Source of the DNA: Richelia intracellularis HH01
GTDB taxonomy: Bacteria; Cyanobacteriota; Cyanobacteriia; Cyanobacteriales; Nostocaceae
Assembly: GCF_000350105.1 (NCBI RefSeq)
Contig: NZ_CAIY01000085.1
Location: 62,001-126,000 of the forward strand
Length of the DNA stretch: 64,000 bases
Reading direction: 5' to 3'
Part shown: piece after piece, positions 1 through 64,000 of the stretch
Layout of the letters: every line of letters begins with the position of its first letter
Position numbering within the stretch: the stretch's first letter is position 1
Position numbers and translations under genes: made by a program
The notes under the pieces: generated by a model
Database searches by the model: none
Seen by the model: the letters and a program-made list of their open reading frames with translations, nothing else
Told to the model about the DNA's origin: nothing

Positions 1-942
1 TTATCAGTACTAGAATCATTATTAATAAGTATATTATTATAGCTTTAACCGATAACAATCCTAAATCGGAGTTTTTAATATCTTGACTTATTAGTGAATT
101 CTCTTATTTATAAAGCTTGCAGTCTTACGATATCCCAAATTTGTATACTCAGCTAAACCCAATTATGACTTATATCATATATCATATTTGCCATCCGGTA
201 ATTATCTTGATGAAACTATTACTATCTAAGTTTTTACCTAACTAAATTTGATCTAGATTGTGAGTAAGACAAAAAATTGCCGATATTAAAAGCCAAATGA
301 GATTATATATACTTTGTTAATTTATCAGATAATAGTCATATTATAGTATTTATTACTCCGTTAATCTTAATATTAGACTTTCTTATGTTAGGTTAGAATA
401 ATTATTCTTTAAAACTCAAGAGTTGATTGATAGATAAACCGTATTCACCTTAACGTAGACTGGGAGAGGAAAACTCTCTCCCCCCCCCCATTATAAATAA
501 CTAAGTTTCACAAATAAAATTAGTCTGAGTGAAAAACCATAACCTTAAATATTTACTGAATTTATGGAATTTAAGACTAAATGTTATTGCTTAAATAAAA
601 TGACTCAAAAGAAAACAGAGCTGCAATCATTACATAGAAGAAGTTGTAGAGATTATATTATTATTTTGGTTATTTGATAGAATAATGTAAAGCTAAAACT
701 TAATATTTATTTTTACCTATTAATTATTAGTTTTTTATTTGCATATGTTGCTCTTATAAATAGAGCTATGGCCCAAGATTTTTTTCTGAAAGTTTTTGAG
801 CTAATAGTTCAGTATAGTAAATATTACTTAGTAACTTCCTGGCAACATTCAACATTATGAATATGCCTAAAATAAACTGCTTACTCACAGAGGAAAATTT
901 CTAGAATGGAGACTCTTCTGTTTACTTTATTATATGGGCATG
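1..942. other. AT-rich non-coding stretch
   Basis: No supportable gene on either strand. Stops are frequent in all frames. The only local structure I see is a small GC-rich hairpin (7-bp arms at 462-468 and 476-482) running into a run of ten C at 480-489. The window begins inside this stretch, so it may contain the regulatory end of a gene to the left. Confidence 0.6.
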
Positions 943-1617
943 TTAAATCACATTAGCAAAGAGCTCAGACAGCTCTTTTCTGGGAGTATTGCAATTAGAA
1001 ACTATCTCTAAAACTTTATTTTTAGCTGATTCATCAAACATTGCTTCAACACATATATCAGCGACCTTTTGCCGGGAAATAGTCCCCTCAAATAAAGTGT
1101 CTGCACTCTGCATAACTATATTGCCAGTATTATCTTTATCCTTTAAGCCACCAGGACGAATAATAGTATAATTCAAACCACTTTTTTGAATATATTTTTC
1201 TGCTTGCTTTTTCCATAACAAAACTAACCAGAATAAGTTAAGGGGATGAAATAACTGAGATACACAAAGTGATGAAACTAAGACAAAATGTTTGATCCCC
1301 CCAACTTTGGCCATATCTACCAAATTCTTGGTACCTTCATAATCAACTTTATATGGGCCAGTGGGGTTGAAATTTGGGCGAGCCCCACTAGCACATAAAA
1401 TAATTGTGCTATCTCCCAAAGCAGTGCTTAAACTTTTATAGTTCAAAAGATCTGCCTCAACTAATTCAACGCCATCTGGCCAAGTCGTTTTAGTCTTCTT
1501 TATATTTCTCAACAAGGCACGTACTGGAATGTTCCTCCTCCTTAATTCTTGAACTATAAGTCTTCCTGTCTGTCCTGTTGCACCTGCTACAAAAGCTTTC
1601 AACACAATAAAAGCCAT
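943..1617 (-). CDS. NAD(P)-binding atypical SDR / NmrA-like protein
   Basis: This is a Rossmann-fold protein of about 225 residues belonging to the atypical short-chain dehydrogenases (NAD(P)H-binding, Ycf39/NmrA-like). The glycine-rich dinucleotide motif GATGQTGR sits right at the N-terminus, followed by a typical beta-alpha-beta pattern, LVEADLLN, and a central YTIIRPGGL motif like that of this superfamily. The substrate is unknown; relatives act as reductases or as assembly or regulatory factors. The start is uncertain: I use the ATG at 1617, but the GTG at 1605 and TTG at 1602 fit better with homologs that begin right at the KAFVAGATG strand, and an AGGATGG stretch lies just upstream of them. 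Its neighbour on the same strand is the DUF4079 gene, 230 bp upstream. Confidence 0.75.
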   Translation of the reverse strand: MAFIVLKAFVAGATGQTGRLIVQELRRRNIPVRALLRNIKKTKTTWPDGVELVEADLLNYKSLSTALGDSTIILCASGARPNFNPTGPYKVDYEGTKNLVDMAKVGGIKHFVLVSSLCVSQLFHPLNLFWLVLLWKKQAEKYIQKSGLNYTIIRPGGLKDKDNTGNIVMQSADTLFEGTISRQKVADICVEAMFDESAKNKVLEIVSNCNTPRKELSELFANVI

Positions 1618-1870
1618 CCTAAGAAAATCGTTTCTGTACAATTATTTGTGATATGTTTTAGTGGCCAGTGATTAAAATAACTTAACAAATTAATTGGTAA
1701 ATTTATCTTATCTCTTATCCTCTCCTACATTTAATATAAAACACAGAGTTATTACTCACACTAATAACAGTAATACACATGCTTGCAATATAATTATTCT
1801 AAATTCTTAGAAATAAAACCCAAGACCAAAAATAGTTAGAGGTCTGGGTTGTATTCAATTACAAAATCCA

Positions 1871-2335
1871 CTATGATTTGCTTAAAATTATCTGGATAAT
1901 TTGTACTCCGCTAATTGTTTGCCAAGTAAATAGTCCCAAAATTGAAAAATTTAGTACAATGTGGGTTATTCTTGCCCAGTTTGCTCCTTTTTGCATTAGG
2001 GGAGATAAAGATGCAGAAGCGGCAATTAAGGCTGTCATGCCCAACCCGGCAAGCAGATGTGGTCCAACGAATAATTTACCATTATTAATATAGGTTATAG
2101 CCATACCGCCAATAGAACCTGAAACCATTATTAATAAAATAATAGAACCTATTTGGTAATGTCTGATGTTATATTTGCCCTTGATTAGTTCTTTCTTCGT
2201 ATCTCCTTGGGCATTTCTGGTTCGCTGTATTTGCAAACCTAAATAAGCACCATAAATGGAGAGTAGTAACAATACCCACATTATGATTGGGTGAGAAAAT
2301 TGTGCCCAGTATTTAAGGGATGGTGACAGCTCCAA
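1871..2335 (-). CDS. DUF4079 family membrane protein
   Basis: This is a small integral membrane protein of about 154 residues with four hydrophobic segments (around FSHPIIMWVLLLLSIYG, IGSIILLIMVSGSIGG, LLAGLGMTALIAASASL and IVLNFSILGLFTW). It matches my memory of the cyanobacterial DUF4079 family, which has no established function. I chose the TTG start at 2335 because a strong Shine-Dalgarno GGAGGAG (minus strand, about 2343-2349) lies seven bases upstream and homologs begin at the ELSP segment. The longer frame to 2371 would put that ribosome-binding site inside the gene. It is divergent from dnaE. Confidence 0.7.
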   Translation of the reverse strand: MELSPSLKYWAQFSHPIIMWVLLLLSIYGAYLGLQIQRTRNAQGDTKKELIKGKYNIRHYQIGSIILLIMVSGSIGGMAITYINNGKLFVGPHLLAGLGMTALIAASASLSPLMQKGANWARITHIVLNFSILGLFTWQTISGVQIIQIILSKS

Positions 2336-2371
2336 AGTAGTTCTCCTCCAACATTCATTAAAATTCCACAA

Positions 2372-2870
2372 AAATTAGCATAACTCTAAACTGCCATTAT
2401 TTAAGAAGTCAGTATCTGGAGAATGCAGGCAATATTCCTTGCTTATATATAAATTGACTTCCGAACATTCTATACCCAATACCAATGACTTGGGAAGAAA
2501 ATTTCATCGACTAGGAAAATTATTGTAGTGAAAAATATACTGTTTTTTAGGGTGCTAAAGTGTAATTAATTAACAATTTAAGTAACTAATATACTGGTAT
2601 TGATGCCAAATATAGTGACTGCACTAACTATAAGGGAAATAAATTGAAGAGTTAAATAATATCAGTATTTCTTGTTTAGTAAAAGTACTAGAGGACTATA
2701 TTATTAGGATTTGAAAGGTATTTTTTTGAGACTTCGTTTTCAAAAAATCAATGTTATTTATATAACCAAAAGTAAGTTAGCCTAAGAGGCATATTTCTTA
2801 TATGCCTTCCGGAAGAATATCCCGGAGTAGACACTACTAAGACTCACAATTGTTCCCTGGTAAATGTACT
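2372..2870. other. Divergent promoter region upstream of dnaE
   Basis: Non-coding spacer between the divergent DUF4079 and dnaE genes. It must hold both promoters, though I could not assign -10/-35 boxes reliably in such AT-rich DNA. A small hairpin with 8-bp arms (2787-2794 and 2100 bases short of nothing else notable; right arm 2800-2807) lies about 65 bp before the dnaE ATG, in the likely 5' leader. Confidence 0.4.
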
Positions 2871-5501
2871 ATGTCCTTCGTTCCTCTACATGTTCACAGT
2901 GACTACAGTTTATTAGATGGTGCCAGTCAATTGCCAAATTTAGTTGATAGGGCTATTGAATTAGGTATGGGTGCGATAGCCCTTACAGATCATGGTGTTA
3001 TGTATGGTGCAGTTGAGTTAATCAAAATTTGCCGCAGCAAAAATGTTAAGGCAATTATTGGTAACGAAATGTATATTATTAATGGTGATATTACTAAACA
3101 AGAACGTCGTCCTCGTTATCACCAGATTGTCCTAGCAAAAAATAACCAAGGTTATAAGAATTTAGTCAAATTAACTACTACTTCTCAGCTCAAAGGAGTA
3201 CAAGGTAAAGGTATTTTTTCCCGTCCTTGTATTAACAAAGAATTATTGAAAGAATATCATGAACATTTGATTGTTACCAGTGCTTGTTTGGGTGGAGAAA
3301 TACCCCAGGCAATTCTCAGTGGGAGGGTGGATGCAGCTATAAAAGTTGCTAAATGGTATCAGAAAGTTTTTGGTAATGATTTTTATTTAGAAATTCAGGA
3401 TCATGGTTCCCAAGAAGACCGAATTGTTAATGTCGAAATAGTTAAAATCTCTAAGGAATTAGGAATTAAATTGATTGCAACTAACGATTCTCACTATGTA
3501 TCTTGTTTTGATGTTGAAGCACATGATGCTTTGTTATGTATTCAAACAGGGAAATTAATTGTAGAAGATAAAAGAATGCGTTATAGCGGAACAGAATACC
3601 TGAAATCTGCTGATGAGATGAAGTTATTATTTCGGGATCACTTACCTGATGATGTTATTGAAGAGGCTATTCATACAACCTTAGAAGTAGCAGATAAAAT
3701 TGAACCATATAATATTTTAGGAGAGCCAAGAATACCTAATTTTCCAATACCTCCTGGACATACTGCTGATACTTACCTAGAAAAAATCAGTTGGCAGGGA
3801 CTTTTGGAAAAGATGAATTATGAATCCATGAATGAGGTCGATCCAGCCTACAAGGAAAGACTAGAATATGAATTGAAAATGATTCAGAGAATGGGTTTTT
3901 CTACATACTTTTTAGTTGTATGGGACTATATAAAATTTGCTAGGGACAATGATATTCCCGTGGGTCCTGGAAGAGGTTCTGCTGCCGGTTCTTTAGTTGC
4001 TTACTGTATGGGTATTACTAATATAGATCCCGTACACCATGGATTACTTTTTGAAAGATTTCTTAATCCCGAGCGAAAATCAATGCCAGATATTGATACG
4101 GATTTTTGTATTGAAAAACGGGATATAGTCATTGACTATGTAAATAAACAGTATGGAGAAGATAAGGTAGCACAAATTATCACTTTTAATCGCATGACAT
4201 CTAAAGCAGTATTAAAAGATGTTGCGAGGGTATTAAATATTTCCTATGCAGAATCAGACAAAATGGCGAAAATGATTCCTGTATCTAGGGGTAAGCCAGC
4301 CAAATTAAAGGTGATGATTTCTGAACAGACCCCAGAGCCAGAATTTAAGCAAAGATATGAAAATAATCCTAATATAAGACGTTGGGTTGATATGGCAATT
4401 AGAATTGAGGGAACCAATAAAACTTTTGGTGTTCATGCTGCGGGAGTGGTAATTTCTGCGGAGCCTTTAGACGAAATAGTTCCTTTACAAAGGAATAATG
4501 ATGGTTCTGTAATTACCCAATACTATATGGAAGATTTAGATTCCTTAGGATTATTAAAAATGGACTTTCTAGGATTACGAAATCTGACTATGATCCAGAA
4601 AGCTATTGATTTAATAGAAGAAAATCATGGTTTTAAAATTGATCCATATAAAATTACATCTCAAGAGAGAAAATCACAGGAAACACTAGCAAAAGGCAAA
4701 TATTCTCAATTACCTAAAGATGTAAAGAAAACATTTGACTTATTGGAATCAGGAGAATTAGAAGGGGTATTTCAGTTGGAGTCCTCAGGGATGAAGCAGA
4801 TTGTCCGGGATTTAAAGCCTTCTAATATTGAAGATATATCTTCAATATTAGCATTGTACAGACCAGGACCATTAGATGCAGGATTAATTCCTAAGTTTAT
4901 TAACCGCAAGCATGGTAAAGAAGAAATTTCCTATGACGATCATGTGCTAGAGCCAATTTTAGATGAAACATATGGGATTATGGTCTATCAAGAACAAATT
5001 ATGAGAATTGCCCAAGATATGGCTGGGTATTCACTAGGACAAGCTGATTTGCTCCGTAGAGCAATGGGTAAAAAGAAAGTTGCAGAAATGCAAAAGCAGC
5101 GAGAAAAGTTTATTGATGGTTCGGCAAAAAATGGGGTTGATAAAACAACAGCAGAGAATTTATTCGGGCAAATGCTGAAGTTTGCTGAGTATTGTTTAAG
5201 CTATGACACTCAAATATTAACAGTAGAGCATGGCCCAATGTCTATTGGGGAAATTGTGGAAAAATGTCTTGAATGTCATGTATATACTGTGAATAAGAAT
5301 GGAAATATATGCATTCAAACAATTACTCAATGGCATTTCCGGGGGGAACAAGAAATTTTTGAGTATGAGCTAGAGGATGGTTCCTTTATCCAGGCAACAA
5401 AAGACCATAAGTTTATGACTACAACAGGAGAGATGTTACCAATTCATGAAATATTTACTAATGGATTAGAAATTTTACAATTGAGTAAGTCTCTATTATA
5501 A
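2871..5501 (+). CDS. DNA polymerase III alpha subunit, N-part, with N-half of split DnaE intein
   Basis: This is the first part of the replicative polymerase catalytic subunit, 876 residues. The N-terminal PHP domain starts with [12 protein letters not shown] (residues 7-18). The polymerase core carries the acidic catalytic motif PDIDTDF and the [10 protein letters not shown] loop. At residue 775 (base 5193) the polymerase sequence stops after FAEY and the N-terminal intein half begins with the catalytic cysteine in [10 protein letters not shown]. The TKDHKF block B motif follows, and the protein ends 102 residues later, the length of the Nostoc-type DnaE intein N-fragment. In cyanobacteria the rest of DnaE with the intein C-half is encoded at a distant locus, and trans-splicing joins the two. 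No C-part is present here. I prefer the ATG at 2871 to an in-frame TTG at 2850, because known DnaE proteins begin MSFVPLH. Confidence 0.97.
5193..5498 (+). other. DnaE split intein, N-terminal half (102 aa)
   Basis: Coding segment for the intein-N part of the dnaE product. Its first residue is the nucleophilic Cys1 (TGT at 5193-5195), preceded by the extein residues A-E-Y, the standard junction of cyanobacterial DnaE inteins. Block A ([10 protein letters not shown]) and block B (ATKDHKFMT, with the TxxH motif) are intact, so it should be splicing-competent with its partner. Compared with the well-known Nostoc punctiforme version there are many surface substitutions, but the length is the same. 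Confidence 0.95.
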
Positions 5502-7186
5502 TCATTTATTGTTCAAAATAAAAACTATATATAACTAGTAGTACAAAAATTACTACAATGAGATTGTAGCAGTTACTTTAGATAATAATCAGGATTAATA
5601 TAATTGGGTATAAACAGCAGCAACACACTCTACAAAACATATAGAAAATTAAAAATATAGGAGAAGTACTATGTCTACCGATGAATATTTGTGAATCCAG
5701 GTATTTTGAAAATAAGGTAGCAATTAGGGATAATAATTTGGTATATAAAAACTCATAAACTAACGAACAAACAAAATATAATAAACTTAAAAAGGATATA
5801 GATAAACTTTAATGTTAGCAGTAATTTTGGGCAGTAAAACATAAAAAATACCATTGAAAAATATACTCAAAAAGTAAGAATCAAAGGAGAGAGATGCATA
5901 AATGTAAACTATGGGAAACTAAGATATCTGGGGAACCTAGAATTATGATAGCCAAATAAATTCATTTATTATGCTGTAAGCTTACAGTAATAAGCATGTA
6001 AATATTTGAGATAGAAGAAATCTAGTGAAAGCAAATAAAAAATCAACATCGGAAAATAGTGGGCAACAGAGTTAGTGAAAAAACAAATAAGGATAGCATC
6101 ATGTTAAACTCATATTTGTATTTAACGTTCGTTTAGCAACATGTAAATAGTAAAATCTTTACAAGAAACGTTACCCGATAAAAAGATAGCAATTCCGATT
6201 ATCCTCAGATAATTCCCGGATATGTTAACTTAATATCATCGATATTTTACCTATGAGTAAACAATATTTTTTTGTAATTTGTGCGGAATCTTAGGTGAGA
6301 TTTAAAAATACTGATATTTGTAAATTAAGAAACATATATTTAATTTTATAATATTAGTATTTTTAGCTCTAATAAATGGGGTCTAACAAATAGAATATTT
6401 ACGGAGATGAAACTATGAATATTCAAAGTGTTGAAAGGGTATTTATGAATTGTTAGTAGGTACCTTCCCTTTCAGTGCTTATTGTATCAAGGTTCAAAAC
6501 ACATAGTATTTATATTTGATTCATGCTTACGTTATAACTTCCAAACAATGACTGAACTTCTTGCCTTAGAATACTAATTATAAAGAGTGGGTGAATATTT
6601 ATTTATCTAATAAATTAAGGTGTTCATGAATATACTTTTTTCTAAAAAACATAAAATATTTGGCTGTTTATTTTACAAGCAAGTGAAATCTTCAAATAAT
6701 AGTTGAAAACTTCACTTATTCTATAGATGAATAAAATTTAATAGAGACCTAGTATTTTTTTATTTTATTAATAAATAAAGTCTAATAATTGTAATTTTAT
6801 GGAGAATTAAAGCATGTAATAATCATTAGTATATCAAAACAGTTCATGCTTATTAATTATATATATATTTTATATTCAAGGAAATTATATAATGGATTTA
6901 TTTAATGCCTTGCAAAGCCTAATTCTATATTAATTTTAAGGTATAGACTTTCCATTATAAGAGCGATTTTTAAATTTTTCTAATTCATAACTGAATACTC
7001 ACAGAAAATTTGTATGAAGGATAATTTATTTTACTCAACAAAATTATAAGCTAGGCAGAATATGATAATTATGTTCTGCTTGTTGTGTATCTATACTATA
7101 ACCTGGGATTATTTATAGAGAAAATTCCTAGAAAAAACTGTAAAAAATATACAATGAATACAACAATTATTTAGGTAAATAAACAA
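5502..7186. other. 1.7-kb stretch without recognisable genes
   Basis: No frame carries a protein I can support. There are start-like fragments with fair ribosome-binding sites but very short frames: an ATG at about 5671 opens seven codons, and an ATG near 6416 behind GGAGATG opens 13 codons. An 8-bp inverted repeat (6432-6439 and 6477-6484) surrounds the end of the second. These could be remains of lost genes. No RNA gene was identified. Confidence 0.5.
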
Positions 7187-7594
7187 GTGAGTAAAACATT
7201 AAAAGAATTTTTGGAAGATTGTCAAATGCTGGGTACATTACGTCTAATTGTTACTAGTAATGCTGCCGTATTAGAAGTAAGGGGTAAAATAGAGAAGCTA
7301 TTTTATGCAGACCTTCCTAAAGGCAAGTATGCTAATTTGCATAATAAGGACTTTGAATTCCATTTAAATATGGATAGAATATCCAAGATAAGGTTTGAAA
7401 CAGGGGAAGCTAAGCATGGAAACTTTACAACCTATTCAATCCGATTTTTAGATAATATGGAAAAGCCTGCTTTAAGTTTATTTTTGCAGTGGGTTAAACC
7501 GGGAGAGTATGAATCTGGACAAGTAGAAGCCTGGAATGCTTTAAAGACATCATATGGTGAGGTTTGGCAACTAGAGCTGTCTAAAAATTTATAA
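7187..7594 (+). CDS. ChuX/HutX-like heme-utilisation family protein
   Basis: This is a soluble protein of 135 residues that resembles the small cyanobacterial ChuX/HutX-like proteins. Supporting segments are VLEVRGKIEKLF, NLHNKDFEFHLNMDRI and SLFLQWVKPGEYESGQVEAWNAL, which match the beta-rich fold with a conserved histidine (FHLN) near the heme-binding position of that family. ChuX/HutX proteins bind or deliver heme in iron acquisition; the role of the cyanobacterial form is not settled, so the function is inferred. The start codon is GTG. The gene stands alone, with 1.7 kb of non-coding DNA before it and 0.4 kb after it, and no heme transporter genes are nearby. Confidence 0.6.
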   Translation: MSKTLKEFLEDCQMLGTLRLIVTSNAAVLEVRGKIEKLFYADLPKGKYANLHNKDFEFHLNMDRISKIRFETGEAKHGNFTTYSIRFLDNMEKPALSLFLQWVKPGEYESGQVEAWNALKTSYGEVWQLELSKNL

Positions 7595-8033
7595 AGGCCA
7601 GTAAGTAAATCATGTTGGTCAAATCACGGACTTTTTTGTATTGTATTTGCGAAGAAGTCTGTGACTATTATGAATAATAGTCACAGCAGTAATTATATTG
7701 CTCCCCAGTATTATTAATATATATCTCTGCCAAAAATTAAGACACTCACACTATTGAAATCAGTCTGAAAAAAGTATATTTTTATACAAACCAGTGAAGT
7801 CAATTAAAACATGTTATGCCTCTGTACTGGATTCTTTAAGTCCATATTTGAACCTGGGTTATTCGTACTAATGGATGAATTTGACTTTATGACTAATTTA
7901 TTGTTAGTAGCAAAAATTAACATGTTTAAAAGCTCATGCTATTTTCCACAGGTATCCGCGCTTTGGTAGACTTGAAAACTGAAATGACTATCTAGACAAA
8001 GACGCAAGTTTAGGAATTTAGAAGGCAGACTAA
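7595..8033. other. Intergenic region with perfect 13-bp inverted repeat
   Basis: Non-coding spacer between the ChuX-like gene and glpX. A perfect 13-bp inverted repeat with a two-base loop lies at 7659-7686, about 65 bp after the ChuX-like stop codon. It has no T-run after it, so it would be a non-canonical terminator or mRNA-end hairpin. The rest probably contains the glpX promoter, but I could not place it. Confidence 0.5.
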
Positions 8034-9071
8034 GTGGAACATACAATTGGGTTAGAGATTATTGAAGTTGTTGAGCAAGCTGCTATTGCTTCTGCTCGTT
8101 GGATGGGCAAGGGCGAAAAGAACACAGCAGATGAAGTTGCTGTGGAAGCTATGCGAGAACGCATGAATAAAATTTACATGCGCGGTCGAATTGTTATTGG
8201 AGAAGGGGAGAGAGATGATGCTCCCATGCTCTATATAGGGGAAGAAGTCGGGATCTGTAGTAATCCAGGTGCACAAGGCCTTTGTAACTCGGATGAGTTA
8301 ATTGAAATCGATATTGCTGTTGACCCTTGTGAAGGTACTAACTTAGTTGCATATGGTCAACCTGGTTCTATGGCAGTATTAGCAATTTCGGAAAAGGGTG
8401 GGTTGTTTGCAGCCCCTGATTTTTACATGAAAAAACTGGCAGCCCCTCCAGCAGCAAAAGGAAAGGTTGATATTGGAAATTCTACTACGGAAAATTTGAA
8501 GATTTTATCTGAATGTTTAGATCGTTCTATTGAAGAATTAGTGGTGGTAGTAATGAAACGTGATCGCCACGACGGTTTAATCAAGGAAATTCGCCAAGCT
8601 GGTGCAAGAGTGCAGCTAATTTCTGATGGTGATGTAGGTGCAGCTATATCTTGTGGTTTTGCTGGTACTAACATACATTGTCTTATGGGTATTGGAGCAG
8701 CCCCTGAAGGAGTAATTTCTGCAGCAGCTATGAGAGCTCTGGGTGGTCACTTCCAAGGCCAATTAATCTATGATCCAGAAGTTGTGAAAACCGGTTTAAT
8801 TGGCGAGAGCAGACAGGCTAACATTGATCGCCTTAAATCCATGGGAATTAATAACCCTGATAAGATTTATAATGCAGAAGAACTAGCATCAGGAGAGACT
8901 GTATTATTTGCTGCTTGTGGTATTACTTCTGGCAATCTTATGCAGGGAGTACGTTTCTTCCATGGAGGAGCTAGAACTCAAAGCTTGGTGATTTCCAACC
9001 AGTCTAATACAGCTCGGTTTGTCGACACTATACATATGTTTGATCAGCCTGAGTATATCCAATTAAATTAA
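8034..9071 (+). CDS. glpX: Class II fructose-1,6-/sedoheptulose-1,7-bisphosphatase
   Basis: This is the dual-function bisphosphatase of the Calvin cycle, 345 residues, the usual length. It removes the C1 phosphate from fructose-1,6- and sedoheptulose-1,7-bisphosphate in the cytoplasm. Conserved GlpX-family segments are visible: [12 protein letters not shown] near residue 58, the metal-binding VDPCEGTN near residue 97, and [12 protein letters not shown] near residue 198. The start is GTG (8034), giving the N-terminus expected of the family ([15 protein letters not shown]). It is followed 243 bp later by hemA in the same direction, an order I recall from other Nostocales. Confidence 0.96.
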
Positions 9072-9314
9072 TTAAGAGTAAAGGTTGAACATTCCTAGAC
9101 CCACTATTCATTTGATGAAGCTGGCTAGAACAATTACTAGAACCTTATAAATGTGAAAAGATTGTAAGAGTCAAATTTTTTGCATTTTACTGTTACCTTA
9201 TTGTATTAGTTCTTTACCAGGACAGACAATTTATTTTATAGGGGCAGACAAATATTTGCCCCAATATAATCAACAATCTAGAATCTAAAATCCGAAGTCT
9301 AAAATTATTTAAAT

Positions 9315-10595
9315 ATGTATATAGCAGTGGTGGGATTAAGCCATAAAACCGCCTCAGTTGAAATTCGGGAAAAGCTGAGTGTTCCAGAGCCTCAATTAAA
9401 AGATGCGATCACTCAACTCACTAGTTACTCCCAGATTCGAGAAGTAGCTATTCTTAGCACCTGTAATCGCTTAGAAATATATGTAGTAACAGAAACCACT
9501 GAAAAAGGGATTTGGGAAATAATCCAGTTTTTGGTGGAACATAGCCAATTAAGTTCACCTATTTTACGGCCTCACCTATCCATACTCTTACATAATGATG
9601 CTGTGATGCATTTGATGCGAGTAGCTGCCGGTTTGGATAGTTTGGTATTAGGAGAAGGGCAAATTTTAGCTCAAATCAAAACAACGCACAAACTGGGACA
9701 GCAATACAACGGCATCAAAACTATTTTGAATCGATTATTTAAACAAGCCATCACTGCGGGGAAGCGTGTGAGGACTGAGACTAGCATAGGTATGGGTGCA
9801 GTTTCCATAAGCTCTGCGGCGGTAGAACTAGCTCATATGAAAATGGCGAATCTTACTAGTTGTCAAATCACCATCCTGGGTGCAGGGAAAATGTCCCGAC
9901 TATTAGTAAAACACCTTATCTCTAAGGGTATCAGTAATATATGTGTTCTAAATCGTTCCTTAAAGAGAGCAGAGGATTTAGCCAAACAATTCTCAGAACA
10001 CTCGATTAGGATAGGTACGCTTGCGGAAATTTTATCAGTAATTACGGAAAGTGATGTTGTTTTTACAAGTACATCTTCAACAGAACCCATTCTTGAACGT
10101 AGCAACCTAGAACCTATAATTTGTAATAGTCGTGGCTTAATGTTGTTTGATATTTCTGTCCCTCGAAATGTCCACAGTAATGTAAATGAGTTGGATAACA
10201 TTAAGGCATTTAATGTGGATGATTTGAAAGCAGTTGTAGCAGAGAACCAAGAAAGTCGTCGTCAGATGGTACAGGAGGCAGAAAGATTATTGGAAGAGGA
10301 GGTAAATGCTTTTGATATGTGGTGGCGGTCATTAGAAACCGTTTCCACCATAAGTTGTTTACGTCATAAAATTGAAACCATCCGTGAACAGGAGCTAGAA
10401 AAGGCTTTATCTCGTCTAGGTAGTGAATTTGGCGACAAGCAGCAAGAGGTAATTGAAGCTTTAACCAGAGGAATTGTAAACAAAATTTTACATGATCCCA
10501 TGGTAGAGTTAAGGGCACAGAAAGACGTAAATACAAGACGTACCTGTATGCAGGCTTTGCAGGTATTGTTTAACTTAGATGTAGGAACCGTATAG
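9315..10595 (+). CDS. hemA: Glutamyl-tRNA reductase
   Basis: First committed enzyme of tetrapyrrole (chlorophyll, heme, bilin) synthesis: it reduces glutamyl-tRNA(Glu) with NADPH to glutamate-1-semialdehyde. The 426-residue length is normal. The catalytic cysteine is Cys50 within [10 protein letters not shown]. The [13 protein letters not shown] segment is family-specific, the NADPH-binding loop LGAGKMS lies near residue 190, and the C-terminal dimerisation helix is complete. The start is ATG, giving [13 protein letters not shown] as in homologs. The gene for the next enzyme (hemL) is not nearby. Confidence 0.97.
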
Positions 10596-10834
10596 TGTTG
10601 ATTTTTGCATCATACAATATTATGGTTGTTAAGTTAAAGGGTGGAGGATGTAAGAGTTAGAGAATACAAATGCTGCAAACCGATGATACTCGTTTAAGCG
10701 GTGGCATGTTTCATTTGTATGTTTAGATACGGACAGGGTTTTAATGAATTGATATTTTTGTCTCCCTTAATCACACATCAACTCATAAAAACTTTTCCAT
10801 CTCTTCCTACCCGCTACCTCATGCCTCTAAAAAT

Positions 10835-13819
10835 ATGAAAAGGCTGTGGAATCGAAATTTGCAGATATTAAAGGTCCTAGTGGGTTGCTGGTTATTATTT
10901 GATATTGCATCTCATTTGGCAGGGGAAGTTTTTTGGTTTTCCGAAGTTGGGTATTTAAAGGAATTTTCATGGCTTTTATTTACCCAGCTTGGACTATGGG
11001 TAACCATTTTTCTAACTTCTTTCGGTTTTTTATTTGGTAATATAGCCATAGCGAGTCGCTTTCAATATCCTCATCAGCTACAAGTGAGGAGAAGGTTACT
11101 ACAAAGGCAGGAGGTTTCTTACTACTCGGGTGAGTTTTTTCATGGTACTATCCATCCCTATCCTCCTAGTACTAATACCGATATTAAATTACCTCTACTA
11201 TTACCAACTATTATTACTTTGAGTTTATTATCAGCAGCAGTATTAGTTAATTCAAGCCAGCAAGTAATTAGTTTTTTGTACCCTGCATTGGGACTGGTTA
11301 TCAATTCTTGGGAATTATTGCCAACATTAATTCAATCTTTAGGGAATTTATGGAAAGAACAGCCGGTGACTATCCCCATGGCTCAATGCGGGTTATTGGT
11401 GGGATTGACTGGTGCTGTTCTTGTTAATTATCAATTTTGGTTAAGAGCAATTGCTTTACTAACAAGTTTCCTGTTTGGATTCCAGATATCATTACGTTGG
11501 GATAAGATTTTAGAGTATTGCAACCGTGTTGACTTCCAACATTCTGAACCACTATTTGGCAAGGATATTAGCTTCTATGTTTTCTCCCTACCAATGTGGG
11601 AGATTCTTGAATCTTGGTTATTAGGTTTATTCCTGTTAGCCATTGCCACCGTAGCATTAGTTTATTTACGTTCAGCAAATAGTTTTAGTGAAGGAGTATT
11701 CCCTGGCTTTTCCGTACCCCAAAGAATTCACCTGAATGTCTTGGCTAGTTTACTAATGTTAACCATTAGTTTATTGTATTGGTTACTACGTTATGAACTT
11801 TTATATTCTACTAGGGGGGTAAATTATGGTGCCAGTTATACAGCTGTTAAAGTTCAATTACCTATTTATTCAGGATTAAGTATCCTTGCCTTATTAATCG
11901 CAGTTTATCTTGTACTGCGTATAGTATCATTGTTAATGATTACGAGAGTAGAGTTTAAACCTATTCCCATCCCCCGACAATTAGTTTATGTACTTCTCTT
12001 ATATGGACTAGTAGCAACAATATCAGGAGAGTTTTTACCAACTTTAGTCCACAGTGTTATAGTTCAACCGAACGAATTACTAAGAGAGCGTCCCTACATT
12101 CGGCGTACTATCTCTTTAACAAGAGAAGCGTTTAATCTTCATAACATTGAAGCAAAAACCTTTCAACCCCAAGGCAATCTGACAGCTGCAGACTTACAGA
12201 AAAATAATTTAACTATTCGCAATATTCGCCTTTGGGATACTCATCCCCTTATAGAAACCAACCGCCAACTACAACAAATCCGTCCTTACTATAAATTCCC
12301 TGGTGCTGACATTGACCGTTACACTTTAAAAACTTCTCTCAATAATTCCCAAGCAGAAAAACAGCAAACCATAATTGCTGCCAGGGAATTAGATTACGGA
12401 GATGTTCCTGATCAAGCACAGACTTGGATTAACAAGCATTTAATCTACACCCATGGTTACGGTTTTACCCTAAGTCCAGTTAATACAGTAGCTCCTGGAG
12501 GATTGCCAGATTATTATGTTAAGGATATTGGCTCTGACATTAATGAGAAACCAGGCTCTTTGCAGATATCTAATCCTGCAATTCAAGCTAGTATTCCAAT
12601 TGGCCAACCACGTATATATTACGGTGAAATTACAAATACTTACGTAATGACAGGGACTAAAACCCAGGAGTTAGATTATCCAAGTGGGGCAGAAAATGTT
12701 TATAACATTTATGATGGGAGAGGTGGCATTGAAATTGGTAATTTTTGGCGGCGGGTTTTATTTGCTGAATATCTCAAGGATTGGCAAATGCTTCTTACCC
12801 ACAACTTTACCCCCCATACCAAACTTCTATTTCGTCGTAATATTTGGGAAAGAGTAAAAGCAATTGCTCCCTTCTTAAGATATGATTCAGACCCTTACCT
12901 TGTCACAGCCGAGGGGGACGGAATCAATTCTAAGGGAGAAGCAAACTATTTATACTGGATTTTAGACGCTTATACAACTAGTGATCACTACCCCTACTCG
13001 GATCCGGGTGAAAATCCTTTTAACTACATTCGTAACTCAGTTAAGGTAGTTATTGATGCATACAGTGGTGCAGTAAAATTTTATGTGGCAGACGATACAG
13101 ATCCAATTATCAAAACTTGGGAAAAAATATTTCCCCACCTTTTTCGCCCCTTAGATAGTCTGCCAATTAGTTTGCGTACTCATATCCGTTATCCAGTAGA
13201 TTTATTTAGCATTCAGTCGGAAAGATTACTCACTTATCATATGACAGATCCTCAAGTATTTTATAACCGAGAAGATCTGTGGAAAATACCAACAGAAATT
13301 TATGGAGATAAAAACCGACCGGTAGAACCATACTACCTAATTATGAAATTACCAACCTCTGAGTCAGAAGAGTTTGTCTTATTGCTTCCGTTTACCCCTG
13401 TTCATAGGGTAAACCTAATTGCTTGGTTAGCAGCACGTTCAGATGGTAATGAATACGGCAAATTGTTACTTTACGAGTTTCCTAAACAACAATTGGTATA
13501 TGGAATTCAGCAAATAGAGGCTTTAATTAACCAGGACCCAGAAATTTCCCAAAGGATTAGTTTATGGAATCGGGAAGGTTCTCGAGTAATTCAAGGAAAT
13601 TTGTTGGTTATTCCTATTGAGCAATCCCTACTTTATGTAGAACCAATATATTTAGAAGCAGAATATAACAGTTTACCTACCCTAGTTAGAGTTATTGTAG
13701 CCTATGATAATCGTGTTGTTATGGCAGATTCTTTAGATAAAGCCTTGACAGCAATTTTTCGCCATGAAAAAACTTCAAACCCTGTCGTGGTAAGTACAGT
13801 TCAGAGTAATAGTCCTTAG
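10835..13819 (+). CDS. UPF0182 family large membrane protein
   Basis: This protein of 994 residues belongs to the uncharacterised UPF0182 family of bacteria. The N-terminal third holds about seven hydrophobic segments (for example LLFTQLGLWVTIFLTSFGFL, LLLPTIITLSLLSAAVL and LLGLFLLAIATVALVYL). A long extracytoplasmic domain follows with typical family stretches: RPYIRRTISLTREAFNL, YTHGYGFTLSPVN, PSGAENVYNIYDGRGGIE and the acidic YSDPGENPFNYIRNSVK. Function is unknown. It stands alone, 239 bp downstream of hemA and convergent with the ndhCKJ cluster, with a shared terminator between them. Confidence 0.9.
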   Translation: MKRLWNRNLQILKVLVGCWLLFDIASHLAGEVFWFSEVGYLKEFSWLLFTQLGLWVTIFLTSFGFLFGNIAIASRFQYPHQLQVRRRLLQRQEVSYYSGEFFHGTIHPYPPSTNTDIKLPLLLPTIITLSLLSAAVLVNSSQQVISFLYPALGLVINSWELLPTLIQSLGNLWKEQPVTIPMAQCGLLVGLTGAVLVNYQFWLRAIALLTSFLFGFQISLRWDKILEYCNRVDFQHSEPLFGKDISFYVFSLPMWEILESWLLGLFLLAIATVALVYLRSANSFSEGVFPGFSVPQRIHLNVLASLLMLTISLLYWLLRYELLYSTRGVNYGASYTAVKVQLPIYSGLSILALLIAVYLVLRIVSLLMITRVEFKPIPIPRQLVYVLLLYGLVATISGEFLPTLVHSVIVQPNELLRERPYIRRTISLTREAFNLHNIEAKTFQPQGNLTAADLQKNNLTIRNIRLWDTHPLIETNRQLQQIRPYYKFPGADIDRYTLKTSLNNSQAEKQQTIIAARELDYGDVPDQAQTWINKHLIYTHGYGFTLSPVNTVAPGGLPDYYVKDIGSDINEKPGSLQISNPAIQASIPIGQPRIYYGEITNTYVMTGTKTQELDYPSGAENVYNIYDGRGGIEIGNFWRRVLFAEYLKDWQMLLTHNFTPHTKLLFRRNIWERVKAIAPFLRYDSDPYLVTAEGDGINSKGEANYLYWILDAYTTSDHYPYSDPGENPFNYIRNSVKVVIDAYSGAVKFYVADDTDPIIKTWEKIFPHLFRPLDSLPISLRTHIRYPVDLFSIQSERLLTYHMTDPQVFYNREDLWKIPTEIYGDKNRPVEPYYLIMKLPTSESEEFVLLLPFTPVHRVNLIAWLAARSDGNEYGKLLLYEFPKQQLVYGIQQIEALINQDPEISQRISLWNREGSRVIQGNLLVIPIEQSLLYVEPIYLEAEYNSLPTLVRVIVAYDNRVVMADSLDKALTAIFRHEKTSNPVVVSTVQSNSP

Positions 13820-14000
13820 TTAACTTGATATATTTAAAAGTTATTTCTGCAAATTAATCTTGTTTAAGATAATGCTGTTACAAACCAATAAACTAAGTTC
13901 TGTACTAGTGGCTCATAGTGATTATATGTCTGAATTTACCAAATATAAGTCTTAAGTAAATAACTCATCAAACATATCCAGTAAAATTTTCAAAAAAGAA

Positions 14001-14039
14001 AAAAATCCCCAGTTCCTATTATAAGAACTGAGGATTTTT
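14001..14039. terminator. Bidirectional rho-independent terminator
   Basis: A hairpin with 15-bp arms (14001-14015 and 14025-14039, one mismatch) has an A-run on one side and a T-run on the other, so it can stop transcription in both directions. It lies between the convergent UPF0182 gene (stop at 13819) and ndhJ (stop at 14082). Confidence 0.85.
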
Positions 14040-14081
14040 TGGTTGTTGAAAACAATGGATATTGACTAATTAGCAAAACTT

Positions 14082-14606
14082 TTAATAAGCATCCTGTAAC
14101 TCATAAAAGTCTGGAGAAATATAATCCTTACGTAAGGGCCATCCTATCCAATCTTCGGGCATCAAAATCCGCTTCAGATTTGGATGTTTTTCATAAATAA
14201 TCCCATACATGTCATATGCCTCACGTTCTTGCCAATCAGCACCTTTCCAGATCCAATAAACTGAAGGTATTAAAGGCTTATCTCTTGGCAAGAATACTTT
14301 TACACGGACTTCGTCTGGTTTATCTACATAATCAGCAACTTTAATTAAATGATACATACTAACCAAATCCTTACCTGAGCCAAGGTCGACCCCAGCCTGA
14401 CACTGGAGATAGTTAAAACCATACGCATAAAGTGCAGTGGCAACAGGCAGTAAAAAACTCACATCGACCTTAATAACTTCAACTCCATTCCCATCAACCT
14501 CTAAGGGCTCATGGGAAAACCCATTTTCTGTTAACCAATTAGAAATCTTACCAGCTTGCAATCTTGACTCTTGTGGTGTTTGCAGGGATTTAGGATCTTC
14601 AGCCAC
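14082..14606 (-). CDS. ndhJ: NDH-1 subunit J
   Basis: Peripheral-arm subunit of the photosynthetic NDH-1 complex (homologous to the 30-kDa NuoC subunit), needed for cyclic electron flow and respiration at the thylakoid. The 174-residue protein shows the 30-kDa signature around [22 protein letters not shown] (near residues 124-145) and ends with the usual [20 protein letters not shown] region. The start is a GTG that overlaps the ndhK stop by eight bases (GTGGCTGA). A GGAGA ribosome-binding site lies a few bases upstream. It is the last gene of ndhC-ndhK-ndhJ. Confidence 0.97.
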
Positions 14607-15345
14607 GGTGAATTATCTCCTCTTTCTGCGATTGGGAGGTCAACAAAGCTGGTGGTACAGACATACCAGTACCTTCAGTTAATTCTTTAGGTGGATTATA
14701 ACGAGTATCTGACTGTAAATAATTACCAGTTAAGATAGGCTCTACGACCTTCATATTATGGGTAGTACTATAGTAACGGTGGGTTTGCTTATATATACCT
14801 CGTTCTTGAATTGAATCATTACTAATTTTCTTACGCAGTTTGATAATTGCATCAATAATTGCTTCAGGACGAGGTGGACACCCAGGTAAATAAACATCTA
14901 CAGGGATCAATTTATCAACTCCACGGACTGCTGTGGGCGAGTCCATGCTGAACATGCCCCCTGTAATTGTACAAGCACCCATAGCAATTACATACTTTGG
15001 TTCTGGCATTTGCTCATAAAGGCGTACCAGTTGGGGAGCCATTTTCATGGTAATTGTGCCTGCAGTAATAAGCAAGTCTGCCTGTCGGGGGCTAGAACGG
15101 GGGACTAAACCAAAACGGTCAAAATCAAATCGGGAGCCAATTAAAGCAGCAAATTCGATAAAACAGCAGGCAGTACCGAACAACAGGGGCCAAAGACTAG
15201 AAAGTCTTGCCCAATTGTACAGGTCGTCAACAGTAGTAAGGATAATATTTTCCGATAATTCCTGGGTAACGGTGGGAGTACAAACTGGATTAATAATTGT
15301 TTCTTGATCCAATTTTTTACCATTTAAATTTTCACCTAAGACCAT
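14599..15345 (-). CDS. ndhK: NDH-1 subunit K (Fe-S subunit)
   Basis: This 248-residue protein is the NuoB/PSST homolog that carries the terminal 4Fe-4S cluster (N2) of NDH-1. Cluster ligands are visible in [10 protein letters not shown] (adjacent cysteines), GACTITGG and LPGCPPRPE. The C-terminal extension after STTHNMK is the cyanobacterial type. I chose the ATG at 15345 (MVLGEN), which matches homolog N-termini; an in-frame upstream start at 15366 would lie deeper in ndhC. The gene overlaps the ndhC stop by ten bases and the ndhJ start by eight, so the three genes are translationally coupled. Confidence 0.96.
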
Positions 15346-15698
15346 TCCAAAGCTCCTTTTCTCCATGCATAGACAAGAGCAATTACAAGAATTGCAATAA
15401 AAATAAGTGCTTCAATAAATGCCAACAAGCCCAGGCTATGAAAGGCTACTGCCCAGGGATACAAAAATACTGTTTCCACATCAAATACGACAAAAACAAG
15501 AGCAAACATGTAATAACGAATATTGAACTGGATCCATGCTCCACCAATTGGTTCCATGCCAGATTCGTAGGTGGTGGACTTTTCAGGATATCGTTCACTT
15601 GGACGTAAAAGCTTTGATGCTGAAAGAGCTAAGGCTGGTACCAAGCTGCATACGAGTAAAAAGCCTAGAAGGTATTCATAACCGCTGAGAACAAACAC
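15336..15698 (-). CDS. ndhC: NDH-1 subunit C
   Basis: Membrane-arm subunit of NDH-1 (NuoA homolog) with 120 residues and three hydrophobic helices: [37 protein letters not shown] and [20 protein letters not shown]. The acidic FDVET loop in helix 2 is the conserved family feature. The start is GTG at 15698. It is the first gene of the ndhCKJ operon and is divergent from rubA. Confidence 0.96.
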
Positions 15699-15729
15699 AA
15701 TAAATATCTACCGCCTGAAGTTGTAAAGA

Positions 15730-15788
15730 ACTCTATTGCCTACTCTATATATAAATATATAAGACTCTATTGCTTACTCTATATATAA
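15730..15788. repeat. Imperfect 25-bp direct repeat in ndhC-rubA spacer
   Basis: Two copies (15730-15754 and 15764-15788) share 24 of 25 bases and start 34 bp apart, in the divergent promoter region between ndhC and rubA. Each includes a TATATATAA-like stretch. It may be a duplicated promoter element or a simple local duplication. Confidence 0.75.
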
Positions 15789-15938
15789 GATTATTATAGT
15801 TGCAGGCTGTAAGATTACGAAAAACAAATACCAAAATATATTAGATTTATGACTACTCCATATAGAAAAAACTAACAGATATGTCATAATTTGTAACGTA
15901 TATTTAATTTTCTGAAAGTGACAACTGTAGCCAAAGCC

Positions 15939-16274
15939 ATGAGCGAACCAGCTGTTGATACCAAGGAATTAGACCGTTATGAATGTCGTGCCTGTGGCTA
16001 TATTTATGAACCAGAGAAGGGAGATGATAGGCGTAATGTTGAACCCGGAACGCTATTTTCCAAATTACCTATAAATTGGCGCTGTCCAGTTTGTGGTGCT
16101 AATAAAAAGGCTTTTGCTAATGTGGGACCTATAGGTCAAGTATCGGGATTTACTGAAAATATTGGCTACGGCTTTGGTGTGAATAAGTTGACACCCAATC
16201 AAAAGAACGTATTGATTTTTGGAGCTTTAGCTCTTGGTTTCTTATTCTTTATAAGCCTTTACGGCTTGCAGTAG
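15939..16274 (+). CDS. rubA: Membrane-anchored rubredoxin RubA
   Basis: This small thylakoid rubredoxin is needed for photosystem assembly. The iron-binding knuckles CRACGYIYEP and CPVCGANKK supply four cysteines. A linker and a single C-terminal transmembrane helix (NVLIFGALALGFLFFISLYGLQ region) follow, as in other cyanobacterial and chloroplast RubA proteins. I use the ATG at 15939 (MSEPAV); a GTG at 15918 in frame would add seven residues. It precedes ycf48 and psbEFLJ, the conserved cyanobacterial order that groups photosystem II assembly factors with cytochrome b559. Confidence 0.95.
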   Translation: MSEPAVDTKELDRYECRACGYIYEPEKGDDRRNVEPGTLFSKLPINWRCPVCGANKKAFANVGPIGQVSGFTENIGYGFGVNKLTPNQKNVLIFGALALGFLFFISLYGLQ

Positions 16275-16579
16275 CGAAATATAGTTAATAGTTAGAAAAT
16301 CTTCCAATTCATGATTATGGCATCTTATAGCAGGGTTTCCCTTTCCTTAAAAAATTCATATGGGTTTATATAATCAATTTATATAAGTCAAATTGTTCTT
16401 TCTTAACCAGAATAATTTCTTTCCCCTCTTACCCACGTGTAAATTATGTAGTAGGAAATTATGGAAAAAATCTTGTTGTTTTCTCGCTTGAATATAATGT
16501 TTATACAACTTTCTTAATCTATTACCAAAAAACAAAGCATTGTATACGTAAAACTGACAAAATACTAAACAAGTTAAAA
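16275..16579. other. Spacer between rubA and ycf48
   Basis: About 305 bp of AT-rich non-coding DNA. I see no clear terminator or gene. The length suggests that ycf48 may have its own promoter. Confidence 0.4.
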
Positions 16580-17599
16580 ATGCATTCACTTTTGAAAAAA
16601 TGCCAGGGATTAGTTTCCTTATTTATTATTTTACTAATGTGTATGGGTTGTAGTAGGGTAGTTTCCACCTCCTATAATCCCTGGGAGATTATTAACCTTC
16701 CAACAGAAGCAAAGTTAATAGATATTGCTTTTGTAGATATGTCCCATGGTTATTTGGTTGGTAGTCAAACCACATTATTGGAAACTAAAGATGGTGGTAG
16801 GAACTGGCATCCAATTAAATTGGACTTAGATAAACCCAATTACCGCTTTAATTCCATTAGTTTTAATGGAGAAGAAGGATGGATTGTAGGAGAGCCTTCA
16901 TTAAACCTTCATACGACTGATGCAGGGGCTTCCTGGTTGCAAATTCCTTTGAGTGAACAACTACCTGGTAACCCTATATCTATAGTAGCACTGGATGCTA
17001 ATACAGCAGAAATAGCTACTGATATTGGTGCTATTTATAAAACTACTGATGGTGGTAAAAATTGGAAAGCTCAAGTAACACAAGCGGTGGGCGTAGTAAG
17101 AAACCTAGAACGTTCTGATAATGGGCAGTATGTGGCAGTTTCGGCCAAAGGAAACTTTTATTCCGTTTGGCAACCAGGTAATGAGGCTTGGGAATCCCAT
17201 AACCGTAACAGTTCCCGACGGATAGAAAATATGGGTTTTACCAAAAATGGTCATATGTGGATGCTAGCCAGAGGTGGACAAATACAATTTACCAAACCTG
17301 ATAATAGCAACGAGTGGTTGGATACAGAATACCCAGAATTTGCCACAAGTTGGGGCTTATTGGACTTGGCTTATCGTACACCAGAGGAAATTTGGGTGAG
17401 TGGCGGTAGTGGTAATTTACTCCGTAGTAGTGATGGTGGTAAAACTTGGGAAAAAGATAGAGATGTGGAGAATGTTCCGGCAAACCTCTACAAAATAGTC
17501 TTTTTATCTTCAGAAGAGGGATTTGTAATTAGTGATCATGGCATCTTACTGAGGTACAATCCTACTGTTGCTAGGATTAATCCCGAGGCTACAACATAG
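16580..17599 (+). CDS. ycf48: Photosystem II assembly factor Ycf48 (HCF136)
   Basis: This lumenal seven-bladed beta-propeller protein helps assemble the D1 subunit and reaction centre of photosystem II. The 339-residue protein begins with a lipoprotein-type signal peptide (LFIILLMCMGCSRV, cysteine near residue 24). The blades carry repeats of the form KDGGRNW, TTDAGASW, TTDGGKNW and SSDGGKTW, typical of Ycf48. It lies 100 bp upstream of psbE, the normal arrangement. Confidence 0.96.
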   Translation: MHSLLKKCQGLVSLFIILLMCMGCSRVVSTSYNPWEIINLPTEAKLIDIAFVDMSHGYLVGSQTTLLETKDGGRNWHPIKLDLDKPNYRFNSISFNGEEGWIVGEPSLNLHTTDAGASWLQIPLSEQLPGNPISIVALDANTAEIATDIGAIYKTTDGGKNWKAQVTQAVGVVRNLERSDNGQYVAVSAKGNFYSVWQPGNEAWESHNRNSSRRIENMGFTKNGHMWMLARGGQIQFTKPDNSNEWLDTEYPEFATSWGLLDLAYRTPEEIWVSGGSGNLLRSSDGGKTWEKDRDVENVPANLYKIVFLSSEEGFVISDHGILLRYNPTVARINPEATT

Positions 17600-17699
17600 A
17601 AGCAAAATTTTTTTTGGAAAGAAGTTATGACCTGTAACTCTTTCTTAACTTTGTAGGATAATAAACACTAATCAACAATTATTGATAATAGGAATCTAA

Positions 17700-17945
17700 A
17701 TGTCAGGTACCACTGGAGAACGTCCATTTTCCGATATTATTACAAGTGTTCGTTACTGGGTAATTCACAGCGTTACAATTCCTGCCTTGTTTATAGCTGG
17801 TTGGTTATTCATTAGTACTGGTTTGGCATACGATATATTTGGTACGCCTCGTCCTGATGAATACTTCACCCAAATAAGGCAAGAGATTCCCATTGTGAGT
17901 GATCGTGCGGAATCTAAGCAACAAGTAGAACAATTTATTAAATAG
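17700..17945 (+). CDS. psbE: Cytochrome b559 alpha subunit
   Basis: Essential photosystem II subunit of 81 residues, with one transmembrane helix. The heme-ligating histidine is in [14 protein letters not shown]. It is the first gene of psbE-psbF-psbL-psbJ and is complete, with normal length and sequence. Confidence 0.98.
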
Positions 17946-17955
17946 CTAAAATTTA

Positions 17956-18092
17956 TGACTAGCAGCAATAATATAAACCAACCTGTACAGTATCCCATTT
18001 TTACTGTGAGATGGATAGCGGTGCATACCTTGGGTGTTCCCACCGTGTTCTTTTTAGGCGCAATCGCTGCTATGCAGTTTATTCAGAGATAG
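17956..18092 (+). CDS. psbF: Cytochrome b559 beta subunit, with apparent one-base frameshift
   Basis: The gene lies between psbE and psbL where psbF belongs. From the ATG at 17956 the frame encodes [15 protein letters not shown], the expected N-terminus. At the run of four T (17999-18002) the frame must shift by one base to continue as [16 protein letters not shown] and end in AAMQFIQR. Without the shift, a TGA follows three codons later. The 137-base span is one short of the 138 expected for a 45-residue PsbF. The heme-ligand histidine (VRWIAVHT) is kept in the second frame. PsbF is essential for photosystem II and all neighbouring genes are intact, so a sequencing or assembly error in the T-run is the simplest explanation; a real mutation or slippage is possible. 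Confidence 0.9.
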
Positions 18093-18101
18093 GAGAAAAT
18101 A

Positions 18102-18221
18102 ATGGATAGGAATGCTAATCCTAATAGTCAGCCAGTAGAGTTAAATAGGACTTCACTATATCTGGGTTTATTACTTGTTTTTGTTTTGGGGATTCTATTC
18201 TCCAGCTACTTTTTCAATTAG
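18102..18221 (+). CDS. psbL: Photosystem II protein L
   Basis: Small photosystem II subunit of 39 residues with one transmembrane helix. The protein begins [18 protein letters not shown] and ends LFSSYFFN, as expected of PsbL. A GGAGAAAATA ribosome-binding region overlaps the end of psbF. Confidence 0.97.
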
Positions 18222-18291
18222 TTTCTACTGACTAGCATTAATATTTCAGGTTTTTAATCTGTTGCTTTTTATATTTTGGGAGGAAAAGTAA

Positions 18292-18411
18292 GTGTCTGGA
18301 GGCGGGAGAATTCCCCTGTGGATCGTAGCTACGGTTGCAGGTTTAGGTGTTATAACTGTTGTAGGTATTTTCTTTTATGGGGCTTATGCTGGTGTTGGTT
18401 CAGCAATGTAA
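18292..18411 (+). CDS. psbJ: Photosystem II protein J
   Basis: Small photosystem II subunit of 39 residues with a single transmembrane helix ([20 protein letters not shown]). It starts with GTG behind a clear GGGAGGAAAAG ribosome-binding site and ends YAGVGSAM. It is the last gene of the psbEFLJ operon. Confidence 0.97.
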
Positions 18412-18474
18412 TTTAGATAAATACAATATATCCGAAGTCTGAATATAATTCCTCATTTGCCTGACAAACCAGCT

Positions 18475-18520
18475 GTAATAAATATCGTCTATCTTTAGAG
18501 AGGTAGGTGATATTTATTAC
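18475..18520 (+). terminator. Hairpin after psbJ
   Basis: A 12-bp perfect inverted repeat (18475-18486 and 18509-18520) with further inner pairing lies 64 bp after the psbJ stop. There is no strong T-run, so it is either a weak terminator or an mRNA 3'-end stabiliser for the psbEFLJ transcript. Confidence 0.55.
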
Positions 18521-18549
18521 ATCTGAATGCTTTATATATATTAAATACT

Positions 18550-18585
18550 AAAGTCCTTATTAATAATAAAGTCCTTATTAATAAT
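18550..18585. repeat. Perfect 18-bp tandem duplication
   Basis: Two adjacent identical 18-bp units (18550-18567 and 18568-18585). The second unit overlaps the stop codon and last codons of the minus-strand aminotransferase gene, so the gene end itself has been duplicated. Confidence 0.85.
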
Positions 18586-19747
18586 CTTTTTCTTTAAGCT
18601 TAGTAGATACATTAGAAATGGCGTCACCAGGACTAAATTTATCCCAACCCAATTCAGATAAAACTACTTCTAAAGCCGCAATGCAAGTGATAATATCACG
18701 GTCACAGATAAATCCCAAATGACCGATACGTAAAATTTGACTTTTAAGATGGTCTTGACCCCCTGCCAATATAATATTAAAATGCCCACTCATTAATGTT
18801 CTTATTTCCTCCACACTTAACTTTGAAGGAGCAGAAGGAGCAAAAGCAGTAACTGATGGGCTAGCCCATTTATCTTCAGCAAACAGGGTTAGATTTAAAG
18901 CCTTGAGCCCGGCACGGATGGCACCCATAAGTCTCTGGTGACGGGCAAAAATAGATGATAAGCCCTCCTTTCTCATCATCCGTAAGCTTGCTTGTAATGC
19001 CATTATTAAATTAATAGGGGGAGTAAAAGGAGTTGTATTTTGATTAGCAAATTGGCGGTATTTATTTAAATCTAAATAATATTTTGGTAGATTTGCTATT
19101 TCATAAGCCTTCCAAGCTTTTGAACTGACAGAAACAAATCCTAATCCAGGAGGTACCATATAACCTTTTTGGGATGCAGAAACTACTACATCTAATCCCC
19201 AGGCGTCAACAGGTATATTCACTACTCCCAAACTTGTAACTGCATCAACAATAATTAGAGCTTTTCCATGAGCTTTAACACTATAGTTAATACTTCCCAG
19301 ATCATTGATTACACCAGTAGAAGTCTCATTGTGAGTAATAATAACAGCTTGAATTTGCCTGTCTATATCTGCCTGCAATTTTTGGGAGAATATTTCTGTA
19401 TCTAAAGGCTTCCCCCATGGTGCAGTAATAGTTTCTACATTGAGTCCAAATATCTTACCAACTTCTGCCCACCTGTTGCCGAATTTACCATTGCACCCAA
19501 CTAAAATCCGATCACCAGAACTGAGAAAATTAATCATTGCAGCTTCCATAGCTGCAGTGCCGCTACCTGTTACCATCAAAACATCATTCTCAGTTTGATG
19601 TAACCATTTAAGATTTTGTGTTACCTCCATCATTATTTCACTAAATTCACTGCTACGATGCCCTATGGGGTGTTTGGCTGAGGTAAGTAAAGCTTCTTCT
19701 GGAACTGATGTAGGACCAGGTATCATGAGCATTTGCTTCTCTTTCAT
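18578..19747 (-). CDS. Class V aminotransferase (alanine/serine-glyoxylate type)
   Basis: A PLP-dependent enzyme of 389 residues, close to the alanine-glyoxylate/serine-pyruvate aminotransferase family used in photorespiratory glycolate metabolism. The N-terminal MIPGPTSVPEEAL and HRSSEF segments, the VTGSGTAAMEAA phosphate-binding region, VDAVTSLG, and the PLP-lysine motif SASQKGYMVPPGLGF are all present. In cyanobacteria this family was also once annotated as the small subunit of a soluble hydrogenase; the sequence supports only the aminotransferase call. It is complete, and convergent with psbEFLJ. Confidence 0.9.
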   Translation of the reverse strand: MKEKQMLMIPGPTSVPEEALLTSAKHPIGHRSSEFSEIMMEVTQNLKWLHQTENDVLMVTGSGTAAMEAAMINFLSSGDRILVGCNGKFGNRWAEVGKIFGLNVETITAPWGKPLDTEIFSQKLQADIDRQIQAVIITHNETSTGVINDLGSINYSVKAHGKALIIVDAVTSLGVVNIPVDAWGLDVVVSASQKGYMVPPGLGFVSVSSKAWKAYEIANLPKYYLDLNKYRQFANQNTTPFTPPINLIMALQASLRMMRKEGLSSIFARHQRLMGAIRAGLKALNLTLFAEDKWASPSVTAFAPSAPSKLSVEEIRTLMSGHFNIILAGGQDHLKSQILRIGHLGFICDRDIITCIAALEVVLSELGWDKFSPGDAISNVSTKLKEKDY

Positions 19748-21068
19748 AACTTAGATAAAATAAAGGTAACAATAGGGAAATTAGTGTCCATTTTAATACT
19801 TAATCCGTACAAATTCTTTATAAAAAAATAGTGAGTTTACTTATAACATAAAAATAAATAGGAACTTAGAGACTAAATCAATATAAGATAAAAAACATTA
19901 ATCATGTAAAATTAGTAGATTGTGGTTTTTAGTTTTAGTTAACTTTCTAAGTGAAAATAAAATACTTGATTGCTAGGATATGGGATAATAATTAGTCTAG
20001 TTTACAAGGAATAATCAAATATATTTAATAGAAATATTATTTATAGGAGTGGAAGATCCTACGAGGATATAGTAATTGCTACCTCTAAAAATCGAGAGTG
20101 AGATATTAACTTTTTAGTAATAGAAAAACTTCAGTACATATTTCGGTATATACAAATAATAGTAGATGTTTATTATATAAAAAAAGAGAAACCCTGTTAT
20201 GAATAGTAGGTATAATAAAACTTTATAGGATAACTTTTATATCTATAACTTAAGATAATAGATATATCATTCAATTAAAAAACACACTTAATAGTATTTA
20301 ATAATCGATTAAGCTAAACCAGTATGATATTTACGAATACATATGTGAGTATCTCATTTACTGGAAATTAAACAATATAGAAAAATTTTTTCCTTTGAAA
20401 ATAGTAGTTTTATCTTGTGATATTATATATTTGACTATGATAATAATACACATAATATTTGGTTGTTTAAGTGTAATCCTGATAGAAATTTCATGGCTAC
20501 ACTTTTCCAAGTAAGTATTGGAATCTAAACTTAAAATAAGAATATTTTACTTGTTGATGCATTGATATTGATAAGGTTATAGGAAAATCTAGAAAGCTTA
20601 TTAGCTTTTTACAAATAAAAGCATAAAAGATTCATCCTAAAATATTTGTAATTTTCAGCTCATCTATAAGTAACACCAGATAAGAGCTGAGCGAATATTA
20701 GATATAAGCATTGTAAATTTTAAGTTTAGTGATCGTGATAAAGAAAAATTAGTAATGGTTATTTTTCAAAGAAGTAGTCTTTTAAGATACTAATAACTTG
20801 TTGATAGCTATATGGGGTTATTACAATAAAGCAGATGACATAATTAGACATTTGGACAAGTTACTAAGATAGTTTCTAACTCTGGTATATAGGATTGCTT
20901 TTTAACCTCTAAAGTTTAGACTTTAATCCCTCTCTTCTAGATAAATAGAAGAAATTATGCATAATTAAATAAATTTCTTATGAGTAAATTTATGTAATTA
21001 TGCATATTCCCACCCCAAGCTACTGTTAATATGCTGGGAAGTGGCTATTAATTAATATTAAAAATCCA
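19748..21068. other. 1.3-kb AT-rich non-coding stretch
   Basis: No reading frame or RNA gene that I can support. It separates the divergent aminotransferase and repeat-protein genes and must hold both promoters. Confidence 0.5.
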
Positions 21069-21071
21069 GTG

Positions 21072-22385
21072 ATGAGAAACATACTGAATAATTACATAAC
21101 TTCCAGAAGAAAGAAAATGCTAAATATTATACTTCTAACTGTCATGTTGTCTATAAATAGTGAACTATTATTTACTACAAGTTCCTCTGCTGCCATTCAT
21201 AATACTACTAAAACTCTATCCACAAAAGCTAATCAGATATTACCCTCAGTAGTGGCTCAATCTGTATTGAGGGATATATCTCGCAGAATGCTTATTCCTC
21301 AAGATAAAATAAGGATTATTGCTTATAGTCAGCAATATTGGCGTAATAGTTGTCTAGAGATTTATCGACCCAATGAATTTTGCACCCAGGCTTTTGTTGA
21401 TGGTTGGCAAGTAATTGCTACTTATAATAATAAAAAATGGAGATATCATACCAATAAAAATGGGAGTGTTTTGCGTTTATCAACAACTGATATATTTAGT
21501 AATAAAGAAATCATAAATTTACCTACCAGCATTAGAGAATCTTTACTCAGGTCAGCTGCTCAATATTTAAATTTGAAGACTTCCGAACTTCTAATTGTGC
21601 AGATCAGCCAAGAAAATTGGAAAGATAGTTGTTTAGGATTAGAAGACTTTAATCAGGTTTGTACTACTGCTTTAGTCTCAGGATGGAAAGTAGTTGTTAT
21701 GGGGATGGGACAATCTTTGATTTATCACATCGACCAAACTGGTTCAGTTATTAAATTAAATAAATCTGCTAGTGGAATTAATATTACAAACTCATTTAAT
21801 TCAATAAGTAATGCTGTAATTACAGATGCTCAACAAAGACTAGGTATTGATAAATACCAATTACGCATTACTCAAATTCAGCGAATAACTACTGATGGTT
21901 GTTTAGATTTACCAAAGTTAGGGGAGTTTTGCACCCAAATTACTCTCAAATCATGGCAAGTAAGAGTTAAGGGTAATAAACAACTTTTGGTATATCATGT
22001 ACATCCTGATCAAAAACAGGTAAGGTTAAATATTTCAGCTAGTAGGATGACACTGCCTATATTTATAAGTAATAGAGTATTACACCAAGCTAGTCAGATA
22101 TCTGGTTTACCAAAACAATCATTGAAAATTGTTAAATGCCAACCTAAACAATGGGAATTTAATGATGTGGATAAAATCGAAAAACCATTGAAAGTATCAG
22201 GTTGGGAAGTTATTGTTAATACATATAAAGAGCGCTTAGTATTCTTGATTGATCATCACGGTAAGTTAATTCAGCAAGTCAATAGTTTGAATGCTATTTC
22301 TAATAGTACACTACCTTCAAGGATTTTAGAAAAGGTTTTAGTAAAAGCTTCCCAAGATACTAGGTTAACAGTAAATAAACTATAA
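21072..22385 (+). CDS. Secreted cyanobacterial repeat protein, cut short by in-frame stop
   Basis: The product has 437 residues with an N-terminal signal peptide (hydrophobic MLNIILLTVMLSIN, then SSSAA). Four or five degenerate units of about 75-80 residues follow. Each unit has the pattern of a helix (VLRDISRRML, LLRSAAQYL), IIAYSQQYW or IVQISQENW, a pair of cysteines (SCLEIY..EFCTQA, SCLGLE..VCTTA, GCLDLP..EFCTQ), GWQV and a closing YHTNKNGSVLRL strand. This is a known cyanobacterial architecture without assigned function. The last unit is interrupted by a TAA at 22383-22385; the same frame continues with a recognisable unit end. I use ATG 21072; GTG 21069 is directly upstream. Confidence 0.75.
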   Translation: MRNILNNYITSRRKKMLNIILLTVMLSINSELLFTTSSSAAIHNTTKTLSTKANQILPSVVAQSVLRDISRRMLIPQDKIRIIAYSQQYWRNSCLEIYRPNEFCTQAFVDGWQVIATYNNKKWRYHTNKNGSVLRLSTTDIFSNKEIINLPTSIRESLLRSAAQYLNLKTSELLIVQISQENWKDSCLGLEDFNQVCTTALVSGWKVVVMGMGQSLIYHIDQTGSVIKLNKSASGINITNSFNSISNAVITDAQQRLGIDKYQLRITQIQRITTDGCLDLPKLGEFCTQITLKSWQVRVKGNKQLLVYHVHPDQKQVRLNISASRMTLPIFISNRVLHQASQISGLPKQSLKIVKCQPKQWEFNDVDKIEKPLKVSGWEVIVNTYKERLVFLIDHHGKLIQQVNSLNAISNSTLPSRILEKVLVKASQDTRLTVNKL

Positions 22386-22517
22386 GTAGTTCAAATAAAA
22401 CGCAAAAAATTTTGCATGGAAACAAAACTAGAAAATACAAATTGTAAAACTGAAATGGTTGCAGTTTGGCAAGTAATTATAAGTAATGGAAAGAATAAAT
22501 TGATTTATACAGAATAG
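22386..22517 (+). pseudogene. Detached 3' end of the repeat protein gene
   Basis: In the same frame, directly after the TAA, 43 codons encode VVQIKRKKF, then MVAVWQVIISNGKNKLIYTE and a TAG at 22515-22517. These match the second half of the upstream repeat units (IVQISQENW, SGWKVVVMGMGQSLIYH), except that the paired cysteines are less well placed. This shows that the ancestral gene was longer and lost its last half-unit by a nonsense change. Confidence 0.75.
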
Positions 22518-23067
22518 GGGAAATAATCAAAATCTGGTTAGAATCCCAATTATTCCCCAGTCGTTAAGCATCTTGATTAAAACCAACGAGTATTAAATCT
22601 TTGGGGATAATCCTTTTAATCTGAAAGCACTAGTAAAGCACTAATAGAGTGTGCCATAACCTTATTAAAAACTTAAAACTTTGACTGCCATATATTTACT
22701 TGTTACCTTTTACTTATGTGCAGTGACTCTATTCTCAAATATGAAATGCGCTATACAGCTGGTGTGAAAACAAAACTTGTTTCCTTATTGATGCTGCTAT
22801 AAATATATGAATACAAACTTTCTAGAAAATATAAGAGAAACAAGTAAATAATTGTGTGATAGATGACAAAATACCGTCAGTAGTAAAGCCCAATCATTTT
22901 TATTATCTACAGTTTGTATACGAAGTACTACTATTTTGGACCAATGGGATATTTCGGTTGATATTTGATTGTAGAGTATGGGCAAAGCACAAAAAACTGT
23001 AGTATTTAAACCAAATAAACCCTTGGTATAAGATTTTACATATGTCCACGCGCTATTCTACCCCTAT

Positions 23068-23093
23068 AAAAAAAGAGGGTGCAACACACCCCC
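23068..23093 (-). terminator. Orphan rho-independent terminator
   Basis: Read on the minus strand, a 7-bp GC-rich stem (one G-T pair, five-base loop) is followed by seven T (complement of 23068-23074). It has the form of a good terminator, but no minus-strand gene is recognised upstream of it in the region up to 24184. Confidence 0.6.
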
Positions 23094-24090
23094 AACACAC
23101 ACACAAAAATTAGATCCGCAATCAGAATATCAATATTCTGATTTGCTTTACCATCGAGTAAATACGGTATTTTTTCCATAGAAGTATATTAAAATGAGTA
23201 TTTTTAACCAAGTTGTCGTGAGTTTCAGTCATTATATTGTAACTTTTAAGGTTTTCAGTTTCTATATCTACTAGCTATTTATAACTTATTCGGGAGTCAA
23301 AAGAATACATTAAATCCTCTGTGGGATTGGTAGTAAACTTTATATAATTAATTTTTCTTACTGCTAAACTGTTATTTGCAGTTGGTAATTAAAATTTCAC
23401 TACCACACTTTATAAATATTCTTATACTGATTTAAAGTTTTCTATTATATCAATAACTAGTGACCTATTCGAAACTTTGGGTTAATAACAAATTCAACGT
23501 ATATATGTTTATAAAAGAGCTCATCGGAATTTCAATCACACTTGAATTCTTAAGAAGATTTTACTATTGATAAATAAAAGTTGTTTACAGTTAACAAATA
23601 ATAATTCAAAAACTATTCTAGTCGCCTCATTATGATTTATATAATATAAAGATACAAATAATCTCTGAATATTTTGGACAATAAATCATCTTCATCAACC
23701 AATTGCATATACCTATATTCTATAAACCAAATAAGCAAAAATTAACCTATATTATATTCTATTTTATCAAAAGTATAGAATTATTAGGTTTTCCCAGTTC
23801 TGAGACTAATTGGATCATTAAATAATAAAAGTTAATTGCCTATTATATAAAATTTGTTATTTTGAAATCACAATCCACTTGGATGCTTTTTAATTCATTT
23901 TCTTTTAAGAAACTAATATTTATTACTTATCTACCTTCATTATTGATTAATAGTAGGATTCTTTTTTTATAAAAAAATGATTATTTTAAGGATTAATTGA
24001 AAAATAGCATTCATAATTAAATATATAGTCTTTCTAGCTATTTTTTCTATGTTTGTGAAAATACTAAAATTTCCCAAGTTTATATCTAAG

Positions 24091-24134
24091 TATTAAATCT
24101 CACACATATACATGTATATGTGTGAGATTTAATA
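24091..24134. repeat. Perfect 44-bp palindrome upstream of trhO
   Basis: The 22-base arms 24091-24112 and 24113-24134 are perfect reverse complements without a spacer, centred on CATG. It ends 50 to 80 bp before the candidate trhO start codons. Confidence 0.95.
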
Positions 24135-24214
24135 TATTTGCATGAACTTCCATAATTATTACTCTTACAATTCAAGTAAGCTATATGGGGAGATATCAAA
24201 AAATCTATAAGCTT

Positions 24215-24958
24215 ATGAAAAACAAAGTTGCTACATTTTATAAATTTGTCAGATTGAATAATATTGTTGACCAGCAACCAGTTTTACTATCCTATTGTCA
24301 AACCCAGGGAATTAAAGGAACTATTCTTTTAGCACCAGAAGGAATTAATGGCACAATTGCCGGTACGCCTGAAGCAATCACCTCTGTTTTGTCTTATCTT
24401 CGTAGCGATCCACTATTGGTAGACCTAGAACATAAAGAATCTTATGTGGACATAATACCATTTATTCGGATAAAAGTACGTTTAAAAAGGGAAATAGTCA
24501 CTATTGGCCTACCAGAAGTAGATCCTAATAAAGAGGTAGGAACCTATGTAAATCCCCAGGATTGGAATAACATTCTTCAAAACCCAGAAGTTACAGTAAT
24601 TGACACACGTAATAACTATGAAGTTGGTATTGGCTCCTTTAAAAGAGCTATAAACCCTCACATAAATTCTTTTCGTGAATTTCCAGAATATGTTGGGCAA
24701 AATTTAGATCCCAAAGATCATAAAAAGGTAGCTTTGTTTTGTACTGGTGGCATTCGTTGTGAAAAAGCTACATCCTTTATGTTAAGTAAAGGGTTCCCAC
24801 AGGTGTATCATCTTAGGGGAGGTATACTCAGATACCTAGGGGAAATACCATCTATAGAAAGTTTATGGTCAGGAGAATGTTTTGTTTTTGATAAACGGGT
24901 GGCTGTAAGTTATGGGTTAAAACCATATCATAATGAAATGCGTACGTCTCAATTGTGA
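24215..24958 (+). CDS. trhO: tRNA uridine(34) hydroxylase, rhodanese type (C-terminally short)
   Basis: A TrhO/YceA-family enzyme, which forms 5-hydroxyuridine at the wobble position of tRNA. The N-terminal acylphosphatase-like domain ([29 protein letters not shown]) and the rhodanese domain with catalytic cysteine in [12 protein letters not shown] are intact, and the [10 protein letters not shown] segment follows. The protein then stops after 19 further residues. As I recall, relatives continue for some 40 residues with a cysteine-rich CxxC segment. The tail here (MRTSQL) lacks it, so the gene appears truncated. A reading frame shifted by one base downstream (MPLKKNLFKLKES) may be a remnant. 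The start is either ATG 24215 or ATG 24185. Confidence 0.85.
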
Positions 24959-25101
24959 AGTGAAAGCTTTTTAACCTCAACGCCTTGATAGTGATGCCCC
25001 TTAAGAAAAACCTATTTAAATTAAAAGAAAGCATTCATTTTAGTGAGTAAAGTCAAGAAAAAACCAAGATGAATTTTAATGATTTTCCAACTGCAATAAA
25101 G

Positions 25102-25767
25102 CTATTTGAGTTTCATCGCTAGAGTTAAACCATCTGCAATTGGTACTAGGCTCAAATTAATTCTCTTGTCTTTATATAATTTTTGATTTAAGGTCCGTAT
25201 TCTCTCAGTTCTGTTGTCCTTAATTTCTGGATCGGCCACTTGGCCGTGCCATAAAACATTGTCAATAGCAATTAATCCCCCAGGGCGAACTAATTGCAGT
25301 ACTTGTTCGTAATAAATATCATAATTGCTTTTATCAGCATCAATGAACGCAAAATCAAAACTATTAACTTCTCCTTCAACTATCAGTTTCTCTAGGGTTT
25401 TAATTGCAGGGGCAACATGTAAATCTATTTTATGACTTGCACCGGCTTTCTGCCAATAATTACGGGCAATGTTGGTATATTCTTCGCTGATATCACAGGC
25501 AACCACTTTGCCATCTTCTGGTAAAGCTAATGCTACCACCAAAGTGCTATAACCAGTAAATACACCTATATCAAGTGTTTTTCTTGCTGCTATTAACTGT
25601 ACTAAAAAAGCTATTAATTGTCCTTGCTCTGGTGAAATTTGCATCCTCCTCATAGGGTGCATAGCAGTTTCTTCGCGCAGTTTGATTAGACTTGCTGATT
25701 CCCTTAATGATACCGAAAGTAAGTATTCATAAAGCTGTGGTGATAATCCGAGGGTTTTATTTGTCAT
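25102..25767 (-). CDS. SAM-dependent O-methyltransferase (caffeoyl-CoA type)
   Basis: A cation-dependent class I O-methyltransferase of 221 residues. The SAM-binding motif is TLDIGVFTGYSTLVVALALP, the acidic motif is VVACDISEEY, and the metal-binding FIDADKSNYDIYYE and IAIDNVLWHG are present. The family methylates catechol-like or small phenolic substrates; the natural substrate here is unknown. The gene is complete and of normal length. A 26-bp perfect hairpin lies about 95 bp upstream of its start. Confidence 0.9.
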   Translation of the reverse strand: MTNKTLGLSPQLYEYLLSVSLRESASLIKLREETAMHPMRRMQISPEQGQLIAFLVQLIAARKTLDIGVFTGYSTLVVALALPEDGKVVACDISEEYTNIARNYWQKAGASHKIDLHVAPAIKTLEKLIVEGEVNSFDFAFIDADKSNYDIYYEQVLQLVRPGGLIAIDNVLWHGQVADPEIKDNRTERIRTLNQKLYKDKRINLSLVPIADGLTLAMKLK

Positions 25768-26799
25768 AATAAATTTTGAATTTCAACTTGATTATATGTT
25801 GCTAGGTAGGCAGTAGGGAAGAACAAAATTATGGTAAGTCTAGACAGGAATGACGCTGCTAGATACCAAGTGATGAAAATAACTAAGGGTAATTATTATC
25901 AAAAATAGCCTTAGTTATTTTCATCACTTGGTATGTAATTCAAGATGTGTTTTAAGTTAATGAAAGATGTGGCTCCCAGAATACAAACTAAAACAGCATG
26001 GTAAGAATCAATTGGATATTATAATAGTGTCAAATTACTTTGTAAAATCAAAGATATACTGATAAGCATTTATTAATAGTAAAATTTCGGATTGATAAAA
26101 TACTTCTTAAATTAGATATTCTAAGTAATAATTAGCGATCAAGATTTCCATTATATTAAAAATATTGTAGCAAGTATAAATGATAATAGTTTTATTGAAA
26201 TATTTGTGTGTTTACTCAAATAAAAGTCAGTGTAATAATATTTGCCCTTTCAAGATGAATTTAATTTATCATTCATTTACCTCAGTAAAAATAAATGATT
26301 ATTGGGGAATAATAGCATTATTCCTGAAACTATAACAATGAAGCTAATCAATTCAAAACCATAATTTTTCAGTCTTCAAACTTAATAGAAATGAGCTAAA
26401 TTGAAACCACAGTCCTAATTATTTGCTATCTTCTGGACTAGAAGCCTTTGCCCACACTAGAATAATTTATATCCAGAAAGAAACCTAATAAAATTTAGGC
26501 TCTCCGATTATTTACTTATTTTATTTCTTCCTCTTGCCCCAATTGCACATAACATTGTATTTTCGATAAAGATAAAATCACAAGTGGTTGGTTAAATATT
26601 AAGTGGCAGATATTCTAGATGGTATCAGTTGAAAAAATGGGGTCAGTAAAACTACTATATGTAGCTATGGATTTAACTGCAAAAATTTGCTTAATCAAAT
26701 AGTTAGTCATTCCCAAAAAAGGTCTTTCTAATTTGATTTTAAGAGGAAGCATAAGCTCAAAAGTTTATACCAAAAAAAACAGATAAATTTAGGATCAAA
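25768..26799. other. 1.0-kb non-coding stretch
   Basis: Separates the divergent O-methyltransferase and coiled-coil genes. The only notable structure is the long inverted repeat at 25863-25934, listed separately. An 8-bp hairpin lies at 26306-26324. No gene seen. Confidence 0.5.
25863..25934. repeat. Perfect 26-bp inverted repeat with 20-base loop
   Basis: The arms 25863-25888 and 25909-25934 are perfect reverse complements around a 20-base spacer. There is no T-run directly after either arm, so it is not a canonical terminator. Its compact 72-bp form is compatible with a very small non-autonomous element or with a regulatory hairpin. Confidence 0.95.
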
Positions 26800-27423
26800 A
26801 TGGAAAATAAAACTATAAATACTATTCTTTCTGAAGAAAACTCTTCATCTATACCTTTGGATACTACTGCTAAAGTTAACCCTACAAAATTACCAAGTCC
26901 CAGTCAAAAAATCCCTTCATCCCAAACTATGACTCCTACAAAAGCTGACTTAGAAGTTACTGTCAAGGAACTGAAACATGATTTACAGAAGGTAAATACC
27001 ACTGAAATGGAACTAAGAGATCAATCAATTCAATTACAATCCAAATTACCAGAAAAGGAATCACTAGTTAAAAACCTTAACCAAGAATTAAGTAAACAAA
27101 GAGCATTAACAGAAAAACTAAAGCAAGAAATTATAGACCAACAAGTATTAGTCAAAAAACTCAATCAAGAGCTAAGCAAACAAACAAACTTAGTAGAAAA
27201 ACTTAATCAGGAAATAACTATTACTAAAAAAGATGCTTTGCAATTGGCAGAAACTAATACAAGGCTTACTGATGAAATTGAGATAATAAAGCAAAAAAAT
27301 AGTGAAAAACAAACAAGTATTCTTTATAGGCCAACTAAATACCCTAAAAGAACGCATCGCCCCATTATATCCAAACAAGAAGAAGGTGCAAAGACTTCAT
27401 CACAAATGTGGTTACTTGATTAA
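26800..27423 (+). CDS. Coiled-coil protein of unknown function
   Basis: This hydrophilic 207-residue protein has no signal peptide or membrane segment. Residues 1-45 are rich in Ser, Thr and Pro and likely disordered. From about residue 50 to 165 a long coiled coil contains near-identical blocks (VKNLNQELSKQ, TEKLKQEIIDQ, VKKLNQELSKQ, VEKLNQEIT), about 14 to 18 residues apart. A basic tail ends in SSQMWLLD. I do not recognise a named family. It lies upstream of the ccmK3-ccmK4 pair, with an opposing hydrolase gene between, which by itself does not establish a carboxysome role. Confidence 0.7.
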   Translation: MENKTINTILSEENSSSIPLDTTAKVNPTKLPSPSQKIPSSQTMTPTKADLEVTVKELKHDLQKVNTTEMELRDQSIQLQSKLPEKESLVKNLNQELSKQRALTEKLKQEIIDQQVLVKKLNQELSKQTNLVEKLNQEITITKKDALQLAETNTRLTDEIEIIKQKNSEKQTSILYRPTKYPKRTHRPIISKQEEGAKTSSQMWLLD

Positions 27424-27462
27424 TAATTTTGCTTTTATTTATGAGTGCTGACACTATATAAA

Positions 27463-28350
27463 CTAGAAACTTAATATTCTGCTTGCAGTAATTTGTGGTT
27501 GTTCTAGATGAGGAACATGTCCACAGTTCTTCATCCAGAGTAACTGACTTATGGGAACTGCTGATTGCAATTTAGGTGCGTCTTTTATACCCAAAATTTT
27601 ATCATTATCCCCCCATAATATTAGAGTAGGTTGGCTTATTTTACCTAGTTGTTTGGGTTTAAATGCTTTATAACCGCCACTTTTTGTAAAATTAATTAAA
27701 GCTTGACTCCAGCCGGGCATATCCAAATGCAACGTTGAACATAATAGTGCATCTTCAGAAGCAAAACTTTTATCATAATATGCAGTTCTACTAATATTTT
27801 GACGGACTTTGGGGTTTCTTAATAACTGAGCGGCCCAATTATCAAGGGGTGAAAACATAAATTTACCTAGAGGAAAACTTCCAGTTAACCCTGCACTATC
27901 AACCAATACCAATTTTTTCACCACATCTGGATAAGTTAAGGCAAAATCGATTGCGGTTGCACCCCCCATTGAAGCACCAACTAATATCATTGGCTGATTA
28001 ATCAAATTCTGCCAAAAATAGTACAAATGAGTTTTAATCGCGACAGCTGACAATTTCATTCCTAAAACTCTTTGTGTAAAACCAAAACCCAATAAATCAA
28101 CTGCCCAAACTTCCTGATTTTTTGCAAGTAAAGGCAATAGATGACGGAACTCTAATACTGAACTATCAAAGCCATGAAGTAAAAGTATTGGTATTTTGCC
28201 GCTTCCCTGATGTATATAAGTTGTTGCAATATCTTGTTGACTTGAATATGAGTGCATGGGAATCACTGTTCGTTGTAAATCTTGCAACAGAGAAATAGTG
28301 GCAGGGTCTTTGATGTTAGCAGCCGTTTGCGGCAGAAAAGGAGGAAACAT
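27463..28350 (-). CDS. Alpha/beta hydrolase
   Basis: A 295-residue serine hydrolase of the alpha/beta fold. The oxyanion region is ILLLHGFDSS, the nucleophile elbow is VGASMGGATA, the acid is in ILWGDNDKILG and the histidine in NCGHVPHLEQP. The substrate cannot be inferred. It is convergent with the coiled-coil gene (39 bp between the stops) and divergent from ccmK3. Confidence 0.9.
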   Translation of the reverse strand: MFPPFLPQTAANIKDPATISLLQDLQRTVIPMHSYSSQQDIATTYIHQGSGKIPILLLHGFDSSVLEFRHLLPLLAKNQEVWAVDLLGFGFTQRVLGMKLSAVAIKTHLYYFWQNLINQPMILVGASMGGATAIDFALTYPDVVKKLVLVDSAGLTGSFPLGKFMFSPLDNWAAQLLRNPKVRQNISRTAYYDKSFASEDALLCSTLHLDMPGWSQALINFTKSGGYKAFKPKQLGKISQPTLILWGDNDKILGIKDAPKLQSAVPISQLLWMKNCGHVPHLEQPQITASRILSF

Positions 28351-28486
28351 TTAAGATTTGATCTTGTACCAGGTGAAAGATATCTTAATTATCACGTTCA
28401 ATAGGTCACAAAGACACGTAAAATAGTTTCAGTTGTTTTTATTTACATTACTAGAATTATTTACCTAACCTCTGGAGATTAGAATC

Positions 28487-28798
28487 ATGCCCATAGCAGT
28501 TGGAGTGATTGAGACTTTGGGTTTCCCAGCAGTACTAGCTGCGGCAGATGCCATGGTCAAGTCTGCTGAAGTAGCTATTGTTCACCATGATAAGGCCGAA
28601 AGTGGTCGTTTTGTGGTTGCTATACGTGGGCAAGTTTCAGAAGTAAAATGTTCCATTGCTGCTGGAATTAAAGCTGGAGAAGAAACATATGGTGGTGAGG
28701 TGATTACTCATTATATAGTTCCTAACCCCCCCGATAATGTAGAATTTGTACTACCAATTCATTTCACAGAGAAAACGGAAAATTTCCGCATTTTTTAA
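28487..28798 (+). CDS. ccmK3: Carboxysome shell protein CcmK3
   Basis: A single bacterial-microcompartment (BMC) domain of 103 residues, a minor hexamer-forming shell protein of the beta-carboxysome. The N-terminus [21 protein letters not shown] is the BMC signature. The pore region here (KAESGRFVVAIRG) differs from the KIGSGR of the major CcmK proteins, and the end YIVPNPPDNVEFVLPIHFTEK is CcmK3-like. It is the first gene of the ccmK3-ccmK4 pair, separate from the main ccm operon, which is not in the window. Confidence 0.93.
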   Translation: MPIAVGVIETLGFPAVLAAADAMVKSAEVAIVHHDKAESGRFVVAIRGQVSEVKCSIAAGIKAGEETYGGEVITHYIVPNPPDNVEFVLPIHFTEKTENFRIF

Positions 28799-28953
28799 TG
28801 TGATTTCTTTATAGGACTGCCTAAAAGCAGGTTGTGTTTCCATAAATATCAACCTGTATAGCTTTCAGGGAAAAATACCCCAAACATGCTCGGATATCCG
28901 TGCAGTTAATTGTTATTTGTGCCATACTTGTTTATTAATAGAGGTGATAGCCA

Positions 28954-29313
28954 ATGCCACTACAGGCAGTTGGATCAATTGAAACCAAGGGATTTCCTGC
29001 TGTATTAGCTGCAGCGGATGCAATGGTAAAGGCTGGTCGAGTTACCCTGGTTGGCTATATTCGGGTTGGTAGTGCCCGCTTTACAGTTAACATCCGAGGG
29101 GATGTATCAGAAGTTAAAATTGCTGTAGCTGCAGGGATTGATGCTATAGAGAAAGTCCATGGTGGAACTTTAGAATCATGGGTTATCATTCCCCGCCCTC
29201 ATGAAAATGTTGAATGTGTTCTACCTATTGGTTATACAGACCAAGTTGAAAAATATCGACAAGCAGTGGAAAGTCCTCCAGTTACTAACAATAGCCGACT
29301 ACCTCGTAATTAA
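28954..29313 (+). CDS. ccmK4: Carboxysome shell protein CcmK4
   Basis: Second BMC-domain shell protein, 119 residues. The segment [26 protein letters not shown] and the end [17 protein letters not shown] are CcmK4-like. It lies 155 bp after ccmK3. In other cyanobacteria the two proteins can form mixed hexamers that tune shell permeability. The C-terminal tail ([13 protein letters not shown]) is polar and likely disordered. Confidence 0.94.
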
Positions 29314-30023
29314 AGATATACGTTGTAGTACACAATTATTATAATTTCATCGATAAGTGTTTTTTCTGTCAGGATACTTTAGGGCCACAAGCTTTTGATA
29401 TCCTGGTAATTAAATATTAAAAAAAATCTCAAAGATTTAATTAAGATCAAAACACTGTGAAGGCATTATCATCTTAAAAATCCGATATGTATATCTAAAC
29501 CTTAGGTAGTCAAACTTGAATGAATTTAAGTAGTTTTTTATTTATGGATTTTAATTAGAATTTAAAGATTTAAAGATTTAAAGAAAAGTTTGCAAATGCA
29601 GAGCCAACTATTTTATTATGCCAATAAATTATGGCAATAACCGCTTGATATAATCAAGTAAGTCGAAGACAAGCTTCATAAAAGCCTCCGAGTTACAGCT
29701 TCAACTATGAGCGACTTATTTATCATTAAGTCTGAATATTTCTTTATTTAAAATCTAAATAGATATTTTAGATAAATTTATATCAGAATTTGAATCTTTT
29801 AATTTCTATAAATTATCATCTGGGTAATAATCAGAATTAGATGTCTTGTATCTAAACCCTTTATTTATGAAAGTTTAATATTCTCATGTAAATGTATTTT
29901 TTTAATTACTCCATCTCTTACACACCACAAATGATCCTTGGCTGATATTACTACTTTTTTATTTTTAAGGTTTGATAAATATGGTTTATAGATTATCCTA
30001 TAGGTATTATCTGAATCTGTAGT
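29314..30023. other. Non-coding stretch after ccmK4
   Basis: About 700 bp without a gene that I can support. It contains a short tandem run of an 8-base unit (about 29560-29585). The left end of the decayed kinase sequence may reach somewhat into the right part. Confidence 0.45.
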
Positions 30024-30817
30024 TCATACTTTTTGGATGGAAGGTAAATCAACGGCTATTTTTATCAATATTTCCAATATCAACAGTATCTCGGTTTCAA
30101 TTTTATCTTCAGTTAAATAAATCAATAGTAAATTAACACTTTGATGCTGTAATTGTTGTATCATCTATACCAAGTAACTTTCTAATATGGCTTTTAGCCC
30201 TACCTGTTATAAGTATTAAATTAGCACCTATGGCCGTTATGAACTATTGATCAATGGATGCTAAATTTCCTTCTGGAAGAGGATGGGAGGATTGATTAGC
30301 AACATTATGACTTTCTTGGTGCTGATATTTTATTGTAGATATATCAGTTAGTGATGTAATATCAACTGCCATGATGCTGATATCATCTGCCAGCTGCAAC
30401 TTGCAAAACAGATAATAGAATTTCAGCATTTTTAATGCTAACAGATGTACTTTTATTTCTCAGAATCAGGCATGGGAAAATTGAAAACTCAGGAAATTCA
30501 ACTGCTGCTTTGATAGTTTCCAGATCACAAATTACTAGGGGAATCTTTTTCAAGCGTCGATGTTGGCTGAGTTCTTGCAGATAAGCTTGGGGATTAGTAA
30601 TTTCTCTATCAATTAAAATAAGATCAAATTTCCAAACTCTAGCTAAAATTTCTGCTTTATCAAAATCATTAACTTCGATGACTCGGTGCTCTTGTAAGTT
30701 AGGATAGGGATTAAAAATATTTTCTTGTGAGTGGGCTAATCTTAAAATTATTAGGGGTATCTGAGTTAGGGTAGTTTCCTTAACTTCTGGTGTTTTCTCT
30801 TCTGGTGGATCACATAG
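30024..30817 (-). pseudogene. Decayed 3' part of the hybrid histidine kinase
   Basis: Directly after the TAA that ends the kinase frame, the same frame stays open for 144 codons to a TGA at 30383-30385. It encodes a degenerate receiver-like domain (HRVIEVNDFDKAEILARVW, FDLILIDREI, FSIFPCLI, ILLSVLQVAAG). The sequence then continues in another frame (DDISIMAVDITSLTDIS, up to a stop at 30244). A further readable fragment (QHQSVNLLLIYLTEDKIE, 30024-30158) follows after more damage. These pieces fit the C-terminal region of large cyanobacterial hybrid kinases as I remember them, so the gene has one nonsense change plus later indels. Confidence 0.7.
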
Positions 30818-33247
30818 TTATTCTAATAGCTGGGCAAGCAATTGTTTCTGCACTGGTAGACTTACAAAGCCATTAGCGAAGTTAGTAAGTGCTTGTTCCT
30901 TTTCAGCTGCTGTAGCTGTAATTATTACAGGTATTTGTCCAATATTGCGGTCAGATTTTATTAATGTCAATACATCCCAACCAGATAGTAAGGGCAAAAG
31001 TGGGTTGAGAAAAATGACTTGGGGTTGTAAGCGCCTAGCTTTTTCTAGCGCTTCTGTTCCTGAACGGGCAATAATAACTCTGTAATTTAGAGCATTTAAT
31101 TTTCCTGTTATATCTTCAATGTACTGAGCAACAGCTTCTACGACTAATACTAATTTGTGGTTTTTATTTTTATGAGGAAAACCGCTAATTGACATCATAG
31201 TAACTTCTGGTACTCCCATATACTGGTGATAATTAAGAGTAGTGGGAGCCGAATCAATTAAATGGTTTTTGAGAGGGTGACGATTGTCCCAAAAAGAATT
31301 GTCTAAAGAATTCTTGATATTAGCAGAAGCCACGCCATTATTTAGATCCCCTTCATTTAGACAAGAGCTATTCTTTAATTGGGTTTTATTTTGGCTATCT
31401 GCTTCTCCGAATTCTTTTTTAGAAGGGCAAGAAGGGAGAAGCAATGTAAATTTACTGCCCTTACCTTCTATGGATAGAAAACTAACATCTCCACCATGAA
31501 GTCTTGCTAAGGTCCTAGTGAGTACTAGCCCCAAGCCTGTACCTTCAAATTGTCGAATTAGAGGGTTTTCTAACTGTTGAAACTTCTGGAAAATTAAATG
31601 CTGTTGGTGTTCGGGTATACCTATACCAGTATCCCATACAGTAAAAGCAATCCATTCCTCCCAATAATTAACTGTTAAACCAATTTCTCCACAGGCCTCC
31701 GTAAATTTTAAGGCGTTGGATATCAAATGTACTAACATTTGCTGCAGCCTTAACTCATCTGCAATAATTTCTTGTAAATCTGTTTCAATAGTAAGGGTAA
31801 ATTTGTGTTCTTGATAATTAGCTTTTAAAACAGACAAATTTCTGCTTTTGTTGTTTTGGTTGTGTAATGCATTAGCTTCATTATAAGCACGATCACAAAC
31901 CTTTGGAATATTCACCGGTACTAATGTCAATTCCATTTGTCCGGTTTCCATACGGGTCAAATCTAAAATATCATTAACTATACCCATCAAATGCTGCCCG
32001 CTTTGATGAATTAAACTAGTGTAACGTGCTTGACGATCATTAAGTTTCCCTAATTGTTGATCTGCCAGTAATCGAGATAGTCCTAACACCGCAGTTAAGG
32101 GTGTTTTTAGCTCATGGCTGATACAAGCCAGGAACTCATCTTTGAGGCGGTTCAGCTGAATCAAATCGACATTTTTTGTTGCTAGTTCCTGACAAAGTTG
32201 CTTTTGTTCAGTAATATCAGTTGCTAAAACTAAGCAGAGGTAATTATCTGGATTGGGCGATTTATTATTTAACTGCTCTCCTGTATAAATTATATCCAAA
32301 GGAATCTTGGCAAATTGCCAAATTCGTTCTTGGTTATCTGCCATTGAAATAACACAGATACAAGTCCCCAACTGATAATCCCAAAAACAATGGTGGGTGG
32401 AATTGGCAGTGATTAATTCCTCAGGTAAGGATTTTCCGATAGGAGTATTATTCGTAACAGGTTTATATTTGGGAACAGCATTAGTTGTTCCTTTATAACT
32501 GAGGTTTTCCAGCATTGCTTTTTCACTTATTGGAAAATGCTGTTCTTCTCTATTAGATAAATACTCTGATTGTGTAAGTATCGCTGTTATCTGTTGCCTA
32601 ATAATTTCTGGATTTTTGATATTGCCTAATTTTTGCCCCCAAGCTCGGTTTTGCGTTATGATCTCTCCAGTGCAGGTTTGTAGCATTAGTGGCCATGGTA
32701 GCCTCTCTAATAGTTGTATTAAAGCTTTGTCTTCCAGATTAATTGGTGTTTTTGTCTGCCTTGTTTCTATCTCATCCCAAGTGATCTGTTGTTCTAGAAC
32801 AAACTGTAGTAATCTAACAGTATCTAATAATCCTAAGAACCTACCATCGTCATCTATCAATGCCCAATCCAGGTAGTTATGTTCAACTTTATTGGCAGTT
32901 TGTATTAAAGTGCTTAACTGCTTGAGATTACAGTCAGATGACAATGTGATTATAGGCTCAATTAGGTCTTCTCCTAAGGTTGAAATTGGTTGCTGCAAGT
33001 CCAATATTTCTCCCTTACAAATCTTCACTTCTGACTCTAAATGGCTTTTGTCAGCTATATTGATTAACCTTGGTATCAGCCTGACAGCATAAATGACACC
33101 AACAGGCGCTCTTTGAGCATTACAAATAACAACACAGTTGCACTTATATTGTTGAAATAGATTCAATACAATTGCTATTACGTTTGTTTCTAGGCATCCT
33201 GGTACGCTTGTAATAAAGTCACAAAGCGATTGATTTAGCATTGACAT
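30818..33247 (-). CDS. Hybrid histidine kinase, prematurely terminated
   Basis: A cytoplasmic sensor kinase of about 810 residues as it stands. The N-terminal part (about 170 residues) resembles a pair of CBS-like segments. A PAS-like region follows, then the HisKA domain with FLACISHELKTPLTAVLG (phosphorylated histidine), an HATPase_c domain (FTVWDTGIGIPEHQQ, FEGTGLGLVLTRTLARLHGG) and a receiver-like domain (KLVLVVEAVAQYIEDI). In that receiver the usual phospho-acceptor aspartate position reads Asn (VIFLNPLLPLLSGWDVL), so it is probably a pseudo-receiver. The frame ends at TAA 30818-30820, but homologous sequence continues beyond it. The start is ATG 33247 (MSMLNQSL) or 33241; a longer frame to 33295 is unlikely. 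The catalytic core is intact, so the short protein could still work. Confidence 0.85.
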   Translation of the reverse strand: MSMLNQSLCDFITSVPGCLETNVIAIVLNLFQQYKCNCVVICNAQRAPVGVIYAVRLIPRLINIADKSHLESEVKICKGEILDLQQPISTLGEDLIEPIITLSSDCNLKQLSTLIQTANKVEHNYLDWALIDDDGRFLGLLDTVRLLQFVLEQQITWDEIETRQTKTPINLEDKALIQLLERLPWPLMLQTCTGEIITQNRAWGQKLGNIKNPEIIRQQITAILTQSEYLSNREEQHFPISEKAMLENLSYKGTTNAVPKYKPVTNNTPIGKSLPEELITANSTHHCFWDYQLGTCICVISMADNQERIWQFAKIPLDIIYTGEQLNNKSPNPDNYLCLVLATDITEQKQLCQELATKNVDLIQLNRLKDEFLACISHELKTPLTAVLGLSRLLADQQLGKLNDRQARYTSLIHQSGQHLMGIVNDILDLTRMETGQMELTLVPVNIPKVCDRAYNEANALHNQNNKSRNLSVLKANYQEHKFTLTIETDLQEIIADELRLQQMLVHLISNALKFTEACGEIGLTVNYWEEWIAFTVWDTGIGIPEHQQHLIFQKFQQLENPLIRQFEGTGLGLVLTRTLARLHGGDVSFLSIEGKGSKFTLLLPSCPSKKEFGEADSQNKTQLKNSSCLNEGDLNNGVASANIKNSLDNSFWDNRHPLKNHLIDSAPTTLNYHQYMGVPEVTMMSISGFPHKNKNHKLVLVVEAVAQYIEDITGKLNALNYRVIIARSGTEALEKARRLQPQVIFLNPLLPLLSGWDVLTLIKSDRNIGQIPVIITATAAEKEQALTNFANGFVSLPVQKQLLAQLLE

Positions 33248-34136
33248 AAACCTTGAGGGTTTTATCCCTACAAATATGAGTAGTGGGAATGACAAATCAA
33301 AAAAATTCCAATAACAGGTTATGGGGTCTTGGGGAATTAGGAATTTACGTTAGGAGAAATAGCCTAACTGTTTGGCTTACCTGTAAATTCCTATTCTTAA
33401 TTTTCTAATTTAACTGCCAAAAAATATTCACGCTTTAATATATCTACGTTGATTACCATTATTATTAAAAGTGGCAATGGCCAAGATAATTATTATGATT
33501 CTAAAAGCCCATTTTAAAAAACTTAAGAATTATAATAATTGAGAATGCTACAATACTTAATTTTTATTAAAGTATCTTACTCAAAAAGCAAAAGTAGGAT
33601 ACAAAAATCCATCTATTTCCCAAGCTTAATCATGAGTGTATCTAAGAATAAGGTTATTTGATCTAATATCCAGGATAAGATCTGGCTGTAATTCCACAGT
33701 TGCAGCAAATCAATCTATCTGATGCCTTTAACTATTCCACACTCATAACATAAAGTTAGCCGAAGAAATCTACATCTGTGACAGTATGATAATTTTCATC
33801 AAATATTCATTCTACAAAAATAATAGTAGATTTTACAGTCAGAATCTTTAAAAGTACCCTATGTTAAGGAAGAAATCATAATCAGGGTATTAACTCTGCA
33901 ATGCCATAATTTGGAAATACATACAAATAATACTCAAAAATTTAAGAATGGAAAGTAACAAACTGTTTTTTAGAATTTCCCTAACACTGTTGTAGATATC
34001 CACTTGAAAATAACTGTTGTGAAGTTAATCTACGATATGCCTTAACTGAAACTGATAAAGGACAGGGCAATAAAAAGTAAATTTACCATAAGCATATAGA
34101 CTGATAACGCGATTCACTATTATTGAATTAAATTTA
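33248..34136. other. Divergent region between kinase and kaiA
   Basis: About 890 bp, non-coding as far as I can see. It should contain the kaiA promoter. No clear binding site or terminator could be assigned by eye. Confidence 0.45.
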
Positions 34137-34442
34137 ATGAGCCTAATAGAAAAACAAAAATTAATTCAACAACTAAAGGCTGACTATCGGCACATACTTA
34201 TAAACTACTTTACAAATGATACAGAGATATTACTAAAGATTGAAAAATTTATTAGTATCTTGTTTTATGCTAACATCCCCGTACCTCAAATTATAGAAAT
34301 ACATATGGAAATCATGGACGAATTTTCCACACAACTAAAGCTAGAAGGAAGAGATAATGAAACTCTAATAGATTATCGATTAACCCTTGTAGATATTTTG
34401 GCTCATCTATGTGAAATATATCGTTCTTCTATGAATAGATGA
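34137..34442 (+). CDS. kaiA: Circadian clock protein KaiA, short form
   Basis: A 101-residue protein equal to the C-terminal, KaiC-stimulating four-helix domain of KaiA. The conserved run includes QQLKADYRHILINYF, IPVPQIIEIHMEIMDEF, LKLEGRDNETLIDYRLTL and DILAHLCEIYR. The N-terminal pseudo-receiver domain of the Synechococcus protein is absent. This short form is known from Anabaena/Nostoc and is normal for the group, not a truncation. KaiA promotes KaiC autophosphorylation by binding the KaiC C-terminal tail. It is followed by kaiB after 204 bp. Confidence 0.95.
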   Translation: MSLIEKQKLIQQLKADYRHILINYFTNDTEILLKIEKFISILFYANIPVPQIIEIHMEIMDEFSTQLKLEGRDNETLIDYRLTLVDILAHLCEIYRSSMNR

Positions 34443-34646
34443 AAACACTTGTATTCCCTCATAACTATTTTCGTATATTATATTGTCATTGACTGGCATT
34501 ACTGTATATTACAAGTACTGATAAAAATTAATTAAGATACCTATACATAACTCTGTTACTTTTCCTAGAAAATCATAATAAATGGAATCTAAATAAATAA
34601 GTATCATTGCTTTTTTCTATCTTATTGGAGATTATCTATACTGCAT

Positions 34647-34964
34647 ATGAAACCAGTCAGAAAAACCTATGTCCTGAAACTTTATGTAGCAGGCAATACC
34701 CCAAATTCAATTAGGGCATTGAAAACACTGAAAAATATTTTAGATGATGAGTTTCAGGGAGTGTATACATTAAAAGTGATTGATGTGTTTAAAAGTCCAC
34801 AACTAGCAGAAGAAGATAAAATTTTAGCAACACCTACATTGTCAAAAATTTTACCACCCCCAGTCTGCAAAATTATTGGGGATTTGTCAGATAGGGAAAG
34901 AGTACTAATCGGATTAGATCTGCTATATGAAGAATTATCAGAAGAAGATTTTAAAGGTGAGTAA
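34647..34964 (+). CDS. kaiB: Circadian clock protein KaiB
   Basis: A thioredoxin-like fold-switching protein of 105 residues. The sequence [43 protein letters not shown] and the end [11 protein letters not shown] are fully KaiB-like. It binds the KaiC CI ring at night and sequesters KaiA. It is followed by kaiC after 95 bp. Confidence 0.98.
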
Positions 34965-35059
34965 AATTGGATTATCTGATCTGAATATATTCAAAAGGCT
35001 AAAATAATACATAAAAATATTCATAAATAGGCATAATTTTCATTGATTACAACTCGAAA

Positions 35060-36607
35060 ATGAGCGATCAAGAACAATCAGAACAAAGCTGTAACCCATT
35101 ACTGCAAGGCGTAGGTAAAATGCGCTCTATGATTGAGGGGTTTGATGATATTAGTCATGGGGGATTACCAGTTGGTAGATCAACACTAGTTAGTGGTACA
35201 TCAGGTACAGGGAAAACTTTATTTTCGCTCCAGTTTCTTTATAATGGAATCACCTATTTTAATGAGCCGGGAGTATTTGTAACATTTGAGGAATCCCCTG
35301 TAGATATTCTCAAAAATGCCCATATTTTTGGTTGGAATTTACAAAAATTTATCGAGCAAGGTAAACTATTCATCCTTGATGCCTCTCCAGATCCAGAGGG
35401 CCAAGATATCATAGGCAGTTTTGACCTATCTGCCCTTATAGAACGTCTACAATATGCAATTCATAAATATAAAGCTAGTAGAGTTTCTATTGATTCAATA
35501 ACTGCTATTTTTCAACAGTATGAAGCTGTAGGTGTGGTACGTCGGGAAATATTCCGTTTAGTAGCGCGGTTAAAACAGTTGGGGGTCACTAGCATTATCA
35601 CTACAGAGCGGGTTGAGGAATATGGGGGAGTTGCAGCTTTTGGTGTAGAGGAATTTGTATCTGACAATGTAGTCATTGTCCGTAATGTTCTAGAAAGGGA
35701 ACGTCGTCGCCGAACCATAGAAATTCTGAAGTTACGGGGTACTACCCATATGAAAGGAGAATACCCCTTCACTATTACTAACGATGGTATGAATATTTTT
35801 CCTCTAGGTGCAATGAGACTAACCCAACGTTCTTCTAATGTCAGGGCATCTTCTGGAGTCAAAACCCTTGATGAAATGTGTGGTGGTGGTTTTTTCAAGG
35901 ACTCTATTATTTTAGCGACAGGAGCAACAGGAACTGGTAAAACCTTATTAGTAAGTAAATTTATTCAAGATGGTTGTATAAGTGGGGAAAGAGCAATATT
36001 ATTTGCCTATGAAGAATCGCGAGCTCAATTATCACGAAATGCTTACTCCTGGGGGATCGATTTTGAGAATCTGGAACATAAGGGACTGTTGAAGATAATT
36101 TGCACCTATCCTGAATCTACAGGAGTAGAAGACCATCTGCAAATTATCAAGTCGGAGATTACTGATTTTAAACCAGCTCGAATAGCAATTGATTCCCTTT
36201 CTGCTTTGGCAAGAGGTGTAAGTAGTAATGCATTTAGGCAGTTTGTTATTGGTGTTACTGGTTATGCTAAACAGGAAGAGATAACAGGATTTTTTACTAA
36301 TACTACAAACCAGTTTATGGGATCTCATTCCATTACCGACTCTCATATTTCTACAATTACAGACACAATTATCATGTTGCAGTATGTAGAGATTCGTGGG
36401 GAAATGTCTCGAGCAATTAATGTATTTAAAATGCGCGGGTCTTGGCATGACAAGGGTATTCGCGAGTACAATATTACTGCTGATGGTCCGGAAATTAAAG
36501 ATTCTTTCAGGAACTATGAGGGAATAGTCAGTGGTGCCCCAACCCGCGCTAGCATCAATGAGAAGGTAGAATTATCTCGTATTGTCAAAGGATTTGAAGA
36601 CAAGTAG
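35060..36607 (+). CDS. kaiC: Circadian clock ATPase/kinase KaiC
   Basis: Central clock protein of 515 residues with two RecA-like domains. CI has the P-loop SGTSGTGKT (near residue 46) and the catalytic glutamates in FVTFEESP; CII has TGATGTGKT (near residue 288). The phosphorylation sites are Ser431 and Thr432 in ITDSHISTITDT (bases 36350-36355), at exactly the Synechococcus numbering. The C-terminal A-loop and tail (SINEKVELSRIVKGFEDK) that KaiA binds are present. All key residues are conserved, so a working oscillator is expected. The gene lies 90 bp upstream of the TolC gene. Confidence 0.98.
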   Translation: MSDQEQSEQSCNPLLQGVGKMRSMIEGFDDISHGGLPVGRSTLVSGTSGTGKTLFSLQFLYNGITYFNEPGVFVTFEESPVDILKNAHIFGWNLQKFIEQGKLFILDASPDPEGQDIIGSFDLSALIERLQYAIHKYKASRVSIDSITAIFQQYEAVGVVRREIFRLVARLKQLGVTSIITTERVEEYGGVAAFGVEEFVSDNVVIVRNVLERERRRRTIEILKLRGTTHMKGEYPFTITNDGMNIFPLGAMRLTQRSSNVRASSGVKTLDEMCGGGFFKDSIILATGATGTGKTLLVSKFIQDGCISGERAILFAYEESRAQLSRNAYSWGIDFENLEHKGLLKIICTYPESTGVEDHLQIIKSEITDFKPARIAIDSLSALARGVSSNAFRQFVIGVTGYAKQEEITGFFTNTTNQFMGSHSITDSHISTITDTIIMLQYVEIRGEMSRAINVFKMRGSWHDKGIREYNITADGPEIKDSFRNYEGIVSGAPTRASINEKVELSRIVKGFEDK

Positions 36608-36696
36608 AGTTCTGAAACTTCTAATTAGTTAGCATCATGCTATATATGTTTTGCAGTAAAGATGGTTTCTAACGCCTAGTTTTTGTGTGAGGAAAT

Positions 36697-38655
36697 GTGG
36701 TGAAAGGACAACAATTATTCCATAGCTTTTTACCTGGTATGACAGTGGCATTGTTAACGACTCAGTCTGCCTGGGCTGAGGGTGTACGAATCAATAAGCT
36801 ATTATTTAATGCCACACCCAATTTTTCAACTTCTACCAGTGTTAGTAAATCAATTAGAAATAATGCTAAAGAAACATTCCATATTAATAAGCACTCTGAT
36901 CTTAATCCGGTTATTGCGAGTGTAATAGCTACAGTCAGAACTGGTACAGCACCTATCATTAAAGACCTTCAGTCTCATGATTCTAAGAAAAATGAGCTGA
37001 TTGTCAGAAAGACCTCAAGTCAATATGAGAATAAGGTATCTAAATTGATATCTAAATCATTTGCCCCGGGGCATTTACTTGTTTATATGCCACCGGTAAA
37101 TATTAATACACAACAGAGACACTTATTGCTGGGACAGAGAAAAATACAAAATCGTGTTTTTACCCAAGCAGAGAGGAGTACTCTTTTTGGTCAAAAGTTA
37201 CCTTCTCAAGAATCAAAAGCTTATAAATTAGACTCTAGCGATCATAAATTAGCTAAAATAAAACTTGTAGAAGTAAATACAATTGAACAACCTGCGGCAA
37301 TTACAAGCCCCCAAATTCATAATTACCTTAACCCTAACCCCAACCTTCTACAATTTCCTACAAAGCTAGAGGAAGTAAAAGTGAGAGGTGTACAACCAAT
37401 TACTTTGGAGGAAGCCTTGGAGCTAGCTAGACGTAATAATCGGGATTTGCAATTGGCATTATTACGTTTGAAACGTTTCAAAGGGGCTTTACTGGAAGCA
37501 AAATCTGCCTTGTATCCTAGTTTAGGTATACAAACACAGATAAACCGCCAGCAGTCTTCTGGTAACCAATTAAATGATAAGTTGCAATCAAGGGCTGAGA
37601 AAAATTTACCTCCTCAATCAGCTATTCCATCACGGGATCCTATCAATACAAACTTTCAGGGACAGGCGCAATTAACCTATAACTTCTATACTTCAGGCGG
37701 AAGATCATCAGCAATCAAAATTGCTGATTATCAGGTTAAATCCATAAAGTTGGACATAGAAAGAATATCAGAAGAAATTCGTTTAAATGTCGCCTCAGAA
37801 TATTACAACCTACAGCAAATGGATGAAAACGTGAGGATTGCCCAATCAGCAGTTAAAAATGCGCAAGCAAGTTTGAAAGATGCTAAAGCCCTAGAGCAAG
37901 CTGGTGTGGGTACTCGTTTTGAAGTGTTGCGTTCTCAGGTAAATTTGGCCAATACTAAACAGAATTTAATTAGTGCTATGTCTAAACAAAAAATTGCCCG
38001 TAATAGCATGGGAAACCGCTTGGGTATAGCACAAACAGTTATCATTGTTGCTGCTGATGAGGTTAAATTGGCAGGTTTGTGGAATATGTCCTTGGAAGAG
38101 AGCATCATTAAGGCTTTTACCAATCGCCCTGAACTACGTCAAAATTTGATTCAGCGTAATATTAACAAGCAAAAAAAGAAACAAGCACTGTCAGTCCTAA
38201 GGCCAAAAATTAGTCTTATCGCCAATTATGACTTATTGGATCAATTTGACGATGGCATTGGTATAACTGATGGTTATTCAGTTGGCTTGCAAGCTACTAT
38301 GACATTATTTGATGGCGGAAAGTCTAAGGCCCAAGCATCACAAGCAGAAACCAATATGGCGATTGCAGAAACGCAATTTGCTCAACAACGAAATCAAATC
38401 CGTTTTGAAGTAGAACAAGCCCATTCCAATCTAAAGTCAAATCTTGAAAATTTAAAAACTGCCAATACAGCTTTGGATCAAGCTAAAGAAGCTCTGCGTT
38501 TGGCCCGATTACGATTCCAAGCAGGTGTTGGTACCCAAACTGATGTAATTGCCGCAGAAAGCGATTTAACTAGGTCTGAGGGAAATAGGGTTAGAGCAAT
38601 TCTTGATTATAATCGTTCTTTAATCAATTTACAGCGATTTGTAATTTACAGGTAA
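36697..38655 (+). CDS. hgdD: TolC-family outer membrane protein, HgdD-type
   Basis: Outer-membrane efflux channel of 652 residues. A signal-like hydrophobic N-terminus (FLPGMTVALLTTQSAWA) is followed by about 200 residues of low-complexity linker. Two TolC (OEP) repeats then run from about residue 230 (PITLEEALELARRNNRDLQLA) to the end, with coiled-coil segments and the paired LEQAGVGTRFEVLRSQVNL and RFQAGVGTQTDVIAAESDL motifs. In Anabaena PCC 7120 the gene after kaiABC is hgdD (alr2887), the TolC needed for export of heterocyst glycolipids; the symbol rests on this synteny plus family membership. Start is GTG 36697, 90 bp after kaiC. Confidence 0.88.
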   Translation: MVKGQQLFHSFLPGMTVALLTTQSAWAEGVRINKLLFNATPNFSTSTSVSKSIRNNAKETFHINKHSDLNPVIASVIATVRTGTAPIIKDLQSHDSKKNELIVRKTSSQYENKVSKLISKSFAPGHLLVYMPPVNINTQQRHLLLGQRKIQNRVFTQAERSTLFGQKLPSQESKAYKLDSSDHKLAKIKLVEVNTIEQPAAITSPQIHNYLNPNPNLLQFPTKLEEVKVRGVQPITLEEALELARRNNRDLQLALLRLKRFKGALLEAKSALYPSLGIQTQINRQQSSGNQLNDKLQSRAEKNLPPQSAIPSRDPINTNFQGQAQLTYNFYTSGGRSSAIKIADYQVKSIKLDIERISEEIRLNVASEYYNLQQMDENVRIAQSAVKNAQASLKDAKALEQAGVGTRFEVLRSQVNLANTKQNLISAMSKQKIARNSMGNRLGIAQTVIIVAADEVKLAGLWNMSLEESIIKAFTNRPELRQNLIQRNINKQKKKQALSVLRPKISLIANYDLLDQFDDGIGITDGYSVGLQATMTLFDGGKSKAQASQAETNMAIAETQFAQQRNQIRFEVEQAHSNLKSNLENLKTANTALDQAKEALRLARLRFQAGVGTQTDVIAAESDLTRSEGNRVRAILDYNRSLINLQRFVIYR

Positions 38656-38836
38656 TATCAATACCATTAGTAAATCTAGTTCATTATTTTATGTCAAATA
38701 AGTTGAACTACGTCAGGGTTTTCTCAATACTCAAGAATCTATTATATTTGGGGAGGGGCTTTTGCTTATTTAATATTAAGGAGTTTGGGGGATTGAATAA
38801 TTTTATATTATGAGTCCTTGAGGAAAATTGAAATAA

Positions 38837-38888
38837 TTGAAATTTTATAGTAAATAGTCCGGTTGAAATATTATAGTAAATAGTCTGG
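38837..38888. repeat. 26-bp tandem repeat just upstream of the helicase
   Basis: Two adjacent 26-bp units (38837-38862 and 38863-38888) differ at two positions, and a third copy begins but breaks off. They lie 17 bp before the helicase start, so they fall in its promoter or leader. Confidence 0.85.
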
Positions 38889-38904
38889 TTGCAATTGTGA
38901 TTGA

Positions 38905-41592
38905 GTGAATTATTCTGCCCTGTCTCCAGAACTTGACCCCAGTTCAATATTTCCCTTTGAATTGGATGAATTTCAACTAAAGGCGATCGCTTCTCTCAAT
39001 TCTGGGCGGTCAGTTGTTGTATGTGCACCAACGGGTTCAGGTAAAACTTTGGTTGGTGAATATGCCATCTATCGTGCTTTAATTAGAGGCAAGCGAGTTT
39101 TCTACACTACTCCTTTGAAAGCTCTCTCCAACCAAAAATTGAGAGATTTTCGAGAAAAATTTGGCCTTAAATCTGTAGGATTACTTACTGGAGATGTTAG
39201 TATCAACCGGGATGCTCCCATTTTAGTCATGACTACGGAAATATTCCGCAATATGCTTTATGGTACACCCATAGGGCGTGTGGGCACTTCTTTGGTAGAT
39301 GTAGAGGCTGTGGTACTAGATGAGTGCCACTATATGAATGATCGTCACCGGGGTACTGTTTGGGAAGAGTCCATTATTTATTGCCCCCGGACAATTCAAT
39401 TGGTAGCTTTGTCTGCAACTGTTACCAACAGTCGGGAATTAACAAACTGGTTAATTCAAGTCCATGGCTATACAGACCTGATCCATTCGAGTTTTCGTCC
39501 TGTGCCCTTGGAGTTTTACTTCGGTAATACTAAGGGAGTTTTCCTTTTATTGAATAATAGTTTAAGTAAAATAAATCCACGCTTAATTCAAAAACGAAAG
39601 AAAAAACAAAATGGTGAGAAAAAGATTAGAAGTGGTAGGCCAGAAGCTCCCAGTTCAACTTATATCCTGAATCAGCTAAAAAACAGGGATATGTTGCCGG
39701 CAATTTACTTTATTTTTAGCCGTCGAGGATGTGATAAAGCAGTTAAAGAAGTTTCAAATTTATCATTAGTTAATGAGGAAGAAACTAGTCAATTAAGGTA
39801 CCAAATTGATGAATTTCTCAAACGCAATCCTGACGCTGGACGCTCAGGACAAATTATGCCCCTTTACCGGGGAATTGCTGCACACCATGCAGGAATTCTA
39901 CCTGCTTGGAAGGGCTTAGTTGAAGAATTATTCCAACAGGGATTAATCAAGGTCGTATTTGCTACCGAAACCTTGGCAGCAGGAATTAATATGCCGGCCC
40001 GTACAACAGTAATTTCTACCCTTTCCAAACGCACAGATGCTGGACATCAGTTGCTTAATGCCTCTGATTTCTTGCAGATGGCAGGTAGAGCAGGTCGTCG
40101 AGGCATGGATGAGAAAGGATACGTTGTAACCCTGCAAACTCCATTTGAAGGATCAAAAGAAGCTGCATATCTGGCTACCTCCAAGCCGGATCCCTTGGTA
40201 AGTCAGTTCACTCCCAGTTATGGTATGGTGTTGAATCTGCTACAAACACATACCATAAAAGAGGCTAAGGAACTAGTAGAACGCAGTTTCGGACAGTATT
40301 TAGCCAATTTACATCTGCAACCCCAATATAAGCATATTACCAACCTACAAGAACAATTAAAAAATCTACAAGAACAGGTGGCAGCAGTGGATGAGTTAGA
40401 AGTTGCCAGATATGAGAAGTTACGGCAAAAGTTAAAGGCTGAACAGAAATTACTTAAAACCTTGTACAAAGAAACACATAACGTCAGAAATGATGAAATA
40501 TCAATGATGTTAGGTTTTGCGGTTTCTGGTACATTACTGAGTTTGAAGGGAAAGCATATAACTGTTTCAGTACCAGTAACAGCCATTTTAATATCAAGAA
40601 CCCACGGGTCCGGGCAATCCCCTTATTTGGTATGTTTAGGAAGAGATAATCGTTGGTATGTAACAACGACTACCGATGTAGTAGGTTTACATGCAGAAAT
40701 ACCCAGAATTGAAATACCAGAAGACTTGCTACCACCAGCTGAAATGCCATTAAAACCTGGCCAGTGCCGTCGGGGAAATCAGCAGACAGCCATTATTGCT
40801 AGAAAAATCCCCGCCGTTGATAGTTCCTTCTACAATCCACCAGAAATTATCGAACAACTCCAGCGTGTTAATGACACTCAAGATCAATTACAAATTCATC
40901 ACCTGTTTAAAACAGGTAGCGTAGCTACTTTTTTCCGTCGCAAAGCAAGAGCAGAAGAATTGCAATCAGAAATTAAAACCCTACAAGAGCAAGTAGCTGT
41001 CCGATCTCAGCAGCACTGGGGGGAATTCTTGAATCTGATCTCTATATTACAGCAGTTTGGGTGTTTGCAGGAGCTAATTCCAACCAAATTAGGGCAAATT
41101 GTTGCTGCCATTAGAGGAGAGAATGAGTTATGGTTGGGTTTAGTATTGGCTAGTGGAGAAATAGATAACTTAAATCCTCATAATTTAGCTGCTATCATTG
41201 CAGCTTTAGTTACAGAAAGTCCACGCCCCGATAGTTTTGTAAAGTTTGAATTATCTCAGGAATCTTCTGCAATTTGGTCAAAGTTGCAGAAGATTCGTCG
41301 TGCGGTGTTGAAGACACAATATAAACATAAAGTAGCCTTAACAGTAGGCTTGGAGAATAGATATATTAACATGATTTCACTACTAGAAAAGTGGGCTTTA
41401 GGTATAGACTGGACGGAAATATGTGAGAATACCAGCCTGGATGAGGGTGATGTAGTGCGAATTTTACGCCGTACATTAGATTTGTTATCACAAATCCCTC
41501 ATGTTCCTTACTTATCAGAATCGTTGCGCCGCAATGCCTACCGAGCAATTCAATTAATAGATCGTTTTCCAATAAATGAAGTCGTAGGGTAG
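38905..41592 (+). CDS. Ski2-like DEAD/DEAH-box RNA helicase
   Basis: A superfamily 2 helicase of 895 residues, similar to Ski2/Mtr4/Dob1. Motif I is APTGSGKT (near residue 41), motif Ia TTPLKALSNQKL, motif II DECHYM, motif III SATVTN, motif V ATETLAAGINMPARTTV and motif VI QMAGRAGRRGMDEKG. The C-terminal DSHCT-type region (ENTSLDEGDVVRILRRTLDLL) is complete. The role is presumably RNA turnover or remodelling. The start is GTG 38905, fitting the homolog N-terminus. The only GCGATCGC (HIP1) site I noticed in the window is inside this gene, at 38983-38990. Confidence 0.93.
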   Translation: MNYSALSPELDPSSIFPFELDEFQLKAIASLNSGRSVVVCAPTGSGKTLVGEYAIYRALIRGKRVFYTTPLKALSNQKLRDFREKFGLKSVGLLTGDVSINRDAPILVMTTEIFRNMLYGTPIGRVGTSLVDVEAVVLDECHYMNDRHRGTVWEESIIYCPRTIQLVALSATVTNSRELTNWLIQVHGYTDLIHSSFRPVPLEFYFGNTKGVFLLLNNSLSKINPRLIQKRKKKQNGEKKIRSGRPEAPSSTYILNQLKNRDMLPAIYFIFSRRGCDKAVKEVSNLSLVNEEETSQLRYQIDEFLKRNPDAGRSGQIMPLYRGIAAHHAGILPAWKGLVEELFQQGLIKVVFATETLAAGINMPARTTVISTLSKRTDAGHQLLNASDFLQMAGRAGRRGMDEKGYVVTLQTPFEGSKEAAYLATSKPDPLVSQFTPSYGMVLNLLQTHTIKEAKELVERSFGQYLANLHLQPQYKHITNLQEQLKNLQEQVAAVDELEVARYEKLRQKLKAEQKLLKTLYKETHNVRNDEISMMLGFAVSGTLLSLKGKHITVSVPVTAILISRTHGSGQSPYLVCLGRDNRWYVTTTTDVVGLHAEIPRIEIPEDLLPPAEMPLKPGQCRRGNQQTAIIARKIPAVDSSFYNPPEIIEQLQRVNDTQDQLQIHHLFKTGSVATFFRRKARAEELQSEIKTLQEQVAVRSQQHWGEFLNLISILQQFGCLQELIPTKLGQIVAAIRGENELWLGLVLASGEIDNLNPHNLAAIIAALVTESPRPDSFVKFELSQESSAIWSKLQKIRRAVLKTQYKHKVALTVGLENRYINMISLLEKWALGIDWTEICENTSLDEGDVVRILRRTLDLLSQIPHVPYLSESLRRNAYRAIQLIDRFPINEVVG

Positions 41593-42404
41593 TTTTGAGA
41601 TTGTCTATATTATTATGTATATTATAAATACTAGAAACAAATTAAACTCACGACTGTATAAATTACAAGCAATTTATGTAAATGATAAGAGTAATTACTT
41701 CTCAAAATTTCCCCTTTAGTTATTTCAATATATCAAGTTAAAAGCTAAGAAACTTAGAGTTAAATTTTGAATTTTTATTGAGAAACTAGAGATGATAAAA
41801 AACTAAAAATCATAAAAATGTATATATGCTAAAAAATTGTTGTTACAAGCAGTTTTGTAATAATAATCAACTAATATAAATGTAATTTTACCCCTTATCC
41901 TCAATATATTATTACTATGTAATTTAGTATGAAGGTTTTGCTCTTAGTAATTATTCTATAAATTTATTTTGTGCTCTAATTATTACAAATGTAAAATTCG
42001 TGTGATTATAATAAGGAAGACTACATTAGTGTCTTAATTAAGAATATAATACATATTGGTAGCTCAAAATATAATTTTAGACAGGTAAAAATAATAAAAA
42101 TTGATTTCTTTTAACTTGTAATTTGAACTATTAAAAATAAAAAATAAGAAAAATTATTGAGTTAATTCTAAGCAGTTAAGATAGAATGATTTCAGTTTGT
42201 ATTGTTACTCAGTTCAATTCCTAATAGTAAGGAATTCATAGGTTGTTGAAAATAATTATCCAAGGTGGCAGAAAAAAATTTACAAAGTCATGATTGGTTC
42301 TTGGATCTTTAGGTATTCCCTCTTCAATATTTATTGAAGAGGGAATACCAATCTGATAGGCTTTTCTCAAGGTAATAACCACGACCATAACCTAATTACA
42401 CAAT
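41593..42404. other. 0.8-kb non-coding stretch
   Basis: AT-rich spacer between the helicase and the YgfZ-like gene. It contains the 18-bp hairpin at 42312-42349 and nothing else that I can support. Confidence 0.5.
42312..42349. repeat. Perfect 18-bp hairpin with two-base loop
   Basis: Arms 42312-42329 and 42332-42349 are perfect reverse complements. The hairpin lies 55 bp upstream of the YgfZ-like start codon, so it would form in the leader of that mRNA if transcription starts before it, or else terminate upstream transcripts. Confidence 0.95.
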
Positions 42405-43403
42405 ATGGAATCAAGTATTGGAAATCAACAAATAGCAGCCATGAGAGCTGTAGAGTCAAAGTTTGCACTCTATGATCGCAGCCATTGGGGATTGATTAAA
42501 ATTACAGATAGGGACTGCTTACGTTTTTTACACAATCAAAGTACTAATAATTTTCTGTCTCTGCAACCAGGACAAGGCTGTGATACTATTTTTGTCACTC
42601 CAACAGGGCGTACAATCGATTTAGTAACTGCTTACGTGCATGATGATGCAATAATTATACTAGTATCTCCCAAACGGCATAAATTCCTGATGGAGTGGCT
42701 GGATAAATACATCTTTTTTGCGGATAAGATTCAACTAAATGATATTACTGAATCTAATGCTATCTTTAATTTAATTGGTCCTGGTAGTGATGAATTAGTG
42801 ACAAAATTGGGAGCAGAGACATTGATTGGTAAACCCTATGGTACCCACCAAGTATTTTCTTCACAGGGTTTGGAAGATTTGTGTTTTTGTGTTGGTAGTG
42901 GTTTAGCAATTCCTGGATATACCATGATTTTTCCAGTTGCTCACAAGAATAGTATGCAAGAAATTCTCTTGGAATATGGAGCGGTAAAAATGAGCGAAAA
43001 TACCTGGAGTATGTTGCGTATTCTCCAAGGGCGACCTATGCCAGATCAAGAAATAACTGAGGAATATAACCCTTTGGAAGTTGGTTTATGGAATGCTATT
43101 TCCTTTAATAAAGGTTGTTACATTGGACAGGAAACTATTACCCGTCTCAATACCTATAAGGGAGTAAAACAGAAACTTTGGGGAATCCATCTCACAGCTC
43201 CAACTACACCAGGTAGTTTAATTACTATTGGACAGGAAAAAGTAGGTAAACTAACTAGTTATACTACCACTGTAGATGGTCATTTTGGGCTTGGTTATAT
43301 TCGTACTAAAGTAGGTGGTGCAAATATAAAAGTCGAAATAGGAAATGTACAAGGTAAGACTGTTAAAGTGCCCTTTATCTCTCATGATTATCCAAAAATA
43401 TAA
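42405..43403 (+). CDS. YgfZ/GcvT-like folate-binding protein
   Basis: A 332-residue protein of the aminomethyltransferase fold. It has the YgfZ signature KGCYIGQETITR (near residue 238), and FLHNQSTNNF near residue 45 is also family-typical. YgfZ-like proteins bind folate and help assembly or repair of certain 4Fe-4S enzymes. A true glycine-cleavage T protein would be longer and normally has other motifs, so I favour the YgfZ-like role. It is complete and stands alone. Confidence 0.88.
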   Translation: MESSIGNQQIAAMRAVESKFALYDRSHWGLIKITDRDCLRFLHNQSTNNFLSLQPGQGCDTIFVTPTGRTIDLVTAYVHDDAIIILVSPKRHKFLMEWLDKYIFFADKIQLNDITESNAIFNLIGPGSDELVTKLGAETLIGKPYGTHQVFSSQGLEDLCFCVGSGLAIPGYTMIFPVAHKNSMQEILLEYGAVKMSENTWSMLRILQGRPMPDQEITEEYNPLEVGLWNAISFNKGCYIGQETITRLNTYKGVKQKLWGIHLTAPTTPGSLITIGQEKVGKLTSYTTTVDGHFGLGYIRTKVGGANIKVEIGNVQGKTVKVPFISHDYPKI

Positions 43404-43951
43404 TACTTCAGTTAGTAATTAATTTTTATACCTAACTAAAATTTCTGTGAATATTGTATAGATATTCTTAAACTTATATATTAATTAGTGAATTCTAAGA
43501 TTTAGCAACGAATGTAAATAAACTTCTAATAATCTTATATTTACCCATAGACAAGCTTTACATGGCTTTTATCTCTTGATCATAAAGTATTACCCAAAGT
43601 TTATCTAGACAAAAAAATGTAGCAAATCAATGATATGGTCAAGTCATCCTTATTTTGACTACTACCATATTTTTCCAAACAACTAAAACTAATTCCTTCT
43701 AATCTAAGAATAGACGTCTGAGAGTATAATTAGGCTATGCTTTATCTTAAAATTCTTAAATATATAAATATATAAATATATATCTTTCCAAATTAGGGGA
43801 TTATCCTTTAGATATCAACCGTTTAACATTAAATAAAACTGACTATTAACTATGTCAATTATCACATAAAACATTAATGGTAGCAGGTCCTAAAACAACT
43901 TATTTTGCAAGAGGTACTGCTACACTAAGATTAACCACTGTAGACCCTCCT

Positions 43952-44000
43952 ATCAACAAAACTTATTGTATTAATCATTAATACAATAAGTTTTGTTGAT
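43952..44000. repeat. Perfect 23-bp hairpin with three-base loop
   Basis: Arms 43952-43974 and 43978-44000 are perfect reverse complements. No intact gene lies within 500 bp on either side. Confidence 0.95.
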
Positions 44001-45366
44001 CCTCAATGTGGATAGCATTATCAATGGGTGCAATTTTTCATGTTTGCTCTAATTCTACTATTATCAAGTCCTTCATTTATAGAACTATCCTCTATTGTAG
44101 GATTTTTTCCTTGATATATAAGGATAACCCTCCCATTTCAGTGAAAACCACCCAAGAATCTACAGTATAACCAGTTTATAATCATATTCTGGTCAGGTAC
44201 CTTTGTAATACGCTTAACGATTTTCAACATTATCAAATTAGTTTACCCAAATAGTATTGTCCATTGCTTGGAGGACCCTACCAGAAAATTCACTATAGGT
44301 ATTAAGATATTTATAAGCAGCCATAAGCACTTGACATATTTCTACTTATAAGGGCTTCAAGATATCTGTGATATCATTCCCAATGATTGTTACTATATTC
44401 AACTCCAACTTTACTATAAGGAGAATAGTAGCGTACAAGTGAAGAAAGAAAATCTAAGCAATTAATTCTTAAAATAGTTAAAATGGAGGAATACAACCTT
44501 GTCAATCTACACTTTTAATAGTAACTCTTGCTTGGGTACTTTTAATTGTCAGTAATTTTTATTACAGAGGTCATGAAAATAATTACTTGAACTGACAAGG
44601 TTGGAAGTAATTTACCTCTGAAGTGATCTTAATGGATATTAAACTTATCTATTAAGATCACAATTATTACAGATTAATCAATAAAAATTGTATTATGATA
44701 GCCTGAGATTTTGTTTTACTTGTTGTATAAATACTCACGTTGAAATAACCTTTCTTTAATTATTAAGAGCGTAGTTATACTTATATTTTCAACTACTTTT
44801 ATAGGTATTTTATATGAAGTACATATCATAATTTTGATATGAAATAGCCCATAGCGATAATAATTCTAAGACTATTTATAATAATAGCAGCAGGGCAATT
44901 ATAAACAGCCTTACTCTGAGATGAGAATTAACTTTAGCCATTGAGACTAACTTGAGTATAACTGTTATTAAGCTCGGATTCTTGATAACTTATGATACTT
45001 GTATCAAATATTTACCTTTACTTGTATCCCAATATGTGGCATGCCAAACTCAAGAATATTTTAGAGTTTACACAAGATGGAATTGTCAGGTTAAACTAGA
45101 TAATTATTAGTGCCTTGATTTAGTGCCTTGATAAAGATTAAAGTCAATTTAAGCTTGGTAGAAGAAGCTAAAAGTATTTTTGGGACTATGATTAACATTC
45201 AAAGATTTATTGGCAGTTTTTGAATCCTAGTTATAACTTGTAATGAGTAAAACTGCATATTACTTTAATAGTTCGATTTGTTTCATATGTTGCTTATAGT
45301 TGTAGAATTGTTGCTATTTATTTTTTCTGGTCTATTTTAAAATAAATCCTAATATGATCTTGTTTT

Positions 45367-45409
45367 ATATATCAATTACAAAATCTCTTAATATATCAAT
45401 TACAAAATC
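45367..45409. repeat. 19-bp direct repeat upstream of the thiC riboswitch
   Basis: Identical 19-base units at 45367-45385 and 45391-45409, 24 bp apart. They lie just before the TPP riboswitch, in the probable thiC promoter. Confidence 0.85.
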
Positions 45410-45445
45410 GACAACCAAAATCAAAGTGGTACAATTGTTTTTATG

Positions 45446-46922
<1,477 letters not shown>

Positions 46923-48232
46923 GGAGATTTCCAAACCCATACTTAGGAGAGAAATCATAGCTCCTAGAGCCTGCCATAATTTTCCAAAAAGGGCATTTTA
47001 ATTGTAGAAATGGGAATTATTGCCCCATAGTAGTTATCAATCTCTTAATGATAACTACCTGAACATAAGTTTTCCAAGCATTATCAAGACTTGCTCCAGT
47101 ACAATCTACTTAAGTTTATTTGGGTAGATTGTACTGAGAAGTCAGTTACATAGTTGAAAGCTCTAAAAATCCTGATATTGGCAACTATGTATAATAATTG
47201 CAATGTATTTTAGTTGCGCTTAACTGTTTACTAGACTGTGCGAATTATCTGGCATCAGCATAGGATAATTTCATCAGGTAAATTATCCTAATTCCTGTTA
47301 GCTTAAACATAAGCTAACCGTTCATCTTATAACAACTCTAATAATAAGAGATTGTTATAAGATAATCCGGATTTGGAAAACCCTATTTATTCCCTTAAGC
47401 ATGATGTAATATAGTTAATGGTAAGACAAATAAAAAACTCTATTTCTTGTTTCTATAAAAACTTATTCTCCCGTAGTAATTACTGGTATTAAATCACAAA
47501 GTCAGAATGTATTCCCCGCTACCCAAAAATTCTGGGTAATATATGAGAACCTGTTATATTTGGGTTTGACAACTACTTGAATGAATAAACGGAATAAATT
47601 TATAGCTTGTCATATGAATATTTAGCTATAAAAGATATTAAAATATTCATATCGTATTTAATTAGGTTTGTTGCTGAGGCTTATCAACTTGTTTTAAAAA
47701 TTCTAATTACTTAGAAAGCTACCTAAATCATCTGATATTACTAAGAATTATATTGCCGACAGATATCAAGAGTAAAGTATCAAATGTGATATTTAAATCT
47801 TTCTAAACTTTTTTACATTTTTATCCTCACCATAAATCATATTTTAACTTAATACTATAATTATCTACATTTACCAATTAATGATTAACTAGGATAGAAA
47901 GGATTATAATGGATTATATATCTATCTAATTCAAATTTCTAACAGCATTATAGATTCTAAGCTAAGCACTATATTTTTTAAGAGTTATAGACAAGCTTAG
48001 TACTTGGCAAATATCTAATTATCTTTATGATAGCCTGGCTTAGATTAAGTAATTATAAGGCTGGTAAGATTAACTTTTATATATGATAAGGGATCAGATT
48101 ATATCTTACTTATATTATTCATAAGTGATAATTCTACTATATATTAATTCTCCTAGTTTATGTGGAATATGATAATCATCAAAAATTTAAATTAGGATCA
48201 ATTATATATTTTATAAATAGGCAATTTTTTTA
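46923..48232. other. 1.3-kb non-coding stretch after thiC
   Basis: No gene that I can support. The first 440 bases hold five successive inverted repeats (47030-47363, listed separately). The rest is AT-rich sequence with stops in every frame and must include the promoter of the aldo/keto reductase gene. Confidence 0.5.
47030..47363. repeat. Cluster of five hairpins behind thiC
   Basis: Five inverted repeats of unrelated sequence follow one another: 47030-47039/47049-47058 (10 bp), 47097-47109/47124-47136 (13 bp), 47261-47271/47280-47290 (11 bp), 47297-47305/47310-47318 (9 bp), and 47324-47339/47347-47363 (16 bp with one bulged base). All are perfect except the bulge. None has a strong T-run. 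Confidence 0.85.
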
Positions 48233-49417
48233 ATGATGCTATACAGAAGATTTGGACGTACAGAGTTACAAATGCCTGTTTTCTCTTGCGGAGGAATGAG
48301 GTATCAATATAAGTGGCAGGATTTAGCCCAATGGGAAGTTCCTGAAGAAAATCAAGCAAATTTGGAAGCCACTATTCACCGTTCCATTGAATTAGGAATT
48401 AACCATATTGAGACAGCCAGACATTATGGTAGTTCCGAGATGCAACTAGGAAAAATTATACCCAAGTTATGCCGTGAACAAATCATTGTACAAACTAAGG
48501 TACCTCCGACAGCAAATTCCAAGGATTTTGAAAAAGAATTTACAAAATCCTTAAATTACCTGCAAATAGATTACCTAGATTTACTAGGAATACATGGTAT
48601 TAATAATACCGAAATGTTAGCATACTGCCTTCAACCTGATGGATGCCTTGATGTCGCAAAAAAGTTACAGGTGCAAGGTAAAGTTAGGTTTATTGGGTTT
48701 TCTACTCACGGCTCTACAAATATAATTCTAGAAACAATAAATACTAATCAATTTGATTACATCAATCTGCATTGGTATTATATTAATCAATGTAATTGGG
48801 CAGCGATTGAAGCTGCTAATCGCCATGATATGGGTGTCTTTATCATTAGTCCTTCCGATAAGGGGGGGAAATTATATAAACCACCACAAAAGTTGGTAGA
48901 TTTATGCGAACCTTTAAGTCCCATGGTTTTTAATGACTTATTCTGTTTGAGTCATTCCCAGATACATACCCTGAGTTTGGGGGCAGCAAAACCAAGTGAT
49001 TTTGACAAACACTTAGAAACTCTTGATTTATTGGATAATGCCCAGAGGATTTTGCCTGCCATTTTGGAACGATTGGAAACAGAAGCAGTTAGAACTTTAG
49101 GAGAATATTGGTTAAAAACCTGGCATATTGGGTTACCCGCATATAATCAAACGCCAGGGTATATTAATATACCAGTAATCTTATGGTTGAGAAACTTAGC
49201 TGTTGCCTATGATATGGTTGAATATGCTAGGATGCGCTACAATCTCCTGGGCAATGGTAGTCATTGGTTTCCTGGTAATCAGGCAGATAAGGTTGATGAA
49301 TTTGACCTGCGTTTATGTCTTGCAAATAGCCCTCATGGTAATATGATTCCTTACCTTCTAAAGGAAACACATCTAATATTAGGATTTGAAGAAGCAAAAC
49401 GTTTATCTCAAAGTTAA
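48233..49417 (+). CDS. Aldo/keto reductase family protein
   Basis: A 394-residue TIM-barrel oxidoreductase. The N-terminal RRFGRTELQMPVFSCGGMR, the catalytic tyrosine region IETARHYGSSEMQLG (Glu in place of the usual Asp), IVQTKVPP (lysine), LLGIHGIN (histidine) and VRFIGFSTHG are visible. The C-terminal 130 residues are an added domain seen in cyanobacterial relatives; it has no CxxCxxC ferredoxin-type cluster motif. The substrate is unknown. The first codons read ATG ATG; either may be used. Confidence 0.85.
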   Translation: MMLYRRFGRTELQMPVFSCGGMRYQYKWQDLAQWEVPEENQANLEATIHRSIELGINHIETARHYGSSEMQLGKIIPKLCREQIIVQTKVPPTANSKDFEKEFTKSLNYLQIDYLDLLGIHGINNTEMLAYCLQPDGCLDVAKKLQVQGKVRFIGFSTHGSTNIILETINTNQFDYINLHWYYINQCNWAAIEAANRHDMGVFIISPSDKGGKLYKPPQKLVDLCEPLSPMVFNDLFCLSHSQIHTLSLGAAKPSDFDKHLETLDLLDNAQRILPAILERLETEAVRTLGEYWLKTWHIGLPAYNQTPGYINIPVILWLRNLAVAYDMVEYARMRYNLLGNGSHWFPGNQADKVDEFDLRLCLANSPHGNMIPYLLKETHLILGFEEAKRLSQS

Positions 49418-50810
49418 ACATATTCTTGGGCCATACTCTATGGGGAACAAGTCCATAGTTTTGGAATACAATTATTGTGGCCTAATTTCTAATATAGTTA
49501 TTTAATTTCATCTTATAAGATATGGCAAATATATCTTAATAAGATGAAATTAATGTTTTCTATGTCTATGAACTCAATATGATTCAATTATTGCATCATG
49601 AAAATATTTGCTCACTAATCTAGCAGCAATTGTAACTAAAATACAGAGCCTCCAGCATAAAATTATTGTTGTGATATATATTATTAGCTTGATATCTTCT
49701 AAATGCTAATTAACTCTCTCTCTTCACTTTCTGAATACCTACAAAATAGTTGAAGGATACTAAAACTATCAATTAGTGATAGCAACAATGCTCTTATTTT
49801 TACATTACTAATATTTTACAGATGAAGGAGAGTTAATCAAAAGTAATGTTAAATTGAACATATCAAAAAACTAGAGTAAGTGTTAGGGTATATAGGATGT
49901 GCCTTTTTTTATTATTTGTCAAGCTTTAGTAGTTGCTGAATCAATAAAATTATTGAAAATTTACCATCTAATTGGGATTATTTGATGATACTTAGTTAAT
50001 ATAGTAATGTTGCACATTATTAATAAATATATTTGATTTGTAGATTACTATAATTTCTATGAGTGAGCAGTATCTGTTTATTTTTCTAATCTAAAAAACC
50101 TGAATAATAGAGCTTATAGTAACCTTAAGGTGATTCAATAATATTTGTGAAAAATTAGCTAAATTATTCGTATAGACCTCTAACTTTAGATAGTATGAGC
50201 ACTGTGATTAATATAACTTGCAGTTAAATAAGTCAACCTTATAATAGAAACCTCAACATATGCATGGTATTCATTTATTAGCAAAGTATATACAAACATC
50301 AATTGGATAATATATTCAGTTATAAATTTTTATCTTCTAGGTTTTACTAAAAGTAAATATATGGAGAAGTGTATCTAAAGATTTTGTAATTTGATCACTC
50401 ATATATATTTCTCTATAGTTAGACATGAATATGTCACTTGAATCAAAATCTATAATTCTGCTTTGAACTAGACTTAGATGCAAGCATTATTATAAGAGCT
50501 TAATTTGGAGAAATCTATAAGTAATCAAAGTATTAAAGTAAGGCTTTAGCTAAGTTAAGATGGTATTTTTAATATTTGGATTATTCAAGTTAGTTTTAAG
50601 TTCTAAATAAATCGGTAATTTTGTATTACTTAAAAAGTTCTGATTTATAGAGTATACTTTTAGTTAGTTTATAGAGTATTGATAGTTAGTACAATTTATT
50701 TATTGCTTTTGATAACTTTTCAAGCATTCTCTGAAATCTAGTTATCAGCTATTTTTGCTGCCGCTGTTGCAGATACAAATAACACAAAGTAGTATTTTAG
50801 GGTAAAATCA
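49418..50810. other. 1.4-kb non-coding stretch
   Basis: Only the hairpin at 49502-49553 stands out. No frame or RNA gene was supportable. It ends with the likely promoter of the esterase gene. Confidence 0.5.
49502..49553 (+). terminator. Long AT-rich hairpin after aldo/keto reductase
   Basis: Inverted repeat with 22-base arms (49502-49523 and 49531-49553, one extra base in the right arm) and a seven-base loop, 85 bp after the stop codon. It may end the transcript, although no long T-run follows. Confidence 0.55.
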
Positions 50811-51458
50811 TTGTCTTTGAAATATATCGATATTCTCCCCTCTACATCTAATAAAAAACCATCGATTTTAATCGTTTGCTTACATGGCTGGGGTTCAAAT
50901 GCAGATGATGTGGCTTCTCTATTCCGCTTTTTCCAATTGCCGAATTGTCAATTTATCTTTCCGAATGCACCTTTTTCTTATGCTTCTTCTCCAACGGGTA
51001 AACAATGGTATAATTTGCAGCCGGAAAATATGTATGATGGACTAACAGAAAGTCGTCAATTACTCCAGGATTTTTTACTTTCTCTTGCAAGTAGTACCGG
51101 GGTTCCTCTATCACAAACCATTTTGAGTGGTTTTTCCCAAGGTGGCGCAATGACTTTAGATTTAGGATTAAAGTTACCATTAGCTGGTTTAGTATCTATG
51201 AGTGGATACTTACATCCAGGTTTATTGAAACAGGAAGTTTCTAATACTTTACTAAAAGCTTTAATTATGCATGGAAAACAAGATGAAGTTGTACCACTTG
51301 CAGCAGCAATTCAAGCAAAAGTAACGCTACAATCTTTGGGAGTTGCAGTTGAATACCATGAATTTGATATGGGGCATGAAATCAGACCATCAATGCTGAA
51401 GTTATTCCAGAACTTCGTAATTTCTGCGGTTCAAGAAACAATGTCACAGAATATATAA
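50811..51458 (+). CDS. Carboxylesterase/phospholipase, alpha/beta hydrolase
   Basis: A 215-residue esterase of the YpfH/carboxylesterase family. ILIVCLHGWGSN gives the oxyanion region, LSGFSQGGAM the nucleophile elbow, HGKQDEVVP the acid and DMGHEI the histidine. The start is TTG 50811; no ATG in a suitable position exists before the first conserved strand. It is followed by the DUF2555 gene after about 135 bp. Confidence 0.88.
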   Translation: MSLKYIDILPSTSNKKPSILIVCLHGWGSNADDVASLFRFFQLPNCQFIFPNAPFSYASSPTGKQWYNLQPENMYDGLTESRQLLQDFLLSLASSTGVPLSQTILSGFSQGGAMTLDLGLKLPLAGLVSMSGYLHPGLLKQEVSNTLLKALIMHGKQDEVVPLAAAIQAKVTLQSLGVAVEYHEFDMGHEIRPSMLKLFQNFVISAVQETMSQNI

Positions 51459-51592
51459 ACATTCTGGTACAATTGCTGTGGAAGTACAGCAAAAGTAACA
51501 TCCTAAAATGAGTAGAATGTACTGGGTAGATGCGGAAAACGCAATCAACCCCTTGCCGGATTTAAATGCAGCTATTGGGATGGGCAAAAATA

Positions 51593-51805
51593 ATGACTAC
51601 TTTAAGTATTTCCCGAAAAGAAATTGCAACTATGACTGAGCAGGATGTAGAAAAATTAGCTACACGTCTGGAACAGGATAATTATAGTAATGCTTTTGAA
51701 AGTTTGAATGACTGGCATTTGCTCCGTGCAATCGCATTTCAACGTCCAGAGCTGGTTGAATCTTATGTATATTTACTAGATTTAGAAGCATACGATGAAG
51801 CCTAA
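51593..51805 (+). CDS. DUF2555 family protein
   Basis: A small soluble protein of 70 residues (MTTLSISRKEIATMTEQDV to the end LDLEAYDEA) that belongs to a cyanobacterial family of unknown function. I chose ATG 51593, matching homolog starts, over an in-frame ATG at 51566. It lies 58 bp upstream of coaBC and probably shares its transcript. Confidence 0.8.
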   Translation: MTTLSISRKEIATMTEQDVEKLATRLEQDNYSNAFESLNDWHLLRAIAFQRPELVESYVYLLDLEAYDEA

Positions 51806-51863
51806 GGGTTTTGGGTTGATTTTTACTGATTAAAATTCTAATCTACTGAATTCTGAATTAATA

Positions 51864-53114
51864 ATGCAGCCATATTCTGGCACAATATCGGAAAGCGTTA
51901 ACATTCGACCCCATAGGGTGATAGTAGCTGTTGGTGGAGGGATTGCTGCCTACAAAATTTGTGAGGTTGTATCTACCCTATTTAAGATGGGGGTGGAATT
52001 GCGGGTAATTATGACTAATGCTGCGCAGAAGTTTATTATGCCCCTGACTTTTGCCACCCTATCTCGTCATCCTGTTTATACAGATAAAAATTTCTGGCAA
52101 CCAAATAATTCTCCTCCTCTACATATTAAATTGGGAGAATGGGCTGATTTATGTTTAATTGCACCCCTTACAGCTAACACTTTGGGTAAATTAACTCATG
52201 GAATAGCTGACAATTTATTGACAAATACAGTGTTAGCATCCACCTGTCCTGTACTATTAGTACCAGCGATGAATACAAATATGTGGGGACAACAAATAGT
52301 AAAGAATAATTGGCAAAATTTACTATCCTATGAGCGTTTTCACAGCACAGAAATTGCATCTGGGTTACTAGCATGTGATCACGTAGGAGCAGGGAGAATG
52401 GCAGAACCAGTAGACATTATCAGTCATATTCAATCTTTATTACATACCAAAGGGAAACAGGATTTAATAGGTAAAACTATTCTGATCAGTGCTGGGAAAA
52501 CTCGTGAATTTATGGATCCAGTAAGATTTATTGGTAATCCCTCCACGGGAAAAATGGGTATAGCTATTGCAAGAGCGGCAATACACCGGGGAGCTAAGGT
52601 CATACTAGTCCATGGTGAAGTTATCTGGGAACAACCTTTAGGAATACAAACTGTTCTTGTAGTTAGTGCAGAACAAATGCATCAAGAAATGTTGCGGCAT
52701 TTACCCAATGCAGATGTAATTATTATGTCTGCAGCTGTAGCTGATGTTAAACCAAGGGATCATAGCACAGAAAAATTACCTAAACAATTACTACCTACGA
52801 GTTTACCGCTAGTAAGAGTTCCAGATATACTTGCAGACTTGGCATACCATAAAAAACCCAATCAAAAATTAATTGGTTTTGCTGCCCAGACAGGGGATAT
52901 TATCACTCCAGCACTAGAGAAATTACGTAGAAAAAACCTAGATTTGATTGTTGCTAATCCTATAGACAGAACTGAAAGTGGTTTTGGAAATGATAATAAC
53001 CAAGGTATTTTAATCGATAAAAAAGGCAATCAGCAGAAAGTACCCCTCTGCAGTAAATTGCAGATGGCCCATTATTTATTTGATTTTGTTGGTGAAAATA
53101 TTTACCTAGGTTAA
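51864..53114 (+). CDS. coaBC: Phosphopantothenoylcysteine synthetase/decarboxylase
   Basis: Bifunctional enzyme of coenzyme A synthesis, 416 residues. The N-terminal FMN-dependent decarboxylase (CoaC) has VGGGIAAYK, VPAMNTNMW and the ACDHVGAGRMAEP substrate clamp. The C-terminal CTP-dependent ligase (CoaB) begins with ILISAGKTREFMDPVRFI and GNPSTGKMG and includes the SAAVADV and IGFAAQTG motifs. Both halves are complete. Confidence 0.97.
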   Translation: MQPYSGTISESVNIRPHRVIVAVGGGIAAYKICEVVSTLFKMGVELRVIMTNAAQKFIMPLTFATLSRHPVYTDKNFWQPNNSPPLHIKLGEWADLCLIAPLTANTLGKLTHGIADNLLTNTVLASTCPVLLVPAMNTNMWGQQIVKNNWQNLLSYERFHSTEIASGLLACDHVGAGRMAEPVDIISHIQSLLHTKGKQDLIGKTILISAGKTREFMDPVRFIGNPSTGKMGIAIARAAIHRGAKVILVHGEVIWEQPLGIQTVLVVSAEQMHQEMLRHLPNADVIIMSAAVADVKPRDHSTEKLPKQLLPTSLPLVRVPDILADLAYHKKPNQKLIGFAAQTGDIITPALEKLRRKNLDLIVANPIDRTESGFGNDNNQGILIDKKGNQQKVPLCSKLQMAHYLFDFVGENIYLG

Positions 53115-53128
53115 CCCATACTAAAGTT

Positions 53129-53914
53129 TCAGAATATTGCCAAAGCACACAGGAATAAGGCTTCTGTCCACTCAACAACTGCACCATATGTATCTCCTGT
53201 ATGTCCACCTATTTTGTAATTAAACCAAGCTGATGTACTAATTGCTATGATTATCCCTATTAATAAGATACCCATAAAAAAGTATAAATTTACCCTATAT
53301 CGAATAGTTGCTAAAGTAATGAAAACTATCAGTGAGAATAATCCTGGCAATAAATTTATATAAGGCCCTAGGGCTTTTTTATGGAAATATCCTTTACCTG
53401 TAGGTTTTAGATATGGATAACAAACAATTGCCATCTGTTGTCCCCACCGTCCCCATCCACAAGCAGCCATCAATACTAGCCATCTATAATTTTGTATATC
53501 TACTAATGCCACAGTTTTAAGCAATATTACAGCCAATCCCGCCATAGTTCCAAAAGCACCTATTCTACTATCAGCCATAACTTGTAATCGTTGCTTGGCA
53601 TCAGGAGCGGCTAAACCATCTGCTGTATCCATTGCTCCATCTAAATGCAAACCCCCAGTAATTATAATCCAAACAATTACGACTAAAGCACTACGGGTTA
53701 ATATTGGCATTCCTATACTAGCAATCAGAAAATCAAAAATTCCTAATATTCCACCAATTAGTAAACCTATTAATGTTACTAGGCGAGAAACCCCAGTAAA
53801 ATCTAGTCCACTAATATAAGGTAAGGGAATAGAAGTATAAAAAACAATACTAGAAATCAAATTTAAATATATTTTCTGAAACCAACGATAGTTTTTAGTC
53901 ATATTTATGAGCAT
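53129..53914 (-). CDS. cobS: Adenosylcobinamide-GDP ribazoletransferase (cobalamin synthase)
   Basis: Membrane enzyme that joins adenosylcobinamide-GDP and alpha-ribazole in the last stage of cobalamin synthesis. The 261-residue protein has several hydrophobic helices and the metal-binding family motif [18 protein letters not shown] near residues 87-104. [10 protein letters not shown] is also conserved. The gene is convergent with coaBC, 14 bp between stops. The start is ATG 53914 or ATG 53902 (MTKNYRW). Confidence 0.94.
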
Positions 53915-54359
53915 GGGTTATAAATTAAATTTTTAACCAAATAAGGCCATACATTGTGATTAATATTTATTTTAATAGTTTGACTCTATAAAATATGGCA
54001 CTATTGATAGTGATAAGTTTTGATATAAAAGTCGCAAATAAGTTAGTAGTACTTTTAAATAGCATGATTTCAAGTAAAAAATAGCCACCATTAGCTTTAA
54101 CTTTTGTGAATAACTGCTAAATGTGATATTTGCTTTGCTAAATAAATGTTCAGACTACATCTGCACTCGTAGCAAATTTAAATATTGCAGCTATTATAGG
54201 GCTTTATGCTAATAGCAAACAAGTAAATTTATTTGTCTCTCTTTTAAACCTACTAATCCACGAATGAAAGCAGGTTCTACTTTGATTTACAACCCATACA
54301 CACACTGATAAAACCAATAAACATTTTGTATAAATTAAGAATTTAATCTATACAAAATA

Positions 54360-54410
54360 AAAAAATACTGATATAGCTACTTATTTATCGACACTATATC
54401 AGTATTTTTT
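54360..54410. terminator. Orphan bidirectional terminator-like hairpin
   Basis: Perfect 17-bp arms (54360-54376 and 54394-54410) with A-rich and T-rich outer ends give a terminator form in both directions. No intact gene reads into it from either side within 440 bp. Confidence 0.6.
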
Positions 54411-54746
54411 TCTAAAATGACAAATTATAAATATATCTGAAATTTCTACTGAATTTTGACAATGTATTTTATTCTTCCTACTAAAAGCATCTGAAATAAT
54501 TGTGGTCCATATGGCTTTAACCTAAAATTGAATTATGTTTATATAGAAATGAGTTTCAGTTTTCCCCAGTAAGGTAAAATCTAGGATTTACAAAAACCTA
54601 AAATTATTTCTCGCATCAACTAACCATCAAGGATTTTCTTAAATATAGATTATCATACTGGGTAATCTGAATCCATTATTTTAGACTACTAAGAATCCGT
54701 ATTATTTATCTATGGTTATTAAATTTCTCACGTCAAATTTGATTTC

Positions 54747-54791
54747 ATACTATTTGGTATAGAGTGTATTTTACACTATACCAAATAGTAT
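54747..54791. repeat. 15-bp inverted repeat with extended inner pairing
   Basis: Outer arms 54747-54761 and 54777-54791 match perfectly; inner arms 54764-54768 and 54772-54776 extend the stem after a two-base bulge. Confidence 0.85.
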
Positions 54792-55640
54792 CTATAATTA
54801 TTCATATAATATTGGAAATACCTATATTCTTATATGTAATTATAACCTGATTGCATTTAATATTAATAATAGTTTGTCTAAATATACCTATTATAACTGC
54901 AAATAAAAGTAATTTTTATTGTTAATTATAATAAATATGCCAATCATCATATTTTAAGCTAGATTAGCTTAATACTGAATAGTATCTTTTATACAGAAAT
55001 TACAAATTGGTATCTCTGAGTTTAAAGTTTTATCCAATCGATCAAGTCAAATCCAAATTTTTCTTGGACTTCTTATTTATTTTTCCAAGTTTTGTTTCGG
55101 TACATTTTCTATTCTATTTATCCTTGCTATTTATCCGTGCCTTTTTTATTATTTCCCCTAATTATATTTATTTATGATGATGTTTGATCCCCTGAAATAT
55201 TCATTATATTGAGTTTATTTATTTTCTCTTGAAGTTTAAGCTACTACTCTCTTGTTTGACTAGTATATCGTTTTTTTGTATCTAATAATTATCCCTAAAA
55301 ACTCATATTTTATTAACTATTTTAATATTTTATCGTTTATTTATAGAAGCAATTTTCAGATAAAATTGTAATCGACTCTTGAGTGCATTACTACTATTAG
55401 CACTTTACTGTGTAATTGATTATGAAGTTTTATCTTCCAGCCTAAACCCGAAAAGTATTTTCAAAAGTTTAAATTAATATTGATGATATAGAAGATTATT
55501 TTCCGATAAGAATTTTTTATGCTTATAAACTATTAAAAATAGTTACAAAGGAAGAAAAAAATTTTAATTCCTTGGATTGAGTTAAAAAAATATTAAGTTG
55601 AATCCTAAATAATACCATTATTAAAATAATACCTTTGTTA

Positions 55641-55670
55641 TTATCGATAGGGTGATCACCCTATCGATAA
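55641..55670. repeat. Perfect 30-bp palindrome
   Basis: Fifteen-base arms meet at TGATCA without a spacer. It is GC-richer than its surroundings and lies 100 bp upstream of the hypothetical gene at 55770, a position suited to an operator for a dimeric regulator. Confidence 0.95.
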
Positions 55671-55769
55671 CGAATAATTACAGAATCGGGTGTTAATATA
55701 AGTTGTAAAATAAGTAGTAGTCTACTGGATGTATTGCACCTCATCTTTGAGAGCAAAGGGATTTAAATT

Positions 55770-56228
55770 ATGACTAATCATCTACCTAATACTAAAATAC
55801 CGGCCCCTTGCATTGTTGATACTGGCATGGTTATTAATAAACATGATATCCAGCAATTACTAAGTGATTTAAGCCAAGTACGCTACATCTATACCCTAAA
55901 TGACCAAGTACAAAGTGAGGGAAAAGGAGATATTATTGAAGTCTTTGCACATCCTAATCGTTCTACCCTGGTTGTAAATCACACTTTGTATTTGAATATT
56001 TGTAGTTTTGATTACTTAGAACTTCATCAGTCTCCAGAGTCACAAACATGTTTTGATTTGGTGCAAGAAAGTACGCGTTTAAGCTTGATTCCTCTCTCTA
56101 ATCCCATAAAGGAATGTAGAAATAGTGGATTGAATTCTCATGCCATAGATATAATGATGGAGCGGTTTTTTTCAGCAAGATTGGATGCAGAAATAGATGA
56201 TGACACAGATGTTTCTGAGCAATTTTAA
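55770..56228 (+). CDS. Conserved cyanobacterial protein of unknown function
   Basis: A soluble 152-residue protein without signal peptide or membrane segment. Central well-ordered part: YIYTLNDQVQSEGKGDIIEVF, RSTLVVNHTLYLNICSFDYLEL. The end is acidic (AEIDDDTDVSEQF). I do not recognise a named domain. ATG start with a plausible AAAGGGA ribosome-binding site. A perfect palindrome lies 100 bp upstream. Confidence 0.7.
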   Translation: MTNHLPNTKIPAPCIVDTGMVINKHDIQQLLSDLSQVRYIYTLNDQVQSEGKGDIIEVFAHPNRSTLVVNHTLYLNICSFDYLELHQSPESQTCFDLVQESTRLSLIPLSNPIKECRNSGLNSHAIDIMMERFFSARLDAEIDDDTDVSEQF

Positions 56229-56842
56229 GGTATGTAAATCACTATGGATAGGGAAAACAATAAAGTTTGTAATGATCAATAGTATGATAATTGACGAAAA
56301 TATTCTCCCCATGTTGGTTGCCTTAAGTGCTTAATAGAGGATATAACATCATCATTTATAAGGGAATATCCATAAATTCAATATTAATAGTGTTCTAAAA
56401 CTTCAACTACTCATATAATCACTAGATTTATGGGCTTTAATGAATTTATGGATTTTACTTATTTTTTAATTAAGAAGAATAATAATAATATTTCATCCTC
56501 AAATTGTCAAGCTTATGTGGTGATTGTAAGGGAATTAAATGGTTGAGTTAATCTGTGACCATTCAGATAGTTATTATTTTGCTGGGAATAGGATGATCAA
56601 GTTTATTGCAAATCTGGGTATGCATTAATGATTTTTTTAGTAGTTATGATATTAGGAAAATCATTGTAATTAATCCAGTTACAAATTCAGTATTCACATC
56701 ATAAACTGTGTATTTCATTTCTTTAAGTGCAGTTTTATAACTGTAGTAAATTATATTAGGTATTTCCATAAACATACTGCGGGCTATGCACCCGCAGTAT
56801 GTTTGTGATTATTTAGATTTGGCAATCCTTAAAATCAATAAT
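56229..56842. other. Spacer between hypothetical gene and ndhD1
   Basis: About 610 bp between convergent genes. It contains the ndhD1 terminator (56767-56807) and nothing else that I can support. Confidence 0.5.
56767..56807 (-). terminator. Strong hairpin terminator of ndhD1
   Basis: GC-rich inverted repeat, 17-base arms (56767-56783 and 56791-56807, one G-T pair) with a seven-base loop, 36 bp beyond the ndhD1 stop on the minus strand. Confidence 0.8.
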
Positions 56843-58414
56843 CTAACTTTCAAGACTTGGTGCACTCATGGAAACGGCAGTTGTCTTTTGCTGCGCTAAG
56901 CTAGGTACAGCAGCACGTAATCTAGCTGTTAGTTGTACAGTTTTAGAATCATAGACTTGAGTCAAAATTTTTGGATATAAACCAATTCCAATAATTGGTA
57001 TTAGCAGGCAGGCAATAATAAATACTTCGCGTGGTTCAGCATCGATAAGTTTCTGATTAGCCACTAGTTCTTTATTCTCATCCCCATAAAAAATCTCTCG
57101 TAACATTGACAACAGATAAATGGGAGTCAAAATTACCCCAACGGCCATCAAAAATATAACAATTACCCTAAAAGTTGAATTATAGGCATCACTAGTAGCA
57201 AAACCTACAAATATCATTAATTCTGCTACAAAACCACTCATACCTGGTAAAGCTAAAGAAGCCATAGAACAAGTAGTAAACATAGCAAAAATCTTCCTCA
57301 TCCGTTTACCTACACCACCCATTTCATCTAACATTAGAGTATGTGTACGGTCATATGTTGCACCCACTAAAAAGAATAAACTAGCTCCAATTAAACCGTG
57401 AGAAATCATCTGCAATACTGCTCCACTCATACCTAAATCGGTAAAGGACGCAATACCAATGGTGACGAAACCCATATGAGAGATAGAGGAGTAAGCTATT
57501 TTACGTTTGAGGTTACGCTGAGCAAAAGATGTTAGGGCAGCATAAATAATATTCACTACTCCCAAAACAATTAATACAGGGGCAAAATAAGCATGTGCTT
57601 CGGGTAGTATCTCCGCATTCATACGAATTAAAGCATAACCACCCATTTTCAAAAGAATACCTGCCAGCAACATATGTACAGGTGCGGTAGCCTCCCCATG
57701 AGCGTCTGGTAGCCAAGTATGGAGAGGTATAATCGGCAATTTGACAGCATAGGCAATAAAGAAAGCCACATATAGCAATATTTGTAAGTTAAGGGCATAA
57801 TCCTTAAGGCTAAGTGATCGCATATCAAATGTGACCGTATCACCATAAAATGCCATTGTTAGAGCAGCTACCAGTATAAATAAAGAACCACCAGCCGTAT
57901 ACAAAATAAACTTAGTGGCAGCATAATGTCGCTTTTTACCACCCCAAATAGCTAAAAGTAAATACACCGGGATCAATTCTAGTTCCCACACTAGGAAAAA
58001 TAGCAACATATCCTGGACGGCAAATACAGCAATCTGTCCACCATACATTGCCAATATCAAAAAATAAAATAGCTTCGGCTTAAGTGTGACAGGCCAAGCT
58101 GCAAGAACTGCCAGAGTGGTAATGAATCCAGTCAAAATTACTAAAGGCATAGACAGACCATCTACCCCTACAGACCAATTCAAATCCAATTGCGGAATCC
58201 ATGGATAACTCTCCACTAGTTGCAAATCGGAGCTAGAAAAGTCATACTCAGTATAAAAGGCAACAACAATAATTGCAAAATCAACCAATCCCACTATTAA
58301 GGAGTACCAACGTACAGCCTTACCATCTTTATCCGGAATTATGGGAATTAGTAATGATGCAGCTACTGGTAATAAAATGATTGTTGTTAGCCAGGGAAAA
58401 TTAGCTGTATTCAT
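56843..58414 (-). CDS. ndhD1: NDH-1 subunit D1 (subunit 4)
   Basis: Antiporter-like proton-pumping membrane subunit of NDH-1, 523 residues with about 14 hydrophobic helices. Landmarks: [17 protein letters not shown] with the conserved acidic residue, [17 protein letters not shown], and [12 protein letters not shown]. It follows ndhF1 on the same strand after about 270 bp, the arrangement of the respiratory/cyclic NDH-1L form (NdhD1/F1) and not the CO2-uptake form, since no chp gene adjoins. Confidence 0.95.
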
Positions 58415-58684
58415 GAGAGTTATTGGGAATCTATAAACAATAATTTTCGGCTATCAGCTACTAGCTTATTAACTAACAGTTTTTGAGGGATTTGAACGTT
58501 ATTGTTATGTTCTTTTAACAAAAATAAAAAGATGAAGCGAGCAAACTTCATCCTGCATTTTTAAATACTCAGAAAAATTGAATTGAAAAAATTATTACCA
58601 GACACTAGGGTGAGGAGTAGGAAAGTGATTTAAGAAACAATTAATGACTATTATCCTCCTTGATTTTTTCCTTACCCCATTGTA

Positions 58685-60772
58685 CTAAGTCACGCCAAAT
58701 AGAATCACTAAACTTAAGATAGCTCCAAAAACAATCAGAGCATAGAACTGAGCACGACCATTTTCTAAATATTTTAGTCCTTCACCACTAACTAAAGTGA
58801 AAAAGCCCGTTAAGTTAACTGCACCATCTACCACTCGGAAGTCGACTTCCAGAACTTGTCTGGCAAGACGGCGCAAACCCATGACAAATATACTATGGTA
58901 AATATCGTCAAAGTACCACTTATTGAGGGATAAGTTGTAAAGGGGCTTAATTTTACTAGCAATAATAGCTGGTTTAATTTGGCCTAATAGATACATCAAA
59001 GCGGCCAAGGTAATTCCTGCAACAGAAATAGCTACAGAACCTCCAGCCATAATATAAAATCCATTCAGGTCTACTTCAGCTGCCTTTTCCACAACTTCTG
59101 CCGACGTCTCATTAGGAGCAAAAATAAACTGCTCAAAGTAGTTTCCAAAGGGAGTACCGACTAAACCAATCAAAATTGAAGGAATTGCAAGAATTGCCAA
59201 GGGAATTGTCATTGTCCATGGAGATTCATGGGGATAATCCCTATGTTCATGAGAATTATGGTGTTCACCAGAAATTTTACCCTGTTCTATTACTCCTGGA
59301 TTATAATCTGGTGTTAGTCTTTCAGATTCTGATGATAAAACAAAAGTGTTTGCTGCTTGTTTAATACTCTGCTGAATTTCTTTATCGTTACCTCGGAACT
59401 TGCCCTCAAATGTGGAGAAATAGATTCTGAACATATAAAAAGCAGTAATACCCGCAGTTAACCAGCCAATAAACCAAAGCAAGTGATTAGCCTGAAAAGC
59501 TGCACCCAAAACCTCATCTTTTGACCAGAAGCCAGCAAAGGGGGGAATCCCGGAAATTGCTAAACAACCAATTAGAAAGGTAATAGATGTTATGGGCATA
59601 TATTTTCGCAGGCCACCCATTAACCGCATATCCTGAGCTAATAAAGGGTCATGACCAACAACCTCTTCCACGCCGTGAATTACTGAACCGGAACCGAGGA
59701 AAAGCATCGCCTTAAAGTAGGCATGAGTCATTAAGTGAAATAAACCAGCAGTATAAGCACCTGTTCCCATTGCCATTACCATATAACCCAGTTGGGAAAT
59801 AGTAGAGTAGGCTAAACCCTTTTTGATATCATTTTGGGTTATAGCAATAGTTGCCCCTAAAAATGCGGTTAATGCGCCTGTCCAAGCAATGATATTCATC
59901 GTTGCTGGTAAGCATAAAAATACCGGATACATCCGGGCAATTAAAAACACCCCTGCTGCTACCATAGTTGCTGCATGGATCAAAGCTGAAATAGGTGTTG
60001 GACCTTCCATGGCATCTGGTAACCACACATGTAGGGGAAACTGTGCTGACTTGGCAACTGGACCAAGAAATACCAAAACTGCAAATATTACTGCCAGAGA
60101 ATAGCTCAGTGAGCCAGTGTCAACCAGTTGAGCTAGGCGGTCACCCATAACATCAAATTCAAAACTACCTGTCGCCCAGAACAAGCCCAGAATACCTAGT
60201 AGCAAACCAAAATCACCTACTCGGTTGGTGACAAACGCCTTCTGGCAAGCATCCGCTGCTGATTTGCGGTCATACCAAAACCCAACTAGCAAGTAAGAGC
60301 ACATACCCACTAATTCCCAGAAAACATAAATCTGGACAAGGTTGGAACTCAACACTAAACCCAGCATGGAAGAACCAAACAAACTCAGATATGAGTAAAA
60401 CCTTACATATCCAGGGTCATGAGCCATGTAGCCATCAGTGTAAACCATGACTAGGAAAGCTACAGTTGTCACAATTACCAGCATCATGGCCGTCAAGTGG
60501 TCAATTGTGTAGCCCATACTTAGGTGAAAATTTCCAGCTGCCGCCCACTCAAAAACACGGGTATAGGTTGGAAATCCTTGAATTTGGCTCCAAAATAAGG
60601 CCCCTGAAAGAACCATTGCCCCACCCATGAGGGAGATAATCAATACTGCATTTAACTGCCGCAAGCTGTTTGTCACTTGATTAAAAGAAATTAACCCAAG
60701 ACCGACTATCATTGCTCCCATAAGGGGCAATACTGGAATCAGCCAGGCATACTCATAGATTACTTCCATCAC
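58685..60772 (-). CDS. ndhF1: NDH-1 subunit F1 (subunit 5)
   Basis: Distal membrane-arm proton-pumping subunit of NDH-1, 695 residues. Landmarks: IYVFWELVGMCSYLLVGFW, FPLHVWLPDAMEGPTPISALIHAATMV split around residues 240-265, and AYSTISQLGYMVMAMG. A histidine-rich hydrophilic loop (HHNSHEHRDYPHES) near residues 505-520 and the long C-terminal lateral-helix region are present. Two adjacent ATG codons form the start; homologs fit the second (MEVIYEYAWL). Confidence 0.96.
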   Translation of the reverse strand: MMEVIYEYAWLIPVLPLMGAMIVGLGLISFNQVTNSLRQLNAVLIISLMGGAMVLSGALFWSQIQGFPTYTRVFEWAAAGNFHLSMGYTIDHLTAMMLVIVTTVAFLVMVYTDGYMAHDPGYVRFYSYLSLFGSSMLGLVLSSNLVQIYVFWELVGMCSYLLVGFWYDRKSAADACQKAFVTNRVGDFGLLLGILGLFWATGSFEFDVMGDRLAQLVDTGSLSYSLAVIFAVLVFLGPVAKSAQFPLHVWLPDAMEGPTPISALIHAATMVAAGVFLIARMYPVFLCLPATMNIIAWTGALTAFLGATIAITQNDIKKGLAYSTISQLGYMVMAMGTGAYTAGLFHLMTHAYFKAMLFLGSGSVIHGVEEVVGHDPLLAQDMRLMGGLRKYMPITSITFLIGCLAISGIPPFAGFWSKDEVLGAAFQANHLLWFIGWLTAGITAFYMFRIYFSTFEGKFRGNDKEIQQSIKQAANTFVLSSESERLTPDYNPGVIEQGKISGEHHNSHEHRDYPHESPWTMTIPLAILAIPSILIGLVGTPFGNYFEQFIFAPNETSAEVVEKAAEVDLNGFYIMAGGSVAISVAGITLAALMYLLGQIKPAIIASKIKPLYNLSLNKWYFDDIYHSIFVMGLRRLARQVLEVDFRVVDGAVNLTGFFTLVSGEGLKYLENGRAQFYALIVFGAILSLVILFGVT

Positions 60773-62445
60773 TACAATGTCTACTTTGAAATTTTTTCAC
60801 TAATTATTTAAGAACTGTAGCAGTCATATCAGAATAGTTTGTGTAAGTAAAAGTTGTCTTTCCCTAATTGTGATATCACTAGATAAGATCAACCAAATTC
60901 GCAATATTTCCAGGTTAAGAATAGTTCATAGTTTGTAGTTCAATGTTTGATTTCCATTTATGTTTAGTTGCCGGAGATTATGATGACTATAACCCGTAAG
61001 TTTACAACTCCAGTAGTCTTTCTTCACACAGTACTTTTGGAAGTACAGAGAAGAATTCCATTAGGTTTTAACTGTGGGGAATGTTCAATACTCCTTCCTA
61101 TTAGTTAAAATTATGACTACTCCCCACTAACAGATTTCCCAAACTGAGTGGAGTTATCGTGAAAATAGGGGAATGGTTCAAGGAAGACAACATCTGATCA
61201 TTGAGATAAGAATATTATTGAAACCCCCTTTATCCACTAGCAACTTGAATCCGGATCTTAAGGTTCTTTAAACCTTACTCAAAATTTGTTGGGACCTGAA
61301 ACTCATAAATCAAAGTTACAGGGTATTCTGGGTTGTTTAAGGGGTACTAGATTCTCTGTGTTTTTCCTAGAATTGTGTTTACTTATTCCCAAGTCAAAAA
61401 TATTTGAAAGGTCTTATGATTCCGGGCCCCCTGACAGGAATGACTCAATGCAATTGTTTTAGGAACAGTATTAATAAACATACGAGAGTAATTTCAATTG
61501 ATTAAGTCAAGTCAATGTAACAATTTTCTCCTAGTGAATTTCTAGCGAGACTTAACAGGTCTAAGTTCCATTGATATAGTACCACTTAGCAGTCCCAGTA
61601 TATCATCGACAGTTTGAAATAATTCCTAATAGTCCTTTTCCTGCCTACTTTTAGCTTTTCAACTGTATGTGTTTCAACTATTATATCGTGCATATAGTCT
61701 TAAGCACATCAAATAACCTAATAAAGAAATATGTCTACGTGGGATTTGATGTTGCCGTTATCTACTTGTTATTTATTGTATGTTTTTGTTTGATTGTAGT
61801 TATAATTAAGAAACACGCAATTTTTCCCTAAAATTCTACTAGGCAGACTAGCACTAATCCAAGTCAAATTCATTATTTATATATGCTACAGGGGTTTCCC
61901 TACAGTTTTTTGAATATGCTTAAGTGCTAGATGTATGTCTCCTAGACTCAAAAATCCTTTCAAGCAGTGACTTACACCTACATTGTTGATCAAAATCAAA
62001 GTTTGTAAGGATTTTATCCTATAAATATTAGACGATTTAAAATTTTCATCAGCATTAATACAAACTATTTTCATATCTTTGCCATAATTATGGAATTGTA
62101 GAAGTAGGGAATAAATAATACGATATAAGCTACACTAAAATGCTCTAAAATCAACTAGCACAGGAATATTGGATTGTAAATTTTTTTGGTTAAATATTTA
62201 CTTATTAACTAACAACACTATCATAATTCTAGAATAATCTGGTTTTCATACATGAATTGGTTATTAACTAAAGTAATATGTATTAGCTACCTAACTAATA
62301 CATATAATGCCAAATGGTCTCATGAGCTGGCTACCAAATAACCAGTGATACATTAATCCCATATGTTTTAATTTATCACTGGTTAATTAGTCCTATTCTA
62401 CATTGATTCGGATACGGTTAGTTTTCCTAGTTTATTGGTGTGAAG
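60773..62445. other. 1.7-kb non-coding stretch upstream of ndhF1
   Basis: No supportable gene. A 62-codon frame on the minus strand (61886-62074) has an ATG but no recognisable domain and weak ribosome-binding sequence. A 12-bp hairpin (62339-62350 with 62374-62385) lies behind the NnrU gene and may end its transcript. The part near 60773 should hold the ndhF1 promoter. Confidence 0.5.
62339..62385 (-). terminator. Hairpin behind the NnrU-like gene
   Basis: Perfect 12-bp arms (62339-62350 and 62374-62385) around a 23-base loop, 60 bp beyond the stop codon on the minus strand. No strong T-run follows, so this is a tentative terminator. Confidence 0.5.
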
Positions 62446-63192
62446 TCAAATAATATTTACTAGTATGATTGTAAGAAATAGCTCAAATCTACTAGTGGTT
62501 TGTATTAGTAAGGGATGAGACCACCATAGAAACAGGACAAACATTGCGACTCCTATATAAGCGGGACGTATAAACTCTTGCCACTTTATGGTTTGTCTAC
62601 CATCAAGAATCGCAGCAAATGGAATAATACTAGTATTCTGCTTTATTTTCTCAAAGGTGGAACCATAACGCCAAGTTAAACGGCAATCACCATGCCATAC
62701 CCCAAAGATGTGATGTAATACTAGACCAACGGATGTGACCACAGTAAAACTAGTACCCAACCATAGTGTATGAGCAATACACCAAATTATCTGACCTACC
62801 ATTTGGGGATGACGGGTAATACGAATTATTCCGGTTGTGTAAAGATGAACTTGGGGTTTGGTAATAGCGGCAATTTCTAGTAGATTGAATGTAGCTGGAT
62901 ACAAAAAGAAAAAGGAAACTGCAGATAGAAACCACACAAAATAAACCATTCCTGGCCATGCTTGAACTTGCCAAAGTTGAACACCATCATAACGATGATT
63001 AAAAAAGTAGATGATTAACATTGCTGCTAGTGGCAAACTGGCCAATGCGAAAAGAAACCTATAAAGTCTATGGCCAATATTTTTCTCCGCCCATGGACGT
63101 AATGCAGCTCCACCACTGTGGATGATCACAAATATTAACTGCAAACCCAATATTACAAAGTGACTGTTGGTTAACCAAGATGGCAAAATCAT
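62446..63192 (-). CDS. NnrU family protein, zeta-carotene isomerase (Z-ISO)-like
   Basis: Integral membrane protein of 248 residues with six or seven helices. It belongs to the NnrU family, which includes Z-ISO, the heme-dependent isomerase of 9,15,9'-tri-cis-zeta-carotene in plants and cyanobacteria. Histidines suited to heme binding occur in FVIIHSGGAALRPWAE and IIRITRHPQMVGQIIW. The Z-ISO activity is inferred from family and phylum. The last residues after SHPLLIQTTSR (FELFLTIILVNII) may be a slightly altered C-terminus. It is divergent from the rbcR-type gene. Confidence 0.8.
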   Translation of the reverse strand: MILPSWLTNSHFVILGLQLIFVIIHSGGAALRPWAEKNIGHRLYRFLFALASLPLAAMLIIYFFNHRYDGVQLWQVQAWPGMVYFVWFLSAVSFFFLYPATFNLLEIAAITKPQVHLYTTGIIRITRHPQMVGQIIWCIAHTLWLGTSFTVVTSVGLVLHHIFGVWHGDCRLTWRYGSTFEKIKQNTSIIPFAAILDGRQTIKWQEFIRPAYIGVAMFVLFLWWSHPLLIQTTSRFELFLTIILVNII

Positions 63193-63374
63193 ATATACAA
63201 ATAAAATAATTTAAAGAAGGCTTAACTACGTATCATCAATACCACAAAGCATCTATAGGGAGATATTCATTAAGCCTCCAATTTGGACATTCAATAAATT
63301 AATCTGATTGAGACAATGATAAATAATTGGCTAACTGCCAACGTTCCTCCTTTCACACACTGAGGTTGAACCTT

Positions 63375-64000
63375 ATGTCTGACCTTCCATTTACTTTAGA
63401 CCAGTTACGTATTCTGAAAGCTATTGCAGCAGAAGGAAGCTTTAAACGTGCTGCTGATAGTTTGTACGTATCCCAACCTGCCGTCAGTTTACAAATACAA
63501 AATCTGGAACGGCAATTAGATGTACCTCTGTTCGATCGCGGAGGGAGACGTGCTCAACTTACAGAAGCAGGACATTTACTTTTAAGTTATGGAGAAAAAA
63601 TACTTAGTCTTTGTCAAGAAACCTGTCGGGCATTGGAAGATTTACAAAATCTTCAAGGAGGTACTTTAATTATTGGTGCTTCTCAAACTACTGGTACCTA
63701 TCTTTTACCCAGAATGATTGGGATATTCCGGCAGAAATATCCAGATGTGGCTGTTCAGCTTCATGTTCACTCTACTAGACGTACTGCTTGGAGCGTGGTT
63801 AATGGGCAAGTAGATATAGCAATTATCGGGGGAGAAGTACCTGCAGAGCTAATAGAATACTTGGAGATAGTTCCTTATTCTGAAGATGAATTAGTCCTGA
63901 TTTTACCCATTTCTCATCCCTTAGCCAAATTAGACAAAATCAATAAAGAAGATTTATATAAGTTACAATTCATTACTTTAGACTCCCAATCAACTATCCG
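63375..64000 (+). CDS. rbcR: LysR-type regulator RbcR (partial, runs off the window)
   Basis: N-terminal 208 residues of a LysR-family transcription regulator. The winged-helix DNA-binding domain ([48 protein letters not shown]) is complete, and the substrate-binding domain starts at [20 protein letters not shown]. It is nearly identical, as far as I recall, to cyanobacterial RbcR/NdhR-type regulators that control RuBisCO, carbon-concentrating and ndhF genes; its location near ndhF1-ndhD1 and the NnrU gene fits. ATG 63375. The end lies beyond the window. Confidence 0.92.

What the first reader, a model, noticed from the sequence alone, without database searches (positions are those of the whole stretch)
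24091..24134. Perfect 44-bp palindrome before trhO
A spacerless 2 x 22-base palindrome is far beyond chance and would be expected to be unstable in DNA. It is located where the trhO promoter or leader should be. Its perfection suggests selection, recent formation, or an assembly artefact.
Basis: seen in the sequence. Interest (0 to 1): 0.5.

Follow-up and report, generated by a model that had tools for sequence, protein, structure and literature searches.

The report
Template-switch palindrome scars in Richelia
The perfect 44-base palindrome is real, but it is one of many unrelated perfect palindromes scattered through the decaying non-coding DNA of this diatom-dwelling cyanobacterium, most likely scars left when replication briefly copied the wrong strand rather than a control element of the neighbouring gene.

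Summary
The 22+22-bp palindrome at 24091-24134 is exact, spacerless and far beyond chance. It has no second copy in its genome.

It is not special to trhO. A 558-kb sample of the same 3.24-Mb genome holds 58 perfect palindromes (arms >=15, spacer <=8), with no sequence match between them. Arms >=18 number 48 in 327 kb of non-coding DNA of two Richelia genomes, against 2 in 202 kb of 23 other cyanobacteria; at arms >=15 the contrast is only about threefold. They avoid ORFs (81 of 85 outside), ignore gene ends and lack T-tails.

Comparisons suggest how they arise. In two intact genes an imperfect palindrome of the relatives is perfect here, by substitutions in place. In a decayed glcD-like gene the loop is inverted relative to the relative's open gene. 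Both are marks of template-switch ("quasipalindrome") mutation.

So: a known mutation type with an unusual genome-wide load in Richelia. The focal copy cannot be aligned to a relative, so its history is inferred. Loss of exonuclease VII alone does not explain the load. No reads were available.

The parts
24091..24134 (.). Focal perfect palindrome, 22-nt arms, no spacer
   Evidence: single copy in own genome
24076..24149 (.). Looser inverted repeat around the core, 37-nt arms, 81% complementary
   Evidence: 8 of 15 outer positions paired
24185..24958 (+). trhO (tRNA uridine(34) hydroxylase), 257 aa from the first ATG; second in-frame ATG at 24215
   Evidence: NCBIfam NF001133 316 bits, cut-off 170; ATGs; homologies of relatives start at residues 3-15
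43952..44000 (.). Perfect palindrome, 24-nt arms, 1-nt spacer
   Evidence: aligned to G001 with 6 inserted bases, 14 of 24 pairs there
42312..42349 (.). Perfect palindrome, 18-nt arms, 2-nt spacer
55641..55670 (.). Perfect palindrome, 15-nt arms, no spacer, before a 152-aa ORF; aligned to G001 without indel, 7 of 15 pairs there
4822..4851 (.). Perfect palindrome, 15-nt arms, inside dnaE; the relatives hold a quasipalindrome at the same place
56770..56804 (.). Perfect inverted repeat, 14-nt arms, 7-nt spacer
7659..7686 (.). Perfect inverted repeat, 13-nt arms, 2-nt spacer
25863..25934 (.). Inverted repeat with 26-nt perfect arms, 20-nt spacer

Best explanation
The palindrome is a mutational scar. 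During stalled replication the nascent strand folds back, or switches to the opposite strand, at a sequence that is already partly self-complementary; one arm is copied as the reverse complement of the other, then synthesis returns to its normal template. The result is a perfect, sequence-unique palindrome, sometimes with its loop inverted. In Richelia such scars have piled up in relaxed, decaying non-coding DNA, about 10 per 100 kb in this genome. Supported by comparison: in-place perfecting of a quasipalindrome in dnaE and in a HAD-like gene, and loop inversion in a glcD-like pseudogene. Inferred: the replication step itself, and that the focal copy arose this way. The rough arm-length ceiling near 25 nt may reflect hairpin cleavage by SbcCD, whose SbcD subunit is present; this too is inference.
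For: Class, not one site: 58 perfect palindromes (arms >=15, spacer <=8) in 558 kb; five shuffles of the window and of the first 268 kb sampled gave 0.0. Unique sequences: among 85 queries with 200-nt flanks, two weak non-self matches in the own-genome sample, both in flanks. Arms >=18: 48 in 327 kb non-coding of two Richelia genomes against 2 in 202 kb of 23 other genomes (p about 3e-8). Avoid ORFs: 81 of 85 outside, 48% of the sample being non-coding, p 1e-21. dnaE: 24 of 24 relatives hold only 7-12 of the 15 pairs, this genome 15; the four right-arm differences from the same-genus copy are all synonymous and pair-forming, while the left arm is identical. HAD-like gene: 23 of 23 loci of relatives hold 5-12 of 19 pairs, this genome 19; its right-arm codons AGC and ACG occur in none of the 23. 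glcD-like pseudogene: the 14-nt loop matches the reverse complement of the relative's loop at 13 positions, direct at 3. Histidine-kinase pseudogene: aligned without net length change; left arm 16 of 23, right arm 12 of 23 identical to the relative, and the N-box stretch of the relative is the part changed. In 9 of 10 alignable cases the palindrome carries at most 2 indel bases, in one 6. Published: E. coli mutations at quasipalindromes 'universally perfect the palindromic sequence' (PMC6357072, passages); template switches make perfect stems in one event and can invert loops (PMC8794818, abstract and passages).
Against: The focal region cannot be aligned to the relative. In the 10 alignable cases both arms are nearly as similar to the relative (125 and 111 of 179) as the flanks (mean 0.69), so wholesale overwriting of an arm is not the rule; ancestors must have been partly palindromic. 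Two of the four dnaE right-arm states (TCA, TTA) also occur in 7 and 4 of the 24 relatives, so not all are new here. Any perfect palindrome must have pair-forming differences, so their direction alone proves little. Loop inversion is seen in 1 of 4 alignable cases with a spacer of 6 or more (script for one; the other three by eye). Only 10 of 96 palindromes queried were alignable to the G001 loci fetched, and none of 25 from G001 to this genome's sample. At arms >=15 the contrast with other genomes is only about threefold (66 in 327 kb against 13 in 202 kb non-coding). Pairing just outside the arms is slightly below background as a class, which I cannot explain, while the focal copy pairs at 8 of 15 outer positions.
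Confidence: 0.72

Rival explanations
1. Selected RNA or DNA element of trhO: a leader hairpin, promoter or operator palindrome, or a terminator for upstream transcription.
For: If transcribed it would fold strongly (z -6.05). It lies 50-80 nt before a possible start codon.
Against: No terminator-like site at 23900-24300. No perfect palindrome with arms >=11 in the same-genus trhO locus. The class is not enriched near gene 5' or 3' ends. The ten Rfam matches listed at E up to 1 all lie far below their gathering scores.
Confidence: 0.08
2. Sequencing, amplification or assembly artefact: fold-back products entered the consensus.
For: Both Richelia genomes are drafts (90 and about 860 contigs). 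That symbiont cells were amplified before sequencing, and that both drafts may come from one group, is my recollection, not tested.
Against: The class appears in a second genome of the genus at similar density per non-coding base. Strong avoidance of ORFs. Fully synonymous in dnaE.
Confidence: 0.1
3. A mobile or interspersed palindromic repeat family (REP-like or MITE-like) inserted here.
For: Cyanobacteria carry such families (recalled); several of the few non-Richelia hits look like them (my reading).
Against: Palindromes share no sequence with each other in the sample. Orthologous sites align with little or no length change. Single copy.
Confidence: 0.03
4. A maintained function unrelated to neighbouring genes, such as nucleoid or cruciform sites under selection for perfect pairing.
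For: Repeats with 20 of 20 pairs are somewhat commoner than those with 19 (30 against 22).
Against: The classes with 19, 18 and 17 pairs (22, 21, 24) look like birth followed by neutral decay. In 10 aligned sites the relative holds 91 of 179 pairs, so the palindromes are not kept between the two species.
Confidence: 0.07

Closest known systems
Quasipalindrome-associated template-switch mutation in E. coli (PMC6357072, passages seen)
   Same: One arm templates the other; imperfect inverted repeats become perfect; bases are replaced in place.
   Different: There measured at an 18-bp reporter site; here tens of perfect palindromes in a sample of one genome, with arms up to 37 nt.
Template-switch origin of RNA hairpins (PMC8794818, abstract and passages seen)
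   Same: Perfect stems made in one event; loop inversion as a signature.
   Different: Described for microRNA and rRNA genes; here in non-coding DNA and pseudogenes of a bacterium.
HIP1 palindromes of cyanobacteria (PMC4390886, passages seen)
   Same: Palindromes abundant in cyanobacterial genomes.
   Different: HIP1 is one shared 8-mer, and that paper finds no highly over-represented 8-mer in Richelia HH01. Here the palindromes are long and unique.
Rho-independent terminators
   Same: Short hairpins in intergenic DNA.
   Different: No T-tract above background, AT-rich stems, no link to gene ends.

Membership tests
Template-switch (quasipalindrome) mutation | Derived sequence has perfect complementary arms | tested here: met
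Template-switch (quasipalindrome) mutation | Relatives hold an imperfect inverted repeat at the site; changed in place, without insertion (class) | tested here: met
   dnaE with 24 relatives, HAD-like gene with 23; at most 2 indel bases in 9 of 10 alignable cases
Template-switch (quasipalindrome) mutation | The same, at the focal site | tested here: inconclusive
   upstream region not alignable with the same-genus genome
Template-switch (quasipalindrome) mutation | One arm ancestral, the other rewritten | tested here: inconclusive
   in dnaE 15 and 11 of 15 identical to G001; over 10 cases 125 and 111 of 179, close to the flanks
Template-switch (quasipalindrome) mutation | Loop inversion in a subset of events | tested here: met
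   1 of 4 alignable cases with spacer of 6 or more, L044:2890-2939
Template-switch (quasipalindrome) mutation | Arises during replication, raised by loss of particular nucleases | tested here: inconclusive
   xseA not found in either Richelia, but also not in five genomes without the load; SbcD in 25 of 25
Rho-independent terminator | T-tract after the stem and position at gene 3' ends | tested here: not met
Interspersed palindromic repeat family | Copies share sequence | tested here: not met
HIP1 | Contains GCGATCGC | tested here: not met
   focal sequence

The most novel reading that the evidence does not exclude
The Richelia lineage carries a heritable palindrome-making mutator: a change in fork or nuclease functions (loss of exonuclease VII plus at least one further factor) raised template switching so far that perfect palindromes became a major mutation class during genome decay. 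The genome would be a natural record of the process, including its patch-length ceiling.
Probability: 0.33. Interest if true: 0.7.

Novelty: new variant of a known kind. Interest (0 to 1): 0.5.

Why it matters
Template-switch mutations have been measured mainly at reporter or hotspot sites (my understanding of the field). A symbiont genome with roughly 350 of their likely scars (58 in 542 kb without N, extrapolated to 3.24 Mb) would let arm length, spacer, seed and edges be measured in nature, and would show how long perfect hairpins arise without selection. It also warns that a perfect palindrome before a gene need not be regulatory.

Tried and rejected
Rejected: trhO regulation, terminators, a repeat family, HIP1. 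Loss of SbcCD as cause: SbcD found in 25 of 25 genomes; SbcC was not searched. Loss of exonuclease VII as sole cause: xseA found in 18 of 25 genomes and in neither Richelia (the own genome is only 89% complete), but the five other genomes without it hold 1 palindrome with arms >=18 in 103 kb non-coding, against 1 in 99 kb for 18 genomes with it. RecJ, RecBCD/AddAB and exonuclease I were not searched. Erosion of longer inverted repeats: no residual pairing outside the arms as a class, although the focal copy has some. Comparing 25 palindromes of the fetched same-genus loci with this genome's sample gave no alignable case. The palindrome in ccmN (L049:8926-8966) was not compared with relatives. 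Three of eight G014 stretches were all N: two were left out, the third adds nothing there.

Literature: 'Richelia' + 'palindrom' found one paper, on HIP1; 'quasipalindrome' + 'template switch' + 'exonuclease VII' none; 'perfect palindromes' + 'bacterial genomes' + 'template switching' none; 'long palindromes' + 'cyanobacteria' + 'inverted repeats' none. 'Not in print' therefore means only in these searches of open-licence papers.

Full report
Identity of the source. The window is part of contig 6 of a 3.24-Mb, 90-contig genome. The same-genus genome G001 contains a contig of 18,737 bases, the length of a contig in the record 'Richelia intracellularis WGS project CBZS' that matches the same gene. 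The size of the own genome agrees with the 3.2 Mb given for Richelia euintracellularis HH01 (PMC10299089, passages). The strain names HH01 for the window and RC01 for the CBZS record are my inference and recall.

The observation. 24091-24134 is an exact palindrome with 22-nt arms and no spacer, expected 2.9e-8 times in the window. It sits in a looser 74-nt inverted repeat and has no second copy in the genome. Upstream of it lie 1.7 kb without an ORF of 90 aa; downstream is trhO, with in-frame ATGs at 24185 and 24215.

It belongs to a class. The window has five perfect palindromes with arms >=15 and spacer <=8, and 268 kb of twenty other stretches has 28, against 0.0 in five shuffles of each. 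With further stretches the sample reached 558 kb (542 kb without N) and 58 palindromes; 85 if spacers up to 20 are allowed. Arm lengths run fairly evenly to 25 and then stop, apart from single cases of 26, 33 and 37. Inverted repeats with 20, 19, 18 and 17 of 20 pairs number 30, 22, 21 and 24, against 0 in one shuffle: the picture of steady birth and neutral decay. The palindromes share no sequence: of 85 queries with flanks, two gave a weak non-self match in the own-genome sample, both in the flanks.

Who has it. Outside ORFs and per 100 kb of non-coding DNA (arms >=15) the window's genome has 20.7 and G001 has 18.0; 18 genomes with xseA have 6 in 99 kb and five other genomes without it 7 in 103 kb (p about 4e-5 for Richelia against these 23). 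With arms >=18 the contrast is sharper: 48 in 327 kb non-coding for the two Richelia genomes (42 and 6; some of the 42 lie within ORFs) against 1 in 99 kb and 1 in 103 kb (p about 3e-8). Three further genomes of untested xseA status have none with arms >=15. Several of the non-Richelia ones look like known repeat families (my recollection). The samples of the other genomes are small, often 20 kb each, and five of the G001 stretches were taken because they match genes of the window or of another sampled stretch.

Where it lies. 81 of 85 are outside ORFs of 90 aa or more, although 48% of the sample is non-coding. Within non-coding DNA their distances to gene 3' ends and starts match random positions: for example 8 of 81 within 100 nt of a 3' end, 0.099 against 0.085. 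T-tails are no commoner than at random (5 of 85 against 0.060), and G+C equals that of the flanks within 0.03. This argues against terminators, promoters and leaders as a class. An artefact blind to genes would not be expected to avoid ORFs.

How they arise. Three ORFs hold a palindrome with arms >=15, and one more overlaps a palindrome. In dnaE (4822-4851) the 24 relatives carry an imperfect version with 7-12 of 15 pairs; here it is 15. Against the same-genus copy the left arm is identical and the right arm differs at four synonymous positions, all pair-forming. Of the four right-arm states, ATA in the later isoleucine codon is in no relative, ATA in the earlier one in 1 of 24, and TCA and TTA in 7 and 4 of 24. 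In a HAD-family hydrolase gene (L075:19410-19449; family) the 23 loci of relatives have 5-12 of 19 pairs, here 19; the codons AGC and ACG in its right arm are in none of them, and one or two left-arm changes may be new as well (one of the 24 relatives with a match got no locus). The third, in ccmN (L049:8926-8966; named), was not compared.

Pseudogenes. L076:9447-9493 lies in a histidine-kinase pseudogene with stops in all three frames of its strand, whereas G001 has an intact 489-aa gene. The alignment has no net length change: two compensating one-base gaps, none with the penalties. The left arm keeps 16 of 23 identities and the right arm 12 of 23, and the changed part is the N-box stretch of the relative; that the N-box is conserved in histidine kinases is general knowledge. 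L044:2890-2939 lies outside ORFs; G001 has an open frame of 495 codons there that reads like a glycolate-oxidase subunit (the name is recalled). Its 14-nt loop is inverted: 13 of 14 bases match the reverse complement, 3 of 14 direct. Loop inversion is a reported outcome of template switching (PMC8794818, passages). The other three alignable cases with spacers of 6 or more keep the loop's direction, judged by eye.

Numbers against. Of 96 palindromes (arms >=14, spacer <=20) compared with the fetched G001 loci, 10 could be aligned. There the arms keep 125 and 111 of 179 identities, close to the flank mean of 0.69, and the relative has 91 of 179 pairs. So typical events perfect a partly complementary sequence rather than overwrite an unrelated one. 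Pairing in the eight positions beyond arms >=18 is 0.226, below 0.286 at nearby blocks; this I cannot explain. The focal copy differs, with 8 of 15 outer positions paired. At the focal site the relative's upstream region does not align, so its own origin is inferred from its class.

Cause of the load. SbcD is present in 25 of 25 genomes searched. xseA was not found in either Richelia or in five others of the 25, but those five lack the load of long palindromes, so exonuclease VII loss is at most a contributing factor. In E. coli recB and dnaB mutants show high constitutive template switching (PMC6357072, passages); those genes were not searched here. Relaxed selection in a reduced symbiont genome explains where scars survive, but not the contrast per non-coding base with the other genomes.

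Verdict. The palindrome is most likely one scar of a known mutation mechanism that has left an unusually large number of marks in the Richelia lineage.

Noticed in passing
window 24185-24958 and 24956-25083: The trhO frame is about 40 codons shorter than that of the same-genus gene (open frame 270 against 311) and lacks its Cys-rich tail; DNA 65% identical to the relative's tail follows the stop.
   Followed up: partly
window 2850-5501: dnaE ends in an N-terminal intein segment, as in split DnaE inteins (the split reading is recalled).
   Followed up: no
G000 and G001, whole genomes: xseA (exonuclease VII large subunit) gave no match in either Richelia genome, nor in five of the other 23 genomes.
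   Followed up: partly
window 55440-55770: Non-coding stretch alignable between the two Richelia genomes upstream of a 152-aa ORF; may hold a leader RNA.
   Followed up: no
L076:16459-16527: 33-nt-arm palindrome between two genes; its left arm aligns to G001, its right arm does not, and G001 has about 380 bases there without a match.
   Followed up: partly
G000 sample, 85 palindromes: Spacer lengths of palindromes with arms >=15 are most often 0 (16 of 85) but reach 20, with no single preferred loop length.
   Followed up: no
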